A DNA stretch of 64,000 nucleotides from the NCBI GenBank assembly GCA_022181065.1, contig BQMY01000081.1, positions 1 through 64,000 on the forward strand, in the 5' to 3' direction. The position numbers and the translations under genes were made by a program. The stretch is from Melioribacteraceae bacterium (GTDB taxonomy: Bacteria > Bacteroidota > Ignavibacteria > Ignavibacteriales > Melioribacteraceae). Shown one piece after another: positions 1 to 64,000 of this stretch. Position 1 is the stretch's first letter. Every line of letters starts with the position of its first letter. Below the pieces are notes generated by a model, which was not told the origin of the DNA, made no database searches, and worked only from the letters and a program-made list of their open reading frames with translations.

Positions 1-128
1 ATTATAACAATCCTATTGAATTTTAAATTCATTTTCTCCCTTAAGTTGACAGCATTGCCTTCAAAAGGGGGACGTGAAAATCAACAACCAGATTTTTCAA
101 CATTCTCCCTCAATAAATTGAGCTTACC

Positions 129-165
129 AAACCCTGATTGAAATTTTTAATCAGGGTTTATTTTT
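129..165 (+). terminator. Rho-independent terminator of a gene upstream of the window
   Basis: An 11-bp perfect stem (129-139 paired with 149-159) encloses a 9-base loop and is followed by a T run at 161-165. It lies before the CIRCE element, so it probably ends a plus-strand transcript arriving from outside the window. Confidence 0.7.
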
Positions 166-201
166 ATATAATATCTTCCTAAAAAAACAGAAACTTTATT
201 G

Positions 202-228
202 TTAGCACTCTTGTAAAATTAGTGCTAA
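202..228 (+). promoter_or_regulatory. CIRCE operator (HrcA binding site)
   Basis: TTAGCACTC, a 9-base spacer, then TAGTGCTAA. This matches the CIRCE consensus (TTAGCACTC-N9-GAGTGCTAA) except for the first base of the right arm (T at 220). It lies about 100 bases before hrcA, which implies autoregulation of the hrcA-grpE-dnaJ operon by HrcA. Confidence 0.9.
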
Positions 229-328
229 ATTAGTAACCTTAATTGTTTAACAGCATCAAATAGTAAAAAACTGCAATATTTACTATATTTACCAGTTTGA
301 AATTAAAAATTAACCAGTAAGAAAAATT

Positions 329-1378
329 ATGTTTTCTCAGGAATTAACAGAGCGTGAAAAGACAATATTGAGGTATGTGATACACCAGTTTATCCTTACC
401 GCCAGTCCTGTTGGTTCCAGGAATATATCAAAGAAATATGAAATTGGTTTATCCCCGGCTACAGTAAGAAATATAATGGCTGATCTTGAGGATCTCGGAT
501 TTTTAAATCATCCCCACACCTCAGCGGGAAGGGTTCCGACTGACAAAGGTTACCGATTTTATGTAGATTCATTGATGGAACCACATTTGTTGTCACCACA
601 GGAGATGAGTTTGATAGATCGTTCCATTTTGCAGGAAATGATCGAACGTGAAGAAGTGCTTAAACTTACATCAATGTTATTGAGCAACATTACAAATTTG
701 CTAGCGTGCGTTACCTATCCAAAGTTTGATGACGCGCTATTGCAGAAAATTCAGCTGGTTGAACTTGGCGGTTCAAAAATATTGATTGTCCTCACCGTCA
801 AGAGTGGCGTGGTAAAAACTATAACACTCGAGATCCATCAGCCGGCGGAAACTAAACAGTTAAAGGCGATCGAACGTACTTTGAACGAACGGCTATCGGG
901 ATTAAAGTTTTCCGAGATTCGTGAGTCATTCAAAGACCGTCTCCAGGGTACGATTGATGAAAATATGAAGCCCATAATAAGGGTGTTCCTGAATTCGGTG
1001 GATAAGATATTTTCTGATATTGAAGGGACAGAAAAAACTTTTATTACTGGCGCCCGGAATATAGTTCGTCAACCTGAATTTGAAGATTTGTCTCACTTTC
1101 AGAGCATAATAGAACTCATTGAAGATAAAGATGTTATCATTCATATGATGGATCAGAGCGCGGAATTGACTACAGAGGATGTCTCAATACTTATTGGCGG
1201 CGAACATAAAGATGAAAAATTGAATGAATATAGTCTGGTTACAAAAACTTATAAATTGGGAGGCACTGCCGGAAAAGTTGGAATAGTTGGTCCGAAAAGG
1301 ATGGAGTATTCCAGAGTAGTTGCCTCGGTAGTTTATATTGCCGAAGTATTATCGAAACAATTAAAGAATACATATTAA
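329..1378 (+). CDS. hrcA: Heat-inducible transcription repressor HrcA
   Basis: HrcA represses heat-shock operons by binding CIRCE and is kept active by the GroE chaperonin. The protein has 349 residues, the usual size for the family. The N-terminal winged helix covers roughly residues 1-80 and includes the segments SPATVRNIMADLE and HPHTSAGRVPTDKGYR, which are hallmarks of HrcA. The rest is the dimerisation/GAF-like part, ending in the typical IGPKRMEYSRV segment. A CIRCE site lies directly upstream. It is the first gene of an operon with grpE (22-base gap) and dnaJ. dnaK is absent from this cluster. Confidence 0.96.
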   Translation: MFSQELTEREKTILRYVIHQFILTASPVGSRNISKKYEIGLSPATVRNIMADLEDLGFLNHPHTSAGRVPTDKGYRFYVDSLMEPHLLSPQEMSLIDRSILQEMIEREEVLKLTSMLLSNITNLLACVTYPKFDDALLQKIQLVELGGSKILIVLTVKSGVVKTITLEIHQPAETKQLKAIERTLNERLSGLKFSEIRESFKDRLQGTIDENMKPIIRVFLNSVDKIFSDIEGTEKTFITGARNIVRQPEFEDLSHFQSIIELIEDKDVIIHMMDQSAELTTEDVSILIGGEHKDEKLNEYSLVTKTYKLGGTAGKVGIVGPKRMEYSRVVASVVYIAEVLSKQLKNTY

Positions 1379-1400
1379 AATTGCGGAGTGGTGATTAACG

Positions 1401-2048
1401 ATGGCCAAGAAAGAGAAGAAAAACGAAATAAAAATTGAAAATTCAGGTTCAGATAATAAAAAAGACAGTTACGACAAAACTGATGAAAAAGATATTGTTG
1501 ATGAAATGCTCAAGTTAAATAGCGACTTGAAAACAGCAAATGAAAAAAATGAGAAATTTGAACAGGAAGTTTCCGAGTTAAAAGACACATTGCTCAGAAA
1601 AGCCGCTGAATTTGAAAACTTCAAGAGAAGAAAAGAATCTGAAATTGAAAATTTAATGAAATATGCTGCCGAACCGTTTATTACAAAAATCCTTACGGTT
1701 TATGATGATCTTATAAGAGCGGCCGAACATACCGAAAAATCGGCGAAAACAGATTCGGTGAAAGAAGGCGTGCAGATGGTACTTCACAAGTTTTCAAAAA
1801 TACTTGATGAGCAGGGAGTTACCCGAATTAAAGCAAAGGGTGAGCCGTTTGATTTCAATTTGCACGAAGCGCTTATGCAGCAGGTTTCCGATGATGTTCC
1901 TTCGCACACTGTGCTTGATGAGATAGAAGCGGGATATATTTATAAAGACAGAGTTCTGAAACATAGTAAAGTAATTGTTTCACAACAGTCTGTTGAAAAC
2001 AGCAGCAGTGAAGATGAAGCAGATAAAAACAAAAACGAAAAAGAATAG
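1401..2048 (+). CDS. grpE: Nucleotide exchange factor GrpE
   Basis: GrpE releases ADP from DnaK in the cytoplasmic Hsp70 cycle. The 215 residues show a charged, Lys/Glu-rich N-terminal tail, a long coiled coil (about 35-90) with the family segment RKAAEFENFKRRK, and a C-terminal beta domain with YIYKDRVLKHSKVIVS. The segment FDFNLHEAL is also typical. A GCGGAG ribosome binding site precedes the ATG. The gene sits between hrcA and dnaJ and is probably co-transcribed with them under CIRCE control. Confidence 0.95.
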   Translation: MAKKEKKNEIKIENSGSDNKKDSYDKTDEKDIVDEMLKLNSDLKTANEKNEKFEQEVSELKDTLLRKAAEFENFKRRKESEIENLMKYAAEPFITKILTVYDDLIRAAEHTEKSAKTDSVKEGVQMVLHKFSKILDEQGVTRIKAKGEPFDFNLHEALMQQVSDDVPSHTVLDEIEAGYIYKDRVLKHSKVIVSQQSVENSSSEDEADKNKNEKE

Positions 2049-2069
2049 TAAAATTTGAAGAGATAGATT

Positions 2070-3206
2070 ATGTCAAAACGCGACTATTATGAAATATTAG
2101 GTGTAGGTAAGAGTGCGTCTAAAGATGAGATAAAAAAAGCATACAGAAAACTTGCGTTGCAGTTTCATCCTGATCGTAATCCGGATGATAAATCGGCTGA
2201 AGAAAAATTTAAAGAAGCCGCGGAAGCATACGAAGTTTTGAGCAGTGATGACAAACGCGCCAAATATGATCGTTTTGGTCATGATGGATTGCGCGGTGGT
2301 CAGGATTATCACGGATTTAGTAATGCTGAGGATATATTCAGTCATTTTTCAGATATATTTGGCGGCGCGTTCGGCGGTGGCGGAGGCGGTGGTTCTATAT
2401 TTGATGATTTTTTTGGTGGAACCGGTGGTACCAGGCGATCACAATCCCGGGGAACAGGTACTCCCGGCTCGGATATGCGTATCACGCTTAAATTGACTCT
2501 TGAAGAGATTGCGCGTGGCACTACTAAAAAAGTTAAAATAAAAAAACATAAAACATGTTCCGATTGTAGCGGAAGCGGTGCGGAAAAAGGTACTTCATTT
2601 AATACCTGTTCCGTGTGTAATGGTGCCGGAGAAGTGAGGCAGGTTTCAAGATCATTGTTTGGCCAGTTCGTAAATATATCTACCTGCTCAAATTGTAACG
2701 GTACCGGCAAGATGATTTCTCAACCATGTAAAAAGTGTCATGGTGATGGACGAGTGCAGGACGAAACCACTGTAAAAATAACAGTGCCCGCAGGTGTGAG
2801 CGATAATAGCTACATGACTTTACGCGGCGAAGGCAATGCCGGAAAAAATGGCGGTCATGCCGGGGATATCATCGTTGTATTCAAGGAATTACCACACGAA
2901 TATTTCTTGCGCGACGGTGATAATATTATCTACGAATTGGTTTTAAGTTACCCCGAAGCTGTACTAGGTGAAGAGGTGGAAGTGCCAACTCTTAATGGTA
3001 GAGCCAAACTCAAAATTGAACCGGGCACACAGCCGGGAAAATATCTGAAAATGCGGGAAAAGGGGATTCAACATCTCAACTCGCACGGCGCAGGTGACCA
3101 GCTCGTAAAAATTAACATACATGTTCCGAGGAAAGTTACTTCCAGGGAAAAAGAATTGCTCAAGGAATTACAGGCTCAGCCAAATATTGTTGTCTCTGTA
3201 GATTAA
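2070..3206 (+). CDS. dnaJ: Chaperone protein DnaJ
   Basis: DnaJ is the Hsp40 co-chaperone that delivers substrates to DnaK and stimulates its ATPase. The 378 residues follow the full class-I layout: J domain (1-70) with HPD at 33-35, a Gly/Phe-rich linker (about 75-135), four zinc-binding CxxCxGxG repeats (163-227: [32 protein letters not shown]) and the C-terminal substrate-binding domains. It is the last clear heat-shock gene of the operon. The next reading frame begins immediately after its stop in the same frame. Confidence 0.97.
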
Positions 3207-3215
3207 AACAATTAC

Positions 3216-3220
3216 GGGGG
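3216..3220 (+). promoter_or_regulatory. Possible ribosome binding site for an ATT start
   Basis: GGGGG lies four bases before the proposed ATT start at 3225. It is the only purine-rich tract between dnaJ and the membrane segment of the ComEA-like protein, so it bears on the choice of start. Confidence 0.4.
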
Positions 3221-3224
3221 AATA

Positions 3225-3710
3225 ATTAAACGATTCTCCAACATAGCAGGCAAACTTGGTTTTACTACAGGTGAGACGGGGATAATATTACTCATTGGTA
3301 TTTTGTTTCTTGCTGGAAGTATTTATAAATATGTTATTAATGTAAAAGCGGAGTCGAAAGTTTTTGATTATTCTGTTGCTGATAGTATATTTAATTCAGC
3401 AGAAATAATAGATAGTGCAACAAATTTAGTACAAAAAAAGGTTGCTTCTGACGCTGAACTTTTGGATTTTAGTGGTTATAATTTAAGTGATACCTTGTCA
3501 GGTTCCGTCAATAATCTTAACATAAACATTAATACAGCCGGAATTGAAGAGTTATGTTTGCTCCCCGGAATAGGTAAAAAAACGGCTGAAAAGATAATTT
3601 CGTACAGGTTGAAAAACGGTGATTTCACCCAAATTTCTGATGTTATAAAAGTTAAAGGTATCGGAAATAAGAAATTTGAGAAGATTAAAGAGTTTATTAA
3701 AGTTGAATAA
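3225..3710 (+). CDS. ComEA-family helix-hairpin-helix DNA-binding protein
   Basis: The C-terminal half carries two helix-hairpin-helix motifs: INTAGIEELCLLPGIGKKTA and the following FTQISDVIKVKGIGNKKFEKI. These are typical of ComEA, which binds incoming DNA during natural transformation. An N-terminal membrane anchor (codons around 3282-3320) precedes a variable linker. No ATG, GTG or TTG occurs in frame between the dnaJ stop (3206) and a TTG at 3303, and that TTG would cut the membrane helix in half. Coding-like sequence continues upstream to ATT at 3225, which has GGGGG at 3216-3220. I therefore place the start at ATT 3225 (161 residues) as the best reading. TTG 3303 (135 residues) remains possible. 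Confidence 0.8.
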   Translation: MKRFSNIAGKLGFTTGETGIILLIGILFLAGSIYKYVINVKAESKVFDYSVADSIFNSAEIIDSATNLVQKKVASDAELLDFSGYNLSDTLSGSVNNLNININTAGIEELCLLPGIGKKTAEKIISYRLKNGDFTQISDVIKVKGIGNKKFEKIKEFIKVE

Positions 3711-3737
3711 AGAGTATTTTTAACCCCCGGAGGAACA

Positions 3738-4295
3738 ATGAGCAGAAAATCAGAACCTTGGTATATTCATGCCATACTTGGAGTTGTAATTTTAGGATTA
3801 ACGTATCTGTTGATTCAGGTGGCTATAATCGAACCGAGGGAAACTGTAAAATTGCAAAATTATTACAAACAAGAATCCCGCTTAAGAATGATGAATTTGA
3901 GAGAGGCGCAAATTTTATTTAAAGGTGAATATGGTCATTTTACCGATGATCTCGATAGCCTCATCAATTTCGTTAAAACAGACAGTGCTGTTGCCGCAAA
4001 AATAACTGGTATTGACTCGATTACCGGTAAATCATCAAATCCATTTGATAATTTAACTTCCGGTGAGTTCATTGTGGATTCACTTTACAAATCACCTCGT
4101 TCTTTCCAGCAGTTTGTTCTGGAAGTTGATTCCAGCATTGTTGTCGATACCGTGATCAACCGTCGTGGTAAAATTGTGAAAATTGATTCCACCTTCACAC
4201 GTGGTACACGTTATGTAATTCAGTCTCCCGACAGCAAGGATAAGATTGGTGACAAAGACAATGACGCTTTGTTAAATACCGCTTCCTGGGAATAG
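3738..4295 (+). CDS. Pseudopilin-like membrane protein of unknown function
   Basis: 185 residues with one N-terminal membrane helix (about 9-30) and a periplasmic domain. The stretch LREAQILFKGEYGHFTDDLD followed by SLINFVKTDS resembles the region after the helix in type II/IV pseudopilins, where a growing helix leads into a short globular head. No canonical prepilin peptidase site (G followed by F-T/S-L-x-E) is visible, so this is a pseudopilin-like family rather than a proven pilin. A perfect GGAGG lies seven bases before the ATG. The neighbours are comEA-like (upstream) and pilM-like (9 bases downstream), which suggests a role in a pilus, secretion or DNA-uptake apparatus. Confidence 0.6.
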   Translation: MSRKSEPWYIHAILGVVILGLTYLLIQVAIIEPRETVKLQNYYKQESRLRMMNLREAQILFKGEYGHFTDDLDSLINFVKTDSAVAAKITGIDSITGKSSNPFDNLTSGEFIVDSLYKSPRSFQQFVLEVDSSIVVDTVINRRGKIVKIDSTFTRGTRYVIQSPDSKDKIGDKDNDALLNTASWE

Positions 4296-4304
4296 TATCG
4301 TAAG

Positions 4305-5207
4305 ATGTCATTTAACGGCAATAGTGCAGGATTTAATTTAACCGGCAACAAACTTCAGCTTGTTGAAATAAATGTTAAGGGAAATGACGTTCTTCTTGAA
4401 AATGCTGACGATTACTCATTTGAGGAGACTTTCACCGGTGACGCGAAAGAATCGGTCTTTATCTCCAACCTGCAAACTGCCTACGATAATTTAAGTTTAA
4501 GAAAGAAACCGGATTTTAGTTCGGTTTCTTTTTCTTTACCTGCCGATTATTTCCTTACATTTAATATGCCCGTCGAAAAAAAACTTCTGAAAAAAGAATT
4601 TGACGAACACCTCTTGTGGGAATTTAGTATCCTGTTCCCGGAAAAAGACCCGGACGATTTTGTGATACAGACTATTGAACTTGGCGCTGACAAGGATAAC
4701 AGTTTTGTTGTTTGTATCGGGAAAAACAATCTCAAGAAGATTCACAAGTTCTGTGTGAGAAATAACCTGAAACTGAAGTTTATCGATTTTTCTCACCTGT
4801 CTGTTCACAATTATATTTGTAATCTGGAGAACAGCGCTGAAATATTATTGAGTGTTTACGCTTCAGGCGCAGATATATCTATGGCATTGATCAAAAATGA
4901 CGAAGTTCACAATATCAGGGTATTAAAAAATAATGCTAATAGCCCGCTCAGCTCTTTTATTGCGGATAAAATCTTTAAGGCATTTCCTGAGCTTGAAAAT
5001 ACTGGCGGACAAGTTCAGTATTATATTTCGGGAGAACAAGTAACGGGTAGTGACGTCTTCGAATTGAATTCAGAGTTTGAAGTACCATTTCAACGTATCG
5101 ACCCTTTCAGCAAAATTAAAAAATCGGCAGCTACCGAATATCTCGAAAACGACGAAAATAACTCTCAATATCTTGCCGCCGCTTCAATGGCGCTCAGATT
5201 TTCCTGA
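4305..5207 (+). CDS. PilM-like / FtsA-fold protein
   Basis: 300 residues with no signal peptide. The arrangement fits an actin-fold type IV pilus assembly protein related to PilM: FSLPADYFLTFNMPV, then a conserved-looking EFDEHLLWEFSILFPE segment, a central ASGADISMALIK that may be the second subdomain's nucleotide site, and a terminal YLAAASMALR. PilM sits on the cytoplasmic face of the inner membrane and binds PilN. No pilN, pilO or pilQ follows here; the next gene is rsmD, which overlaps the stop by one base. The assignment is by pattern only and divergence is high. Confidence 0.55.
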   Translation: MSFNGNSAGFNLTGNKLQLVEINVKGNDVLLENADDYSFEETFTGDAKESVFISNLQTAYDNLSLRKKPDFSSVSFSLPADYFLTFNMPVEKKLLKKEFDEHLLWEFSILFPEKDPDDFVIQTIELGADKDNSFVVCIGKNNLKKIHKFCVRNNLKLKFIDFSHLSVHNYICNLENSAEILLSVYASGADISMALIKNDEVHNIRVLKNNANSPLSSFIADKIFKAFPELENTGGQVQYYISGEQVTGSDVFELNSEFEVPFQRIDPFSKIKKSAATEYLENDENNSQYLAAASMALRFS

Positions 5208-5752
5208 TGCGGATTATCGCAGGCAAATATGGCGGGCGAACCGTAAAGTTTCCAAAATCCAAATTAGTCCGACCCACAACTGACCGAGCAAAAGAATCTC
5301 TGTTCAATTATCTCAGAAACCAGATTGATTTTGACGGTATTAAAGTCTGTGACATCTATGCCGGTTCCGGCTCGTTGGGGCTCGAATCTCTAAGTAGAGG
5401 CGCTGCTGAAACTCATTTTGTTGAGAAAAACTTTCCTGTAATGAAGGTTTTGCAGGAAAACATCTCTTCACTTGGCGCGGATAATGAAACCAGAATATTC
5501 AAGATGCCGGCATTGAAGTTTTCGCAAATAGCCGAACATGAAAGCTACGATCTGATTCTGGCAGACCCTCCTTTTTTTCATCACGATATCCACGATGTAG
5601 CTAAAAATATTCTTGAACGGGATTACCTCAGGCAAGGTGGAATTTTTATTATTGAGCGATCTGTTCAAACCCGTGAAAAGGATGTAGAAGCTTTTGACCT
5701 TGACCCTTTCAAAAAAATTGGCGATAGTTTAATATATCAATTCGAACGGTAG
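5207..5752 (+). CDS. rsmD: 16S rRNA (guanine(966)-N(2))-methyltransferase RsmD
   Basis: 181 residues, the family length. RsmD methylates G966 of 16S rRNA using S-adenosylmethionine. It begins with the family signature MRIIAGKYGGR and PTTDRAKESLFN. The SAM-binding motif I is DIYAGSGSLGLE and the catalytic motif IV is LADPPFF. The ATG overlaps the stop of the PilM-like gene by one base, so translation is probably coupled. Confidence 0.93.
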   Translation: MRIIAGKYGGRTVKFPKSKLVRPTTDRAKESLFNYLRNQIDFDGIKVCDIYAGSGSLGLESLSRGAAETHFVEKNFPVMKVLQENISSLGADNETRIFKMPALKFSQIAEHESYDLILADPPFFHHDIHDVAKNILERDYLRQGGIFIIERSVQTREKDVEAFDLDPFKKIGDSLIYQFER

Positions 5753-5774
5753 TTTAATTATTTCAAGTATAAAT

Positions 5775-7838
5775 ATGAAAAAAGCGATTATTCTGCTCTT
5801 CCTGACCGGGATTGTGTCCGCGTTCCCATTTGAAAAGAGATTAAATTCGATAAGAATTATTGATCAAAACGGTGAACCTCTCAACTTATTTTCAGGTGCT
5901 TTTAATAATCCCGAACATCAGTTCGTTGATATTGACAATGATGATGATTACGATCTTTTTATACTCAACAGTGACGGTTATTATTCTTTTCTCAGGAATG
6001 AAGGTACGTCCGCTAATCCTGATTTTACCGAAGAATTATTTCCTGCGGGACTTGAGTTTTTTAACTGGTTTTTCTTTTGTGATATTGATGCGGATGGTAC
6101 TAAGGATTGTCTGACCGGAGCCTCGAACAATTATGTACGTATATTCAGAGGAAATAATTCAGGAGGTGAAATTTCCTTTACATTACTGAGCGATACGCTT
6201 CTTACTTCCGGGAGTAACCCACTCATTAGCGAATCAGTTTCAAATCCGGCGCTTGTTGATATTGATGATGATGGTGACCTTGATTTTTTTATTACAGATC
6301 AATCAGGCAGCATATTATTTTATGAAAATACAGGATCACCTGAAAATTATGAGTTTACTTTTGTTACAGATAGCTGGCAGGATATCCTTATAGTCGGGGG
6401 TGGTAAATCGGGTAAACATGGCGCGGCGTCTATCGAATTTTGCGATATTGACGGAGACAATGATTTCGATCTTTTCTGGGGCGACTTTTTTAGTGGCAGT
6501 CTATACTTTATCAGAAATAATGGAAGCAATGCCGTTGCAGATATGGAATTAGTTTCTGATTTCTATCCTCCCGAAAAACCTGTAAATACAAGTGGTTTTA
6601 ATATGCCTCGATTTGTAGATATTGATAATGACAATGATTTTGATCTCTTCGTATCTGTTTTGTATGATCCGACAGTGTTACAGGGTCTTATTTTTGTTGA
6701 AAATGAGGGAAGCCCAACAATTCCACAATTCAGTTTTGTTACCGATCGTTACCTCAACACATTTGATGTTGGTACAAAATCTGTTATCTGCTTCGCTGAT
6801 ATGGATAATGATGCCGATGATGATATGATAGTCGGGAGCGAAAAAAATCCTGATGGTTCTCTCTATTATCTCGAAAATACCGGAACAACAGATAATCCTG
6901 AATTTACGGTACGGGATACAATATATACAGGCTATGAAAATGATCTTTCACTTTCTCCAACCGTGATGGATTTCGATTTTGATAATGATCTTGACATTAT
7001 TGTAGGCACCTTTCTCGGCGATGTAAAACTGATTGAAAACACAGGTAATTTTCAGAATGCTCAGTTTACCGGTGCCGTTGATCTGCTCGACGGTCTTGGA
7101 AATAAAGTCAAGTTCAGCAATTATTCTCGTCCCCTCGCGATCAACCTGGATAATGATAACGATATGGATCTTGTTATCGGTGGATTCAACGGAAAACTTA
7201 CAGCATATCTGGATACGGGTGAGGGAAACAGTTCTGTTTTTATCGAAAAACCTGACATATTTGAGGGAGTAGATCTTGGTGATATGAGTAATATTACATC
7301 CTCGTGGTATAGCGGAAACGGCGCGGGCAAAGATATTATCGTCGGAAACAGGGCCGGAGAAGTGTACCTGATTCCCAAAACCGGAATTGGTTCCAGCACC
7401 GAATTTGGTACTCCTGAACTCATCTCTGATATCCCGTTTGAAGGGAGGGAAATCGCGCCTGCGTTTTATGATATCGATAAAGATGGTGATGACGATCTTT
7501 TTCTCGGATCGATAAGGGGCGGAATAACATTTTATGAGAATACACAAATTACCGGTATTTCATCGGCATCACATGATATTCCGGGTAAATATAGTTTGCA
7601 GACCTACCCTAATCCTTTTAACGGGGGAGTGAATATTTCAATTTCGGGTGTAAACGAAATTCGTTCTATACAGATTTATGATCTACTCGGTGGTAAAATT
7701 GATGAAATAAGAATTGAAGATAGTCAATCTTCTTATAGATGGCTACCACGAATGAATATTTCTTCGGGAGTATATTATGTTTTAGTTTCACTTCCCAACA
7801 ACTCAACTCTCACTGAAAAGGTGATTTACCTTAAATAA
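5775..7838 (+). CDS. Secreted VCBS/FG-GAP repeat protein with T9SS C-terminal domain
   Basis: 687 residues with a signal peptide (about 1-17). I count nine calcium-binding loops of the DxDxDxD-(x)-D type, including DIDNDDDYDLF, DIDADGTKD, DIDDDGDLDFF, DIDGDNDFDLF, DIDNDNDFDLF, DMDNDADDDM, DFDFDNDLDI, LDNDNDMDL and DIDKDGDDDLF. This predicts a VCBS/FG-GAP beta-propeller. The last 80 residues (from QTYPNPFNGG to the terminal EKVIYLK) form a T9SS type A sorting domain. The protein is probably exported by the type IX system and kept at the surface or released. No enzyme motif is evident. Confidence 0.85.
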   Translation: MKKAIILLFLTGIVSAFPFEKRLNSIRIIDQNGEPLNLFSGAFNNPEHQFVDIDNDDDYDLFILNSDGYYSFLRNEGTSANPDFTEELFPAGLEFFNWFFFCDIDADGTKDCLTGASNNYVRIFRGNNSGGEISFTLLSDTLLTSGSNPLISESVSNPALVDIDDDGDLDFFITDQSGSILFYENTGSPENYEFTFVTDSWQDILIVGGGKSGKHGAASIEFCDIDGDNDFDLFWGDFFSGSLYFIRNNGSNAVADMELVSDFYPPEKPVNTSGFNMPRFVDIDNDNDFDLFVSVLYDPTVLQGLIFVENEGSPTIPQFSFVTDRYLNTFDVGTKSVICFADMDNDADDDMIVGSEKNPDGSLYYLENTGTTDNPEFTVRDTIYTGYENDLSLSPTVMDFDFDNDLDIIVGTFLGDVKLIENTGNFQNAQFTGAVDLLDGLGNKVKFSNYSRPLAINLDNDNDMDLVIGGFNGKLTAYLDTGEGNSSVFIEKPDIFEGVDLGDMSNITSSWYSGNGAGKDIIVGNRAGEVYLIPKTGIGSSTEFGTPELISDIPFEGREIAPAFYDIDKDGDDDLFLGSIRGGITFYENTQITGISSASHDIPGKYSLQTYPNPFNGGVNISISGVNEIRSIQIYDLLGGKIDEIRIEDSQSSYRWLPRMNISSGVYYVLVSLPNNSTLTEKVIYLK

Positions 7839-7948
7839 AATTTGTTTTTGGTGTAAAAATAAAACTCTGCGCTAATTTGAACTTTATTTAGAGGCTATAT
7901 CTTATTATATTGTAAGAGATATCAAGTCTTATATATTCCGGAGCAAAA

Positions 7949-9901
7949 ATGAAGTTTAATTATCTACTTTCCTTTCTTTTATTAGTGGCAGTTTCCTTAC
8001 AAGCGCAAATTGATCTTTTAGGTTCGATCAATCCGAATCAATTTTCAAGCTATTCTGATATCTGGGGATATGTCGATGAAAACAACCGGGAATACGCAAT
8101 CATGGGTGGCTATAGCGGTACGCATGTAATTGATGTTACCGATCCTTCAGCACCTTCGATAGTCGGTTTTATACCGGGTCCGGAATCAATATGGCGTGAT
8201 ATTAAAGTTCATGATCAATACGCTTATGTCACCACAGAAGGAAGTGGTTTTGGTGAAGGATTGCAGATAATTGATCTGACTAATGTCCCCAACTCGATAT
8301 CACTCGCGAATACAGTTGATCAATATTTTACCAGCGCGCACAATATCTTTATTGATGATGGCTACGCCTTTGTAGTTGGTACAGATGGCATTGGCGGGAT
8401 ACATATTCTTGATCTCGCTGATCCGGTTAACCCTGTTCAAACCGCTTATTATACACAAAGCGGGTATGTACATGATGTTTACGTCTGGAGTGACACTATA
8501 GTTGCTTGCGCTGCCTCAACATATGATCTTGTGGATATTACCGACAAAGCTAATCCCTTTAAAATTAGCGAAAGCGCGGCTCTTCCCGGTATTTATGCGC
8601 ATTCCGGCTGGATGACAGAAGATAAAAGATACTTCGTCGCGTGTGAAGAATTTAATCAGCGCGATATCACAGTGTGGGATTTGGAGGATCGCTCAACCTG
8701 GGAACTCGTCGTACCCGAATGGCAAATGGATACAGGGAGTATTGTGCACAATCTTTTTATAAAGGGGAATTACGCGCATATTTCATATTATACTGATGGT
8801 TATGTGGTGCTGGATATAACAGACCCGACACAGCCGCTTCTTGCCGGTTCATACGACACAGATACTCAGACAAATAGTGGTTTTAACGGTGCCTGGGGAT
8901 GTTATCCTTATTTGCCTTCCGGGAATGTGATTATTTCCGATATTAACGAAGGGCTTTTTATTCTGTCTTTCAACCCAACCAACATCGCTCCGGTAATTTC
9001 GTTAAGTTCATCACCCGAATTTGTTAACAACACAGATGATGTTCTTATCTCTGCTCAGGTTGATGATGACAAAGCTATTGATGACGCTAAATTATACTAC
9101 CGTACAATAATAAGTGATGACACTTCTTCATGGAATTCGGTGAGTGATTTGAATGGTCCAACCGAAAACCTTTACGGATTTTATATTCCGGGTCAGGAAC
9201 ACCTTACTGATGTACAATATTATATTGCCGCGATTGATTCCGACGATGAAGTTACAACTCTGCCTGCCGGTGGATCAGGAGTTGATCCGATTGGTCAAAC
9301 ACCCCCCGAAACATTTCTGCACTACAGCGTTGTTATCGCGGGAATTCCGGTTATTGAATCATATGCTCCTGCAGTGATGGATACAACTGTTTCAAAAGGT
9401 GATATCATTAATTTTGCAGTGATCGCCTCTGATACCACAAATCTCGGCATTAGTGTTAAGTGGTATTGGAATGGGATCAAATTGGTTGAAGGTAACACTT
9501 ATGAATACTCCACATTTTTCAGTCCGGCGCAAACAATTGATACGGTTGAAGCTGTGATTTCAAACGGATTTAATGAAGTTAGTGTAACATGGTACGTGAC
9601 CGTTGATATTGCACTCTCGGTACCTGATGGAAATGTCTATACATACAATTTGGAGCAAAACTATCCGAATCCTTTCAACCCATCAACGAATATCAGTTTT
9701 TCTCTCGAAAATCCCGGAAATGTTGAGTTGACTGTCTATTCAATAACTGGTGAGATTGTTGCGCGTCTTTTGAGCGGACATATGGGAAAAGGGACTCATT
9801 CTGTGCGCTTCGATGCTAGGGGATATGGTTCAGGTGTATATATTGCGCGAATAAATTCAGGTGATTTTTCTCAAACAATCAAGATGATATTACAGAAATA
9901 A
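7949..9901 (+). CDS. Choice-of-anchor B (LVIVD-repeat) protein with T9SS C-terminal domain
   Basis: 650 residues with a signal peptide (about 1-19, ending LQAQ). Residues 20-360 hold repeated blades of the LVIVD type, such as IDVTDPSAPSIVG, IIDLTNVP, IHILDLADPVNPVQ and LDITDPTQPLLAG. Their layout matches the choice-of-anchor B proteins. An Ig-like region follows (about 360-560). The C-terminus (from QNYPNPFNPSTNISFSLEN to KMILQK) is a T9SS sorting domain. The ribosome site CCGGAG precedes the ATG. It lies upstream of a heme-binding lipoprotein whose ATG overlaps its stop by one base. Surface location is predicted; the function is unknown. Confidence 0.85.
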   Translation: MKFNYLLSFLLLVAVSLQAQIDLLGSINPNQFSSYSDIWGYVDENNREYAIMGGYSGTHVIDVTDPSAPSIVGFIPGPESIWRDIKVHDQYAYVTTEGSGFGEGLQIIDLTNVPNSISLANTVDQYFTSAHNIFIDDGYAFVVGTDGIGGIHILDLADPVNPVQTAYYTQSGYVHDVYVWSDTIVACAASTYDLVDITDKANPFKISESAALPGIYAHSGWMTEDKRYFVACEEFNQRDITVWDLEDRSTWELVVPEWQMDTGSIVHNLFIKGNYAHISYYTDGYVVLDITDPTQPLLAGSYDTDTQTNSGFNGAWGCYPYLPSGNVIISDINEGLFILSFNPTNIAPVISLSSSPEFVNNTDDVLISAQVDDDKAIDDAKLYYRTIISDDTSSWNSVSDLNGPTENLYGFYIPGQEHLTDVQYYIAAIDSDDEVTTLPAGGSGVDPIGQTPPETFLHYSVVIAGIPVIESYAPAVMDTTVSKGDIINFAVIASDTTNLGISVKWYWNGIKLVEGNTYEYSTFFSPAQTIDTVEAVISNGFNEVSVTWYVTVDIALSVPDGNVYTYNLEQNYPNPFNPSTNISFSLENPGNVELTVYSITGEIVARLLSGHMGKGTHSVRFDARGYGSGVYIARINSGDFSQTIKMILQK

Positions 9902-11334
9902 TGAAAATTAAATTATTCTTTGCTTTTGCTCTTTTTAGTATCCTGCTGATATCGTGCAGAGAAGACAACAATCCGGTGGAAAATGATGAACAAATTATCT
10001 CAACCGGATTTTCCGACGCCAGAGTTGGCGAAATATTTGAAGAAAATTGTACTACTTCAGGTTGCCACGGCGGCACAAATCCCGCAAATGGATTGAGTCT
10101 GGAAACACATGGTAATCTTTTACTGGGCAGTTCGTCAAGGAAGGTGGGCGAAACATCAAACGGTGGCGGAGCTGTTGTTGTTCCTTACGAACCTGAAAAA
10201 AGCCTCCTCTACAGGATGATATCAGGGGAAACTACTCCTGTAATGCCTCTCGGTCGAAATCTTCTGGACGCGGCTGATGTTGAAATTATTAAAACATGGA
10301 TAGAGCAGGGCGCAAGGGATGAAAATGATGTTGTCCCTGAACTTTCGGGCACTGATGACGTTTATGTTTGCTCACAAAACGCAGATTATATTAACGTTAT
10401 TGATGGTGAACTTAAAAATGTATTGAGAACAATCAGTACAGATTTTATTGCTGAAAACGACGCACCGCACATGGTAAAATACTCCGATGGTTTTATTTAC
10501 GCGACCACAATAAAATCGGGTAAACTACTTAAAATAAATGGTTCTAACTTTCAGATAGTTACCGCTGTTGAAGGTTTGGGCTATCCCGGTATGATACAGA
10601 TTGATGGTTCGGCGGGACTCGCATATGTATCTCGTTCCTCTACAGCACCGGGTACTTACAGCACCATATATAAAATTGATATCAACAATATGGAACTTCT
10701 GGAAGAAATTGTTCTTCCGGTAGAAGGTATCCCGCATGGAATAGCTCTCACAGCGGATGGTTCGAAACTGTACGTCGCGAATCTTACCAAAAACAGAGTC
10801 AGTGTTGTTAACACATCGAATGGTGAGCTGATAACTGATGTTTCGCTCGATTCCGAGACTGATCATCAGCCGATGCAGGCAGCTTTATCTCCCGACGATA
10901 AATACCTTTATATTTCGGCTCGGGGAAGTGGTAAACTTCTTGTGCTCGATACAGATAATATGGAAGTGATAAGTTCCGTTGGAATTGGTATGGGTCCGAT
11001 GCACATTGCCACCAGCTCTGACGGCAGCAAGATATATCTTCCTGCAATGATGGCAGGAACAGTAAGTGTGGTAGATTTCGACGGGAGCAATTGGACAAAA
11101 ACGAATGAAATTAGTCATCCCGCGATGAAAATGCCGCATGGCTGCGATATCACAAGTGATGACAGGTATTTATATGTTTCCTGCCGAAATACTGAAGGCA
11201 TGTACTCTTCGCCATATCCATACGCGGATGGTACAAGACCGGGACTCCTTTTCACCATTGACCTCGGAACTGAGTCTGTTTTGAAATACCAGGAAATAGG
11301 GGCTTACGGCTCAGGACTGACTATTAGAAAGTAA
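9901..11334 (+). CDS. Lipoprotein with cytochrome c-like domain and YVTN-type beta-propeller
   Basis: 477 residues. The signal peptide ends in ILLISC, with Cys19 as the lipidated residue. Residues 35-145 look like a planctomycete-type cytochrome c domain: a heme site CTTSGCHGG, then GLSLETHG and MPLGRNLLDAADVEIIKTWI, where the Met could be the distal ligand. The heme motif is CX4CH rather than the usual CX2CH. Residues 150-477 form a YVTN/NHL-like propeller with repeats such as YVCSQNADYINVIDG, LYVANLTKNRVSVVNTSNG and LYISARGSGKLLVLDTDN. It is translationally coupled to the LVIVD protein upstream, so the two may act together at the surface. Confidence 0.8.
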   Translation: MKIKLFFAFALFSILLISCREDNNPVENDEQIISTGFSDARVGEIFEENCTTSGCHGGTNPANGLSLETHGNLLLGSSSRKVGETSNGGGAVVVPYEPEKSLLYRMISGETTPVMPLGRNLLDAADVEIIKTWIEQGARDENDVVPELSGTDDVYVCSQNADYINVIDGELKNVLRTISTDFIAENDAPHMVKYSDGFIYATTIKSGKLLKINGSNFQIVTAVEGLGYPGMIQIDGSAGLAYVSRSSTAPGTYSTIYKIDINNMELLEEIVLPVEGIPHGIALTADGSKLYVANLTKNRVSVVNTSNGELITDVSLDSETDHQPMQAALSPDDKYLYISARGSGKLLVLDTDNMEVISSVGIGMGPMHIATSSDGSKIYLPAMMAGTVSVVDFDGSNWTKTNEISHPAMKMPHGCDITSDDRYLYVSCRNTEGMYSSPYPYADGTRPGLLFTIDLGTESVLKYQEIGAYGSGLTIRK

Positions 11335-11400
11335 TACTCATTTTTTATAGCACCTTAAAAATAGTATATTAACACAAGGTTAAATATTATTATAGGTGCT

Positions 11401-11880
11401 ATGAAAAAAGTAATATATCCCGGTACATTTGATCCCGTTACTTTCGGGCATATCGATATTGTTGAAAGAGCAAGCGACCTGTTTGATGAAGTAGTTGTGA
11501 CTGTCGCTAAAAATCCTTCCAAAACCTGTATGTTCAGCGTTGATGAAAGAACGTTGATGCTAAAGGAAAGTTTAAAACATCTTCCCAATGTTACTGCCGA
11601 TTCATTCGACGGGCTTGTTGTAGATCACGCAAAGGCTATTGGCGCGTTAGGAATTATCCGTGGTTTGAGAGCTGTAAGTGATTTTGAATATGAGTTCCAG
11701 ATGGCACTTATGAACAGAAAACTCAACGGTGAGCTAACAACAATATTCCTTATGCCTCACGAAAAATATACTTATCTCAATTCTACTATAATCCGAAATC
11801 TTGCTCAGTTTAAGGGAGATGTGACTGACTTTGTTCCCGAGGTGGTTTTAGAATTTTTAAAGAAAAAATCGGGTAAATAA
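11401..11880 (+). CDS. coaD: Phosphopantetheine adenylyltransferase CoaD
   Basis: CoaD transfers AMP to 4'-phosphopantetheine in the penultimate step of coenzyme A synthesis. At 159 residues it has the normal size. It shows the nucleotidyltransferase motif PGTFDPVTFGH near the N-terminus, GLRAVSDFEYEFQMA in the middle and the NSTIIRNLAQFKG motif (ISSTxxR equivalent) near the end. It stands alone, just ahead of the pst operon. Confidence 0.97.
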   Translation: MKKVIYPGTFDPVTFGHIDIVERASDLFDEVVVTVAKNPSKTCMFSVDERTLMLKESLKHLPNVTADSFDGLVVDHAKAIGALGIIRGLRAVSDFEYEFQMALMNRKLNGELTTIFLMPHEKYTYLNSTIIRNLAQFKGDVTDFVPEVVLEFLKKKSGK

Positions 11881-11883
11881 AAA

Positions 11884-11902
11884 TCTTAATAATTTCTTAA
11901 CA
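11884..11902 (+). promoter_or_regulatory. Possible Pho box upstream of pstS
   Basis: Two 6-7 base direct repeats, TCTTAAT at 11884 and TCTTAAC at 11895, lie 11 bases apart. This is the repeat spacing of PhoB/PhoP sites, and the core TTAATA/TTAACA resembles the PhoP half-site. The region is AT-rich, so chance similarity is a real alternative. Confidence 0.3.
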
Positions 11903-11973
11903 TCACTATCCTTTAAATACCTGTATAGTTGTATTAATTGTTGATTGATAATTCTTAAAATATTGGAAAAAAT

Positions 11974-12891
11974 GTGAAGCGATTTCACAAACTTTTAATT
12001 TATTCAGTTTTCATTGTTTTGACATTTGTTTCCTGTCAGAAAAGGCAGAACCGCGCGAAGGAAGTTATTTCGATAAAAGGTTCCGATACAATGGTTAACC
12101 TTACCCAGAAATGGGCTGAGACTTACATGAAGAAGTTTAATGATCTATCCATTCATGTTACAGGTGGAGGTTCGGGTACCGGTGTCGCGGCTCTGTTGAA
12201 TGGTACAGCGTCGATTGCTAATATAAGTCGGGAATTGAAAGAGCGGGAATACAAAAACGCTCACGAAAGGGGTATTGAACCATACCAGATTAAAGTAGCG
12301 CTTGACGGTATAGCAATAATCGTAAATCCTGAAAATAATATTGATACTCTTCTTGTTGAGCAGGTACGAGATATATTTTCCGGTAAAATAAGATATTGGT
12401 CCGAGGTTGGAGGAGCTGAAGAAAGAATTGTACTTTACGGCAGGGAAAACAGCAGCGGAACTTATGAATACTTCAAAAATATTATCCTGGATGATAAGGA
12501 TAGCGACTACTCAATAGATTTTGCGACTTCAACACAGGTACTGCAAGGTACTTCTGCTCTTGGTGAAGCGGTGGCTCTTGATAAACGTGGTATTGGTTAT
12601 GGAGGAGTCGGGTATTTTGTTGGTCGAAAAGACCTTAAAATTATACACATCAAGGAAGGCGATTCAAAATTAGCGGTATCACCAACACATGATGGTGAAT
12701 TGAACTATGAAATTATCCGTAATGGTGAATACCCTCTGGCAAGATATTTATATTGCTTTACTAACGGTGAGCCTAAAGAGGGTGCGTTGAAAGATTATAT
12801 CGATTTTATTCTTTCAGCGGAAGGGCAATCAATTGTTGAACAGATGGAATATATTCCCCTAATTGATTTCAGCAAAGATGAGCAGCAGTAA
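11974..12891 (+). CDS. pstS: Phosphate ABC transporter substrate-binding lipoprotein PstS
   Basis: 305 residues with a GTG start. The signal peptide ends in a lipobox TFVSC (Cys21), so this is a lipid-anchored phosphate-binding protein. KGSDTMVNLTQKWAE and GGGSGTGVAALLNG are phosphate-contacting segments of PBP-like PstS proteins, and GRENSSGTYEYF gives the third loop. It is the first gene of pstSCAB-phoU and its end overlaps pstC. Confidence 0.93.
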   Translation: MKRFHKLLIYSVFIVLTFVSCQKRQNRAKEVISIKGSDTMVNLTQKWAETYMKKFNDLSIHVTGGGSGTGVAALLNGTASIANISRELKEREYKNAHERGIEPYQIKVALDGIAIIVNPENNIDTLLVEQVRDIFSGKIRYWSEVGGAEERIVLYGRENSSGTYEYFKNIILDDKDSDYSIDFATSTQVLQGTSALGEAVALDKRGIGYGGVGYFVGRKDLKIIHIKEGDSKLAVSPTHDGELNYEIIRNGEYPLARYLYCFTNGEPKEGALKDYIDFILSAEGQSIVEQMEYIPLIDFSKDEQQ

Positions 12892-13840
12892 TTCGCCATA
12901 TAAAAAACTTGTTTCAAAACGGATTGAAATTAAAGAAAGTCTTATAAGATTTTTCTTTATGATCAATGGTTACGTTGCTGTCCTCTTTTTACTTCTGATT
13001 TTTATTTTCCTTCTTCAGGAAGCCTTTTCGGTTATCATTGAACCGGGAGTTGAGGATTTTGTTTACTCGGAACGCACTGATGCCAGCGGGGAGAGTAGTA
13101 AAGTATATGAATGGTATCCCACAAGTGATGACCCAAGATATTCACTTGTACCCTTAATTATGGGTTCACTCCTTACAGCATTGCCCGCAACCATAATAGC
13201 TACTTTTTTCGGCATTATTCTCGGGATTTATCTTGCGGAAATCGCTTCGAACAGATTACGGGAAATCCTGAAGCCGGCAGTTGAGCTGTTTGCCGGAATT
13301 CCCACTGTTGTTATGGGTTTTTTTATCATTGCGGTTGGCGCGACATTATTCCAGGATTTTTTTGGTTTTCTTAACCGGTTAAATGCTTTTGTAGCGTCAC
13401 TCGGCTTATCACTAATAATTATTCCCATTATCGCCTCACTCTCTGAAGAAGCAATGCGATCTGTACCGATCCAGCGCAGAATGGCAAGCTACGCACTTGG
13501 CGCAACAAAGTGGCAAACTATTATTAAAGTGGTTATTCCATCAGCATTGAGTGGAATTTCAGCAGGAATAATATTGGGGTTTGGTCGTGCAATCGGTGAA
13601 ACTATGATCGTGCTCATGGCAACTGGTAACGCAGCCGAGCTTACGTTTGATATTTTCCGCAGCGTTAGAACGATGACCGCAACAATAGCCGCGGAAATGG
13701 GGGAAGTATCACAGCAGTCGAGTCACTATTACGCGCTCTTTTTCATCGGGGTTGTACTATTTGTCGTGACATTTCTGCTTAACCTTATCGCGGCTTTGGT
13801 ACTGCGACGCATGAACAAAAAAGCGGGGAATTATTCATGA
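12878..13840 (+). CDS. pstC: Phosphate ABC transporter permease PstC
   Basis: Inner-membrane permease, 320 residues. I chose the ATG at 12878, inside the end of pstS, over an in-frame TTG at 12863. One membrane helix near residues 25-48 is followed by a periplasmic loop, then the permease core. The EAA coupling motif is seen in MASYALGATKWQTIIKVVIPSALSG (in two parts, about residues 203-227). GRAIGETMIVLMATGN is the conserved Pst permease segment. The stop overlaps pstA (ATGA). Confidence 0.94.
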   Translation: MSSSNSPYKKLVSKRIEIKESLIRFFFMINGYVAVLFLLLIFIFLLQEAFSVIIEPGVEDFVYSERTDASGESSKVYEWYPTSDDPRYSLVPLIMGSLLTALPATIIATFFGIILGIYLAEIASNRLREILKPAVELFAGIPTVVMGFFIIAVGATLFQDFFGFLNRLNAFVASLGLSLIIIPIIASLSEEAMRSVPIQRRMASYALGATKWQTIIKVVIPSALSGISAGIILGFGRAIGETMIVLMATGNAAELTFDIFRSVRTMTATIAAEMGEVSQQSSHYYALFFIGVVLFVVTFLLNLIAALVLRRMNKKAGNYS

Positions 13841-14832
13841 TGGATAAGAATAATTCGCCCCTGAGATATAATACTCCTAAAAAATGGGACTACAAACTGA
13901 GTGATATTCTCGCGGTTAACGGTATCAGAATAATCACCGGCTTTTTGTTACTTGTGATGTTTTTTGTAATCGCCAAAATCTTTTATGAGGGAAGCGGGAT
14001 TTTGAGTTGGGAGTTTTTAACCGAATTTCCAACTAACAATATGACCGAAGGAGGTATCGGTCCCGCTATTTTTGGAACGGTCACCGTTTTGCTCCTGATG
14101 ATATTTTTTGCAGTACCGATTGGCGTATGCGCAGCAATATTTATAAATGAGTATGCGGGAAATACATTATGGACGCGTATCATATTGCTGAGTGTGAACA
14201 ATCTCGCGGGTGTACCATCGATTGTATTCGGTTTGTTCGGATTGGGCTTTTTTATTCTTTTTATCGGGCGTGAACTTGATGAAGTTCTGAAAACCGGATT
14301 GCTGTTCGGTCAGCCCGCAATGCTTTGGGCGGCGGCTACATTAGCGGTGCTGGTATTACCAACGATTATAGTTTCCACTACAGAAGCGTTGAAATCAGTT
14401 CCATTTTCACAAAGGGCTGCCGCATACGGTCTTGGCGCGACCAAATGGCAAACCATCAGGGATATTGTTTTACCGCAGGCAAGACCGGGAATTTTAACCG
14501 GAATCATTCTTGCCGTAAGCAGAGGTGCAGGAGAAACCGCTCCAGTGCTATTTCTCGGATGCGCGTTTTTCCTTCCCGATCTGCCACTTACGTATCTCGA
14601 TATGGGTTTATTCGCGATTCCGCTTGTTAATCCGACAGAGCAGTTTATGTTTCTATCGTATCATATATTTATACTGGCGACACAATCAACAAACCCTATA
14701 TTAACAAAGCCGATTCAATATGGTACCACACTGGTTTTAATAATATTGATTGTATTATTGAATCTGACAGCTGTGATTTTTCGGTATCGTTTCAGAAGAA
14801 TAATTGATGAGATCAGAGGTAACACCAACTAA
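13837..14832 (+). CDS. pstA: Phosphate ABC transporter permease PstA
   Basis: 331 residues, the second permease subunit. It has six membrane helices, the coupling motif AAAYGLGATKWQTIRDIVLP, and the family segment SRGAGETAPVLFLG. The N-terminal extension of about 30 residues is cytoplasmic. It overlaps pstC by four bases and pstB by one base, so the three genes are tightly coupled. Confidence 0.94.
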   Translation: MMDKNNSPLRYNTPKKWDYKLSDILAVNGIRIITGFLLLVMFFVIAKIFYEGSGILSWEFLTEFPTNNMTEGGIGPAIFGTVTVLLLMIFFAVPIGVCAAIFINEYAGNTLWTRIILLSVNNLAGVPSIVFGLFGLGFFILFIGRELDEVLKTGLLFGQPAMLWAAATLAVLVLPTIIVSTTEALKSVPFSQRAAAYGLGATKWQTIRDIVLPQARPGILTGIILAVSRGAGETAPVLFLGCAFFLPDLPLTYLDMGLFAIPLVNPTEQFMFLSYHIFILATQSTNPILTKPIQYGTTLVLIILIVLLNLTAVIFRYRFRRIIDEIRGNTN

Positions 14833-15590
14833 TGAAAGAAGTAAAAGTTAAAGTTCAGAATCTTAATGTATTTTTTAATTATCTGCAGGCACTAAACAGT
14901 GTTTCGATAGAGATATATTCCAATAAGATCACTTCGATAGTTGGTCCGTCGGGATGCGGTAAAACAACATTCCTGAGAACTATAAACCGTATGAATGACC
15001 TGATCATGGGTTTCAGAAAAACAGGGGAAGTGATAATTGACGGGGTTGAGCTTTATGATAATTCGATCGATGTAGTAAACCTGAGACGACTGGTGGGAAT
15101 GGTTTTCCAGACATCAAATTTGTTTCCGAAATCGGTTTATGATAATATTACATTTGGTCCGAGGCTGCATGGGATAAAAGATAAAAAGCGCCTCGATGAA
15201 ATAGTTGAAAACGTCTGCACCCGCTCTGCTATCTGGAATGAGGTAAAAGACAGACTTAATGAAAACGCGCTCAGTTTTTCCGCGGGTCAGCAGCAGAGAC
15301 TTTGTATTGCGCGCGTACTGGCTGTTGAACCGGATATTATCCTGATGGATGAACCCGCGAGCGCACTTGATCCTTCTTCTACAGCTAAAATTGAAGAGCT
15401 TATTCTTGATCTGAGGAATAATTATACTGTTCTGATTGTAACGCATAATATGCAGCAGGCAGCAAGGATAAGTGATTATACAGCATTCTTTTACCTTGGT
15501 CAGTTAGTGGAATATGAAAAAACTTCGAAGATGTTTACCAACCCGACTAATAAGCAGACCGAAGATTACATAACAGGGAGATTCGGTTAA
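14832..15590 (+). CDS. pstB: Phosphate ABC transporter ATP-binding protein PstB
   Basis: 252 residues, the standard PstB size. Walker A is GPSGCGKTTFLR, the ABC signature LSFSAGQQQRLCIAR, Walker B IILMDEPASALDP and the switch histidine VTHNMQQAARISD. It powers phosphate import with PstC and PstA, and its ATG overlaps the pstA stop. The signature reads FSAGQQQ where most PstB proteins have LSGGQQQ, a small variation at the first positions. Confidence 0.96.
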   Translation: MKEVKVKVQNLNVFFNYLQALNSVSIEIYSNKITSIVGPSGCGKTTFLRTINRMNDLIMGFRKTGEVIIDGVELYDNSIDVVNLRRLVGMVFQTSNLFPKSVYDNITFGPRLHGIKDKKRLDEIVENVCTRSAIWNEVKDRLNENALSFSAGQQQRLCIARVLAVEPDIILMDEPASALDPSSTAKIEELILDLRNNYTVLIVTHNMQQAARISDYTAFFYLGQLVEYEKTSKMFTNPTNKQTEDYITGRFG

Positions 15591-15668
15591 ATTAACACTA
15601 ATTTAACCTTGAATAAAAATATCAGCATATATTCTTAAATTTTTTTTTATTATATTATTCCCATTAAT

Positions 15669-15702
15669 AAAAGCCCGTCATCTATTGATTGGCTTTTTTT
15701 TT
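15669..15702 (+). terminator. Possible terminator between pstB and phoU
   Basis: AAAAGCC at 15669-15675 pairs with GGCTTTT at 15691-15697 and a T run follows. The loop is 15 bases long, so the structure is modest. It would allow partial uncoupling of phoU from pstSCAB. Confidence 0.45.
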
Positions 15703-15719
15703 GAACTGATATTGAATGC

Positions 15720-16382
15720 ATGGAAAGACCATTTGACATACAGATTGAAAAGCTGAAAACAAAGCTGATAAAAATGTGCAGCCTTGTAGATGAGCAGGTT
15801 GAGTTTGCTATCAAAGCTCTTGAAACAGAAGATAGTGATCTTGCTTCATTTGTAGTTGAAAGGGATGCTAAAGTTGATAAATACGATGTTAAAATAGAAA
15901 AAATTTGTCAGCGTCTTTTTGCGCTTAATCAACCCGTCGCGATGGATCTGCGCCTTATAATGTCGGCATTGAAAATAAATGCAAACCTTGAAAGAGTAGG
16001 TGATCTGGCTGTTTCCATAGCAAGAAATGTAATTGATATTGGCAATAAGCCAGAATTTCATTCAACCCTTCATTTTACCGCTATTTCGCAAGTTACCCGT
16101 GATATGATTAAAAAAGCGATAGATTCGTTTATTAATAACGATTCCGAACTTGCTAAAACTGTGCTGAATGATGAGGGCAGACTTGACAGTATGGTCGATG
16201 AAGATACCGCAGCACTGGTTGAAATAATGAAAGCCTCACCCGATAATGTTTCGCCGGGTCTCTACTACTTTGATATATTCCAGTCACTTGAACGATTGGG
16301 CGATCATGCCACAAACATTAGTGAAGAAGTATATTTTATAGTAAAAGCCCAGCTAATTAAACATCACCAATTGGAAGACTAG
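15720..16382 (+). CDS. phoU: Phosphate signalling protein PhoU
   Basis: 220 residues of two PhoU three-helix bundles. The metal-binding motifs are visible as E-x-x-x-D pairs in ANLERVGDLAVSIARN (first repeat) and SLERLGDHATNISEE (second repeat). PhoU links the Pst transporter to the Pho regulon and restrains uptake. It follows pstB after 129 bases that hold a possible terminator. No phoR or phoB is present in the window. Confidence 0.95.
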   Translation: MERPFDIQIEKLKTKLIKMCSLVDEQVEFAIKALETEDSDLASFVVERDAKVDKYDVKIEKICQRLFALNQPVAMDLRLIMSALKINANLERVGDLAVSIARNVIDIGNKPEFHSTLHFTAISQVTRDMIKKAIDSFINNDSELAKTVLNDEGRLDSMVDEDTAALVEIMKASPDNVSPGLYYFDIFQSLERLGDHATNISEEVYFIVKAQLIKHHQLED

Positions 16383-16390
16383 GCGGGTTA

Positions 16391-17638
16391 TTATACCCAC
16401 CCTCTCAATTTACAAGCTTCCGCGACCCTCGCAACACCAACTACCATTGCCGCAAGACGGGGGTGTATCTGTTTTTCTTTTACCGCTTCCTGAACTGTTT
16501 TGTAGGCTTTTGTAAGTTTTTTGTCCAGGCGCTCATGAACCAGATTCTCCTCCCAGAAGTAGGAATAATGATCCTGTACCATTTCGAAGTATGATACAGT
16601 CACACCTCCGGCACTCGCGAGAATATCAGGTATTACATGAACATTGTTTTTATTAAGAATAAAATCCGCTTCCGGGGTTGTAGGACCGTTTGCCAATTCA
16701 CATATTACGCGGGCTTTTATTTTTCCAGCGTTTTCGGATGTGATTGAGTTTTCAAGAGCCGCGGGATAAAGTACTTCAACATCCAGTTCGAGGAGTTCTT
16801 CCTGTGGAAGTGGTTTGCCGCCGGGAAAGTTTGCGACTGTGCCATTTGTCAGTTTATGAGTAACCAGTTCTTTAGGATCCATTCCATCACGGTTGAAAAT
16901 TGCTCCGCGCGAATCGGATACCGCTACAAGTTTTCCTCCGCCGAGTATTTCCTGATGGAGTAGTGCCGCTCGTTGCCCGGCATTTCCAAATCCCTGAATC
17001 GCGTAACATCTGTGGGGATCGTAGCCATACAATTTGCAAGCTTCGCGAACGGTTATGACACCACCTCTCGCCGTTGCGTCTCTTCTCCCTTCTGTTCCAC
17101 CGACCTGCTGGGGTTTATCGGTCATTACACCGGGATGATGTCTGTTTACCAGAGTTTCATACTCATCCATCATCCATGTCATTATCTGCGGATTTGTATA
17201 AACATCGGGGGCGGGAACATCTTTATCGATGCCAATCATTGGGGAGATGGCTCGAACATAAGCTCTTGAGAGTCTTTCCAGCTCACTGATGGAAAGTTCC
17301 TTGGGATTACATTTTACTCCACCTTTACCTCCACCGAGAGGAAGATCAACCACCGCGGTTTTCCAGGTCATCCATGAAGCGAGGGCGCGTATTGTATCGA
17401 CTGTTTCCTCAGGGTGAAAACGTATTCCGCCCTTTGCCGGACCGCGAGCCTGATTATACTGAATCCTGTATCCGTGAAAAATCCTTGAAGCTCCGTTATC
17501 CATTTTTACGTTGAGTGTAAACTTAAACTCTCTCTGCGGGAATATCAGCAGGTCAACAGTCGCCTCATCTAGATTTAATATCCTGGCTGCTTCAAGAACC
17601 TGTTGCTGCGCTACTTTAAATGAATTATAAGATTCCAT
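16391..17638 (-). CDS. Glu/Leu/Phe/Val dehydrogenase (glutamate dehydrogenase type)
   Basis: 415 residues, the length of NAD-type hexameric glutamate dehydrogenases such as RocG/GudB. It catalyses reversible oxidative deamination of glutamate to 2-oxoglutarate. The substrate loop ARGPAKGGIRFHPEE and catalytic Lys loop PLGGGKGGVKCNP are intact, as are VPAPDVYTNPQIMTWM and the Rossmann motif GFGNAGQRAA. It is the last gene of a minus-strand run with the zinc-ribbon protein and the PPDK-like protein, and converges with phoU (8-base gap). A second, different glutamate dehydrogenase lies at 21240-22601. Confidence 0.93.
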   Translation of the reverse strand: MESYNSFKVAQQQVLEAARILNLDEATVDLLIFPQREFKFTLNVKMDNGASRIFHGYRIQYNQARGPAKGGIRFHPEETVDTIRALASWMTWKTAVVDLPLGGGKGGVKCNPKELSISELERLSRAYVRAISPMIGIDKDVPAPDVYTNPQIMTWMMDEYETLVNRHHPGVMTDKPQQVGGTEGRRDATARGGVITVREACKLYGYDPHRCYAIQGFGNAGQRAALLHQEILGGGKLVAVSDSRGAIFNRDGMDPKELVTHKLTNGTVANFPGGKPLPQEELLELDVEVLYPAALENSITSENAGKIKARVICELANGPTTPEADFILNKNNVHVIPDILASAGGVTVSYFEMVQDHYSYFWEENLVHERLDKKLTKAYKTVQEAVKEKQIHPRLAAMVVGVARVAEACKLRGWV

Positions 17639-17652
17639 CTTTTACCTGCCAA

Positions 17653-17859
17653 TTATTTCTTATTATTTTCTTCTTGTCCTTCTTTGTTCTGCTTTTTACC
17701 TTTTTCTTCAAATGGTGGTAAAATAATTCTGTACCAGCAGTTTTTACACATTATAGCACGGTCAACTTCCAGGAGCACCATTTGCCATGGGCTCAATGGC
17801 TGACCGCAGTGAGGACAGTTTTGCATTTTTGTTTTCGCTTGTTTTTCCGGTAATTTCAA
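17653..17859 (-). CDS. Small zinc-ribbon protein
   Basis: 68 residues. Two Cys pairs, CPHCGQ and CKNCW, spaced about 22 residues apart make a zinc ribbon. The tail is Lys/Glu-rich. I chose the TTG at 17859 because GGAGG (17870-17866 on the minus strand) lies six bases ahead of it; the in-frame ATG at 17826 has no such site and would begin right at the first Cys pair. The gene starts within two bases of the PPDK-like stop and is followed 14 bases on by the glutamate dehydrogenase, so it belongs to that operon. Its function is unknown. Confidence 0.72.
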   Translation of the reverse strand: MKLPEKQAKTKMQNCPHCGQPLSPWQMVLLEVDRAIMCKNCWYRIILPPFEEKGKKQNKEGQEENNKK

Positions 17860-17860
17860 A

Positions 17861-20800
17861 TTACACCTCCGGCTTAATTATAATGCCTTTGTGTTCGTGT
17901 CCGTTCATCCTGAGATGGAACGGGTTTTCAAATCTTAAATGATATGTGTATTCTTTAACTTCTTTTTTGGGTTGTTTATCCAGCCATTCCCAGTCAACTT
18001 CACCCTGACCAATATGCTGATTTACTGTAAAATATCCGATCATAAAAGATGTAATATTTTGGAAAAAGTGGGAACCTTGCGATGGGGAAACAGATATATC
18101 TTTAAAATTCGCTTCAATAATTGCCTTGGCACCCGCGATTTGTTCCCAGTTAACCGGAATTCCCAGCCACTGGTCAAGTGTACCCCATCTTCCAAGTCCG
18201 ATAAGCAGATATGGTTTTTCCTCGGCAATAAGTTTTGAATTAAAGTAACTTACCTCTTCAGCGATCTGTACGGTTTTTGAGCGGTCAAATTTGTGATAAT
18301 CGACTACAATTACATCATAAATATCCTCAATTCTGCCATGTCCGAGAACCTGATCACTAGTACAAAGGATATTTTCCTGATCCTCTTCCTCAAGATTTAA
18401 TTCTTCAAGTTCGTGACTGATTACGAGTGGTCTCATCTGCAACAGTCCAAACTCTCTCGGTTTGCCTCGTGGGACTGACATCTTAACCGCGAACTCAATT
18501 TCCACAGGTGTACCCATACCCCAGGTACCCATATCGAGCAGCAAATCGAGAATCTGAGGAAGTGGAAACATTCTCTGCCGCAAAACCGGACCAAAAGTAA
18601 CTACCCGTGGACCAATTCTGCCAAGTCCATCGTATATGGCGTCATTTTCAGGGATGTAGGTTGAACCCACATAATTCAGGGAGCCATCCCGCTCAGCAGT
18701 TTGAAGTGAGTTTCGTACAAGCAACTCATCTTCGGTTGAATCGGAATAGCCAACTTTACGATCGAGCTGCAGAGAATAAAACTCCAGCTGATTGTTATCG
18801 AGAGATTCCTCCACGCTGTAAAACTGGATGAGATCTGTTGGATACTTAGGGCAGAAACGGATTGTGTTACCACCGTCCACAACTGTTTTTCCAAGTCCGA
18901 GAGCAACATCAACAATTCCATCGGATGATTTTTGAGGTGGTGTCGGGTAAAAATTATACGATTTCGCCACGCCACTGAAATCTGGATAAAACCGGTTTTC
19001 ATGGCGTGTACCTACCATTTTCTGAATTATCACCGCCATTTTTTCTTCTTCAAGTCGGTAGGAGGTAACTTTTATATACTCCTTCGCGCGCTGGAAAAAT
19101 GTGGATGCATAAACTCTTTTGATAGTGGTTAAGAGATTATCAAGCCTTACCAGCGGATTCGAGTGGTTATTAGGAAGCATATATGTTTCATATACACCGG
19201 CAAAAGGGTGATATTGGGAATCTTCAAGGAGACTTGAAGAACGAATTGCCAATGGGTCTTTGACTATATCGAGGAATGCTGCCAGTTCACCCAGTATCTC
19301 TTCGGGAAACTTTGAAGCCTCGAGAAATCTGTTTGTAATCTCCTCATCATTCTCACAATCGATGGCGAATTTGCGCAGATTGTTATCATCAAGAAACTGG
19401 TCGAACACATCCGTCGCCAGCACAATGGCTGTTGGAACATGAATAAAAACGTCGTCGAACTGGTGGTGAATGTTATAGTCGTTAATCAGAGTATTTACAA
19501 AACCAAGACCACGTGCCTTGCCACCAAGTGAGCCTCCGCCCACTCGCGCGAAACCACTCTCCGCGTCAAATGATTCCTTTATAAAGTCGGTAATAATTCC
19601 TCTCTGGCGTAAAGTCTGGTAAGATTTAACGGAATGAATCAAGTCCTCCCGTAAATGTCCGATCGATGGATAATCGTCAACTCTTCTGGGTCGTAATTGG
19701 TGAGCCAACCAGAATTCAGTTCGTGCTTTGAGCCAGTTTGAGAAGTGATTCCGTTCAGCATGAAATTTTATGCTTTCTTCAGGGACTTTCCTGAGCATTT
19801 TCCATAAAGCTTTCAGATTTGGCGCGCGTCCAACCTCAACACCTTTTTCAGTTCTGAAAACAAAATCTCCAAAACTGAAATATTCATTCATAAACTGGCG
19901 CAAATTATCCAGCATCATAGAAGAATCTTTAAGAATGAAAGTCGCAGCGATATTCTTTACCAGGTCGCCGTTTTCCGGTTTTTGGGAGAGGAGTAATATA
20001 GGAATATCGGTTTGATCGGCTTTAACATTTTTGGCAAACTCAATTCCGGCGGTCGGATCCTGCACACCTCCGCGAGGGAAATCAATATCCGAGATAACAC
20101 CAAGCATAAATTCTTTATAATTTGTGTAGTATTCCCATGCTTCTTCATAATTGGAGCAGAGTAAAATTTTTGGTCGCGCGCGCATCCTTAGAAACTTGTG
20201 TGTGAGGTTAATTCCTTCTGATATAAGTCTGCGTGATTGTTTAAGTATTTCTGTATAGATCAATGGAAGGAAAGATGAATAATATCTGACATTATCCTCA
20301 ATCATAATAATATTTTGAACACCAACCATATGTGTGTCGTGTTCAACATTGAGTCGATCCTCCAGGAATTTAATAATAGCAATGATGATTCTGAAATCTC
20401 CCTGCCAGATAAATATTTTATCAAATACAAAACTTTCCCGGTTCAGAAGTAAATATTTTAACTCCCGGTTATCATGCGCGAGAAGTACAATCGGAATTTC
20501 AAGTCCCTCTTCTCTGGCGAGTTTCGCGAAACTTATTGCGTGCATATCCTCTATGTGAAGGGTAGTTATGATCAGATCGAACCGATTTTCCTCTTTGGCA
20601 AGCGCAACAGCGTCTCTGCCGTTAGAAACCCTTGTCAGCTCGGGTGAGTGACTCAGGTTGAGTCCCTGATATTCTGCGCGAATCAATTCATACAATCTGC
20701 CATCCTCTTCGAAGAGGTAGAGATCATACAGAGATGAGACAAGCAGGATATCTCTGATCCTGAGACGCATCAAATTCTGGAAGCCCTGAAAGCGGTTGCC

Positions 20801-20863
20801 GTAGCCATGTTCAACGAGGTAAGGATCGAAACTTTTGCCGGAATCTTGTTGCCCTGTGCGCAT
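17861..20863 (-). CDS. PPDK-like PEP/pyruvate-binding protein with tandem receiver domains
   Basis: 1000 residues. Residues 37-165 look like a degenerate response-regulator receiver: the phosphoacceptor position in FDLIITTLHI is Thr, not Asp. Residues 183-328 look like a second receiver that keeps an acidic pair (E189, D190), a candidate phosphoacceptor D259 (VISDIDFPRGG), S293 and K312. From about 440 on comes the ATP-grasp/pyruvate phosphate dikinase N-terminal domain, with GGGSLGGKARGL (442-453) and PLAIRSSSLLEDSQ (537-550), and LLQMRPLV further on. I see no phosphohistidine swivel domain and no C-terminal PEP-binding barrel, so it is unlikely to be a complete PEP synthase. It leads an operon with the zinc-ribbon protein and a glutamate dehydrogenase, which suggests regulation of the pyruvate/glutamate node. 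Confidence 0.75.
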   Translation of the reverse strand: MRTGQQDSGKSFDPYLVEHGYGNRFQGFQNLMRLRIRDILLVSSLYDLYLFEEDGRLYELIRAEYQGLNLSHSPELTRVSNGRDAVALAKEENRFDLIITTLHIEDMHAISFAKLAREEGLEIPIVLLAHDNRELKYLLLNRESFVFDKIFIWQGDFRIIIAIIKFLEDRLNVEHDTHMVGVQNIIMIEDNVRYYSSFLPLIYTEILKQSRRLISEGINLTHKFLRMRARPKILLCSNYEEAWEYYTNYKEFMLGVISDIDFPRGGVQDPTAGIEFAKNVKADQTDIPILLLSQKPENGDLVKNIAATFILKDSSMMLDNLRQFMNEYFSFGDFVFRTEKGVEVGRAPNLKALWKMLRKVPEESIKFHAERNHFSNWLKARTEFWLAHQLRPRRVDDYPSIGHLREDLIHSVKSYQTLRQRGIITDFIKESFDAESGFARVGGGSLGGKARGLGFVNTLINDYNIHHQFDDVFIHVPTAIVLATDVFDQFLDDNNLRKFAIDCENDEEITNRFLEASKFPEEILGELAAFLDIVKDPLAIRSSSLLEDSQYHPFAGVYETYMLPNNHSNPLVRLDNLLTTIKRVYASTFFQRAKEYIKVTSYRLEEEKMAVIIQKMVGTRHENRFYPDFSGVAKSYNFYPTPPQKSSDGIVDVALGLGKTVVDGGNTIRFCPKYPTDLIQFYSVEESLDNNQLEFYSLQLDRKVGYSDSTEDELLVRNSLQTAERDGSLNYVGSTYIPENDAIYDGLGRIGPRVVTFGPVLRQRMFPLPQILDLLLDMGTWGMGTPVEIEFAVKMSVPRGKPREFGLLQMRPLVISHELEELNLEEEDQENILCTSDQVLGHGRIEDIYDVIVVDYHKFDRSKTVQIAEEVSYFNSKLIAEEKPYLLIGLGRWGTLDQWLGIPVNWEQIAGAKAIIEANFKDISVSPSQGSHFFQNITSFMIGYFTVNQHIGQGEVDWEWLDKQPKKEVKEYTYHLRFENPFHLRMNGHEHKGIIIKPEV
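17866..17870 (-). promoter_or_regulatory. Ribosome binding site that decides a TTG start
   Basis: GGAGG on the minus strand lies inside the end of the PPDK-like gene, six bases before TTG at 17859. It supports translation of the zinc-ribbon protein from that codon. Confidence 0.6.
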
Positions 20864-21034
20864 AATAAATCCGATTTGAGGTGAATGTATAAAACAATAT
20901 TAAAAATTTTGCGAAGAAATTAAAGCGAAAACATAATAAAAATAGGGGAGAGTCTTTTTAAATGTTTTATATCAAAGAAAAGAGAGCAATTGATTCCTTT
21001 CTTTCTAAACTTTAATAAAATTAACAGTTTCAAT

Positions 21035-21090
21035 AGTCCTCCTTTTGAAGGAGGTGGATTTCGACGATAGTCGAAAGACGGAGGATGATG
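21035..21090 (+). repeat. Dispersed palindromic repeat, copy 1
   Basis: The element has a first hairpin CCTCCTTTTGAAGGAGG, a second hairpin TTTCGAC-GATA-GTCGAAA, and ends GGAGGATGAT. A near-identical copy lies at 35020-35073, differing by one short indel and two substitutions. Its terminal GGAGGA can also pair with the opening TCCTCC, giving an alternative long stem. Confidence 0.85.
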
Positions 21091-21114
21091 TTTTTCAAAT
21101 TTTGTAACTTTTGG

Positions 21115-21161
21115 TCATCCCCCGTCCCGAAAATCGGGACACCCCCTTCAAAGTGGGACTT
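21115..21161 (-). repeat. Related palindromic repeat in opposite orientation
   Basis: Read on the minus strand, this begins AGTCCCACTTTGAAGGGGGTG, carries the hairpin GTCCCGATTTTCGGGAC and ends GGGGGATGAC. The flanks match copy 1, but the core stem has a different sequence that is still self-complementary. Together with copy 1 it forms a tail-to-tail pair. Confidence 0.7.
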
Positions 21162-21191
21162 AAAAAAGCAAGTCTATGCTTATGAACAGTT

Positions 21192-21221
21192 AAAAAAAAG
21201 ACGGCTTTCGCCGTCTTTTTT
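21192..21221 (-). terminator. Terminator of gdhA
   Basis: GACGGC (21200-21205) pairs with GCCGTC (21210-21215) around a four-base loop, flanked by A and T runs. On the minus strand it gives a stem followed by a run of Us, directly downstream of the gdhA stop. Confidence 0.85.
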
Positions 21222-21239
21222 CCGTTAAGATCGATTGTA

Positions 21240-22601
21240 TTAAACAACACCTTGATCGATCATAGCGTCTGCGACTTTAAGGAATCCGCCGATGTTAGCG
21301 CCATTCACGTAGTTGCCCGGAGTTCCGAAGCGGTCTGCGTTATCAACGCAAGTTTTATGAATGTTGTGCATGATCATCTGGAGACGTTTGTCAACTTCTT
21401 CGCGTGTCCATGGCAGTCTCTGGCTGTTCTGTGACATTTCAAGACCTGAAACAGCAACACCACCGGCATTGGCTGCTTTACCGGGGCCATAAAGGATACC
21501 ATCTTCGAGGAACAGGCGTACACCATCAGGTGTGGTAGGCATGTTAGCACCTTCAGAGACAACATAAACACCATTTTTACGAAGATTCTGAGCGTCTTTC
21601 AGGTTGATTTCGTTCTGGGTTGCACTTGGGAAAGCACAATCAGCCTTGTGATCCCAGATTGGATTGTATTCCATAGTTGGATCAACAGCTGTGTAGGTTG
21701 CGTTAGGATATTTTTCAACATATTCTTTGATCCTTCCGCGACGGACATTTTTAAGATCCATTACGAAATGTAGTTTTTCTGTGTTGATGCCTTCAGGATC
21801 GTAAATATAGCCCGCTGAATCAGACAAGGTTAATACTTTGCCGCCAAGTTCAAGAATTTTTTCTGTTGTAAACTGAGCAACGTTACCGGAACCTGAAACG
21901 AGGCATGTTTTTCCTTCCAATGTTTCATTTTTTGAACCGAGCATTTCAGCAGCGAAATATACCGCGCCGTATCCTGTTGCTTCCGGACGAATAAGTGAGC
22001 CACCCCAGTTCAAACCTTTACCCGTGAGAACACCGGTGAATTCGTTGCGTAATTTTTTGTACATACCAAACATGAAACCTATTTCGCGTCCGCCAACACC
22101 AATATCGCCAGCTGGAACATCAGTATTTGGACCAATATGACGGAATAATTCCTGCATGAAAGCCTGGCAGAAACGCATTATTTTCATATCACTTTTACCT
22201 TTAGGATCGAAATCGGAACCACCTTTACCACCACCCATTGGAAGTGAGGTTAAGGAGTTTTTAAATACTTGCTCGAAAGCCAAAAATTTGAGAATACCCT
22301 GGTTTACAGATGGATGGAAACGCAATCCCCCTTTATAAGGACCAATAGCGCTGTTCATTTCAATCCTGAAACCACGGTTAATATGAACTTCACCTTGTTC
22401 ATCAACCCAGGGTACACGGAAAGTAATTATTCTTTCAGGTTCAATGATTCTTTCTAATATTTTTGCGGCTCTATATTCAGGATGCCGGTCGTAAACTAAT
22501 GCAAGTGATTCTGCAACTTCTTCTACTGCCTGATGGAATTCCGGTTCTGCCGGGTTTTTAGCTTTAACTTGAGCCATTAATTCATTGACATAATCTGACA
22601 T
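21240..22601 (-). CDS. gdhA: NADP-type glutamate dehydrogenase GdhA
   Basis: 453 residues, the length of the biosynthetic NADP-type hexameric enzyme that makes glutamate from 2-oxoglutarate and ammonium. Conserved parts include IGPYKGGLRFHPSVN, PMGGGKGGSDFDPKG with the catalytic Lys region, VPAGDIGVGGREIG and the Rossmann loop VSGSGNVAQF. A strong terminator follows. A stand-alone receiver protein lies 48 bases upstream on the same strand. The cofactor preference is inferred from family resemblance and length. Confidence 0.94.
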   Translation of the reverse strand: MSDYVNELMAQVKAKNPAEPEFHQAVEEVAESLALVYDRHPEYRAAKILERIIEPERIITFRVPWVDEQGEVHINRGFRIEMNSAIGPYKGGLRFHPSVNQGILKFLAFEQVFKNSLTSLPMGGGKGGSDFDPKGKSDMKIMRFCQAFMQELFRHIGPNTDVPAGDIGVGGREIGFMFGMYKKLRNEFTGVLTGKGLNWGGSLIRPEATGYGAVYFAAEMLGSKNETLEGKTCLVSGSGNVAQFTTEKILELGGKVLTLSDSAGYIYDPEGINTEKLHFVMDLKNVRRGRIKEYVEKYPNATYTAVDPTMEYNPIWDHKADCAFPSATQNEINLKDAQNLRKNGVYVVSEGANMPTTPDGVRLFLEDGILYGPGKAANAGGVAVSGLEMSQNSQRLPWTREEVDKRLQMIMHNIHKTCVDNADRFGTPGNYVNGANIGGFLKVADAMIDQGVV

Positions 22602-22649
22602 TTGTGTTTCTCCGATTTTTTAAGGTATAGTTTTTTATAAAGGAGTATC

Positions 22650-23063
22650 TCAGATGTTCTTCTCCAATTTATCCCTGAAATATTCGCAGATAAAAACATT
22701 ACCCGATAGAACAGTTTCTACCGCTACCCCTAGTTCATTAACAAGGTTGGTTTTTCTTATAAATCCTTTTGCGCCGATCTGCAGAGACTTTTTAACGAAT
22801 TGCACTTCATCGTAGGTGCTCATCATTATCACGGGAATTTGGGGGTATCCCGCGGTGATCTCTTCAAGTAGCTGGATTCCGCTCTTACCGGGTAAGTTTA
22901 TATCAAGTAATATCAGGTGAAATTCTTTTTTGGAAAGCTGGTCGAGTGCCTCAAACGCGTTTGCCGCTTCACCCTCGATTTGTAATCCCGCCATGTTATT
23001 GATTATTTGGCGTACTGAACTCCGGAGCATTTTAATATCGTCAACTATCAAAAGTTTTTTCAT
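22650..23063 (-). CDS. Stand-alone response-regulator receiver (NarL-like, no output domain)
   Basis: 137 residues. A full receiver domain is present: acidic pair D8-D9, phosphoacceptor D54 (LLDINLPGKSG), S82 and K104. The tail (VLSGNVFICEYF) matches the linker of NarL/FixJ regulators, but no helix-turn-helix follows, and only 48 bases separate the stop from gdhA, so none has been lost nearby. It may act through protein-protein contacts or as a phosphate sink. Its position invites the idea that it is co-transcribed with gdhA. Confidence 0.85.
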   Translation of the reverse strand: MKKLLIVDDIKMLRSSVRQIINNMAGLQIEGEAANAFEALDQLSKKEFHLILLDINLPGKSGIQLLEEITAGYPQIPVIMMSTYDEVQFVKKSLQIGAKGFIRKTNLVNELGVAVETVLSGNVFICEYFRDKLEKNI

Positions 23064-23253
23064 TTTCGTCCGGGTTAATGTTTGATCTCAAAATAGTTTA
23101 TTTCCGCAATATTGTTAATAGTAATTATTATGTTTTGTTCGACAGAATTTTTATGATTTTTTTGTAATAATTTTTATTACAGAAGTGGTTTTAAATAATC
23201 CTCAATTCTCACTATTTTTCTTTTTTTGATAATTATACCTTACAGGATAACTT

Positions 23254-24135
23254 TTGAAAAGAACGAAACTTCAGATTTTTTTATTCTTCCTGTTCTTTGC
23301 AGTTACCTCCTCTGCGCAGGACGTATATAAATTTAATCTTTTCCCGGATGGTCTCCTTTTTAATCCGCTACAGGGAAATATGAAGGAAGCAAGATTCGGA
23401 CTGATATATTTTCCCGATAACGCTAATCTCAAAATTGATATAGGTTATACCTCCGATTTATTGGAATTTATTATAAACGAACAACTTACCGTGCGAGCCG
23501 GTATAGATTTTTACGCTTACGGACTCGCGACAAGTTATGAAGGCCTCCGTTTACAGATTGATATGCTCGATGGATTTTTCGGTGGGAATGTTTCCGCGAG
23601 ATATCTTTTGGACAATAGCGAACTAAAGGGACGATTAAGGATTATTCATAACAGCGCGCATCTTGTGGATGGCAGTTTTCTGCTTAAAGAGAACATGTGG
23701 AAAAATGACTTCAAGCCGATTCCCTACACTCGTGATTTTGGTGAGTTAACTGTGATGTATCGCAAAAAAGATCTTGGTCTGGATAATTATTACTACTCCA
23801 GTCTTGCTTATGCAACAATGGTAAGACCAATTTCAATTAAAAAGTGGACGTTCAATTTTGGAGTGGAATCGGTATATTCCGGTGTGGTGCAAAATTTTTA
23901 CGATAAGCCGATTGATCTCTTTTTAATTTATCATAATCAGTTTAGTGGTGAGGGTGCCTATCTTGCTTCACACACAATAAAAGGCGGAATTAAATTTGGT
24001 GAGTGGAACAAAAAGGGTTTGCTCTTTTATCTTTTCTGGTATAACGGATTTAATTATTTCAGCGAATTTTATAACGTAAGAATAGAAAAATTTGGAATCG
24101 GGTTTAATGTCGATTTTTCGTCAGCTATACAATAA
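23254..24135 (+). CDS. DUF1207-like outer-membrane protein (first copy)
   Basis: 293 residues, TTG start preceded by AGGA. It has a signal peptide (about 1-21, ending SSAQ). The mature start, LFPDGLLFNPLQGNMKEARFG, fits the DUF1207 pattern (a FP-x-LF-x-PL-x-AxxxEP-like opening); I recognise this by eye, not by search. Alternating aromatic strands throughout suggest a beta-barrel or beta-rich envelope protein. A conserved-looking HNSAHLVDG occurs mid-protein; the second copy (27922-28746) has LSHISAHFVDGH at the same place. Its end overlaps the flippase-like gene. Confidence 0.68.
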   Translation: MKRTKLQIFLFFLFFAVTSSAQDVYKFNLFPDGLLFNPLQGNMKEARFGLIYFPDNANLKIDIGYTSDLLEFIINEQLTVRAGIDFYAYGLATSYEGLRLQIDMLDGFFGGNVSARYLLDNSELKGRLRIIHNSAHLVDGSFLLKENMWKNDFKPIPYTRDFGELTVMYRKKDLGLDNYYYSSLAYATMVRPISIKKWTFNFGVESVYSGVVQNFYDKPIDLFLIYHNQFSGEGAYLASHTIKGGIKFGEWNKKGLLFYLFWYNGFNYFSEFYNVRIEKFGIGFNVDFSSAIQ

Positions 24136-25072
24136 CAACCTGGTTAAAAAAATTGGCGTCGTATTAAGAATAATAATTCCGATAGCCATTTTTTATTACC
24201 TGTTCAGTATCATAAAATTTGATGAACTAAAGTTCTCATTCCTGAACTCTGACAAATACTACCTTACTTTCGCGCTTCTGTTTGGTTTTTTATCTTTTAC
24301 CCTGCAATATATAAAATGGAGTAATATCACCGGGGGTTTGCTTGGTAAATATAAGATTTCGAATATCGTCAAATCATTATTTGCCGGATATGCCTACGGA
24401 TTAATAACACCGATCAGGGCAGGAGAGATTCCGGGAAGAAAATTTGGATTAACCGGGAGTGACATTACATCGGTCTCAATGGCCGTTGCACTCGATAAAT
24501 CTTATAACATCACAGCGGTTTTAAGTATTGGTTCTATATTATTTTCGATCTATGTAACGTTCGTAACGGAGTATCCCCTCCATGTAACGATAATTATTCC
24601 ATTAATGGTTATTTCTATACTTATCGGATTTTATACCCTGCTCAAGAGTGATAAACTAGGCAGTTATCCCGTTCTCAGAAATATCCGAAAAATAGAATAC
24701 CTCAACAAAATAAAATTGGCATTTAACAGAAGCAGACGAATGGAAAATACATTTCATTTCAGGCAGTATTTACTTTCTGTTGGAATATTTCTACTCTATA
24801 CCATTCAATTTTTGTTTTATGTCTACGCGTTTGAATCACAGGGGAATCTGCTGATTATATATACCGGAGTCGGGGCGATCTATTATGTGAAAATATTCGC
24901 GGGTTTTCTGTCGATTGCTGATCTGGGGATTCGGGAGAGCAGCGCGGTTTATCTTCTCGGTATGATTGGTGTAGGAAGCGCGGCTGCACTAAGCGCGTCA
25001 CTTTTAATATTCAGTACAAATATTTTGCTCCCTTCATTGATTGGGGCGTTAATTATACTTCGGAAATCTTGA
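24107..25072 (+). CDS. Lysylphosphatidylglycerol synthase TM region/UPF0104-like membrane protein
   Basis: 321 residues with about eight membrane helices. The arrangement, with QYIKWSNITGGLLG, then AGYAYGLITPIRAGEIPGR and later FAGFLSIADLGIRES, matches the LPG_synthase_TM/AglD family of flippase-like or lipid-modifying integral proteins. I use the ATG at 24107, which overlaps the end of the DUF1207-like gene; an in-frame TTG lies at 24092. The GT2 gene begins one base after its stop. In this neighbourhood it probably handles a lipid-linked sugar or phospholipid. Confidence 0.72.
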   Translation: MSIFRQLYNNNLVKKIGVVLRIIIPIAIFYYLFSIIKFDELKFSFLNSDKYYLTFALLFGFLSFTLQYIKWSNITGGLLGKYKISNIVKSLFAGYAYGLITPIRAGEIPGRKFGLTGSDITSVSMAVALDKSYNITAVLSIGSILFSIYVTFVTEYPLHVTIIIPLMVISILIGFYTLLKSDKLGSYPVLRNIRKIEYLNKIKLAFNRSRRMENTFHFRQYLLSVGIFLLYTIQFLFYVYAFESQGNLLIIYTGVGAIYYVKIFAGFLSIADLGIRESSAVYLLGMIGVGSAAALSASLLIFSTNILLPSLIGALIILRKS

Positions 25073-25073
25073 T

Positions 25074-26192
25074 ATGATACATCCGGCGATATACATACCC
25101 TTACTCGCCTACGCGGTCTTTATCCTCTTTATCTGGCGTGGTTTGAAACGAAAGGAAAAAGTTGTAAAGTCAGAAGAAAAACCATTTTTGTCTGTCGTGG
25201 TTCCATGCAGAAATGAAGAAGAGAACATACAGGGGTTGCTTGATTCACTTGTAAATCAGGATTATCCTGCACACAAATATGAAATAATCTTGATAGATGA
25301 TAACTCGACAGATGTTACAGCTGATAAAGCCAACGCATATAAGAGTGATAAAAATATAATTCTGCTCCGTAACGAAAGCGGGGATGCAAAAAGGGGATTC
25401 AAGAAAAACGCGATTGAGACCGGAATTGATGCTGCAAAGGGAGAAATTATTGTAAGTACCGATGCAGATTGCCGCCATTCCGAAAACTGGCTTTCGCAAA
25501 TAGCCGCAAGTTTTGACAAAGAAACTGGATTTATCGCCGGTCCTGTTAAGTTAAAACCGGATCATTCATTATTCAGCAGATTGCAGGCACTTGAATTTGC
25601 CGGATTGATGCTCTCGGCAGCCGGATTGATAAAAGCGGGATTTCCTGTTACATGCAGCGCCGCCAATATTGCGTATCGCAAAAAAGCATTTCATGAGGTA
25701 GGCGGGTATAAAGATAATAATGAACTTTCTTCAGGTGACGATGAATTACTGATGCATAAAATAGATGAATCTGGTAAATACAAGGTTCGCTATCTTTGGG
25801 AGCCATCAGCGGTTGTTACAACAACATCCGCGAATAAGCTTAAAGACTTTTTTGAGCAAAGACGCAGGTGGGCAAGTAAAACACTTTTTTATAAAAAGCC
25901 GTTTCTTACTTTTACTCTGGCGCTGATATACCTCTTTTTCCTTTCAATTCCTGTTAGCTTTTTGGCAGCATTTTTTTATCCCGTATATTGGGATTATCTT
26001 ATTACCGCGCTCGGTACTAAAATTTTGGTCGATTTTTTGGTAATGGGAAATGGCAGGAATTTTTTCTATGATGGTTATTTGCTCAGATATTTCGGTCTGG
26101 CGGAATTACTTCACGCGCCTTATATAATTATATCAGCATTTGCCGGGCTTTTCGGAAACTTCGAATGGAAAGAACGAAAACTGGAACGTTAA
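25074..26192 (+). CDS. Family 2 glycosyltransferase, membrane-bound (first of two)
   Basis: 372 residues. One N-terminal helix (about 5-22) precedes a GT2 catalytic domain with VVVPCRNEEENI, the nucleotide-binding IILIDDNSTD, the DxD-type STDADC, the catalytic SSGDDELL and QRRRWASK, which is equivalent to the QxxRW motif of processive GT2 enzymes. Two or more C-terminal helices follow. It ends FEWKERKLER, very like the end of the second GT2 (27899-27908). The sugar donor and acceptor are unknown. It is followed after one base by a polysaccharide deacetylase. Confidence 0.85.
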   Translation: MIHPAIYIPLLAYAVFILFIWRGLKRKEKVVKSEEKPFLSVVVPCRNEEENIQGLLDSLVNQDYPAHKYEIILIDDNSTDVTADKANAYKSDKNIILLRNESGDAKRGFKKNAIETGIDAAKGEIIVSTDADCRHSENWLSQIAASFDKETGFIAGPVKLKPDHSLFSRLQALEFAGLMLSAAGLIKAGFPVTCSAANIAYRKKAFHEVGGYKDNNELSSGDDELLMHKIDESGKYKVRYLWEPSAVVTTTSANKLKDFFEQRRRWASKTLFYKKPFLTFTLALIYLFFLSIPVSFLAAFFYPVYWDYLITALGTKILVDFLVMGNGRNFFYDGYLLRYFGLAELLHAPYIIISAFAGLFGNFEWKERKLER

Positions 26193-26193
26193 T

Positions 26194-26829
26194 ATGAAAC
26201 TGATGTACAATCCCTCTAAACCGGGCGAATTGTTATTCCCCGGCTTTGTGTGGCGAAGTAAAAACAACAAGATATTATTGACATTCGACGATGGTCCCAA
26301 TCCGGATACAACGGAGATCATTCTTCGTATTTTACAAAAGTTGAACGTAAAAGCATTATTTTTCCTTGTTGGGAACAACATAAAAAAATATCCTTCTTTG
26401 ACGGGGGAATTATTATCTGCAGGTCATGAATTTGGTAACCACACTTTTAATCATAAAAATTTACAATTTGCCGGTAACAGAGGTATTTATAACGAAATAA
26501 CAAACTTCAATAAAATATCCAATGAGATTATTGGTAGGCAAACCAGATATTTCCGTCCGCCCAAAGGAAGATTTAATTTCAGGCTTTCAAAGGAATTAAA
26601 AAAGTTTGGTCTGACAAATGTAATGTGGTCTTTATTAACTTTTGATTACAAAAATGACCTGAATATTGTTAAATTTGCGGTTAAAAATTTTATAAATTCA
26701 GATTCGATTGCTGTTTTTCACGACAGTAACAAGAGTAAACTAATTATTGAAGATTCGCTTGAATTATTTGCAGATGAAATAACGAAACGCGGATACGAAT
26801 TCGGGACTCCGTTTGAATGTTTGAATTAG
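26194..26829 (+). CDS. Polysaccharide deacetylase (NodB homology domain)
   Basis: 211 residues. The NodB motifs are clear: LLTFDDGPNPD (catalytic and zinc Asp), GNHTFNHKN (two zinc His) and RYFRPPKGRFN; MWSLLTFDY may be the fourth. This predicts a metal-dependent N- or O-deacetylase acting on a carbohydrate, probably the product of the flanking GT2 enzymes. The first Met of the annotated protein is at 26194, right after the GT2 stop. There is no obvious signal peptide, so it may act on a lipid-linked sugar at the cytoplasmic face. It overlaps the second GT2 by 13 bases. Confidence 0.88.
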   Translation: MKLMYNPSKPGELLFPGFVWRSKNNKILLTFDDGPNPDTTEIILRILQKLNVKALFFLVGNNIKKYPSLTGELLSAGHEFGNHTFNHKNLQFAGNRGIYNEITNFNKISNEIIGRQTRYFRPPKGRFNFRLSKELKKFGLTNVMWSLLTFDYKNDLNIVKFAVKNFINSDSIAVFHDSNKSKLIIEDSLELFADEITKRGYEFGTPFECLN

Positions 26830-27908
26830 TCTTTACCATATTTTTCATTTTATATACTATCACCCATCTGATATTTCTCTTCGGAATATTGAAGAAATTT
26901 CCGAAACTGGATGAAAAAGACCTGCCGACTGTTTCAATTTTGGTTGCCGCAAGGAATGAAGAAAATAATATTCTTAGCTGCATAACAGGTCTTGACAAGC
27001 TTGAGTATCCGGAAGATAAAATAGAAATATTTATCATAGATGATCATTCAACCGACAGAACGAACGAGATCGTTAGTCAGTTTATCCAGGACAAACCGAA
27101 GTTCAGAATATTCCAGCCGGAAAAGAAACTGGGCGAACTTAAAGGAAAAGCGAACGCTCTTGCAAACGCTATCAAACAGGTCAAAAATGAGGTAATTCTT
27201 ACCACAGACGCTGATTGCGTAGTCAATCCCTTATGGGCAAAAACTTTGGCTTCCTATTTTGAGAAAGATGTGGCGATGGTTTGTGGCTATACAGATCAGC
27301 ATAAAAGAACAGTTTTTGAGGGGATGCAGGCTGCTGATTTTATTTATCTGCTTGGCGTTGCCGCCGGGATGATGAATCTGGGTCAACCTTTAAGTTGTAT
27401 TGGCAATAATATGGCTTACAGAAAATCTGTTTATGATGAAGTAGGCGGATACGAAAATATCAAGTTTTCTGTTACGGAAGATTTCCAGCTCCTTCATGCT
27501 ATGAACGGTTTAAAAAAGTATAAAATTATTTATCCTCTCGATGCGGGCGGATATGTTCTTTCAGAGCCATGCCCAAACATGAAAGTTCTCTACTGGCAGA
27601 AAAAACGGTGGGGTGTTGGCGGACTTAACAGCAAGTTTATCGGCTTTTTTACAATGTCGTTCGGCTTTTTTATGAGTGCCTCAATTTTTGTTTTGCCATT
27701 CTTTATATCGCTTCATGTTTTGTTGATACTGTTTGGCAAAATTTTAATGGATTATTTATTCCTGAAAGTGATCTATAAAGGAATAAAATCGAAAATAGGT
27801 TTGTTTGATTTTATAATGTTCCAGATTTATTTACCGATTTATGTTGTTGTATTACCGATACTTGTGACATTCAGCCGTAATGTGGTCTGGAAGGAACGAA
27901 AATTTTAA
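26817..27908 (+). CDS. Family 2 glycosyltransferase, membrane-bound (second of two)
   Basis: 363 residues with the same plan as the first GT2: N-terminal helix, VSILVAARNEENNI, IFIIDDHSTD, LTTDADCVVNP, VTEDFQLLHA as the catalytic acid pair and QKKRWGVGG, then C-terminal helices ending VVWKERKF. Overall identity to the first copy looks moderate, consistent with an old duplication. Its start overlaps the deacetylase. Confidence 0.85.
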   Translation: MFELVFTIFFILYTITHLIFLFGILKKFPKLDEKDLPTVSILVAARNEENNILSCITGLDKLEYPEDKIEIFIIDDHSTDRTNEIVSQFIQDKPKFRIFQPEKKLGELKGKANALANAIKQVKNEVILTTDADCVVNPLWAKTLASYFEKDVAMVCGYTDQHKRTVFEGMQAADFIYLLGVAAGMMNLGQPLSCIGNNMAYRKSVYDEVGGYENIKFSVTEDFQLLHAMNGLKKYKIIYPLDAGGYVLSEPCPNMKVLYWQKKRWGVGGLNSKFIGFFTMSFGFFMSASIFVLPFFISLHVLLILFGKILMDYLFLKVIYKGIKSKIGLFDFIMFQIYLPIYVVVLPILVTFSRNVVWKERKF

Positions 27909-27921
27909 TGATGAGATTCGT

Positions 27922-28746
27922 ATGAAAAAGATTATTTATGTTTTAGTGTTATTAACCGGATTTGTCCACGCACAATCGAAATGGGATATTTTTCCCTCGG
28001 ATTTGAATGTTCAGCCATTTACCGCAAATTTTCTGGAACCGAAGCTTGGTTTTGTTTTTACTATGAATGAAAACAGTTTAAGGCTTGATATTGGAAACTC
28101 ACTCGACGCTATACATTATAATAGCTGCAATGATGTAACCTGGTCATTCGGTTTTGATTTGTTTACTTACACTCTGCTAAGGGGAGAAACCGATTTCCAT
28201 TTTCCTGTTGACGCTGTTGATTATTTGTTTGGAGTAAATGTCGGATATCTAAACAACGCTCACAAATATCCGTTTGGTGTGCGATTAAGATTGAGTCACA
28301 TAAGCGCCCATTTTGTTGACGGGCATTATGACGGTCCGAACCAGATGTGGCGGGGCGGGTTAAACCCGAGAGTTTACAGTCGTGAATTTATTGAAGTATT
28401 ACCTTTTGTAAAATTTGGTGATCTGCGTGTTTACGGCGGACTCACTTATATCTTTCACGTTGATCCTTCTGAACTGGGTGCCGATATCTGGCAGGCTGGA
28501 TTTGATTATTTCAAACCCGACTATATAGCTGATTATATTACTCCATTTGCCGGGTATGATTTCAAATATGAAAATCTCACCGAATATAAAGCCAACCACT
28601 CGGTTATGGCAGGTGTCAAGTTTGGCAATCCGCACGGCAGGGGAATTTCAATATATTTCCAATACTATTCAGGTAGAAATATTCATGGCGAATATTTCGA
28701 TTTCGAAGAAGAGTTTTCCGCGTTTGGTATGAACATAGACCTTTAG
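27922..28746 (+). CDS. DUF1207-like outer-membrane protein (second copy)
   Basis: 274 residues. The true start is probably MKKIIYVLV at 27922 (signal peptide 1-17, ending VHAQ). An upstream in-frame TTG at 27880 lies inside the second GT2. The mature start IFPSDLNVQPFTANFLEPKLG parallels the first copy, and LSHISAHFVDGHYDGP parallels its mid-region. The two DUF1207-like genes bracket the flippase/GT2/deacetylase genes. Confidence 0.68.
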   Translation: MKKIIYVLVLLTGFVHAQSKWDIFPSDLNVQPFTANFLEPKLGFVFTMNENSLRLDIGNSLDAIHYNSCNDVTWSFGFDLFTYTLLRGETDFHFPVDAVDYLFGVNVGYLNNAHKYPFGVRLRLSHISAHFVDGHYDGPNQMWRGGLNPRVYSREFIEVLPFVKFGDLRVYGGLTYIFHVDPSELGADIWQAGFDYFKPDYIADYITPFAGYDFKYENLTEYKANHSVMAGVKFGNPHGRGISIYFQYYSGRNIHGEYFDFEEEFSAFGMNIDL

Positions 28747-28754
28747 GCAATAGA

Positions 28755-29708
28755 ATTAAAAAAATAAAACTATACATATTACAGATATTTTTATTCCTCT
28801 TTACATTTGCCAGCACAACTATAATGGGTGTGCTCTGGACAACAGGAAATGCTGTATTCCCGATGCCCTGGGAAACATTAATGCTCGGACTCCCATATTC
28901 AATTTCGTTAATGTTTATACTTACCACACATGAATTCGGGCATTATTTTGCGGCGCGATTACATAAGGTTGACGCGACATTACCATTTTATATTCCCGTA
29001 CCTCCTTTCCCGGGTCTCTTTCATTTCGGAACTATGGGCGCTGTTATAAAAACAAGGTCACCGATCCTGAATAATAAAGCTATGTTTGATGTTGGTGTCA
29101 CAGGACCAATTGCCGGATTTGTCGCGAGTTTAATTGTTTTGATTTACGGTTACACCCATCTTCCCGGTACTGAATATATTCTGGCAATTCATCCGGACTA
29201 TTTTTCTCCCGAATATGGCGCGGAACAAATTCCTCTCGCATTCGGGGATAACCTGCTGATGAGTTTCCTGAAATGGGCTCTGACAGACCCTTCCCAGTTT
29301 GTACCCCCCATGAGTGAAATCTATCATTATCCCTATCTGATGGCGGGGTGGTTTGGATTGTTAATCACGGCAATGAATATGATTCCTGTTGGTCAGCTTG
29401 ATGGTGGTCATGTAATTGTAAGTATGTTCGGACCTATTGTACATGAAAATCTCGCAAAATCAGCCTTATATATTATCAGTTTTCTCGGGTTGCTCGGCGC
29501 GATTGATTTGTATCTTGATTTTTCTGTCGGAATTGGATGGGCAGGATGGCTTTTATGGACGGTAATACTGGTATTCGTTATAAAAGTGAAACATCCGCCA
29601 ATAATGTATTTCTCCCGACTTGATAAAACAAGGATGGCGCTGGGGTATTTCAGTCTGTTTATCCTGATTGTTTCCTTTATGCATACACCATTTTCAGGCG
29701 GGTTATGA
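28755..29708 (+). CDS. Site-2-type M50 intramembrane metalloprotease
   Basis: The zinc site is HEFGH (in LTTHEFGHYF) and the third ligand is the Asp of GQLDGGHV. PFYIPVPPFPGLFHFGTMGA and the transmembrane layout fit the M50 protease group. These proteases cut membrane-anchored substrates. The first ATG is at 28824 (294 residues), but codons 28755-28823 read RIKKIKLYILQIFLFLFTFA, a membrane helix typical of the family's N-terminus. No ATG, GTG or TTG precedes it in frame. I place the start at ATT 28755 (317 residues), with AGG at 28745-28747. It follows the second DUF1207-like gene by eight bases. Confidence 0.8.
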   Translation: MKKIKLYILQIFLFLFTFASTTIMGVLWTTGNAVFPMPWETLMLGLPYSISLMFILTTHEFGHYFAARLHKVDATLPFYIPVPPFPGLFHFGTMGAVIKTRSPILNNKAMFDVGVTGPIAGFVASLIVLIYGYTHLPGTEYILAIHPDYFSPEYGAEQIPLAFGDNLLMSFLKWALTDPSQFVPPMSEIYHYPYLMAGWFGLLITAMNMIPVGQLDGGHVIVSMFGPIVHENLAKSALYIISFLGLLGAIDLYLDFSVGIGWAGWLLWTVILVFVIKVKHPPIMYFSRLDKTRMALGYFSLFILIVSFMHTPFSGGL

Positions 29709-29732
29709 GATTAAGTAAACAATTTATTACCC

Positions 29733-29762
29733 TTGACATTAGTAAATAAAGTTCCCTATTTT
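29733..29762 (+). promoter_or_regulatory. Possible sigma-70-type promoter
   Basis: TTGACA at 29733 and TATTTT at 29757 lie 18 bases apart in the 196-base gap before the lipoprotein gene at 29905. The -10 match is weak and promoter rules for this lineage are not certain. Confidence 0.25.
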
Positions 29763-29904
29763 TGAAGCAAAAACCAGAGGCTGTATAGAAATTTGCTACG
29801 ATTTTAGAATTATTTTTTTCCAAACTATACGTGAAAAGCAATTTTCTATATATTTATAATCACACCGGGAATCTCTTTTCACATTTTAAAACGGTACAAA
29901 AAGC

Positions 29905-30702
29905 ATGAAAAGAATAGTATATCTCTTCTTACCGCTCATTCTATTGATCTATGCATGCGATGACGCGGGTGATTCAATTGTTGATTCGGAAACAGATAAT
30001 CTCGTTGTAGAGAATATCTCGGCTCCGGGCTCATTTACAAAAACACTTTCTGATTCATCGTTCAGCACGGCGGTACGGTTTAATACCGGAGAGTTTGTCC
30101 CTGAATCGGTATGGCTCAACATTAAGGAAAATAACGGTTCGAGTGTGTTATACCGCAATTTGCCGCTGGCAGATGATGGCAGTACTTCATCGGGAGATCA
30201 AACCGCAAACGATGGTGTATTTTCAGCAATAGTGTTTATGAGCGCGCTCGACCCGAGCGGGAAATATAATCTTGAATATTATTACAGCGATGCAACAAAC
30301 ACATCTCGTAAATTGTCCGTTCTTCAGCTAAATTATGATAATGGGCAAAATAATCTTCCACCCGAAATTGTTAATATTTATGCTACCGATACCCTTTTGA
30401 TTACTGCCGATACTGTAGCTACACTAATTGCCGCAGAGATTTCAGATGTTAATGGACTCAGGGATGTTGAGGAAGTCTGGTTTACAGTTACTCGTCCGAA
30501 TGGTACCAGTAACGGTTCCAAGATCACACTTTTCGATAATGGCAATGAAGGGGATCAGACTGCAAACGATGGAATTTATTCGAGAGGAATAATTGCTGTT
30601 ACTGGTCAGACGCAGGGTGATTACAAATTTAATTTCAGGGCGAGAGACAAAGCCGGAAATCTTAGCGAAATAATTGTTCACACAATAACGATAGTTGAAT
30701 GA
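29905..30702 (+). CDS. Lipoprotein with two Ig-like modules, unknown function
   Basis: 265 residues. The signal peptide ends in LLIYAC with Cys18 as the likely lipidated residue. Two modules carry the same motif, GDQTANDGVFSAIV (near 108) and GDQTANDGIYSRGI (near 225), which I read as two beta-sandwich repeats. The next gene begins within its stop region (ATG at 30699), so it is coupled to the Asp-box propeller protein. No catalytic signature is visible. Confidence 0.7.
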   Translation: MKRIVYLFLPLILLIYACDDAGDSIVDSETDNLVVENISAPGSFTKTLSDSSFSTAVRFNTGEFVPESVWLNIKENNGSSVLYRNLPLADDGSTSSGDQTANDGVFSAIVFMSALDPSGKYNLEYYYSDATNTSRKLSVLQLNYDNGQNNLPPEIVNIYATDTLLITADTVATLIAAEISDVNGLRDVEEVWFTVTRPNGTSNGSKITLFDNGNEGDQTANDGIYSRGIIAVTGQTQGDYKFNFRARDKAGNLSEIIVHTITIVE

Positions 30703-32285
30703 GAAAATTAGTTTTTGGTTTATTGATATTGGTATCGGTGGTTGTGAACGCGCAACTGAGACCCGATACATACAAGTTTGAAAACGGACGAATCGGTAAA
30801 ATTGCCGCCGACAGCCCGATAAGTAACTCTATCCTCGATATCGCGATTGATGGAAGTGATATCTGGCTCGGTACAAGCAGGGGATTAAGTTACTCTGCTG
30901 ACCTCGGTGCCACATGGAAAAATTATTATCAGGATGAAACGTTCGGCGAAGAATCTATCACAGCCATCGGTGTTTATAATGGTGTTGTCTATGCTTCTAC
31001 AGGACATAGCACCGAAAGAAATGGTGAAAGTCTGCCCGAAGGTTCAGGAATAAAGATATCTACCGATGGCGGGAATACCTGGATTTCTCGTCCTCAGCCT
31101 GTCGATGATCCCGCGGATTCATCTGTGCAGTATGGTATAAATACTTTGCGTGCTCTTCCGGTTACCGTGGAGATAAACAATATTGTTTATGATATGGCTT
31201 TTACTCCCGGTACAATCTGGATTGTCACTTTTGCAGGCGGATTGAGAAAATCAACCGACCTTGGCGAAACATGGCAGCGTGTAGTTTTACCTCCCGATAA
31301 TATCGATTATCTGCACCCCGATAGTACTTATTCTTTCAGTTTGCAGCCTGTTGCCGGTGGGTTTGGTAGTGAAAGTTACCTCAATCATCGTGTATTTTCG
31401 GTTGCCGCCGCGGGTGATAATGTAATATACGTTGGTACTGCCGGTGGAATTAACAAGGGTACAATTCTGGCTGACGGTAATATAGTCTGGCAGAAATCGA
31501 CACGTACAAATCAGGATGAACCGATTAGTGGTAATTTTGTTACAGCGCTATCCTATGATGAAAACACGAACTCCGTTTGGGGCGCTACATGGCTTGCGGA
31601 AGGTACAACAGAATACTACGGCGTAAGTGCTTCATTTGATGGCGGCTTGTCATGGAAGGTATTCCTGAGTGGGGAAAAAGCCCACAATTTTGGATTTGTG
31701 CCGAAAATTTCGGGTAGCAATATTTTTACCGATATAATGGCGGCTACTGATAATGGATTGTTCAGAAGCGCGGATTTTGGGAATTCATGGTTCACACCAC
31801 AGAACATTATCGACGTCACTAATGGTAACACACTAAAGACCGATAAATATTACTCCGCATCGGCATTGAATTTTTCGGGATTACGTTATGTATTCCTTGG
31901 AAGCGCCGAAGAGGGTCTAATCAAGCTTGAAGAATCGGGCAGCATGTGGTCGGGCGACTGGTATATACTTACAGCCTCTGAAAAAATAGTAGCTGAGGAT
32001 AATACTTACGCATTCCCGAACCCATTCTCTCCTTCACAGGAAAGAGTAAGGATCAAGTATCTTAATAACTCATCTTCAACAGTTACTATCAGGATCCTCG
32101 ATTTCGGGATGAATCTCGTGAAAACAGTAATCCAGAACGCTGACAGGCTGCAGGGTGTTGAACACACAGATTACTGGGATGGTCGCGACGAGTTCGGCAG
32201 TGTTGTCGCTAATGGTGTTTATTTCTACAGAATTGACTTTGGTGATTCCGACCCTGTGTACGGTAAAATCATGGTACTAAGATAA
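30699..32285 (+). CDS. Secreted Asp-box propeller protein with FlgD-Ig-like/T9SS C-terminus
   Basis: 528 residues with a signal peptide (about 1-18). Five Asp-box/BNR-type repeats are visible: SADLGATWK, STDGGNTWIS, STDLGETWQR, SFDGGLSWK and SADFGNSWF. This indicates a beta-propeller of the sialidase/VPS10/PSII-stability-factor type, without obvious sialidase active-site residues. The C-terminus contains YAFPNPFSPSQERVRIKY, then WDGRDEFGSVVANGVYFYR, a FlgD-Ig-like T9SS sorting domain. It lies just ahead of a PorV/PorQ-like protein. Confidence 0.82.
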   Translation: MRKLVFGLLILVSVVVNAQLRPDTYKFENGRIGKIAADSPISNSILDIAIDGSDIWLGTSRGLSYSADLGATWKNYYQDETFGEESITAIGVYNGVVYASTGHSTERNGESLPEGSGIKISTDGGNTWISRPQPVDDPADSSVQYGINTLRALPVTVEINNIVYDMAFTPGTIWIVTFAGGLRKSTDLGETWQRVVLPPDNIDYLHPDSTYSFSLQPVAGGFGSESYLNHRVFSVAAAGDNVIYVGTAGGINKGTILADGNIVWQKSTRTNQDEPISGNFVTALSYDENTNSVWGATWLAEGTTEYYGVSASFDGGLSWKVFLSGEKAHNFGFVPKISGSNIFTDIMAATDNGLFRSADFGNSWFTPQNIIDVTNGNTLKTDKYYSASALNFSGLRYVFLGSAEEGLIKLEESGSMWSGDWYILTASEKIVAEDNTYAFPNPFSPSQERVRIKYLNNSSSTVTIRILDFGMNLVKTVIQNADRLQGVEHTDYWDGRDEFGSVVANGVYFYRIDFGDSDPVYGKIMVLR

Positions 32286-32302
32286 TTTCAGGAGTTTTAG
32301 TT

Positions 32303-33292
32303 TTGATAAAAAAATTGATTTTAATCTGGTTGGTTTTCAGTGCTTTTTCTTTCGCGCAGGTTGAGACAAATAAAATTTCTTCAATGGCGGGAGCTTTCAG
32401 CAGAATGGGCTTCGGAGCAAGAGGAATGGCGATGGGTAATGCGATGTCGGCAGTTACATCCGGTAATTTGTCCTCATATTATAACCCTGCGCTTTCACCA
32501 TTTCAGGAAGGGAACATGTTCCAGACCGCGTATTCGTTCCTTTCGCATGACAGGAGTCTGAACTTCCTCAACTTCACCAAAAAATTTGAGTTCGGCAAAA
32601 AAGATACAAAGAAAAAACGTACTGCGGTTGCCGGATTAAGTCTTGGTATTATCAACGCAGGTGTAAGTAATATCGATGGCAGAGATAATCAGGGATTAAA
32701 AACAGGTGAGCTTTCTACTTCTGAAAACCAGTTTTTTATTGGTGTATCTAACAGGTTTTCTGAAAAATTGTCCGTTGGTATTTCGATAGAGTTTTATTAT
32801 TTCGATCTTTATGATGAGGTTACTTCCACAGCTGTTGGTATTGATGTAGGTGCTTTGTATAGAGTAAATGAAAACCTGAATCTTTCATTTTTCCTCGGCG
32901 ACCTTAACGCCAAATATGAGTGGGATACCTCTCCGGTTTATGGGCGTGACGGACTCGATACCGATAACGCGTTCCCGACAACAAAAAAGATTGGAGCGGC
33001 TTATACTTTTTGGGAGTACGGACTTCTGGTTGCTGCCGAATGGGAGGGGAGCAACGCCGGTACAAACTATTTAAGATTTGGTGGTGAGTATGAAATTATT
33101 GACAAATTTTTACTTCGTGCGGGTCTCGACAGATTAAATTTGAGCAATAGTGACGAACCTGTTCGTCCTTCCGCAGGATTTTCGTATTTTTACAATGTGG
33201 GTTCTGTAACACTTGGTGTTGATTACGCTTTTGTTCTGGAACCATATTCAGCATTTGATCAACATATTGTAGGAGTAAATTTTAATTTCTGA
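32303..33292 (+). CDS. PorV/PorQ-family outer-membrane protein
   Basis: 329 residues, TTG start with AGGAG (32290-32294) eight bases ahead. Signal peptide about 1-18 (AQVETN). The mature start has the family hallmark MGFGARGMAMGNAMSAV and SSYYNPAL, and the C-terminus is a typical outer-membrane barrel end (VGVNFNF). PorV/PorQ proteins assist T9SS cargo at the outer membrane; the family also includes UPF0164 proteins of other roles. Its neighbour upstream has a T9SS-type C-terminus. Its stop overlaps the next gene by one base. Confidence 0.82.
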   Translation: MIKKLILIWLVFSAFSFAQVETNKISSMAGAFSRMGFGARGMAMGNAMSAVTSGNLSSYYNPALSPFQEGNMFQTAYSFLSHDRSLNFLNFTKKFEFGKKDTKKKRTAVAGLSLGIINAGVSNIDGRDNQGLKTGELSTSENQFFIGVSNRFSEKLSVGISIEFYYFDLYDEVTSTAVGIDVGALYRVNENLNLSFFLGDLNAKYEWDTSPVYGRDGLDTDNAFPTTKKIGAAYTFWEYGLLVAAEWEGSNAGTNYLRFGGEYEIIDKFLLRAGLDRLNLSNSDEPVRPSAGFSYFYNVGSVTLGVDYAFVLEPYSAFDQHIVGVNFNF

Positions 33293-33945
33293 TGAAAAAG
33301 CTAATTCTACTTTCGATTTTATTGATTTTCTTTAGCGGATGTGACGATGAATCCAATCCGTTAAACGACATACTCGGCACAAATATTACAGCAAAAGAGA
33401 AAGTTGCCGATGTAAAAATTGAAGCACGCGCGAATTTTGCTTCAGATGCACAGTTAACAGGTATTTTTGGTCGTAACGTTTCGAGTGACGGTAAGGTTAA
33501 CCTCGTTGATTTTTCTTCAGTTAAAGGCTTTATCTATATGATGCAGTCTGAAAGTCTTGAGGAAAACGAATTTTATATGCCGGTAATCGCAAGCGATCCG
33601 GTAAAATTACCATTTAATCTTAATGATCTTCTTTCATTTGTTCAGGATCTGGAAACAAAAGAGCGTCTTGGCGGTGTATTCGGATTACTTTCAACAGTAG
33701 CAATCAGTGAAAGCGCAAGTTATCCTGACAGTGATGAAGCTATGGTGAAATTCCTTAATGGCGGTGGTCAGGCATATCTGAGCGCAAACTCAGGTGCGAA
33801 AATAGACCTTTTCCTTGTACCGAGTAAATCTATTACTATAAATGGTATTGAAAATTCAGCCGACTGGATTTGCAATTTTTATGGCGGAAGTACCTCCCTT
33901 ACTCTCTGGTTAAACAGTGGTACGGGTATTGTTACAACTTTTTAG
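33292..33945 (+). CDS. Lipoprotein of unknown function between two PorV/PorQ-like genes
   Basis: 217 residues. The signal peptide ends in IFFSGC, with Cys17 lipidated. The rest shows no motif I recognise. It sits between two PorV/PorQ-like genes, with one base of overlap before and eight bases after, so it is probably part of that envelope complex or operon. Confidence 0.7.
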   Translation: MKKLILLSILLIFFSGCDDESNPLNDILGTNITAKEKVADVKIEARANFASDAQLTGIFGRNVSSDGKVNLVDFSSVKGFIYMMQSESLEENEFYMPVIASDPVKLPFNLNDLLSFVQDLETKERLGGVFGLLSTVAISESASYPDSDEAMVKFLNGGGQAYLSANSGAKIDLFLVPSKSITINGIENSADWICNFYGGSTSLTLWLNSGTGIVTTF

Positions 33946-33952
33946 GTGAAAA

Positions 33953-34852
33953 ATGAAAAAAATTGTTTTATTGATATTATTCCTTTCAGGTTTTGGTTTT
34001 GCGCAGAGTGCCGGTAATACCGGACTTGCATTTCTTAAACATGGATTTGGCGCGCGAAATATAGCTATGGGCGACCTCGGTGTTGCCGGTATTGATGATC
34101 TTTCGGCTTTTAATTACAACCCTGCCCAACTTGCTAAATATAAACGGGCCGAAATTATCTTTAACCATAATGAAATTATGACCGATGTGAGAAGTGAAAC
34201 ATTCGGTGCCGGTTTCAAACTGTTTGGTCTTCCTTTTGCGCTTGGTGTTAATACAACTTCGGTGAGTGATATTGAAATCCGAAATACACCCGGTGATCCC
34301 GCATCTACATTCAATGCCAATTATTTCTATACCGGATTGGCGACCGGATTTTTTGTAAGTGAAGATATATCCGTCGGTTTGGGAGTTAAATATCTCTACG
34401 AAGGGATGTTGACTTACAACGCGAACGGCTACGCTCTTGATTTCGGTGTGAATTATTATGATCTGGTTGAAGGTCTTGAATTGGGTCTTGCATACAGAAA
34501 TATCGGAAGCATGAACGAGTTGAAATCGGAAGCAACCAAACTTCCGGGTGACCTCCGTTTCGGCGCCGCATATGGAATGGATATGCCTGAATTGAATGGT
34601 GAACTACTTGTTGTCGGCGGATACCAGAAATATACCGATACCGATGATAATCATATTCACGCGGGTACCGAGTTTGTTTTCAAAAAACTCGCTGCGTTAA
34701 GACTTGGTTATCAGATTGGATATGAATCGAAAGGATTTTCCGGCGGACTTGGTGTATATTACTCAGGATTCAATTTCGATTACGCGTTTGTGCCGTTCCA
34801 GTATGATTTGGGAAGCTCACATATAATATCAATTAAATACAATTTTATGTAG
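33953..34852 (+). CDS. PorV/PorQ-family outer-membrane protein (second copy)
   Basis: 299 residues with a signal peptide (1-17, FAQSAG). The mature start shows KHGFGARNIAMGDLGVAG and SAFNYNPAQL, the same family opening as the 32303 gene. The C-terminus (SIKYNFM) is a plausible barrel end. It is followed by a strong terminator at 34871, so the run from 29905 to here probably forms one or two transcripts. Confidence 0.82.
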   Translation: MKKIVLLILFLSGFGFAQSAGNTGLAFLKHGFGARNIAMGDLGVAGIDDLSAFNYNPAQLAKYKRAEIIFNHNEIMTDVRSETFGAGFKLFGLPFALGVNTTSVSDIEIRNTPGDPASTFNANYFYTGLATGFFVSEDISVGLGVKYLYEGMLTYNANGYALDFGVNYYDLVEGLELGLAYRNIGSMNELKSEATKLPGDLRFGAAYGMDMPELNGELLVVGGYQKYTDTDDNHIHAGTEFVFKKLAALRLGYQIGYESKGFSGGLGVYYSGFNFDYAFVPFQYDLGSSHIISIKYNFM

Positions 34853-34870
34853 TAAATAGAAACTTTACTT

Positions 34871-34905
34871 AAACCCCGTTATGATTATCACGACGGGGTT
34901 TTTTT
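34871..34905 (+). terminator. Terminator of the PorV/PorQ operon
   Basis: AAACCCCGT (34871-34879) pairs with ACGGGGTTT (34893-34901) and a run of T follows. It directly follows the stop of the second PorV/PorQ-like gene. Confidence 0.88.
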
Positions 34906-34946
34906 ATGTACCGGAATAAATTATTAGTCTAAAATCTATTGCACTA

Positions 34947-34976
34947 TCATCCCCCCTGCTACGACCGGGAATTCAG
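34947..34976 (-). repeat. Possible degenerate fragment of the palindromic repeat
   Basis: The plus-strand TCATCCCCCC is the reverse of the repeat's GGGGGGATGA end, and the following CGACCGGGA resembles its core. It lies about 45 bases before copy 2 in the opposite orientation. Too little remains to be sure. Confidence 0.35.
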
Positions 34977-35019
34977 TTCATTTTACTATTCAGACTATTG
35001 CAAATATGATTGTTTTAAA

Positions 35020-35073
35020 AGTCCTCCTTCGAAGGAGGTGGATTTCGACGATAGTCGAAAGTCGGAGGATGAT
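35020..35073 (+). repeat. Dispersed palindromic repeat, copy 2
   Basis: Same element as at 21035-21090: hairpin CCTCCTTCGAAGGAGG, hairpin TTTCGAC-GATA-GTCGAAA, then GTCGGAGGATGAT. The central hairpin is identical, while the first loop and one base after the core differ. Confidence 0.85.
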
Positions 35074-35243
35074 TTATTTAGTTTTCTTGATTTCTAATTA
35101 ACCCCATCACAATCCGACATTTGCGGAGTGATTTTAATCTTTAGACCTGAGTGCTTTAGGGGTGAGGGGAACAAAAAACTTGTACCCGCGTATTTTCTCA
35201 AAATGACCCGATATGTAATTTTCAAGTATTATCATTTATTCAC

Positions 35244-35281
35244 CGAAAGTAAAATAACGCCCTTTTTTATTTTACTTTTCG
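35244..35281 (+). repeat. AT-rich inverted repeat upstream of a glycosyltransferase gene
   Basis: CGAAAGTAAAATAA (35244-35257) pairs with its complement at 35267-35281, with a single unpaired T. The stem has 12 continuous base pairs plus two, and the loop is nine bases. It could be a terminator-like hairpin or an operator for the gene starting at 35378. Confidence 0.6.
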
Positions 35282-35377
35282 TCAATAAATTAAAATAGTT
35301 GAAAAGATTTTTATATAATTTGCGGCATAATTGGTTAAAATTAAGGAAAATAGAAAAAAGAGGTTCACACGGAATCT

Positions 35378-36802
35378 GTGTTAAAACGATATGGTATCTG
35401 GCTTGTGCTGCTCTTTGCGGCGCTGGTGAGAATAATGTTTTATTCCGGACATATATTTTCGGATGATTCCTACTATGTGAAAGTCGCGTTCGATTTTCTG
35501 AACGGGGGGGATATCAGTTATCTCGGCTATCCGGTGATGCAAAACCGAATAGCGCAAATCTTCTCAACATATCTTTCGTTTAGATTATTCGGTTCCAATG
35601 AAATCACGAGTATGATATTTCCGTTTTTCTGCTCTCTTGGTTCAATATTTATAGTTTACAAATTTGCCTTAAAACTGTACGAAGAGAACAAAAATGTTGC
35701 TCTATTATCCGCCTTTTTAATGGCAATTCTGCCGACAGATATCATATTCGCGACTATTTCGTTTGCTGATCTTCAGGCTTCATTTTTCTTCTATCTTTCA
35801 CTTTACCTACTCTATTCTTCAGTTGAAAAAGAATCTTACTCTTTTGCGATTCTTGCCGGTTTGTTCGCTGTAACAGCACTTTTTTTCAAGTCTATTATAA
35901 TGACAGGGTTTGTGCTGCTGATTGTGATTGCAGGTTACGGACTTATATCGAGGAAATTTCGAATCAGGAATATCGTAATATATTTTTTAATGATCGGTTT
36001 TGGTTTGCTACTGGAATCGTGGTTTAACTCAATCTTTTTTTCCGATGCCCTAAGAAGGCTTCACATAATGGAGCATAATTACGCTTTTAGCTGGTATGAT
36101 TTTTATCCGCAATCACTTGGTGAAGGGAGTGAACCGGGATTGAGTGCATACTTCTTGTTTCTCGCGAAAAATCTAAAATATATTTTTCTGAGACGATTTT
36201 ACCTCTTCCTTCCGTTATTAGCTTTGCTCCCCGCTATATTCAATTTAATTTCGGGAAAGTGGAAGTTAATATCGATATGGTATATCGGTCTGATACTCCT
36301 CTTTTTATTCTTCTCAACCTCACTTAATTCATACAGACCAATGTCGCTTGAACAAAGCTGGTATCTCTTCCCGATATTTATTCCGGTTGTGCTAATAGTT
36401 GGGGAATATTTGAGCCGATTTTCATGGAAATTTTCGCGAGTGATTCTGGTTTTTCTTTTATTCTTTTCTCTTTATATGAGCTATGAATATCGGGGGTACT
36501 TCGATGTTGAATCGAAGGCGGAATTTAAAGAGTATATTTCCGGGATAGATGGGAAGCAGATTTTTACAGATCATCACACTAAATATGGTGTTGACCTGAT
36601 CAGGGGTTATCGCGATTATCAAAATGTGAAACTTCTGGATAAGTTGACAACACACGCTAAACAAGGCGATATTGTGATAATCAGCAAGAAAAAACTTGAT
36701 GAACTCAAACTTCAGGGATTTGATTACGAATTCGATAATTTCAACAACTCCCCGGAAAAATATAAATTTGGTGAATTTGAAGTTTTTGAGTTAACCAATT
36801 AA
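35378..36802 (+). CDS. GT39-type (PMT-like) membrane glycosyltransferase
   Basis: 474 residues, GTG start. About ten membrane helices. The first loop has HIFSDDSYYVKVAFDFLNGG, an acidic D-D-x-Y-Y motif like that of PMT/ArnT GT-C enzymes, which use lipid-linked sugar donors. The last 100 residues form a soluble domain ending GEFEVFELTN. The donor lipid and the acceptor are unknown. It opens a surface-glycan cluster with three further genes. Confidence 0.75.
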   Translation: MLKRYGIWLVLLFAALVRIMFYSGHIFSDDSYYVKVAFDFLNGGDISYLGYPVMQNRIAQIFSTYLSFRLFGSNEITSMIFPFFCSLGSIFIVYKFALKLYEENKNVALLSAFLMAILPTDIIFATISFADLQASFFFYLSLYLLYSSVEKESYSFAILAGLFAVTALFFKSIIMTGFVLLIVIAGYGLISRKFRIRNIVIYFLMIGFGLLLESWFNSIFFSDALRRLHIMEHNYAFSWYDFYPQSLGEGSEPGLSAYFLFLAKNLKYIFLRRFYLFLPLLALLPAIFNLISGKWKLISIWYIGLILLFLFFSTSLNSYRPMSLEQSWYLFPIFIPVVLIVGEYLSRFSWKFSRVILVFLLFFSLYMSYEYRGYFDVESKAEFKEYISGIDGKQIFTDHHTKYGVDLIRGYRDYQNVKLLDKLTTHAKQGDIVIISKKKLDELKLQGFDYEFDNFNNSPEKYKFGEFEVFELTN

Positions 36803-36804
36803 GC

Positions 36805-36809
36805 GGAGG
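36805..36809 (+). promoter_or_regulatory. Orphan Shine-Dalgarno sequence
   Basis: GGAGG lies right after the GT39-like stop but 79 bases before the next ATG. Within the usual spacing there is only ATA at 36815, which opens a frame of ten codons. It may be a relic or chance. Confidence 0.3.
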
Positions 36810-36887
36810 TCAAAATAAATTTCACTTACAAATCTCTTTATTTTTGATTAGTTTTAAAGATTATATTAGAATTGATTTACAGGTTTT

Positions 36888-37850
36888 ATGCAGATTATAC
36901 CTTATACAAAAGAGTGGAAAGAACGGTGGGACAACTTCGTGCTGGAATCGAATAATGGTACGATGTTTCACATGCAGAAGTTTTTTGATTATCATAAACC
37001 GGGTAGATTTTCTTTCAATCATCTGATGATAGTTGAAAAGGGGAAACTGATTGGCGTACTTCCCGGAGCGATTGTTGATGATATGGTTTATGAATCACCA
37101 ATCGGGGCAAGTTACGGCTCGATTGTTCTGAAAGATTTGAAGTTCGCCGATACACTTGAAGTTGTTGATACCCTCATAGAATATGGTAAAAAGGAAGGAT
37201 TTAAGGAATTTCTACTTACATCCGCTCCGAATATATACGAAAAAGTTCAGAATCAGAATCTCGATTTTGCTCTGCTCTGGCGAGGATTCAATTATGACCT
37301 GCATTATATTTCCAGTGCTATAAAGCTTGATCCGGATACAGATTTTATTTCAAGATGCTCACAGACTATTCGAAGAAATATTCGTAAATCGTTGAAAAAT
37401 GAAAATATCCGCGTTGAAATAAATGATCGGTACGATGAGTTCTACCCGATCCTCCTCGACAATAAATCACGTCATAATGTAAAACCTACTCACTCGCTTG
37501 AAGATCTCTATAAACTTGCTGAATTGCTCCCCGACAATCTGAAGCTATTTATGGTGTATTTGAATGATAAGCCTATCGCGGGTTCGAGTATGTTTTTAGG
37601 GAATGATCAGGTTGCCATCTGTTTTTACAACATGCTCCTCTATGATTATGCGGAGTACAAACCTATTCAGCGTGTGATGTACGAAGTGGTAAAATACTCT
37701 ACAGAACAAGGGTACAAGTACGTTGATATTGGTGTATCGCAGGATACATCTGCAGATAACCCGATGACCCCAAGTATGAGTCTGATCGAATTCAAGGAGA
37801 AATTCGATGCCAAAACTACAATGAGGAACACATTCCGACTCAAACTGTAA
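36888..37850 (+). CDS. GNAT/FemAB-like acyl- or aminoacyl-transferase
   Basis: 320 residues. The N-terminal half (KERWDNFVLESNNGTMFH and the PIGASYGSIVL segment) and the C-terminal half (KPIAGSSMFLGNDQVAICFYN) fit the FemAB-related GNAT group (Acetyltransf_6). Such proteins add acyl or amino-acid groups to sugars or peptidoglycan. In this cluster it probably modifies a glycan or nucleotide-linked sugar. The stop overlaps the GT4 gene by one base. Confidence 0.75.
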   Translation: MQIIPYTKEWKERWDNFVLESNNGTMFHMQKFFDYHKPGRFSFNHLMIVEKGKLIGVLPGAIVDDMVYESPIGASYGSIVLKDLKFADTLEVVDTLIEYGKKEGFKEFLLTSAPNIYEKVQNQNLDFALLWRGFNYDLHYISSAIKLDPDTDFISRCSQTIRRNIRKSLKNENIRVEINDRYDEFYPILLDNKSRHNVKPTHSLEDLYKLAELLPDNLKLFMVYLNDKPIAGSSMFLGNDQVAICFYNMLLYDYAEYKPIQRVMYEVVKYSTEQGYKYVDIGVSQDTSADNPMTPSMSLIEFKEKFDAKTTMRNTFRLKL

Positions 37851-38998
37851 TGAGTAAATTCGGAAAAGATATCACAGTTTTATTCCTCGGGAACGCTTAT
37901 TTCGATTCCCGGACTGTGAACCTGATGGAATCTTTCGCCGAAGATAAAATTGATTACAGGATGATTTCATTCGATTGGTCGGGCAAGCCCGCAGAAAGTG
38001 CAAATCCAAGAGTTGAGGTAATATCTCTGGATCGAAGAAGCACAATCAAGTTTTACGGAAAATTTTTCTTCTTGCTTTTTTTAAGACTGTTAACTTTACG
38101 ATCTAAAATTATTATCGCGGAAGATGTTTATACACTTCCCCTTGCCGCATTATTTTCTAAACTGAAACGTTCAAAATTGTTGTATAACAGCAGGGAATTG
38201 TATGGATTCCTTGCCGGGTTGAGGGAAAAAGCACGCACTCAAAAAATTATCGCGGGGATAGAAAAAATATTCATCGGTTACGTTGACCTTGTGCTTACCA
38301 CAGGTGAGATGGATAGCGAGTTTATTGAAGAGTATTACAAGCTTCCTGGCTCGCTCGTGCTTAGAAATTTACCGCGATACTCCCAAAACATCAAACCGTA
38401 CGATTTAAGAAGCGAATTAAATATTCCGGCAGATAAAAAAATATTGATCTATCAGGGAGTTGTTCTCGAAGGACGTGGCATCAGGAAGATGATTGAATTT
38501 ATGGCAGAATTTGATAATCTTGTTTTTGTTATCCTCGGCGATGGTGCCTTCAAAGAGAAATTCGAACAGTTCTCGAAGGAATTACTTCTCGATGACAGGG
38601 TATTTTACTACGGCAGAGTACCTCATGAAAAATTATTGGAATACTCCGCCGGAGCTGATCTTGGTATAGCGGTGATCGAAAATATCAGTAAAAGTTACTA
38701 TTACGCGCTACCCAATAAATTATTTGAGTATATCATGGTGGGACTCCCGGTGATTTCCTCCAATCTGCCTCAGATGAAAAAAATAGTTGAATCGTATAAT
38801 ACCGGATTTATTGTGGACCCAGAAATTCGGGGAACAATCTATGACGTATTTGAAAAAATCAATAATAATGAAATAAATCTGGAGTTTTACAAAGAGAACT
38901 GTCTGGAAGCAGCAAAAGAGCTGAACTGGGAGAATGAATATCGTAAACTAGGCGAAGTATTGAAACAATTTCTCGGGAGGGCAGATGTTCAGAGGTAA
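37850..38998 (+). CDS. Family 4 glycosyltransferase
   Basis: 382 residues with two Rossmann-like halves. The donor-binding C-terminal half shows LIYQGVVLEGRG, FVILGDGAF, FYYGRVPHEKLLEYSAGAD and PNKLFEYIMVGLPVISS, which is the GT4 EX7E-type segment. It probably uses a nucleotide sugar. It overlaps the FemAB-like gene (one base) and the GT9 gene (14 bases), so the three form a tight unit. Confidence 0.85.
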   Translation: MSKFGKDITVLFLGNAYFDSRTVNLMESFAEDKIDYRMISFDWSGKPAESANPRVEVISLDRRSTIKFYGKFFFLLFLRLLTLRSKIIIAEDVYTLPLAALFSKLKRSKLLYNSRELYGFLAGLREKARTQKIIAGIEKIFIGYVDLVLTTGEMDSEFIEEYYKLPGSLVLRNLPRYSQNIKPYDLRSELNIPADKKILIYQGVVLEGRGIRKMIEFMAEFDNLVFVILGDGAFKEKFEQFSKELLLDDRVFYYGRVPHEKLLEYSAGADLGIAVIENISKSYYYALPNKLFEYIMVGLPVISSNLPQMKKIVESYNTGFIVDPEIRGTIYDVFEKINNNEINLEFYKENCLEAAKELNWENEYRKLGEVLKQFLGRADVQR

Positions 38999-40007
38999 CG
39001 CCGCTCCATCAATCTTGATTGTTCGTCCCGACAGAATAGGGGATGTTGTGCTTTCAACAGGGTTTCCGAGAGAATTGAAAAAACATTTTCCGGGATGTAA
39101 GGTAGGTGTGTTTGTTCGTGATTATACAAAAGAACTTTTCCTGAATAACCCTCATGTGGATTATATTCTCTCTAAAGATGATCTAATCCCAGGTGACAAA
39201 TTGAGTTTCAAGTCAATTATGAAGTTAAGAAAACTTCGATTTGATATTTCTCTTACACTTCTTCCCGAGGAAAAATTAAATTATCTTCTCTTTTTTGCGG
39301 GCATACGATTGCGTATCGGGGTGGGGCACAAGTTTTATCAGTTCATCACAAATGTTAAAAGTGTGTACAGACGGAAGTACAAACCTCTCAGGCATGAAGC
39401 TGATTTCTGCGCGGATACACTACGTAAAATTGGTATCTCTGAACCTGATTTCACTCCGGAAATTTATTTGTCTGATATTGACAAAAAATATGTTGATGAA
39501 CAGAAACCCAAACTCTCCGCAGGCAAAAGACTGATAGGAATTCACATAACGAGCGGGGGTTCAGCTCCTAATTGGAAAGTGGATGAGTATTATGCACTTA
39601 TCGAAAAATTACTAACTGATGAACGTTTTGCTATAATGGTCACCGATAACAAATTACCCGATAATTTTCCGTTCAATGGAGAGGTAATCACACCCAATGT
39701 TGGACTAAAACTGAGTGAAAGTATAAAAAATTTCGCACTTCCTGATTTGTTTCTATCTGCGAGTACCGGTCCTGCTCATATCTGTGGAGCTCTGGGTGTC
39801 GAAACCGTCTCGCTGTTTTGTCCTCTGCCTGCATGTTCGCCAAAATTATGGAGCCCACTAGGAAATAATTCCAATAATATCTTGCCGACAAAGGGTTATT
39901 GTGAGGAAAAATGTCCGGGTGATCCAAAAGTGTGCGATTTTAGTGGTGAAGGGGGGATTGATTCCAGGCAGATTTTTGAGGTGATATTGGAAAAATCTTT
40001 CGGATAA
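38985..40007 (+). CDS. Family 9 glycosyltransferase (heptosyltransferase-like)
   Basis: 340 residues. ILIVRPDRIGDVVLSTGFPR is the classic GT9 start, and SASTGPAHICGALGVETVSLF is the C-terminal substrate region. GT9 enzymes (WaaC, WaaF and relatives) add heptose or related sugars to lipopolysaccharide core; the specific sugar here is unknown. The C-terminus has several Cys (CEEKCPGDPKVC). It ends about 55 bases before the SRP RNA. Confidence 0.9.
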   Translation: MFRGNAAPSILIVRPDRIGDVVLSTGFPRELKKHFPGCKVGVFVRDYTKELFLNNPHVDYILSKDDLIPGDKLSFKSIMKLRKLRFDISLTLLPEEKLNYLLFFAGIRLRIGVGHKFYQFITNVKSVYRRKYKPLRHEADFCADTLRKIGISEPDFTPEIYLSDIDKKYVDEQKPKLSAGKRLIGIHITSGGSAPNWKVDEYYALIEKLLTDERFAIMVTDNKLPDNFPFNGEVITPNVGLKLSESIKNFALPDLFLSASTGPAHICGALGVETVSLFCPLPACSPKLWSPLGNNSNNILPTKGYCEEKCPGDPKVCDFSGEGGIDSRQIFEVILEKSFG

Positions 40008-40060
40008 GTCCTTTCATAACGAAAAAATATTTCTTATTTTAGATATCTGATTTTAAAGTT

Positions 40061-40155
40061 TCCGGGTACTTGTTAACATTCCATCGCCCAACCCCGTCAG
40101 GTCCGGAAGGAAGCAGCGGCAAGTGTTTGGTTTGTGTAATGAGTTACCCGGTCTT
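40061..40155 (+). ncRNA. ffs: Signal recognition particle RNA (small, 4.5S-type)
   Basis: The SRP RNA hallmark is intact around 40095-40118: GTCAGGTCCGGAAGGAAGCA, the Ffh-binding loop region. The ends CCGGGTA (40062-40068) and TACCCGG (40145-40151) pair to close the hairpin, and a T-rich tract follows. It is about 95 nt, the short bacterial form lacking an Alu domain. Confidence 0.92.
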
Positions 40156-40159
40156 TATT

Positions 40160-40618
40160 TTAAAACGGGCGTAATAAAAATTCAAGAAAACCCCTTCCAA
40201 AAGTTATATCACTATCAAAAACAACTGAAGCGATCGTTCCGGGATACATGGCAATATTGTAATGCATTGGCGAAGAAAGCTGGGTCACAAATCCCGATAT
40301 ATCAGGTTGGTGTCCTACAAATAGCATGTTGGCGTTCAGACCTTCTGCCAGAATAACTAATTCATCTATATAGCCGCCCGGCTGGAGTGAACGTTCCATT
40401 ATCAATTCATTTTCTACACCAAGTATTGTTTTGTAGAGTGATGCAGTTTGTTTGGCTCGTAACAGAGGGGAACTGACAATGTAATCAGGTTTTACTTTCA
40501 TCTTTTTGAGCAGGGCTGCAAGATTTTTTATTTCAGCAATACCTTTTTCGGTGAGTTCACGATCGAAATCGGGGGAACCATGTTTTGCCTCACCATGTCG
40601 CGAGAAAAGAAGGCGCAT
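40160..40618 (-). CDS. sixA: SixA-type phosphohistidine phosphatase
   Basis: 152 residues, the SixA size. The histidine-phosphatase motif RHGEA begins at residue 7 and DYIVSSPLLRAKQTASL is the mid motif. MLFVGHQPDISG gives the second catalytic His. SixA dephosphorylates phosphohistidine proteins (in E. coli, PTS nitrogen and ArcB). A target among the PPDK-like or kinase proteins of this window is possible but unproved. The gene converges with ffs. Confidence 0.88.
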   Translation of the reverse strand: MRLLFSRHGEAKHGSPDFDRELTEKGIAEIKNLAALLKKMKVKPDYIVSSPLLRAKQTASLYKTILGVENELIMERSLQPGGYIDELVILAEGLNANMLFVGHQPDISGFVTQLSSPMHYNIAMYPGTIASVVFDSDITFGRGFLEFLLRPF

Positions 40619-40740
40619 ATTTATTCCATCAATTATTATTATCGCTAATGAATAGCAAAATTATCTTAAATAACCTGAATAATTTACTATTTTGCAAAAT
40701 ATAAAAAAGGAATAATACTAAAACCACCGGGTGTTTTGAT

Positions 40741-42570
40741 TTGAGAAAACTTTTTATCCTCTTTTTATTGCTTGGTTCCGCTATTTATGGTCAACCTGTC
40801 GAAACCGGAAATCTTCATCTCACCGGAATACCCACGGAAATAATTCTGGCAGATGATATTTCAGATATACAGTTGATTAAGATTACTAATGAAAGTGGAA
40901 AAATCATCAGGGAGATCAGTGCAGAGGAAATCCGCAAGAACAAAAATAAAATGGTTTTTGTCGAAAGTGGGAATTTTACTCTATCGATTGGAGAGTACAA
41001 GAAAGAGGTTAGAGTTTTACCCGGATTTTTGAGTCTGTTACCCCCACTCGCCGCGATTTTGTTGGCTCTAATCTTCAGGCAGGTTGTTATTGCTCTCGTT
41101 TCCGGAATTTACCTTGGTGCGTTTTTTATCTATGATTACAATCCGTTACTGGCGTTTTTACGAATTGGTGATCATTTTGTTCTGCGGGCGGTTGCCGATG
41201 AAAGCCATGTTATGATAATATTGTTCACTCTCCTTATTGGTGGTGTTGTTGGCGTTATCTCAAAAAATGGTGGAACTCGCGGACTCGCACTTCAAATTAC
41301 CAAACTGGCAAAAACCTCACGTTCGGGTATGGTTTCATCATGGCTGCTTGGACTCGCGATTTTTTTTGACGATTACGCAAACTCTCTGATCATGGGCAAC
41401 ATGATGCGTCCCATTACTGATAAACTAAACATCTCAAGAGCAAAACTTGCCTACATAGTAGATTCTACTTCCGCCCCGATTGCCTCTCTGATGATCATCA
41501 GCACCTGGATAGGATATGAGATCGGGTTGATCGACGCAGGTCTTAAAAGTATCGGGTATGACGTATCCGCATACACACTATTTATAGATTCTATACCTTA
41601 CAGATTTTATCCAATCGCGGCTTTATTCCTTGTGTTTTTCATTTCTTTTACTGAGCGTGATTTCGGACCGATGCTAAAAAGTGAACGAAACGCGAGGTTA
41701 AATGGTGTTGCCGAAAACAAAGAGGATAATAGTGAGGGGAAAAAAGAATTTAGATCAGCAAAATGGTATAACGGCGCAATTCCAATCCTGATCATTTTAT
41801 TTGGTACCATTGGAGGATTGATTTACACCGGAATCGCAGTACTGGAGGCAGACGGCATCGCAGAGTACGGCATTCAGGAAATTATCAGTAACGCGGATTC
41901 GTATAAAGCTTTGCTGTGGTCAAGTTTTTTTGCCGGAATTACGGCGGTGCTAATGAGTGTATTCCAGAAAATTCTTACACTCAATGAAGCTCTTGAGGCG
42001 TGGCAGAAGGGACTACAATCGATGTTTTACGCTTGTGTGATACTTGTTTTCGCGTGGGGAATAAGTATGATTACGACAGAGATGAAAACCGCCGATTATA
42101 TAATTACACTCATAAGTGATTCATTCCATCCCGGATTTTTACCGGCTGTAGTATTCCTGATTTGTGGTGTGATTTCATTCTCAACCGGTACGAGTTGGGG
42201 AACTATGGCAATTGTGATGCCCCTCGTGATTCCGCTGGCATATGCAGTTGCACAGAATAGTGGAGTTGATCCATATCTTGTGATAACAGGCTCGGTAAGC
42301 AGTGTTCTGGCGGGGTCTGTATTCGGGGACCATTGTTCACCAATCGCGGATACTACAATTTTAAGCTCTATGGCATCAAAATGTAATCACATAGAGCATG
42401 TAAGAACTCAGCTGCCGTATTCAATAGCCGCGGGAGTGGCTGCTGTGCTCCTTGGAGAAATTCCTTCCGCATTCGGATTGTCTCCTTATTTCTCAATTAT
42501 TTTAATACTCACCACGCTATTTTTGGTTGTTCGTTTCTACGGTAAAAAAGTGACACCAGACAATAATTGA
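40741..42570 (+). CDS. NhaC-type Na+/H+ antiporter with an exported N-terminal domain
   Basis: 609 residues, TTG start. A signal-like segment (1-18, ending IYGQ) is followed by about 75 hydrophilic beta-rich residues (20-95), then an NhaC antiporter: SLLPPLAAILLAL, SRSGMVSSWLLGLAIFFDDYAN, GVISFSTGTSWGTMAIVMPL and SVFGDHCSPIADTTILSS are family signatures. The last has the His/Asp cluster expected of this fold. It exchanges Na+ or an organic substrate for H+. The N-terminal domain is absent from the second copy at 47093. The start codon is the first one in frame that keeps the signal segment. Confidence 0.85.
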   Translation: MRKLFILFLLLGSAIYGQPVETGNLHLTGIPTEIILADDISDIQLIKITNESGKIIREISAEEIRKNKNKMVFVESGNFTLSIGEYKKEVRVLPGFLSLLPPLAAILLALIFRQVVIALVSGIYLGAFFIYDYNPLLAFLRIGDHFVLRAVADESHVMIILFTLLIGGVVGVISKNGGTRGLALQITKLAKTSRSGMVSSWLLGLAIFFDDYANSLIMGNMMRPITDKLNISRAKLAYIVDSTSAPIASLMIISTWIGYEIGLIDAGLKSIGYDVSAYTLFIDSIPYRFYPIAALFLVFFISFTERDFGPMLKSERNARLNGVAENKEDNSEGKKEFRSAKWYNGAIPILIILFGTIGGLIYTGIAVLEADGIAEYGIQEIISNADSYKALLWSSFFAGITAVLMSVFQKILTLNEALEAWQKGLQSMFYACVILVFAWGISMITTEMKTADYIITLISDSFHPGFLPAVVFLICGVISFSTGTSWGTMAIVMPLVIPLAYAVAQNSGVDPYLVITGSVSSVLAGSVFGDHCSPIADTTILSSMASKCNHIEHVRTQLPYSIAAGVAAVLLGEIPSAFGLSPYFSIILILTTLFLVVRFYGKKVTPDNN

Positions 42571-42668
42571 GTCAATAATCTTTCCATTTTTTATGAATTA
42601 TCATTCACTTTTATTAAATTTCAAAATTAGATAGACCGAAATCAGTTACAAATAAAAGGGGAAACACC

Positions 42669-43586
42669 ATGCACAAAGTATTACTTTTTGCCGCAATACT
42701 ATCCTTTTCAATTTTCGGACAGAATGTATCTGTTACCGGAATTGAAAAAATTGAAGCGGCAGAAGAAATGTATCACGTTAAATTTTTCCCGTCTGGCGAA
42801 AAACTACTTTTTACTTCATCAAATTATATCGGTTTGAACATATATGATTTGGGCGGGCAGGAAATTACCAGGCTCAATGACTATATGAATGCCGGTTATG
42901 AAAACATTTTTGATGAATCAGGGGAACAAATTCTGTTCAGGAAAGATGAGTATATCAACAAAAGAAAATACTCGTCACTTCTTTCCTACAACCTGAAAAA
43001 CGGCGAGGAATTACTTCTCGAAAAACAAATTCGAAATCTTTCTGTACCGGAACTTCTGGCAGATGGAAAAATCTTTTATTCCGTTAACAGCGCTCCAAAA
43101 GTGAAAGAGGTAAAAACGGGTAATGAAACCGAAGCCTCAATCAGCAACGAAATTATAGTTTATCAGGAAAACGCGAAGATCATTGTTTATGACCGCGAGA
43201 AAAAGATGATCAAACCGTTTGGCGACGGGCATTATCTTTGGACAGAAATTTCTCCTGACAAGGATAAAATACTCTTTACTTATGCAGGTAAGGGCACTTA
43301 CGTATGCGATCTGGAAGGCAATATCCTGAACGAGATTGGATACGCGAACTCGCCCAAATGGTCGGCTGACGGCAAATATATTGCTTATATGAAAGATTTT
43401 GATGACGGGCATCATGTTACACGTTCTGATATCTATGTATATGATCTCGGCACTAACGCAGAAGTAAACATTACAAATACTCCCGATGTGATTGAGCTCT
43501 ATCCTTCCTGGTCAGCCGACAATAGCAGGATTGTCTGCAACGATGAAGCAGGGGACGTTTATCTAATAAATCTTGTGATTAAATAG
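42669..43586 (+). CDS. PD40/TolB-like beta-propeller protein, secreted
   Basis: 305 residues with a signal peptide (about 1-19). It carries PD40/TolB-type blades such as FFPSGEKLLFTSSN, DESGEQILFRKD, SPDKDKILFTYAGKG, SPKWSADGKYIAYMKD and YPSWSADNSRIVCND, which predict a propeller. There is no C-terminal sorting domain. The amidase follows after nine bases on the same strand. Confidence 0.8.
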   Translation: MHKVLLFAAILSFSIFGQNVSVTGIEKIEAAEEMYHVKFFPSGEKLLFTSSNYIGLNIYDLGGQEITRLNDYMNAGYENIFDESGEQILFRKDEYINKRKYSSLLSYNLKNGEELLLEKQIRNLSVPELLADGKIFYSVNSAPKVKEVKTGNETEASISNEIIVYQENAKIIVYDREKKMIKPFGDGHYLWTEISPDKDKILFTYAGKGTYVCDLEGNILNEIGYANSPKWSADGKYIAYMKDFDDGHHVTRSDIYVYDLGTNAEVNITNTPDVIELYPSWSADNSRIVCNDEAGDVYLINLVIK

Positions 43587-43595
43587 GGGGTAAGT

Positions 43596-45977
43596 ATGTT
43601 CAGGAGAATTTTATTTTTATTTGCGCTTTTAACGATTACACTCTCTGCACAGCCATTGCAGGGCATAAAGTTTTGTATAGATCCGGGGCATGGTGGTCAT
43701 GATCCGGCAAATGACAGATATATGCCCGCCACAGGATTCTGGGAATCTGAAGGTAACTGGGCAAAAGCAAATTACCTCAAACCAATACTGGAGGATCTGG
43801 GTGCTATAGTTATCATAACTCGCGACGGAAATGATGACAGCGATGATCTTTCTTTAAGTCAGCGCGCCGCGATCGCGAACGCATATGATGTGGATTATTT
43901 CAATTCTATCCATAGCAACGGTTATGACGGAAGCAGTAACTATACTCTTGTTCTATTCAGGGGATATGATAACTCGCCTGTATTTCCTGTTGCGAAAACA
44001 GTGGGCGGGTTTTTGAATAATAAAATTCAGCAGCATAACAGAACCACAAACAAGTATTTGCGAGGTGACTGGTCGTTTTACCCGTCGTGGGGCACTTCAG
44101 GACTGGGAGTTCTGCGACCATTAAGTATGCCCGGAACACTTACCGAAGGTTCGTTTCACGATTATGTCCCTGAATCATGGAGACTAAAAGGTGAAGCGTA
44201 TCTTGAGCATGAAGCAATTGCTATCTCTCGCGGTTTACTTGAATATTTCTCAACCGGAGGTGGTACCGGAAAAGGTTCTATTGCGGGAATCGCGCGCGAT
44301 CCCAATCAGAATGTTTCCTGGTTTTCTCTATCCGGAACAAACGATAACAAACTTCCACTCAATTATTCCTACGCTAATTTAGAGGATAATTCAAGGACGT
44401 TTACGGGAGATGATAAAAATAATGGATTTTTCCTTCTCGATTCTCTTGACCCCGGTCAGTACAAAGTATATATAACTGCGGAAAATTATGAAGTTGATTC
44501 AGCAACTGTTAATGTTACTGAAGACAATACTACCTTTGTTGATAAGTGGCTGAATGAACAACCGAATTTTAACCCTCCCGTTGTACTGGATAATTACCCG
44601 GCGGATGGTACCGAAGAAGTAAGTCTTGCAACATATATATCAATCGATTTTGATATATCAATGGATAAAGCTTCTGTTATTAATGCGTTGTCGATAAGCG
44701 GTTCACCTTCATATAGTTACTCATGGACTGAGAATGACAAAAAATTGACGATTATTCCGGATGACAATCTTTCTTCAGGTACAACCTATAATGTGACGGT
44801 TTCAACAGACGCAAATACAAAATTTGATGTTGCCATATCAGAACCGTTCGCTTTCGAGTTCTCAACGAGGAGCAAACTAAATCTGGTCTCACATTATCCG
44901 GCGGCTGATGAAGTTGATGTAAGTAATAGCGTGGAAATAAGACTTAATTTCGACGCTCCGATATCATCATCAACACTTTCCGGTAATATCGGGCTTTATG
45001 ACGCAGATGATAATGTAGTTTCTGTCGTTGTTAAGCTGTTTATGTTTGAAGATGGTAAAATATATTTTGAACCACGCAATCCGCTACCCGCAAACACAGA
45101 TTATTATGTTCGTTTGAAATCGGGGATTGGCGATACAGAAGGTTTATTCCTCGGTGAAGATTATGAAATAAAATTCACATCAGGAGATTGGGGAGTTCAG
45201 CCAGGCGGGACCTTGATAGATTTTGAAAATGTCGATACATGGTGGGACCCTGAACAGTCAGGCAGTACAACCGGAACATCGGGTGAAGAAACCACATTTG
45301 CCGCTTCTACTGAAAAGCCATATTCGGGTGACAGATCAGGTAAACTTACATACGTATTTACCGAAGAATCCGGTGGATTATGCCGGGTTTACAATAGCGC
45401 GAAACCTTCTATCGGCAATGGTGATGATAAATATTTCGGCACATGGATTTTTGGTGATAACAGCAAGAATATTCTTGAGTACTGGTTTTACGAAAATCAG
45501 TCACAAAATGTGATCAAATATATTGATACTCTCAACTGGACAGGCTGGAAATTTAAGTCGATCGTTAAAAATGAAATTTCAACATCCGGCGATATTTTAT
45601 TTCACAGTTTTGTGATTCGTCAGACACCCGAAGGAACGAAATCGAGTGTGCTTTATTTTGACGAAGCATTGTTAGAGGGATTAGTTGGTGTTGAAAGCGA
45701 AACTGAAATTCCGGAAGAATTTGAATTGAGTCAAAACTACCCGAATCCATTCAATCCATCTACAACTATTTCTTTTTCACTTCCCGAGAATGGAGATGTG
45801 AACCTTTCCATCTTCAATGTTCTTGGTGAAAAGGTGGCGGAAATAAACAAATCCGCAATGACCGCAGGTAAACATCAGATAAACTGGAACGCCTCAGGAT
45901 TCACATCGGGCATCTATATTTACCGATTAACATCAGGCGAATTTGTGCAATCCAGGAAGATGATACTTCTCAAATAA
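43596..45977 (+). CDS. N-acetylmuramoyl-L-alanine amidase with Ig-like domains and T9SS C-terminus
   Basis: 793 residues. After a signal peptide (1-18) comes an Amidase_3 catalytic domain (22-220) with the zinc ligands in DPGHGGHDP, ESEGN and NSIHSNG and a further Glu in LTEGSFHDY. It hydrolyses the bond between muramic acid and the peptide. Beta domains follow: one carboxypeptidase-regulatory-like, then two Big_5-type Ig domains (LDNYPADGTEEVSL, VSHYPAADEVDVS), then a jelly-roll-like region. It ends in a T9SS sorting domain (QNYPNPFNPSTTISFSLPEN to KMILLK). Surface amidase activity suggests use in cell-wall turnover or attack on other bacteria. Confidence 0.88.
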   Translation: MFRRILFLFALLTITLSAQPLQGIKFCIDPGHGGHDPANDRYMPATGFWESEGNWAKANYLKPILEDLGAIVIITRDGNDDSDDLSLSQRAAIANAYDVDYFNSIHSNGYDGSSNYTLVLFRGYDNSPVFPVAKTVGGFLNNKIQQHNRTTNKYLRGDWSFYPSWGTSGLGVLRPLSMPGTLTEGSFHDYVPESWRLKGEAYLEHEAIAISRGLLEYFSTGGGTGKGSIAGIARDPNQNVSWFSLSGTNDNKLPLNYSYANLEDNSRTFTGDDKNNGFFLLDSLDPGQYKVYITAENYEVDSATVNVTEDNTTFVDKWLNEQPNFNPPVVLDNYPADGTEEVSLATYISIDFDISMDKASVINALSISGSPSYSYSWTENDKKLTIIPDDNLSSGTTYNVTVSTDANTKFDVAISEPFAFEFSTRSKLNLVSHYPAADEVDVSNSVEIRLNFDAPISSSTLSGNIGLYDADDNVVSVVVKLFMFEDGKIYFEPRNPLPANTDYYVRLKSGIGDTEGLFLGEDYEIKFTSGDWGVQPGGTLIDFENVDTWWDPEQSGSTTGTSGEETTFAASTEKPYSGDRSGKLTYVFTEESGGLCRVYNSAKPSIGNGDDKYFGTWIFGDNSKNILEYWFYENQSQNVIKYIDTLNWTGWKFKSIVKNEISTSGDILFHSFVIRQTPEGTKSSVLYFDEALLEGLVGVESETEIPEEFELSQNYPNPFNPSTTISFSLPENGDVNLSIFNVLGEKVAEINKSAMTAGKHQINWNASGFTSGIYIYRLTSGEFVQSRKMILLK

Positions 45978-45983
45978 TTTTTT

Positions 45984-46018
45984 ACTCCGGGAGTTTAAGG
46001 CTTCCGGAGTTTGTTTTA
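45984..46018 (+). terminator. Terminator after the amidase gene
   Basis: ACTCCGGGAG (45984-45993) pairs with CTTCCGGAGT (46001-46010), including G-U pairs, around a seven-base loop. A T-rich tract follows. Confidence 0.8.
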
Positions 46019-46177
46019 ATTATCCCACATCATCAAAATAAGTCTGACCTACGTCGAGCAAAACATACCTTTTATCGAAATTCAGCTTAATATACTTTGA
46101 AAAAAACAATTTTAATGCTAAATTATTTTGTGGAAGAATTCAGAGTGAAAAAATTATAACAACATCAGGAGGATTAT

Positions 46178-46708
46178 ATGGCACGACGCGGTGGTGGTAA
46201 GTTAGCAGGATTTCTATTTATGCTGTTGGTCGGTATTTTGATTGGGTATCTTACAATGACTTTTATTAACATTGAAAGTGGTCCCGGTAAGAAAAAATTT
46301 GATATGGCTTCACTTTATGGTACAATGATCGACGAGTATGATTCTAGCAACTTTGCTCTGCTTGATGAGTACAAGTTCAGTTTTGATGATTTTAAAGGTA
46401 CAATTATAACAAAAGGCTCAAATAATATTCTTGCTGCTGAAATAAATATTGAATCAGCTGGTGAGATTAGCAGTTCGCTGGAATTTGATCCATCTGTCTT
46501 TTCTTTTGTTGGTGCGGCTCACTTGAATGAGAATTTTGAGAGCGAAATGAATTTTAAGGATAATATTGCTGAAATCAGCAACGTTGGTGAAAATAGTTAT
46601 CTGGTTATCGTGAGAGGAAAAGATATCGATTTCCAACCGGTGAAATTCAAGATATTTAAAGATGGAAACCTGTTGGTAGATGATGAAGTTAAAACTGTAA
46701 AACAATAA
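46178..46708 (+). CDS. Membrane-anchored protein of unknown function
   Basis: 176 residues. Residues 8-29 form a signal anchor with Arg and Lys before it. The remainder is beta-rich with no family I recognise. A strong AGGAGG ribosome site precedes the ATG and a terminator follows at 46736, so it is an independent transcription unit. Confidence 0.7.
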   Translation: MARRGGGKLAGFLFMLLVGILIGYLTMTFINIESGPGKKKFDMASLYGTMIDEYDSSNFALLDEYKFSFDDFKGTIITKGSNNILAAEINIESAGEISSSLEFDPSVFSFVGAAHLNENFESEMNFKDNIAEISNVGENSYLVIVRGKDIDFQPVKFKIFKDGNLLVDDEVKTVKQ

Positions 46709-46735
46709 AACTCTATTTCCTGATGTGATTTTACA

Positions 46736-46766
46736 GGGGATTTCCAATCAGGGAATCCCCTTTTTT
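46736..46766 (+). terminator. Terminator after the anchored protein gene
   Basis: GGGGATTTCC (46736-46745) pairs with GGGAATCCCC (46751-46760), with one G-U pair, around a five-base loop, followed by TTTTTT. It also sits at the 3' end of the converging ABM gene. Confidence 0.88.
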
Positions 46767-47079
46767 AATATTTTACATCGTGAAGATAATCCGACAGAAC
46801 ATCCAGTTCATGCAGTATTTTGATTGATTCCATTGTTTTTTTCATCTTTTCGGAAGCATCGACAAACGATTGATTGCTGAATCGGGTTTCTTTTTGCCAT
46901 ACATTTCTATCAGGCCATTGGGCGTACGCAATAAATTTGCCGGCAGTTTCAGTGCTGTGCAGCCTAGAGCCAAGGCTTCCCATTTCGGTATAAATACCTC
47001 TCGTAACTTCATACCAGGCATCAATAAATTCGTTTTCAAGTCCGGGTTTTGCCTTAAACTCATATATAACAACAAACAT
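46765..47079 (-). CDS. ABM-type (antibiotic biosynthesis monooxygenase fold) protein
   Basis: 104 residues. FVVIYEFKAKPGLENEFIDAW is the ferredoxin-like opening of ABM/dimeric alpha-beta barrel proteins, with AYAQWPDRNVWQKE later. Members range from monooxygenases to heme-handling or quinone proteins; none is specified by residues I can see. It lies 13 bases downstream of the second NhaC gene on the same strand, which suggests co-transcription. Confidence 0.78.
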   Translation of the reverse strand: MFVVIYEFKAKPGLENEFIDAWYEVTRGIYTEMGSLGSRLHSTETAGKFIAYAQWPDRNVWQKETRFSNQSFVDASEKMKKTMESIKILHELDVLSDYLHDVKY

Positions 47080-47092
47080 TTCCGTAACTCCC

Positions 47093-48580
47093 TTAGTGAA
47101 TCAAAATACCTAAAATGAGATATAGCACCGCGGTAGTAGTTCCACCCAAAATAGCATACGGGAACTGCGTTTTCACATGGTCAATGTGATCACTCGCGGA
47201 CGCCATTGATGAGATAATTGTAGTATCGGAAATAGGGGAGCAATGGTCTCCGAAGACTCCACCACCAAGCGCGGCGGCTATTGTCAGATAGATGTTTGCT
47301 CCGAGCGTCTGCGCCATTGGAACACCAATAGCGATCATAATCGCGAAAGTTCCCCAGGAGGTTCCGGTAGAGAATGCAATAAAACAAGCTACAAGAAATA
47401 TAATCACAGGTACAAAATCGGGGGCGAGCCATGCCTTTGAAACTTCGGCGGCATAAACTCCTGTACCGAGCTCCCGACAAACCGCGCCAATTGCAAAAGC
47501 CAGCATCATCAAAAGTGCGAGTGGTATTAGTCCGCTAATACCTTTGAATATCAAATCTATAACTTCCTTGAACGTAAATATTTTCTGACCGGTGTATAAA
47601 AAACTTCCTACAATAATTGCTGTTAGCACTGAGTAGAGAACAGAGGTAGAGCCTGAACCTTCGCCAATAGCCTTAAATAGTTGAGTGCCAAATCCAAAAG
47701 ATTCGATATTTTCGACGTTACTCCATCCGGTGAAGATCAACATAAGCGGCATCATGAAAACCATAACACCAATAGGAACGATCATATTATACGCCTTCGG
47801 AACCACACCTTTTTTCTTCTCCATTGATATAACATCAGATGAAATAAGAGGCTGTGCGCCATCCCGTATAACTTTTCCGGTTTCTCTTGCGCGAATTTCC
47901 GCTTTTTTCATCGGACCAAAATCTTTTCTGGATAGTATAATGAAGAGAACTGTAGCCATGGCGATCATCGGATAAAAATTATACGGAAACGCGCCAATCA
48001 GTATTGAAAAAGGATTATCAAAACCCTGTGCGGCGATCAGCCCCATGATGTAAGCACCCCATGCGTTTAGCGGAATAAGAATGCAAGTTGGCGCTGAAAT
48101 AGAATCCGCTATATAAGCCAGTTTTTCACGGGGAATCTTCATTTTATCGAAAATAGGTCGGAAAATTGAGCCAACTGTAAGTACATTTATACTCGATTCA
48201 ACAAAAATAAGGGTACCTGTTATCCATGCAAGTAGCTGAACTATAACTCTGCTATTCCCAATTTTTTTACTCTCAAGATAATCGAGGAGGCGGTTGATTA
48301 CTTTTATAAAGCCATTCACACCACCCGAACGCTGGATAAAAGCGATCAGCGCTCCAATCAGGGAACTGAACATTATTGTTCGCGTATTCCCGCTGTCTTT
48401 GAATACATCGACCAGTGCCTGAATTGTTGAAGTTGTACCATTCAGCAAATCCCAGTCGGAAATAACAATCCATCCGAGCCATATACCGAATAAAAGTGAT
48501 ACAAATACCTGTCTGGTTTTAATAGCGAGAATAATAGCGATCAGGGGAGGGAATAGAGATAATACACCGTAATGATCCAT
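47093..48580 (-). CDS. NhaC-type Na+/H+ antiporter (second copy)
   Basis: 495 residues, with the membrane core only. Family segments are SLFPPLIAIILAIKTRQ, ITGTLIFVESSINVLTVG, STGTSWGTFAIMIAIG and GVFGDHCSPISDTTIISS. The last nearly matches the first copy. It has no exported extra domain. A divergent partner, the M14 peptidase, begins 121 bases away. Confidence 0.92.
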   Translation of the reverse strand: MDHYGVLSLFPPLIAIILAIKTRQVFVSLLFGIWLGWIVISDWDLLNGTTSTIQALVDVFKDSGNTRTIMFSSLIGALIAFIQRSGGVNGFIKVINRLLDYLESKKIGNSRVIVQLLAWITGTLIFVESSINVLTVGSIFRPIFDKMKIPREKLAYIADSISAPTCILIPLNAWGAYIMGLIAAQGFDNPFSILIGAFPYNFYPMIAMATVLFIILSRKDFGPMKKAEIRARETGKVIRDGAQPLISSDVISMEKKKGVVPKAYNMIVPIGVMVFMMPLMLIFTGWSNVENIESFGFGTQLFKAIGEGSGSTSVLYSVLTAIIVGSFLYTGQKIFTFKEVIDLIFKGISGLIPLALLMMLAFAIGAVCRELGTGVYAAEVSKAWLAPDFVPVIIFLVACFIAFSTGTSWGTFAIMIAIGVPMAQTLGANIYLTIAAALGGGVFGDHCSPISDTTIISSMASASDHIDHVKTQFPYAILGGTTTAVLYLILGILIH

Positions 48581-48701
48581 ACAACAGCCCTTAAAGCAGA
48601 TTAGAGATAACTTTGTATTAAAATAAATTATTATGTTTGTATTATCAAATTTATTGTGGATTTTAATTATTTTATTGTAATATCCTTACCGGAGCAAATC
48701 T

Positions 48702-50447
48702 ATGCGTACTTTTTTGTTTTTGATAATAATTATCGCTTCATCTGTTATGGCTCAAAATAAAGAAGATTTTATAACTTTTTTTGAAGCAAGCAACTATTTG
48801 GAATCACCAGATTATGAACAAAGTATAAAATATCTTAATAAACTCGCTGAGGCTTCACCTTTTCTCGAAACTTTTGTGGCAGGCAAAACTCCGCAGGGGC
48901 GAGATTTCTACTGGGCAGTTGTTTCAGAAGAGAAATTATTTACACCTGAAGAAATATCAAAATCTGAAAAACCGCTTATCTTCATTGAAAATGGTATTCA
49001 CTCCGGTGAGATTGAGGGAAAAGACGCTTGTTTTCTCCTCCTTCGCGAGATGCTGATCACGGGCGAAAAAGCAGATTTACTATCAGATTTTAATTTTGTG
49101 ATTATCCCGATATTTAACATTGACGGACATGAACGAAGGAGTCCGTACGGACGTATAAATCAAAATGGTCCCACCGAAATGGGATGGCGTACCACCGCAC
49201 AGAATTATAATCTGAATCGGGATTTCCTCAAGGCTGACGCGCCCGAGATGAGAATGCTCCTGAATATATTTACCGATTATAACCCCGATTTTTTCATCGA
49301 CACGCATACAACCAATGGTTCAGATTATCAGTACACAGTTACCTACGCGGTTGAGAAATATGAGAATGTTCCTCCTTCAATTCGTGGGTGGATCAATAAA
49401 ACTTACATCCCGGAACTTGAAAAAAGAGTTGAAGAACGTGGATATTTTATAGGTCCTTATATCGGGTTTGTGGAAAGAGACATGAACAAAGGGGCATACG
49501 ACTGGTCGGCATTACCACGACTCTCAGAAGGTTACACCGCAATACGAAATCGTGCCGGTCTGCTAATCGAAACTCACATGCTCAAACCATACAAGGAGAG
49601 AGTATTCTCAACGAAAGAGGTAATAGAAACAACTCTTGAACTGGTGAGCGAAATCCCCGGTGGAATCAAAAATATGAATAAGGCGGCAGATGATTTTGTA
49701 CTTGAGGAATATTTTAACAAACGCTCACCATTTCCGCTGACGTTAAAACGGACTGAAAAGACCGGTACCTTAATCTATAAAGGTATAAAGTATGATAATT
49801 ATTACAGTGAAATAACAGGCGATTCTATCAAACATTATAATGGAATTCCTTTTAATAAGGAACTGAAATTTTATAACGATATGATCGGTGATGTGTATGT
49901 TACTGCTCCGGAAGCTTATTATCTCCCGGCACAGTTTGATTATCTGCTCGACAGGATAGAATCGCATGGTGTAAAAGTAGAGCGTCTGGAAAAAGATATG
50001 GTCGCTAAAACAGAAACTTATAAATTCCAGGATGTTACTTTCGCTAAAACTCCTTACGAAAGTCACATAAGACCCAATTATAAATATGATATAATTGAGG
50101 GTGAAGAAACGTTAAAAGCGGGTGGACTGCTGATTTCATGTAATCAGAAAACATTGCCCGTAATACTTCACATGTTTGAACCTGATGGACCTGACTCATT
50201 CGTGCAATGGGGTATGTTTAACATGATCTTCGAGCGTAAGGAGTATTTCGAGTTTTACTCCATGGAGCCCATTGCAGCCAGAATGTACCAGGAAGATGCG
50301 CAGCTAAAAGCGGAGTTTGATGAAAAAGTAAAATCTGACTCGGCGTTTGCTGCGAGTCCGTATGACAGACTCAATTTCTTTTACAAACGCTCAAAGTATT
50401 ATGATCAGGCGCATAATGTATATCCTGTAAAAAGGGTAGTGAAATAA
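48702..50447 (+). CDS. M14-family zinc carboxypeptidase, secreted
   Basis: 581 residues with a signal peptide (1-17, MAQNK). The zinc site H-x-x-E is in ENGIHSGEIEGKDA, the third His in DTHTTNGSDY, and a conserved Asn-Arg in YNLNRDFLKAD. The catalytic Glu probably lies in LLIETHMLKPYKERV. This predicts a metallocarboxypeptidase of the M14 group seen in many Bacteroidota. It has no T9SS tail, so it may be periplasmic or membrane-attached. CCGGAG precedes the ATG. Confidence 0.9.
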   Translation: MRTFLFLIIIIASSVMAQNKEDFITFFEASNYLESPDYEQSIKYLNKLAEASPFLETFVAGKTPQGRDFYWAVVSEEKLFTPEEISKSEKPLIFIENGIHSGEIEGKDACFLLLREMLITGEKADLLSDFNFVIIPIFNIDGHERRSPYGRINQNGPTEMGWRTTAQNYNLNRDFLKADAPEMRMLLNIFTDYNPDFFIDTHTTNGSDYQYTVTYAVEKYENVPPSIRGWINKTYIPELEKRVEERGYFIGPYIGFVERDMNKGAYDWSALPRLSEGYTAIRNRAGLLIETHMLKPYKERVFSTKEVIETTLELVSEIPGGIKNMNKAADDFVLEEYFNKRSPFPLTLKRTEKTGTLIYKGIKYDNYYSEITGDSIKHYNGIPFNKELKFYNDMIGDVYVTAPEAYYLPAQFDYLLDRIESHGVKVERLEKDMVAKTETYKFQDVTFAKTPYESHIRPNYKYDIIEGEETLKAGGLLISCNQKTLPVILHMFEPDGPDSFVQWGMFNMIFERKEYFEFYSMEPIAARMYQEDAQLKAEFDEKVKSDSAFAASPYDRLNFFYKRSKYYDQAHNVYPVKRVVK

Positions 50448-50453
50448 AGGAGG
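50447..50453 (+). promoter_or_regulatory. Orphan Shine-Dalgarno followed by an ATT-led frame
   Basis: AAGGAGG lies five bases before ATT at 50459, which opens a 31-codon frame ending with TGA at 50552. TTG at 50460 would give only 11 codons. No ATG lies in range. Confidence 0.35.
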
Positions 50454-50763
50454 AAACAATTGGTGATTTTTTCATTCTTGAGTTATCAGCAATAGATTTG
50501 CATCACGTAATTGAAGAGGCAGATTGTTATAAGTTGCTATCAGAATATCATTGAAGTATTCTTTTTTTCCGAGGTAATAAAATGCTGCTTTTAAAATAGC
50601 CAACTGTTTTGCGGGTATCCTCAAATAATTATATCTTAATCTGAAATATTTGGATATTCCTGCCATAATCTTTACTTTTATAAAAGACACACAATCTTGT
50701 GTATTCGTGACTGAACTTATTCAAAATCTAAAATGTTTTAAGTAAAAAATAAATGGGTACACC
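50448..50763. other. Intergenic region between the M14 and egtB genes
   Basis: 316 bases without a firm gene. It holds a perfect but orphan ribosome site (50447-50453) and a possible minus-strand ORF (50472-50690). The stretch just before egtB is AT-rich and should contain its promoter. Confidence 0.5.
50472..50690 (-). CDS. Possible small protein of unknown function
   Basis: 72 residues if started at GTG 50690, or 64 from ATG 50666. Residues in the middle (RIPAKQLAILKAAFYYLGKK) look like an amphipathic helix, and the composition is protein-like. No strong ribosome site precedes either start. It overlaps the orphan-SD frame on the other strand. It may equally be non-coding. Confidence 0.3.
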   Translation of the reverse strand: MSFIKVKIMAGISKYFRLRYNYLRIPAKQLAILKAAFYYLGKKEYFNDILIATYNNLPLQLRDANLLLITQE

Positions 50764-52077
50764 ATGTCTGTAATTAAACAATCAGACTCAAAATTATATG
50801 TAATTCAAAAAAATAATGGTTCATTAAGAGATATTCTCAAAGACATGTATGTGCATGTAAGAGCTTTTTCAGAGAAAATCGCCGAACCCCTGGAACCAGA
50901 AGATTTTGTGGTTCAGTCTATGCCGGATGTTTCACCGGCAAAATGGCATCTGGCGCATACAAGCTGGTTTTTCGAGACTTTCATCCTTGCGGAAAATGAC
51001 AAAAATTACAAACCTTTTGATGAAAAATTCAGTTTCCTGTTTAATTCGTACTATGTGCAGGTGGGGGACAGATGGTTCAGACCCAATCGTGGTTTACTCT
51101 CTCGCCCCACGGTAAAGGAAGTTTTTGAATACCGCCGCTTCGTTGATGAACAAATGGCTAACTTTTTTGAGATAGCGAATGATGAGACAATTGAAAAATT
51201 CAGGGTTCCGCTCGAGATCGGGTTCAACCATGAGCAGCAGCATCAGGAACTGATGATCACAGATATCAAGCACGTATTTTCTATAAATCCGCTATATCCT
51301 GTTTACAAGTCATTTGAGGATGATATATCCCGCGATTTACCAAAGCAGAATTGGGTGCCATTGGATGAAGGAGTTTATGAATTCGGGCAAAGAGGGGATT
51401 CTTTCTTCTATGATAATGAAAAACCAGTCCACAAACAGTTTATTCACGGATTTGCTGTTTCATCTCTCCCTGTTACAAACGGTGAATATCTGGCTTTTAT
51501 GAACGATGACGGCTATACAAGAACCGAATTGTGGCTCAGTAATGGTATTGCAGCTGTTGAAGAAAATGGCTGGAATGCTCCCCTTTACTGGCATAAAATA
51601 GATGGTGAATGGTATTCCTACACACTTGGCGGATTAAAAAAAATCAATCCCAATGAGCCTGTAACACACATAAGTTATTATGAAGCTGATGCTTACGCGA
51701 GATGGGCTGACGCAAGATTGCTTTCAGAGTTTGAGTGGGAACTGGTGAGTAAAAATTTTGAGATAGAAGGTAATTTTGTCGATAACGAACGTTTTCACGT
51801 ATTACCGTTAACGAAAGATGAAAATAAATCAGTCAGCCGGTTGTTTGGTGATACGTGGGAATGGACAAAAAGCGATTACGCCGCGTATCCCGGATACAGA
51901 ATTCCACCCGGAGCTATTGGCGAATATAATGGTAAATTTATGTCGGGGCAGTATGTTCTGAGGGGTGGTTCCTGCGCTACATCGGCTGATCACATCAGGC
52001 GCACATATAGAAATTTCTTTGCGCCGGCTTCAAGATGGCAGTTTTCGGGAATAAGACTCGCAAAAGATTTGAGGTAA
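50764..52077 (+). CDS. egtB: Ergothioneine biosynthesis protein EgtB
   Basis: 437 residues. EgtB is a non-heme iron sulfoxide synthase acting on hercynine. The N-terminal DinB_2-type domain has AKWHLAHTSWFFE, which supplies one iron His, and GFNHEQQHQELMITDIKH, which supplies the others. The C-terminal FGE/sulfatase-modifying domain has FGDTWEWTKSDYAAYPGY, VLRGGSCAT and RRTYRNFFAPASRWQFSGIR. egtD begins two bases after the stop. No egtA, egtC or egtE is present, so the thiol donor and the final lyase step must come from elsewhere. Confidence 0.93.
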   Translation: MSVIKQSDSKLYVIQKNNGSLRDILKDMYVHVRAFSEKIAEPLEPEDFVVQSMPDVSPAKWHLAHTSWFFETFILAENDKNYKPFDEKFSFLFNSYYVQVGDRWFRPNRGLLSRPTVKEVFEYRRFVDEQMANFFEIANDETIEKFRVPLEIGFNHEQQHQELMITDIKHVFSINPLYPVYKSFEDDISRDLPKQNWVPLDEGVYEFGQRGDSFFYDNEKPVHKQFIHGFAVSSLPVTNGEYLAFMNDDGYTRTELWLSNGIAAVEENGWNAPLYWHKIDGEWYSYTLGGLKKINPNEPVTHISYYEADAYARWADARLLSEFEWELVSKNFEIEGNFVDNERFHVLPLTKDENKSVSRLFGDTWEWTKSDYAAYPGYRIPPGAIGEYNGKFMSGQYVLRGGSCATSADHIRRTYRNFFAPASRWQFSGIRLAKDLR

Positions 52078-52079
52078 CC

Positions 52080-53024
52080 ATGCAGGATTTAATGACAAAA
52101 TTAATCGATGTTGTTCTTGAAGAGATTGTTGATGGATTATCACACCGGCAAAAACAACTCCCGAGTAAATTATTCTACGATGAAAAAGGCTCGGCGTTAT
52201 TCGACAAAATTTGCAGACTTGAGGAATATTATCCAACCCGTACCGAGTTGATGCTGATGAAAGATAACATCACAGATATAATCAATTCACTCGGTGAAAA
52301 TATTCATTTTGTTGAATTCGGCAGCGGAAGCAGTTTAAAAACTCGTCTGCTATTGAGTAATATGGAGAAGATTTCCACTTATGTTCCGATAGATATTAGT
52401 GAAGAACACCTGTTTAAAACTGTCGAATCGCTTAATCAACGGTATCCCGACCTGAAAATAGTTCCGGTTGCCGCCGATTATACAAAACCGTTCAGTCTGC
52501 CCGATGAAATCAGGGACGAAAAAAATATAATCGCGTATTTCCCGGGATCAACTATCGGTAATTTTACAAAAGTTCAGGCGCAAAAATTTATTGAAGGTGT
52601 AGCTTCCGTTACAGGTAAGGAAGGAGGATTTCTTCTCGGTGCCGATATGCAGAAGGATACAGGGGTTCTCGAGGCGGCTTATAATGACAGCAAAGGCATT
52701 ACAGCCGAGTTTAATCTTAATATTCTCGAGCATCTAAACCGCGAATTCAATTTTAATTTTAACAGATCAAAATTCAGGCATAAAGCTGTTTATAACAAAA
52801 TTGAGGGAAGAATTGAGATGTATTTGATCAGCCTCGAGGAACAGGAGGTGTTTTCGGGTGATTTCAAGTTTTCATTCGGGGAGGATGAAAAAATCCTGAC
52901 AGAGTATTCTCATAAATATACACCCGGGCTGGTTGCTGATCTTGTGAGTGATCATTTTGTTATTCAAAAGTACTGGACAGATTCAAACAACTATTTCGCG
53001 CTCTTTTTCCTGAAGCCGATTTGA
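52080..53024 (+). CDS. egtD: L-histidine N(alpha)-methyltransferase EgtD
   Basis: 314 residues from the ATG at 52080; an upstream TTG at 52035 lies inside egtB. EgtD trimethylates histidine to hercynine. Conserved parts are QLPSKLFYDEKGSALFDKI, CRLEEYYPTRTE, FVEFGSGSSLKT (SAM site), YVPIDISEEHL, FPGSTIGNF and GGFLLGADM. It is coupled to egtB. Confidence 0.94.
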   Translation: MQDLMTKLIDVVLEEIVDGLSHRQKQLPSKLFYDEKGSALFDKICRLEEYYPTRTELMLMKDNITDIINSLGENIHFVEFGSGSSLKTRLLLSNMEKISTYVPIDISEEHLFKTVESLNQRYPDLKIVPVAADYTKPFSLPDEIRDEKNIIAYFPGSTIGNFTKVQAQKFIEGVASVTGKEGGFLLGADMQKDTGVLEAAYNDSKGITAEFNLNILEHLNREFNFNFNRSKFRHKAVYNKIEGRIEMYLISLEEQEVFSGDFKFSFGEDEKILTEYSHKYTPGLVADLVSDHFVIQKYWTDSNNYFALFFLKPI

Positions 53025-53091
53025 CTTTATTTTATTATATTATAAAAGATTGAATGTAAGTTTTTGTCTTAAGCTATAATACGGATTGATA

Positions 53092-54267
53092 ATGGAAGAG
53101 AGAAAAAAACGAATTTTAATGGTCGATGATGAAGAGGACCTTCAGCATATTGTAAGACAGAACTTCAGACGTAAAATCCGCAAGGGGGAAATGGAGTTTG
53201 TTTTTGCTCATAGTGGTGTTCATGCGCTTGAAGTATTAAAAGAAAACAGTGATTTCGATGCTGTATTTACAGATATAAACATGCCCGAGATGGATGGTCT
53301 CACCCTGATTGACAATATAACAAAAGATTATCCCGACCTTAAAACGGTTGTTGTTTCTGCTTATGGTGACATGGATAATGTGAGAACAGCCATGAATAAT
53401 GGCGCGTTCGATTTCATTACCAAGCCAATTGATTTTGAAGATCTTGAAATAACGCTTCAGAAAACCGCGGGTGAAGTGAATAAAATTCGCGAAGCCAACA
53501 TTAATAAAGAACGTCTTAACTCCCTTCAGAAAGAGATGGAAATCGGGCGTCGTATCCAGAATAATTTCCTTCCTGAGTTAATTCCTCTTATTCCCGGCTG
53601 GAATTTTTCCGCGTTTTCTCGTCCCGCGAAGGATGTGGGTGGTGACTTTTATGACATCTTCAATATTGAAGGTGATAATAAAATCGGACTCGTAATAGCG
53701 GATGTTTGCGGAAAGGGTGTGGGTGCCGCGCTTTTTATGGCTTTGATACGAAGTTTGATTCGCGCTTTTACAATTAACTCGGATAAAAGCGATGAAGCTG
53801 TACTTCAAATAATTTATAATACCCATAATTACATTATTGAAAATCATGAAAGCTCAGGGATGTTCGCAACGATGTTTCTGGCGTTTCTTGATACTAAAAC
53901 GGGAGAACTATCTTTTGTTAATGCCGGGCACAATCCACCCTACATTAAAAGGGCGGATGGCAGTTTTGAAAAATTGATGCCATACGGTCCGGCGTTGGGT
54001 ATTTTCCCGGGGCCTGAATATAAACTTCAAAAAGTAAATCTTGAAAAAGGTGATATACTCGTTACATATACTGATGGTGTAACCGAGGCTTCCGATACAG
54101 AGGGCAAGCTGTTTGAGGAAAGCCGTTTGGAAACAGGGTTAAATTCTGAATATGATTCGCTTGATAGGCTGGTAAAAAATATCGTAGCTGATATTGAAGA
54201 GTTTTGCAAGGGTGCCGAGCAGGCTGACGATATCACAATGTTACTGGCAGGCAGAAAGCCGGATTAA
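53092..54267 (+). CDS. Receiver-PP2C phosphatase (RsbU/SpoIIE type)
   Basis: 391 residues. I use the ATG at 53092, two codons after a TTG. The N-terminal receiver has the acidic pair D12-D13 and phosphoacceptor D61 (FTDINMPEMDG). A coiled linker (ERLNSLQKEMEIGRRIQNNF) leads to a PP2C/SpoIIE domain with RPAKDVGGDFYDIF, VIADVCGKGVGAALF, FVNAGHNPP and LVTYTDGVTEA, and the metal Asp residues are intact. Such proteins dephosphorylate an anti-sigma-antagonist in partner switching. The Cache-HAMP kinase next door could supply the phosphate. No anti-sigma or antagonist gene lies in the window. Confidence 0.92.
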   Translation: MEERKKRILMVDDEEDLQHIVRQNFRRKIRKGEMEFVFAHSGVHALEVLKENSDFDAVFTDINMPEMDGLTLIDNITKDYPDLKTVVVSAYGDMDNVRTAMNNGAFDFITKPIDFEDLEITLQKTAGEVNKIREANINKERLNSLQKEMEIGRRIQNNFLPELIPLIPGWNFSAFSRPAKDVGGDFYDIFNIEGDNKIGLVIADVCGKGVGAALFMALIRSLIRAFTINSDKSDEAVLQIIYNTHNYIIENHESSGMFATMFLAFLDTKTGELSFVNAGHNPPYIKRADGSFEKLMPYGPALGIFPGPEYKLQKVNLEKGDILVTYTDGVTEASDTEGKLFEESRLETGLNSEYDSLDRLVKNIVADIEEFCKGAEQADDITMLLAGRKPD

Positions 54268-54414
54268 ATTAAATTTGAATTATTTGTTCTTGCATTTGAA
54301 CAAAAATCTTGATTTTATTAGTGAATATTAACATCTTGACCAGATAATATGGCTTCGTAAAACCTCTGTTTTATGCTTTTGAACAGCTAATTTTTTAATC
54401 TGTCCGGAAAATAC

Positions 54415-56436
54415 ATGAATTTAGGCTGGCGTACCAAACTATATATCTTTTCCGCTCTGATCGCGATCATTCCTCTTGCTGTTTCCAGTATTAATATGAT
54501 TAACCTCACCGAAGAAGAATTGAAGAGTAATGTCAATCAGGAACTGATCATTACTACAGGTCAACTCGCGGAAGAAATCAATTCATTTTATACCGAAAGC
54601 TGGAACTCCCCGCTGATGGTACTCAAAAAATCACTCGAGAGTGGGGCGCTTGGTATTGAGGAGATAACCGCAATCGCTACAGGTGTTGTTTCCAATTCTC
54701 CTGAAATCTACCGACTTGAGTTTTATGTCGATGGAGGGGGAGGGAATCTTATTTCCGCACTCTCATTTAATAAGGGTACCTTGATCGAACTTGCTGAAAG
54801 TTATGATGCGTCAATATCCGATGTACTTGCTTTTGATGAAGGATTTGTTGAGAGAAGTGAGCAGATGAAAGTAGGATTTCCACGCTATATCAAGGAGATA
54901 GAGAGCTGGGTGATACCAACTGTTATGAATCTTGATATTCCGGGCATCCCGAATGCTGCGCTTGCCTCATATATTTCGCTAAACTCAATAAAATCTGAAA
55001 TTACAAATCATGTGTATAACGAAAATGGCAGAATTTTCCTCGTTAATGAGTATCAGATGGCGGTTTTTAGCGAGCCGGGCTCCAGAAAAATTGATAACCA
55101 ACTCGCGGTTGAAGCGGTAGAATTACTCAAAGCCAACCGAAGGATACAGTCGGTTAACGGTTACGTTACCTCGGACGGTAAATCTGTAGTGGGTTCATAC
55201 GCGTTTCCGGAAAACCTTAACTGGGTTGTAATTGCTGAAATTGATGAGGATGTGGCGTATCAGACTGTGGCAAAAATGGAGCAGGCATTATTTCTGTGGG
55301 TTGGTCTGGGTGTATTGATCGCGGTAGTTATTGTTTTATTCTATTCCCGGCAGATTGGAGGTCCGATCAAAAAAATTACCGCTATGGCTTCTGAAGTTTC
55401 CGGGGGTAATTTTGATGTAAAATCGGAATATCGCGCCAGGGATGAGATTGGTTTTCTCGGTAGAACCCTGGAGGATATGAGCAAATCACTCAAAGAAAGT
55501 TTCGCGAAAATAGAAAGACAGAATAAAGAACTCGAAGAATACAACCGTACTCTGGAAGACAAAGTTGAGCAGCGAACGATCGAGTTGAAGCAGAAAAACA
55601 CCGAACTGGAAGCGTTACTGAAAAAATTGAAGGCTACACAAGACCAGCTTGTAATGCAGGAAAAACTTGCTTCACTTGGTGCCCTTACAGCGGGGATAGC
55701 ACACGAAATTCAGAATCCGCTTAATTTTGTGAATAACTTCAGTAAGCTATCAGTAGGTTTGGTTGAAGAGCTTAATGAAGAAATTGAAGATTTTGGCGAT
55801 AAATTAACTGATGAAGACCGCGATATCATTGACGAAATTATGGATGATATCAAAATGAACGTTGAGAAAATTAATCACCACGGTAAACGCGCCGAAAGTA
55901 TAGTAAAAAATATGCTGCAGCATTCGAGGAGTGACGGTGGTCAGTTCATGGAAACAAATATTCCTGAACTTGTTGATGAAGCAATAAATCTGGCTTATCA
56001 TGCCGTGAAATCGAAAGACAAGGAATTTAATGTATCATTTGACAAAAATTATGACCCTGCTATCAAAAAAGCCAGAGTAAACTCTCAGGCGCTCAACCGC
56101 GTGGTGTTGAACGTAGTTAATAACTCACTCTACGCTATGCGGCAGAAATTTACAGCCGATAGTTCATACAAGCCGGTTTTTACCGCAAATATCAAAGCTG
56201 TGGATGATAAATTCAGTATAGAATTACGTGATAATGGTCCCGGAATACCCAAGAAAGTTTATGACAAAATATTCGAACCTTTTTTTACTACAAAACCAAC
56301 CGGCGAAGGTACAGGTCTGGGTCTTTCCCTAAGCTACGATATTATCACGCAGATGCATAAAGGTGAACTAAAGGTTGACACAGCCGAAAATGAATTCACT
56401 CAGTTTACCATCACAATACCACTTAATGAAGCTTAA
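54415..56436 (+). CDS. Membrane sensor histidine kinase (Cache-HAMP-HisKA-HATPase)
   Basis: 673 residues. TM1 (8-26) and TM2 (about 290-313) flank a periplasmic double-Cache-like domain, the final part being GYVTSDGKSVVGSYAF and NLNWVVIAEID. HAMP follows (GGPIKKITAMASEVSGG), then a long coiled coil (365-415). The phosphorylated His430 is in AHEIQNPLNF. Kinase boxes are NVVNNSLYAM, DNGPGIPKK and GEGTGLGLSLSYD. It probably senses an extracellular small molecule. Its gene end lies 20 bases before the PKD-protein ATG. Confidence 0.92.
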   Translation: MNLGWRTKLYIFSALIAIIPLAVSSINMINLTEEELKSNVNQELIITTGQLAEEINSFYTESWNSPLMVLKKSLESGALGIEEITAIATGVVSNSPEIYRLEFYVDGGGGNLISALSFNKGTLIELAESYDASISDVLAFDEGFVERSEQMKVGFPRYIKEIESWVIPTVMNLDIPGIPNAALASYISLNSIKSEITNHVYNENGRIFLVNEYQMAVFSEPGSRKIDNQLAVEAVELLKANRRIQSVNGYVTSDGKSVVGSYAFPENLNWVVIAEIDEDVAYQTVAKMEQALFLWVGLGVLIAVVIVLFYSRQIGGPIKKITAMASEVSGGNFDVKSEYRARDEIGFLGRTLEDMSKSLKESFAKIERQNKELEEYNRTLEDKVEQRTIELKQKNTELEALLKKLKATQDQLVMQEKLASLGALTAGIAHEIQNPLNFVNNFSKLSVGLVEELNEEIEDFGDKLTDEDRDIIDEIMDDIKMNVEKINHHGKRAESIVKNMLQHSRSDGGQFMETNIPELVDEAINLAYHAVKSKDKEFNVSFDKNYDPAIKKARVNSQALNRVVLNVVNNSLYAMRQKFTADSSYKPVFTANIKAVDDKFSIELRDNGPGIPKKVYDKIFEPFFTTKPTGEGTGLGLSLSYDIITQMHKGELKVDTAENEFTQFTITIPLNEA

Positions 56437-56455
56437 TGTTAATTACGGAGAAGGA

Positions 56456-59400
56456 ATGAAATATTTTTTGGGGATTATTCTTTTATTGTTCGCATTCGGA
56501 GCTACTTCCGCCCAGCAAACAGTGAAATATGTAACTTACGGTAAAAACGCGCGTATTGTTGAAGGTGATAACGATTATCGCCAAAATATTTTTATTAAAA
56601 TTCCCCGGGCCCTGGGAGATACGTCATTAACCTTGTGGGGTTTTGATCTTGATATTGGTGGTGATAACGATCTTGGGTACGGGCAATTTAATACTGAAAT
56701 GATTTATAGCCTGTTTGGCGGAGAAGGAGTTTATTCCTCTTTCGATCCCTCAAAAGAAAAAGACATAAACGCGGTATATTCCGGTACTCCTCTCTTTACC
56801 AAGACTATCGCTTCGGATGAATCACTAAATAATAGCTGGAATTCACTCTTCCGGTTTGATGTGAAGGATGGTGAACTTAAAGATGGTTTTTACTACTTCA
56901 GATTTGAAATTCACGGACTAACAGGTGATGACGCAAATGTTTATGATATATCTGTTGGATACGCTAACTCGGCACGAAATAAAATTAATGGTGTAAGATA
57001 TTTCTCATATTTTGTAACTACCCGACTTGAAGATTTTTTCGAATATTCATCCATAAAGTTTAACGCTCCCGTTAATTCAGCGGGGATTATTTCCAATGAT
57101 TTTGACGCAGGCGGTGCTGATCTGAAGATTAATACTCCATTCAGAAGCATAGTAATTCCTAAAATTAATAATCAGGGTGTATGGTCTGTTAACAGGATAA
57201 ACCTTCTTCCGGAAGAAGCAGGTTCAGAGTGTGAAATTTATTTCGGGAAGGGTGGAGAAACCCCTAATGACGCAACATTTTACATGACAGACCTGGAAGG
57301 TAATTATCTGCCGTTACAACTACCTGTCCAGATTGGAAAAGTTAATGAACGTCCTGAAGTAAATTACAAAATTGTTCCTCTCGCCGACTGTTATTCTATT
57401 GTTTTTGACGCGGAAGCAAGTTTTGATCCGGATGGTAACCGTCTGGAGTTTTTCTGGGATTTTGGTGATGGTAACACAGCTACCGGAGCCAGAAAAGTAC
57501 ACAGATACGAATCTCAAAGGGAATACAATGTAGTTTTGATGGTAAAGGATAATTCAGGTGCGGTCGCAAATTCTACCTTGAAAAATTTTAGTGTGAAAGT
57601 TAATGTGCCGCCTGTCGCCGCAGCCGGTGACGATGTTGTTACATTCCCCGGAGAAACAGTAAGCTTTTCTGCCGCTGGTTCAAACGATGAAGATGGTAAC
57701 ATCAAAGAATACAAGTGGGAAATGGGTGATGGTACAAACATCAGAGGCAGAGAGATAACTTATTCGTACAAGGCACCCGGTATTTTTACGGTCAGATTAA
57801 CAGTAATTGATGATTCCGATTCTCCGTGTAATACAGGTGTAGATGAAAAAACGGTAAGAGTAAATGCCGCTCCGGTTGCGGTCTCGAGTCAGCCGAAAAT
57901 GAGTGCTGTTGGGGAACAAATAGCGTTTTCCGCTGAAAAATCTTACGATCCCGACGGTGAAATTATCGATTATTCGTGGGATTTTGGCGACGGAAATACA
58001 GGAAACGGAATTTCGGTAAATCACACATACCAATCACCGGGTACATATGAGGTTAAGCTTACCATATCTGATGAATCAGGTGTGAAAAACAGTATTGATA
58101 CAACATTCGTTCCGATTATAATTAATAATCCTCCAACCGCAGAAGCAGGTGATGACCGTCTTGTAGCTGTTGACGAACTTTTTGTGATTAATGGTGAAGG
58201 CTCTGTTGATAGTGATGGCAGAATTATCCGCTTCGATTGGGATCTGGGCGATGGCAGCACGAAATCAGGTTATTCCGTTGCGCACAGTTATGCTAATCCC
58301 GGAAAATATACCATTAAATTGAAAGTGCGGGATGACTCCAATACCAAAGGAAATGAAGACGAAGACTTTCTGACTGTAACTGTTAACGCCCGACCTGCAG
58401 CCGATGCCGGAGATGATTTTTACGTTACCTACGGCAGGATAAATTTTGATGCGTCGAATTCGAAAGACCCGGATGGAAATATTGTCTCATACGAGTGGGA
58501 TTTCGGCGACGGTCAAACAGGTACCGGTGTAAACCCTGCGCACATTTACAAGGCACCGGGTGAGTACAATGTAAGTCTGAGGGTTACAGACAATACAGAT
58601 GTTCAGAATAATTATGATGAAGATTTCATCAAAGTGAAAATAAACCGCGTTCCCTTAGCGGATGCCGGTCCGGACGAAATAAGCGCACCGGGCAATGAAA
58701 TCAGTTTTGACGGCAGCAACTCATTCGATACAGATGGTCAAATAGTAAGATACGTCTGGGAGTTTGGTGACGGTAATTCAGCCGAAGGCGTAAGTGTAAA
58801 ACATTCTTATGCGAAAGCCGGACAATATTCGGTTAAACTTAAAGTTTATGATGATTCAAATCATGAATCAGCATTTGATGTTGACGGCAAAGTAATAACC
58901 GTTAACAGTCCGCCTGTTCCTTTTGCCGGAACAGACATTGTCGCCGCACCGGGAAATAAAGTTGTTATTTCAGGTGATGGCAGTTATGATATTGATGGCA
59001 AAATTACTGAATATAACTGGGAATTAAGTACGGGTGATTATTTTGTTGATCCGTCATTTGAATATTCTTTCGATTCACCCGGTACCTATTACGCATATCT
59101 GACTGTCAGGGATGACGCGGATACGTATAACTCCGTAAAAAGTGATACGGTTGTAATAAGGGTTAATAGCCAGCCGATCGCTAAAGCCGGTTCTGATATT
59201 TTTACTTGCGAAAATATTATAACATTTGATGCCGGACTTTCTACGGATGTTGACGGCGATCCGCTAAAATACACCTGGGATTTTGGTGATGGTTCATCTC
59301 CCGTTCAGGGTCTGAAAGTTACGCACAATTACAAGGAGGGTGGAAATTATCCTGTAACTCTCACAGTGGATGATAATAAAAAGCTGGATAATTCCGTTGA

Positions 59401-61279
59401 CAGAAGTTCGATAGTTGTAAAAATTAACAAAGCACCCAAAGCGGATGCCGGTAGTGACATGATAGTCTGCGCAGGGGAACCAAATCTTTTTAATGCCTCA
59501 AATTCATCCGACCCCGAAGGTGGCGTGCTATTATATAAATGGGATTTCGGAGATGGTGAAACCGCTGAAGGAATGAATCCTACCAAAATATATAATAAAG
59601 GTGGTGTATATCAGGTTAAACTTACAGTTGAGGATGACAGCGGTTTGCCATGTAATTTCGATATTGATGATTTTATGGTGGAAGTTGTTGAATCTCCTGT
59701 TGCTAACGCGGGCTCTGATATGATCGTGTGTGCTAATACAGAAGTTAAATTTGATGGAACAGCCAGTAAGGATTATGATGGTGTAGTAAATGCTTATGAG
59801 TGGGATTTTGGTGACGGAGGTTATGGCGGTGGCGCAAAGCCAACATATATATATAAAAAAGCCGGTCAGTATGTGGTTACATTAACTATTACAGGGGACC
59901 TTACACCAGGCTGCGATAACACCGATTCGGATGATATAATTGTAACTGTTATTGAAGCTCCGGTAGCTGTGTTTGAGATTCCCGAACGCCATCCGGTAAA
60001 TATTCCTCTCGATTTTGATGGTTCGGCAAGCTCAGGTGAAGGAAGCAGTATTGTTAAGTATAGCTGGGATTTTGGCGACGGCAATACAGCGGAAGGAAGT
60101 AACGTCAATCATACCTATACCGAAGCAGGAAACTATTTTGTAACTCTCGAAGTTACTACAGATTCTGAAACCAAATGTAACAACGCTGTTTTTCGTGAAA
60201 TGATAACTGTTAATTCGGCACCTGTTGCTGAAGCCGGTGATGATATGGTTGTTACAGCGAATGAAGTTGTAATTTTTAATGGCAGCAACTCGGTTGATTC
60301 TGATGGAGTCATTAAAAAATACTCATGGGATTTTGGTGATGGTACTACCGGTGAAGGTATGATAGTAAAACATCAGTACTCAAGTTCCGGTACTTATGAA
60401 GTCTCTCTCTTTGTTGAAGATAATACGTCTTTATCAAACAACAGCGCAAGCGACAAATTAACTGTTTTTGTTAACTCTCCTCCGGAACCGGTTATTTCAG
60501 CTCCTGCAATAGTTTGTGTAAATGAGGCGTTTACATTGAATGGCGCCGGGAGCAGGGATAGTGATAATCAAATTGTAACGCACAACTGGTACCTCCCTGA
60601 TGGTGAAGTAAAAACCGGTGAAACTGTTGAACATACATTTAATTTTGCGGGAAGTTACAGCGTGAGACTGGAAGTTGTAGATAATTCGGGCGCGGCAGAT
60701 AGTTCGGTTTCAACAACAAAACTAATAAAAGTTAATACACTACCCGCCGCCGCACTTTCAACCAGCAGAATAGTGATACCCGGCGAAGAGGTAACATTCT
60801 CGGCGAAAGGTTCTTCTGATCCTGATTTTGATCTTCTTTCTTACCGATGGGAAACAGGGGATGGATCAACGCTCGAAGGAGAATCTGTGAAGTATGTTTA
60901 TCAGACTTCCGGGGCATATACTGTTACTTTAACGGTTGACGATAGAACCGGAACAGAGTGCGCCGTGGTTACCGAAGAGTTTGATATTGTGGTTAACTCT
61001 GCTCCAAGCGCCATTATTACTGCTCCGGATCAATTTAAAATAGGCCCGGCAAATTCGAAAGTTTTACTAAGTGCGGCATCTTCGTCCGATACCGATGGTG
61101 ATAATCTTACTTATAAATGGGAATTCCAGAACGGAACTATCAAGGAAGGTGCGGAGGTTCTGTACGAATTTACTTCACCTGGAACATACACTGTTCGACT
61201 TTCAGTTGATGATGGTAAAAACGCGAAGAATAGCGTAAGTATTGTTGAAAAACTAATTTCGGTAGAATATCTGAAATAA
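56456..61279 (+). CDS. Giant secreted protein with 15 PKD repeats
   Basis: 1607 residues from the ATG at 56456, with GGAGAAGG just before it; an upstream in-frame TTG at 56375 lies inside the kinase gene. Signal peptide 1-19 (SAQQ). A unique N-terminal domain of about 290 residues is followed by 15 PKD-type beta-sandwich repeats of 85-90 residues each, most with WDFGDG or a variant (WEMGDG, WDLGDG, WEFGDG). Repeats 7, 13 and 15 have diverged motifs (WELSTG, WYLPDG, WEFQNG). It ends SIVEKLISVEYLK, without a T9SS sorting domain. A surface or adhesive role is likely. It is flanked by the kinase and an MBL hydrolase on the same strand. Confidence 0.9.
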   Translation: MKYFLGIILLLFAFGATSAQQTVKYVTYGKNARIVEGDNDYRQNIFIKIPRALGDTSLTLWGFDLDIGGDNDLGYGQFNTEMIYSLFGGEGVYSSFDPSKEKDINAVYSGTPLFTKTIASDESLNNSWNSLFRFDVKDGELKDGFYYFRFEIHGLTGDDANVYDISVGYANSARNKINGVRYFSYFVTTRLEDFFEYSSIKFNAPVNSAGIISNDFDAGGADLKINTPFRSIVIPKINNQGVWSVNRINLLPEEAGSECEIYFGKGGETPNDATFYMTDLEGNYLPLQLPVQIGKVNERPEVNYKIVPLADCYSIVFDAEASFDPDGNRLEFFWDFGDGNTATGARKVHRYESQREYNVVLMVKDNSGAVANSTLKNFSVKVNVPPVAAAGDDVVTFPGETVSFSAAGSNDEDGNIKEYKWEMGDGTNIRGREITYSYKAPGIFTVRLTVIDDSDSPCNTGVDEKTVRVNAAPVAVSSQPKMSAVGEQIAFSAEKSYDPDGEIIDYSWDFGDGNTGNGISVNHTYQSPGTYEVKLTISDESGVKNSIDTTFVPIIINNPPTAEAGDDRLVAVDELFVINGEGSVDSDGRIIRFDWDLGDGSTKSGYSVAHSYANPGKYTIKLKVRDDSNTKGNEDEDFLTVTVNARPAADAGDDFYVTYGRINFDASNSKDPDGNIVSYEWDFGDGQTGTGVNPAHIYKAPGEYNVSLRVTDNTDVQNNYDEDFIKVKINRVPLADAGPDEISAPGNEISFDGSNSFDTDGQIVRYVWEFGDGNSAEGVSVKHSYAKAGQYSVKLKVYDDSNHESAFDVDGKVITVNSPPVPFAGTDIVAAPGNKVVISGDGSYDIDGKITEYNWELSTGDYFVDPSFEYSFDSPGTYYAYLTVRDDADTYNSVKSDTVVIRVNSQPIAKAGSDIFTCENIITFDAGLSTDVDGDPLKYTWDFGDGSSPVQGLKVTHNYKEGGNYPVTLTVDDNKKLDNSVDRSSIVVKINKAPKADAGSDMIVCAGEPNLFNASNSSDPEGGVLLYKWDFGDGETAEGMNPTKIYNKGGVYQVKLTVEDDSGLPCNFDIDDFMVEVVESPVANAGSDMIVCANTEVKFDGTASKDYDGVVNAYEWDFGDGGYGGGAKPTYIYKKAGQYVVTLTITGDLTPGCDNTDSDDIIVTVIEAPVAVFEIPERHPVNIPLDFDGSASSGEGSSIVKYSWDFGDGNTAEGSNVNHTYTEAGNYFVTLEVTTDSETKCNNAVFREMITVNSAPVAEAGDDMVVTANEVVIFNGSNSVDSDGVIKKYSWDFGDGTTGEGMIVKHQYSSSGTYEVSLFVEDNTSLSNNSASDKLTVFVNSPPEPVISAPAIVCVNEAFTLNGAGSRDSDNQIVTHNWYLPDGEVKTGETVEHTFNFAGSYSVRLEVVDNSGAADSSVSTTKLIKVNTLPAAALSTSRIVIPGEEVTFSAKGSSDPDFDLLSYRWETGDGSTLEGESVKYVYQTSGAYTVTLTVDDRTGTECAVVTEEFDIVVNSAPSAIITAPDQFKIGPANSKVLLSAASSSDTDGDNLTYKWEFQNGTIKEGAEVLYEFTSPGTYTVRLSVDDGKNAKNSVSIVEKLISVEYLK

Positions 61280-61291
61280 AATTGATTACGT

Positions 61292-62254
61292 ATGAAAATT
61301 AAAGTCTGGGGTGTCCGCGGGTCTTTACCTTATGGCATCCCGTCAACGGTGATTAACCGAAAAGTAAAAGAAGCATTGAAAGCAGCTTCAGGAAGAAAGT
61401 TTGCAAATGATGCTGAGATTGATGAGTTCATCGAAGGATTACCATTTCCGGTAAAGAGCACATACGGTAGTAACACACCTTGTGTGCAATTGAGCGGTGG
61501 AAATGAATATGTTATTCTGGACGCCGGAAGCGGTATGCGCGATCTTGCCACTTATCTCAGCGGCAGTGGAGAATTATTTGCCAACGATGCATGCAAGAAG
61601 TTTAATGTTTTCATTTCCCATTTTCATTGGGATCATACCATGGGCTTCCCATTTTTTATACCTGCCTATATGCCTGATATTGAGATACACTTTTATGGCG
61701 GGCACCACACTTTAAGAAAAGCGTTTGTTGAACAGCAGGAGCCAATTCATTTTCCGGTACGCCTCGAAGAAATGCCATCGAAAAAATCTTTCACCGTTCT
61801 GCGTGAAAAGAATGAGTATGAAATTGCCGGCTTCAAGGTGAAAATACTTAAACAAATCCATCCCGGGGGGTGTTTTGGATACAGGTTTGAAAAAGATGGT
61901 AAAGTATTTGTTTATTCAACAGACGCGGAGCATTCGCTCGAATCCCACAAGAAAGATTACGAATATGTGGAGTTTATCCGGGATGCTGATGTTGTGATTT
62001 TTGACGCGATGTATTCGCATATTGAAGCAATGGATTCCAAGTTGCATTGGGGACATTCCAGCAATCTCACCGGTGTTGAGCTTGCAGAACGCGCGGGAGT
62101 TAAACATCTGGTACTATTTCATTCCGACTATAAATATGATGATTTCGAACTTGAGAAGTTCCTGGCAGATACTAAAAAATACCTCTCAATACACTCTCCC
62201 AATTCCAAAATGAAAATTACAACTGCCTACGACGGAATGGAACTGGAAGTTTAA
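61292..62254 (+). CDS. MBL-fold metallo-hydrolase
   Basis: 320 residues. The metal site is FISHFHWDHTMGFP (HxHxDH) with further His residues in HPGGCFGYR, STDAEHSLES and HSDYKYDD. The opening WGVRGSLPYG and STYGSNTPCVQL place it among the RNase Z/phosphodiesterase-like MBL proteins, often called PDE-type or GVRGS MBL proteins. It probably cleaves a phosphodiester such as a cyclic nucleotide or RNA end. It starts 12 bases after the PKD protein. Confidence 0.85.
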   Translation: MKIKVWGVRGSLPYGIPSTVINRKVKEALKAASGRKFANDAEIDEFIEGLPFPVKSTYGSNTPCVQLSGGNEYVILDAGSGMRDLATYLSGSGELFANDACKKFNVFISHFHWDHTMGFPFFIPAYMPDIEIHFYGGHHTLRKAFVEQQEPIHFPVRLEEMPSKKSFTVLREKNEYEIAGFKVKILKQIHPGGCFGYRFEKDGKVFVYSTDAEHSLESHKKDYEYVEFIRDADVVIFDAMYSHIEAMDSKLHWGHSSNLTGVELAERAGVKHLVLFHSDYKYDDFELEKFLADTKKYLSIHSPNSKMKITTAYDGMELEV

Positions 62255-62262
62255 CAAAGCGT

Positions 62263-62706
62263 TTATCTTCCGAGCAATTCAGTACATTTCTGTATTATAG
62301 CTTCAGTCTCTGAATTTGGTATAACGGGGAAATTATATTTATAGTTTTCAAGATCGCTCTTGTTACCATAATCGAAGGATTGCAGAACATCCCCGTCTTC
62401 ATCATAATAAATTACGCCGAGCAATGCGTATTTTTTTAGTTTTGTGCTGAAAAGATAATTGGTGCGTGTTTTATAGATTTTATCGTCCACCGATTCAATG
62501 GTTAGTGGTACATTATGGCTTGTCTCAGTCCATACAAAAATGTCATTGTTTTCAAGCGCTTTCATTGAATTTTCAACAATATATACTTTATCAACAGCCT
62601 CAAAGTTTACTTTTACCAGTTTATCTGTACTCTGAGAAAGGAGGGAAATGCTTACAAAAAAGAAAATTGTTGCCAAATAGAGTTTTTTAACTAAATTGGA
62701 TGTCAT
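62263..62706 (-). CDS. Surface-adhesin-E-like secreted protein
   Basis: 147 residues from the ATG at 62706; a more upstream Leu-coded start at 62751 would add 15 residues of no clear signal character. Signal peptide about 1-23. The pattern NDIFVWTETSH, YALLGVIYYDEDGDVLQSF and IPNSETEAIIQKCTELLG resembles the adhesin-E (PF16747-type) domain. The match is weak and by eye. Confidence 0.5.
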   Translation of the reverse strand: MTSNLVKKLYLATIFFFVSISLLSQSTDKLVKVNFEAVDKVYIVENSMKALENNDIFVWTETSHNVPLTIESVDDKIYKTRTNYLFSTKLKKYALLGVIYYDEDGDVLQSFDYGNKSDLENYKYNFPVIPNSETEAIIQKCTELLGR

Positions 62707-62787
62707 CTGTTTTCCGATAAAAATTATTGGTTTCACTGCAAAATATAGCAATGAATTAAATTAAAAGAAAAGTTAATATTGTTACTT

Positions 62788-63777
62788 ATGGAATTATTCT
62801 TGAGTCTTTTGCCCGTAGTTTTGATGTTGGTGTTTTTCGTGTTTCTCGATACCTTCAAACTGATCAAACCATTATTTTTGCTGCTTAGTGTGCATTGGGG
62901 ACTTGTAGCAAACTCGGCATCTTTTTATTCGAATACATATATTTTCCATTTGGTCGGAGTAGATTTGGCGTTTTATGCCGGATTTATCGCTCCTGTTGTG
63001 GAAGAAATAATAAAATTTTCCTACCTGATCCTGTTGATTAAACTTGGCAAAACAAACTTTGTAATAGATTCCGCTATACACGGGTTCGCTATTGGAACCG
63101 GTTTTGCGCTAATGGAGAATATATTCTATTATTTTAACAATTCCGGAGCAGATATTGTTCTCTGGGTTATCCGCGGGTTTGGAACTTCAATAATGCATGG
63201 TGGTGCAACGGCAATAGCAGGGTTACTTCTCATTCTTTTCTATACAGGTGAAAAAAGAAATTACGTTATGTTGTTTACCGGTCTGCTCGTACCGATCATT
63301 ATTCACGCGTTTTATAATGGATTCTACCTCGATCCCATCTCAAATACAGCTGTGATGATAGTCGCTGTTCCGCTACTATTATACTTTGCGTTTACATTCA
63401 GTGAGAACCTGCTGCGTGATGATATGGATATGGAACTCGATACTGAATCGATATTGCTAAGCGCGTTGAACAAGGGCAATTTCAGATCAACAAAAGCGGG
63501 GCAGTATCTTCTTACCGTTAAGGATCAATTCAGTCCGGAAGTAGTTTTTGATATAATCTGTTTCATAAAACTATATCTTGAACTTTCAATCAAAGCCAAG
63601 GGTGTATTATTGCTTCAGGAAAGTGGTATTCCCGTGGAGAAAGACCCGGAGACTGATGGTAAGATTGAAGAAATGGAATTCCTGCAGAAAAGTATTGGTC
63701 AGGCGGGTATGTTAACTATTTCCCCTATTGTAAAATTGAGCAGAAAAGATATCTGGAAACTGAAAGTGCTTGAATGA
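62788..63777 (+). CDS. PrsW-type intramembrane protease
   Basis: 329 residues from the ATG at 62788 (a TTG at 62779 would add three). About eight membrane helices. The PrsW catalytic features are PVVEEIIKFSYL (E-E-x-x-K), HGFAIGTGFALMENIFYY and TSIMHGGATAIAGL, with a later His in IIIHAFYNGFYL. PrsW proteases cleave membrane anti-sigma factors. A C-terminal soluble tail of about 110 residues follows. The gene meets the next one with no gap. Confidence 0.85.
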   Translation: MELFLSLLPVVLMLVFFVFLDTFKLIKPLFLLLSVHWGLVANSASFYSNTYIFHLVGVDLAFYAGFIAPVVEEIIKFSYLILLIKLGKTNFVIDSAIHGFAIGTGFALMENIFYYFNNSGADIVLWVIRGFGTSIMHGGATAIAGLLLILFYTGEKRNYVMLFTGLLVPIIIHAFYNGFYLDPISNTAVMIVAVPLLLYFAFTFSENLLRDDMDMELDTESILLSALNKGNFRSTKAGQYLLTVKDQFSPEVVFDIICFIKLYLELSIKAKGVLLLQESGIPVEKDPETDGKIEEMEFLQKSIGQAGMLTISPIVKLSRKDIWKLKVLE

Positions 63778-64000
63778 TCAGCGCGCAAGAATCATTTTAT
63801 TCATCTTGAACAAACCACCGGCATCAAACCTGTAGTAGTAAACACCATTTGCAAGGTCTTTGGGAATCCATGTGATTTCGTATTCGCCCGCTTCCATTCT
63901 GTTTTCTACCAATATTTCAATCTCTTCCATAAATAAATTTAGTACAGTCAGTTTAATTTTCATCCGATATGGTATCTCAAATCGGATTTTTGTGGAATGG
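63778..64000 (-). CDS. C-terminal part of a T9SS cargo protein, cut by the window edge
   Basis: Only the last 74 codons are inside the window. Reading back from 63778 gives STKIRFEIPYRMKIKLTVLN and GEYEITWIPKDLANGVYYYR, the end of a T9SS type A sorting domain, so an ATG at 63963 is not the real start. The main part lies beyond 64000. It converges with the PrsW gene. Confidence 0.8.
   Translation of the reverse strand, partial: HSTKIRFEIPYRMKIKLTVLNLFMEEIEILVENRMEAGEYEITWIPKDLANGVYYYRFDAGGLFKMNKMILAR

Follow-up and report, generated by a model that had tools for sequence, protein, structure and literature searches.

A conserved Ignavibacteriales gene cassette with two DUF1207 barrels and a possible role in making and remodelling a cell-envelope glycolipid

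The cassette considered here consists of seven genes in series, two of which encode predicted barrels of the DUF1207 family (gene names as in Table 1). It may make and remodel a cell-envelope glycolipid, with the DUF1207 proteins as outer-membrane lipid enzymes of OMPLA fold, a reading whose chances we consider about even. GT2a and GT2b would add sugars to a lipid at the cytoplasmic face, and the cytosolic NodB-type PDA would remove an N-acetyl group; from the presence of this deacetylase we infer an amino-sugar product. FLIP would carry the lipid across the inner membrane, and the lipid would then arrive at the outer membrane, where the barrels may act on the cassette lipid or on lipid A by hydrolysing or transferring one of its acyl chains. 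Their active set would be Ser128 and His126 with Glu155 or Asp133 (DUFb numbering), facing the lipid at the outer rim. M50 is a tightly linked partner.

A broader proposal, held tentatively and with less than even confidence, is that DUF1207 is an undescribed family of outer-membrane barrel enzymes for lipids, with Ser128-His126-Glu/Asp155 as the active set beside the invariant His130 and Asp133. They would remodel the acyl chains on lipid A or on a glycolipid that has been deacetylated, each copy being dedicated to its own membrane GT2. In Ignavibacteriales a single operon would then tie glycosylation in the cytoplasm to the remodelling of acyl chains in the outer leaflet, with M50 and, in some relatives, a radical SAM protein as further members. 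DUF1207 would thereby be given an enzymatic role open to testing, with its candidate catalytic residues named; elsewhere in the class the domain is linked to lipid A genes, and a conserved, putative envelope-lipid gene set is marked out. A first-pass annotation of the same DNA had proposed synthesis, deacetylation and flipping of a lipid-linked amino sugar, with the barrels serving for export or anchoring, an interpretation that is partly supported.

Gene content of the cassette

The window, i.e. the whole stretch of DNA analysed, comprises 64,000 nt of a Melioribacteraceae bacterium (assembly GCA_022181065.1, contig BQMY01000081.1, positions 1–64,000). The seven open reading frames of the cassette (23254–29708) all lie on the plus strand, and adjacent frames overlap or are one base apart, with the exception of DUFb and M50, which are separated by 77 bases. 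ORFs and Pfam matches confirm the gene list given earlier (two DUF1207, one flippase-like, two GT2, one NodB and one M50 gene on one strand with overlaps or tiny gaps).

Table 1. Positions of the cassette genes and of the candidate catalytic residues of DUF1207 in the window
Feature	Position	Strand	Basis
DUFa, DUF1207 barrel, upstream copy, 293 aa	23254..24135	+	PF06727, 22.6 bits
DUFa motif His132-x-Ser134-x-His136-x-x-Asp139	23647..23670	+	alignment; invariant class-wide
FLIP, LPG_synthase_TM / flippase-like membrane protein	24092..25072	+	PF03706, 55.4 bits
GT2a, membrane GT2 glycosyltransferase	25074..26192	+	PF00535 (Glycos_transf_2), 96.8 bits
PDA, NodB-type deacetylase	26140..26829	+	PF01522 (Polysacc_deac_1), 115.8 bits
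GT2b, membrane GT2 glycosyltransferase	26817..27908	+	PF00535, 92.5 bits
DUFb, DUF1207 barrel, downstream copy	27880..28746	+	PF06727, 34.2 bits
DUFb motif His126-x-Ser128-x-His130-x-x-Asp133	28297..28320	+	150/150 sequences; end of model strand 118–131
DUFb Glu155, candidate acid of a Ser-His-acid triad	28384..28386	+	Glu 119/150, Asp 31/150
M50, site-2-type protease	28824..29708	+	PF02163 (Peptidase_M50), 63.8 bits

Reading of the sequence together with a start check gives likely starts at ATG 24107 for FLIP (rather than at the first codon of the frame), ATG 26194 for PDA and ATG 27922 for DUFb, which would then have 274 aa. For M50 the likely start is a non-ATG codon 5' of 28824; the frame is open there without ATG, GTG or TTG, and this upstream part matches relatives. 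The N-terminus of DUFa reads as signal-peptide-like. Promoter and terminator scans stayed at the level of shuffled sequence (26 vs 26.0 and 5 vs 5.8, respectively), and no tRNA was found in the 64,000 nt.

Both glycosyltransferases carry the motifs of membrane GT2 synthases (DxD, ED or DD, and QxxRW), and both read as having C-terminal membrane helices. At least 95% of 28 sequences share the DxD, DD and QxxRW residues of GT2a, and TDADC, TED and QKKRW of GT2b are invariant in 15. In PDA the metal and catalytic residues of the NodB family (PF01522, CE4) are conserved (D50, D51, H101, H105, R139, D169 and H194), and of 44 sequences at least 95% retain TFDD, HxxxH, RPPxG, Asp169 and HD; no signal peptide was seen on reading its sequence, and it reads as cytosolic. 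FLIP exceeds the PF03706 cut-off of 33.4 bits, which predicts an LPG_synthase_TM protein (MprF-type), and falls under the cut-off of TIGR00374 (22.4 vs 43.2 bits); relatives in the same position are just 22–30% identical to it. For M50, HEFGH and D193-G-G-H recur in no fewer than 95% of 72 sequences. Synthesis and deacetylation of a sugar lipid, as first annotated, agree with the catalytic residues kept in the GT2 and NodB proteins, and flipping agrees with the family name of FLIP.

Amino-sugar modification of lipid A by FlmF2-NaxD-FlmK or ArnC-ArnD-ArnT combines a GT2, a NodB-fold or similar deacetylase and flipping, and leads to a carrier lipid that bears an amino sugar. As these systems are generally described, the cassette resembles them in its GT2s, its deacetylase and its predicted flipping step. 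It differs in that its GT2s have QxxRW and, as read from the sequence, C-terminal membrane helices, and in having no ArnT-like transferase; the single PF02366 match of the genome lies on another contig.

Fold and invariant residues of DUF1207

The AlphaFold models of DUFb (pLDDT 93.7, pTM 0.86) and DUFa (pLDDT 86.4) are both 12-strand barrels. Six OMPLA entries took ranks 1–6 against both predicted models in VIA-align, with Z 16.9–17.8 and rmsd 3.2–3.4 over 208–211 residues for DUFb, and Z 17.5–18.1 and rmsd 3.1–3.3 over 209–214 residues for DUFa. Porins of 12 strands score about 2 Z units lower; the sugar porins KdgM (Z 15.5–15.8), NanC (14.5–15.4) and VhGalP (15.0–16.3) come next in the lists, mixed with autotransporter domains. 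Foldseek places an autotransporter first (E 2.2e-4) and OMPLA second (2.6e-4), and by itself does not separate the barrels.

DUF1207 is the sole Pfam match of either protein, both copies lying above the curated cut-off of 22 (DUFa only just), and PLA1 (PF02253) gave no match in DUFa or DUFb at E <= 0.1, nor any in the window's genome. Alignment by hhalign of DUF1207 profiles of 33, 63, 66 and 150 rows with 16 PLA1 sequences returned probabilities of 0.06–3.7%, which are not significant, so membership in the OMPLA family is not claimed. A search of PDB sequences with the DUF1207 profile at E <= 10 returned three chains that were judged spurious, namely two designed propellers (best E 2.3e-6 summed over repeats, ~7.5 for single repeats) and a potassium-uptake regulator (0.069).

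Among 150 DUF1207 sequences, H126, S128, H130 and D133 of DUFb and an acid at position 155 are invariant. Positions 118, 122 and 124 of the motif strand are hydrophobic in 91–100% of these sequences and Arg occupies positions 121 and 123 in almost all (149/150 and 141/150), an alternation which suggests that H126, S128 and H130 point toward the lipid. It is weaker at the rim, positions 127, 129 and 131 being mostly hydrophobic too (68–100%). The triad of OMPLA, His142-Ser144-Asn156, lies on the barrel exterior (PMC5043575). DUF1207 and OMPLA/PldA would be alike in having a 12-strand barrel with a lipid-facing His-x-Ser at the end of a strand, as judged for DUF1207 from the model and the alternation. 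They differ in the third residue, which is Asn in OMPLA; no Asn was seen in DUF1207, where comparison of sequences offers Asp/Glu155 as the candidate, and His130 and Asp133 are invariant additions.

Because OMPLA is the best fold match and His-x-Ser-x-His-x-x-Asp with a distal Asp/Glu is invariant, the DUF1207 barrels are probably outer-membrane enzymes rather than exporters. A fully invariant motif of this kind is not expected of a pore. The export or anchor role first assigned to them is therefore disfavoured, although the porins do not score far below OMPLA.

Export of a PNAG-like product, in which the GT2s polymerise, PDA deacetylates and DUF1207 is a 12-strand sugar porin of the KdgM/NanC type for an oligo- or polysaccharide, would make other use of the same genes, and we consider it rather unlikely. 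The cassette shares a GT2 and a deacetylase with PgaA-D; PgaC/IcaA is the top NCBIfam match of both GT2s (101 and 101.8 bits), both have QxxRW, and the fold lists have sugar porins after OMPLA. However, these scores are far under the PgaC cut-off of 422 (TIGR03937), and PgaB and IcaB are exported proteins, whereas PDA reads as cytosolic. For both barrels OMPLA stands above the porins, and the invariant motif is unlike a pore.

Distribution of DUF1207 and linkage to lpx genes

DUF1207 is not bound to this cassette. At E <= 0.001, 133 of the 245 class genomes contain it, and PF06727 has no match in the window's genome at that threshold beyond DUFa and DUFb. Neighbours were counted within 6 kb: of the 143 class loci, 70 have a GT2 or PDA gene nearby and 18 have lpxC and lpxA next to DUF1207, and at the other 55 none of these genes is present. 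At 73 loci both GT2 and PDA are absent from this distance, and 18 of the 73 are the lpx-linked ones. In all 18, lpxC is on the strand of DUF1207, and LpxC/FabZ, LpxA and LpxD were verified by Pfam in one. LpxC is present in 37 of the 38 genomes of the window's own family, including the window's, and is encoded away from the cassette in this family. Pfam scans of the DUF1207 neighbours at one locus from each of three further families gave no hint on function; the proteins are of SSB, NHL-repeat, von Willebrand, antiporter-type, VanZ, YjeF, LysE, methylguanine methyltransferase and DnaJ kinds. No paper using the word DUF1207 was found in the open-licence literature searched, nor was a description of the cassette among the papers listed, which does not establish its absence from print.

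PagL has an 8-strand barrel and does not appear among the 50 fold matches listed. LpxR and PagL are outer-membrane enzymes that act on lipid A (PMC6260217). LpxR scores Z 12.8 with both DUF1207 models, below OMPLA and the porins; this match and the lpx neighbours in other families may point to a likeness. LptD (PF04453) has no match in the window's genome, which says little since the model matched just 2 genomes in a control set of 14 and missed the Bacteroides one.

If DUF1207 instead had OMPLA's own role, it would be a phospholipase that keeps outer-membrane asymmetry by acting on misplaced phospholipids, and not on lipid A or the cassette product. The top fold match is OMPLA, a phospholipase that works as a calcium-dependent dimer, and with no PF02253 match in the genome that role might be vacant. 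The genomic links that recur, however, connect DUF1207 with sugar-lipid and lipid A genes, and no phospholipid genes occur among the few neighbours scanned with Pfam, so that this role appears unlikely.

Conservation and modularity of gene order

The cassette order is kept across the order Ignavibacteriales, and other families of the class have it reduced or altered; its recurrence across many genomes shows that it is not due to chance. A GT2 gene lies within 6 kb of DUF1207 in 40 of the 41 DUF1207-bearing Ignavibacteriales genomes examined. The GT2/PDA neighbourhood of DUF1207 was found in eight families (GT2 only in one of them), and two families have the altered order DUF-PDA-GT2. The first-pass annotation had named two findings that would speak against it, namely an order unique to this genome, which this recurrence contradicts, and DUF1207 apart from such genes, which is seen at the 73 loci described above; the outcome is split.

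The GT2b-DUFb-M50 module is nearly constant among relatives, where the gap between DUFb and M50 has a median of 1 base (<=20 in 74/78). FLIP and GT2a are gained or lost jointly, mostly with PDA. Loss of FLIP-GT2a-PDA as a single block was considered and dropped; FLIP and GT2a co-vary and PDA does not always follow. Of 80 named loci, 12 keep PDA in the absence of FLIP or GT2a, although some of these loci are truncated. DUFa largely follows FLIP-GT2a, FLIP occurring in 19 of 21 genomes with DUFa and 4 of 17 others (Fisher p = 3.7e-5, uncorrected for kinship). DUFb going with GT2b, and DUFa with FLIP-GT2a, suggests that the cassette may hold two parallel pairs of synthase and barrel. One relative keeps DUFa with FLIP-GT2a-PDA and has no second match of DUFb type and no GT2b at E <= 1e-70. 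Another has DUFa, FLIP, GT2a, PDA and GT2b and lacks DUFb, so the DUFb-GT2b pair is not obligatory. At this threshold GT2b is matched in 210 of the 245 class genomes, more than the 165 in which DUF1207 was found; at least three genomes have GT2b without DUF1207, and at least four have DUF1207 with GT2b falling short of E <= 1e-70.

Descent alone might also have kept GT2b, DUFb and M50 together, as an ancestral order without a functional link. The block from M50 through BigX and downstream is collinear in many loci as well, and DUF1207 is located elsewhere in many families. Against this, cassette gaps in relatives are mostly <=20 bases while M50 and BigX have a median gap of 118, the neighbourhood recurs in eight families with varying internal order, and DUFa and FLIP are mostly both present or both absent; we regard descent alone as improbable.

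Glycosylation of hopanoids or other isoprenoids of the HpnI/HpnK kind, with which the cassette likewise shares a GT2 and a deacetylase, is very improbable and is rejected for the window's genome, since squalene-hopene cyclase (PF13243) has no match there at E <= 0.001 (nor in 34 of the 38 family genomes), even though the GT2s align over most of HpnI (59.4 and 52.9 bits) among their best or near-best, weak NCBIfam matches. All scores are far below the curated cut-offs (310 and 225; HpnI 310). In some relatives a radical SAM gene, which on this reading would be HpnH/HpnJ-like, sits between GT2b and DUFb; it matches Radical_SAM and, weakly, HpnH (36.4 bits), and the window's genome lacks it at E <= 1e-50.

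Composition of the cassette and its order in relatives

The cassette consists of seven open reading frames on one strand. The ORF table and Pfam bear out the composition given in the first-pass annotation: DUF1207 (PF06727; DUFa), the flippase-like LPG_synthase_TM (FLIP), GT2 (GT2a), a NodB-type polysaccharide deacetylase (PDA), GT2 (GT2b), DUF1207 (DUFb) and an M50 protease, in that order. DUFa and DUFb are the sole PF06727 matches at E <= 0.001 in the 4.9 Mb source genome. DxD, DD/ED and QxxRW are retained in both glycosyltransferases, as are the metal and catalytic residues of NodB in PDA and, in M50, HEFGH together with the D-G-G-H region. The closest named NCBIfam models are PgaC/IcaA (GT2a, GT2b) and sporulation-type deacetylases (PDA), all below cut-off. 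No signal peptide was seen on reading the PDA sequence, which would place the enzyme in the cytosol. The M50 frame is open 5' of its first ATG, where it resembles the N-terminal helix of relatives. This upstream frame contains no ATG, GTG or TTG, so a rare start codon, such as ATT, is probably used. We read the genes as a conserved, modular envelope-lipid set, an interpretation that we regard as evenly poised.

Coordinates of the cassette and of features observed around it
Feature	Sequence	Positions	Strand
Seven-gene cassette	window	23254-29708	+
Upstream M50 frame	window	28744-28824	
Candidate ATT start codon of M50	window	28755	
Lipoprotein-like Ig, sorting-tail-like and PorV-like proteins after M50	window	29905-34852	
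Subtilisin-like protease with type IX secretion tail	L043	1516-4344	
Radical SAM protein (~331 aa) after GT2b	L043	8139-9134	

Named relatives are the best 80 of 338 confirmed related stretches, and are skewed to close relatives for that reason. DUFb is identical to a class-set DUFb in 22 of the 80, so the two sets overlap. Among these best 80 of 338, GT2b or a radical SAM gene lies directly upstream of DUF1207 in 77 and M50 directly downstream in 78. Median gaps in the same 80 are -4 for FLIP-GT2a (<=20 bases in 26/27), -11 for GT2a-PDA (30/31), -13 for PDA-GT2b (43/45), 16.5 for GT2b-DUFb (26/42) and 1 for DUFb-M50 (74/78), compared with 118 between M50 and the following gene (5/68). The genes after M50, whose sorting-tail-like and PorV-like names come from reading the sequence, are collinear in many relatives. 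In locus L043, on a contig shared with L123, the subtilisin-like protease lies between DUFa and FLIP.

Modules within the set

Among the best 80 of 338, FLIP is upstream in 30 loci, missing from 26 despite >7 kb of upstream sequence, and undecidable in 24. A second DUF1207 accompanies 16 of the 30 FLIP-bearing loci but only one of the 26 FLIP-less loci, which never carry GT2a (0/26) and keep PDA in four. PDA and GT2b occur without FLIP or GT2a in 12 of the 80, some of them incomplete. In all nine sampled family genomes with a FLIP-less cassette, FLIP is missing genome-wide, and is thus absent rather than moved elsewhere. Of 38 family genomes, 23 have FLIP (E <= 1e-20), 21 a DUFa-type protein, 19 both and 13 neither (Fisher p 3.7e-5, without kinship correction). 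Two genomes are exceptions to this pairing, G009 (no DUFb, although DUFa, GT2b and the complete FLIP block are there) and G207 (DUFa without FLIP); G218, with DUFa and the FLIP block but neither DUFb nor GT2b, is consistent with it. GT2b is matched in 210/245 class genomes (E <= 1e-70), more than DUF1207, and so is able to work without it.

The radical SAM gene stands next to GT2b, ahead of DUFb, in 35 of the best 80 of 338 loci, and occurs in 11 of the 38 family genomes; a search of the source genome found none. Within the same 80, another radical SAM protein directly precedes FLIP in six loci, and one directly follows the upstream DUF1207 in four.

Fold and conserved residues of the DUF1207 barrels

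The DUFb model (63 sequences) has pLDDT 93.7, pTM 0.86 and 12 strands, including a short one at 42-47. That of DUFa (18 sequences; pLDDT 86.4, pTM 0.80) has the same strand layout. In VIA-align, which rescored Foldseek's own candidates and is hence a second look at the same list, six entries for outer-membrane phospholipase A (OMPLA) are top for both barrels (Z 16.9-17.8 for DUFb, 17.5-18.1 for DUFa). Below them come the KdgM (15.5) and VhGalP (16.3) porins, autotransporter domains (15.2 and 15.9) and LpxR (12.8 with both barrels). With Foldseek alone, the top match is an autotransporter (E 2.2e-4), followed by OMPLA (2.6e-4).

All of 150 DUF1207 sequences (149 ORFs and the window; DUFb numbering) carry H126, S128, H130 and D133, and 149 carry R121; at position 155, 119 have Glu and 31 have Asp. 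By strand count, OMPLA His142-Ser144 likewise end strand 5 and Asn156 begins strand 6, which would be the position of Glu155 here. On the strand ending at 131, Arg occupies 121 and 123 and hydrophobic residues occupy 118, 122 and 124, an alternation that turns 126, 128 and 130 towards the lipid. The pattern is less clean near the rim, where hydrophobic residues also stand at 127, 129 and 131. The OMPLA triad sits on the barrel exterior (PMC5043575). Profile-profile comparison of DUF1207 with OMPLA was not significant; its longest, non-significant alignment places the DUF1207 motif <=4 residues from the HxSNG of OMPLA and keeps the C-terminal register.

The first-pass annotation had cast the barrels as export or anchor parts of an amino-sugar lipid pathway. 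Given the OMPLA ranking and the four invariant residues, the export role is not upheld, and lipid enzymes of the outer membrane, with the OMPLA fold, are the better explanation of the barrels; the biosynthetic proposal is kept as an inference. That DUF1207 is an enzyme seems quite probable. The likeness is at fold level, and membership of the OMPLA family is not claimed.

Neighbourhoods of DUF1207 across the class

PF06727 is matched in 133/245 class genomes, and a profile built from relatives in 165/245 (E <= 1e-5). The neighbourhood set took all 144 non-window PF06727 matches and yielded 143 DUF1207 frames; the match left out, L252, is short and interrupted by a stop. Within 6 kb of these 143, GT2 occurs at 69 loci, PDA at 49, both at 48 and either at 70, lpxC or lpxA at 18, and none of the four at 55. 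Co-occurrence with the enzymes, a check named in the first-pass annotation, holds for about half of the loci. Gene order does recur, and in Ignavibacteriales (families f1-f3) GT2 is near DUF1207 in 40/41 genomes. The 41st, G125, has a second DUF1207 ~1 kb from GT2b that is missing from the Pfam search list. GT2 or PDA neighbours are found in f1-f4, f7 (GT2 only), f13, f19 and f22, the set being reduced to DUF1207-PDA-GT2 in f4 and f22. The remaining twelve DUF1207-bearing families give 0/60, which shows a low background under this post hoc family split; one locus in f9 (L200) has a weaker GT2 match below threshold.

The 18 lpx-linked loci (f9, f16, f17, f21 and f26) have both lpxC and lpxA within 6 kb. 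In all 18 lpxC is co-stranded with DUF1207, and at least 11 have an lpxD-like gene on that strand. We estimate that chance would give <1 such locus, at about one lpxC per ~3 Mb genome. One of the loci, L087, was scanned with Pfam, which confirms LpxA, LpxD and an LpxC carrying a FabZ domain; the lpx genes of the other 17 were called with a profile built from it. LpxC is found in 37/38 family genomes, including the source genome, where it is on another contig than the cassette.

Second DUF1207 copies in family f2 (L066, L072, L073, L076 and L226) adjoin an ABC ATPase and an ABC-2 permease, and RmuC is also adjacent in three of these five.
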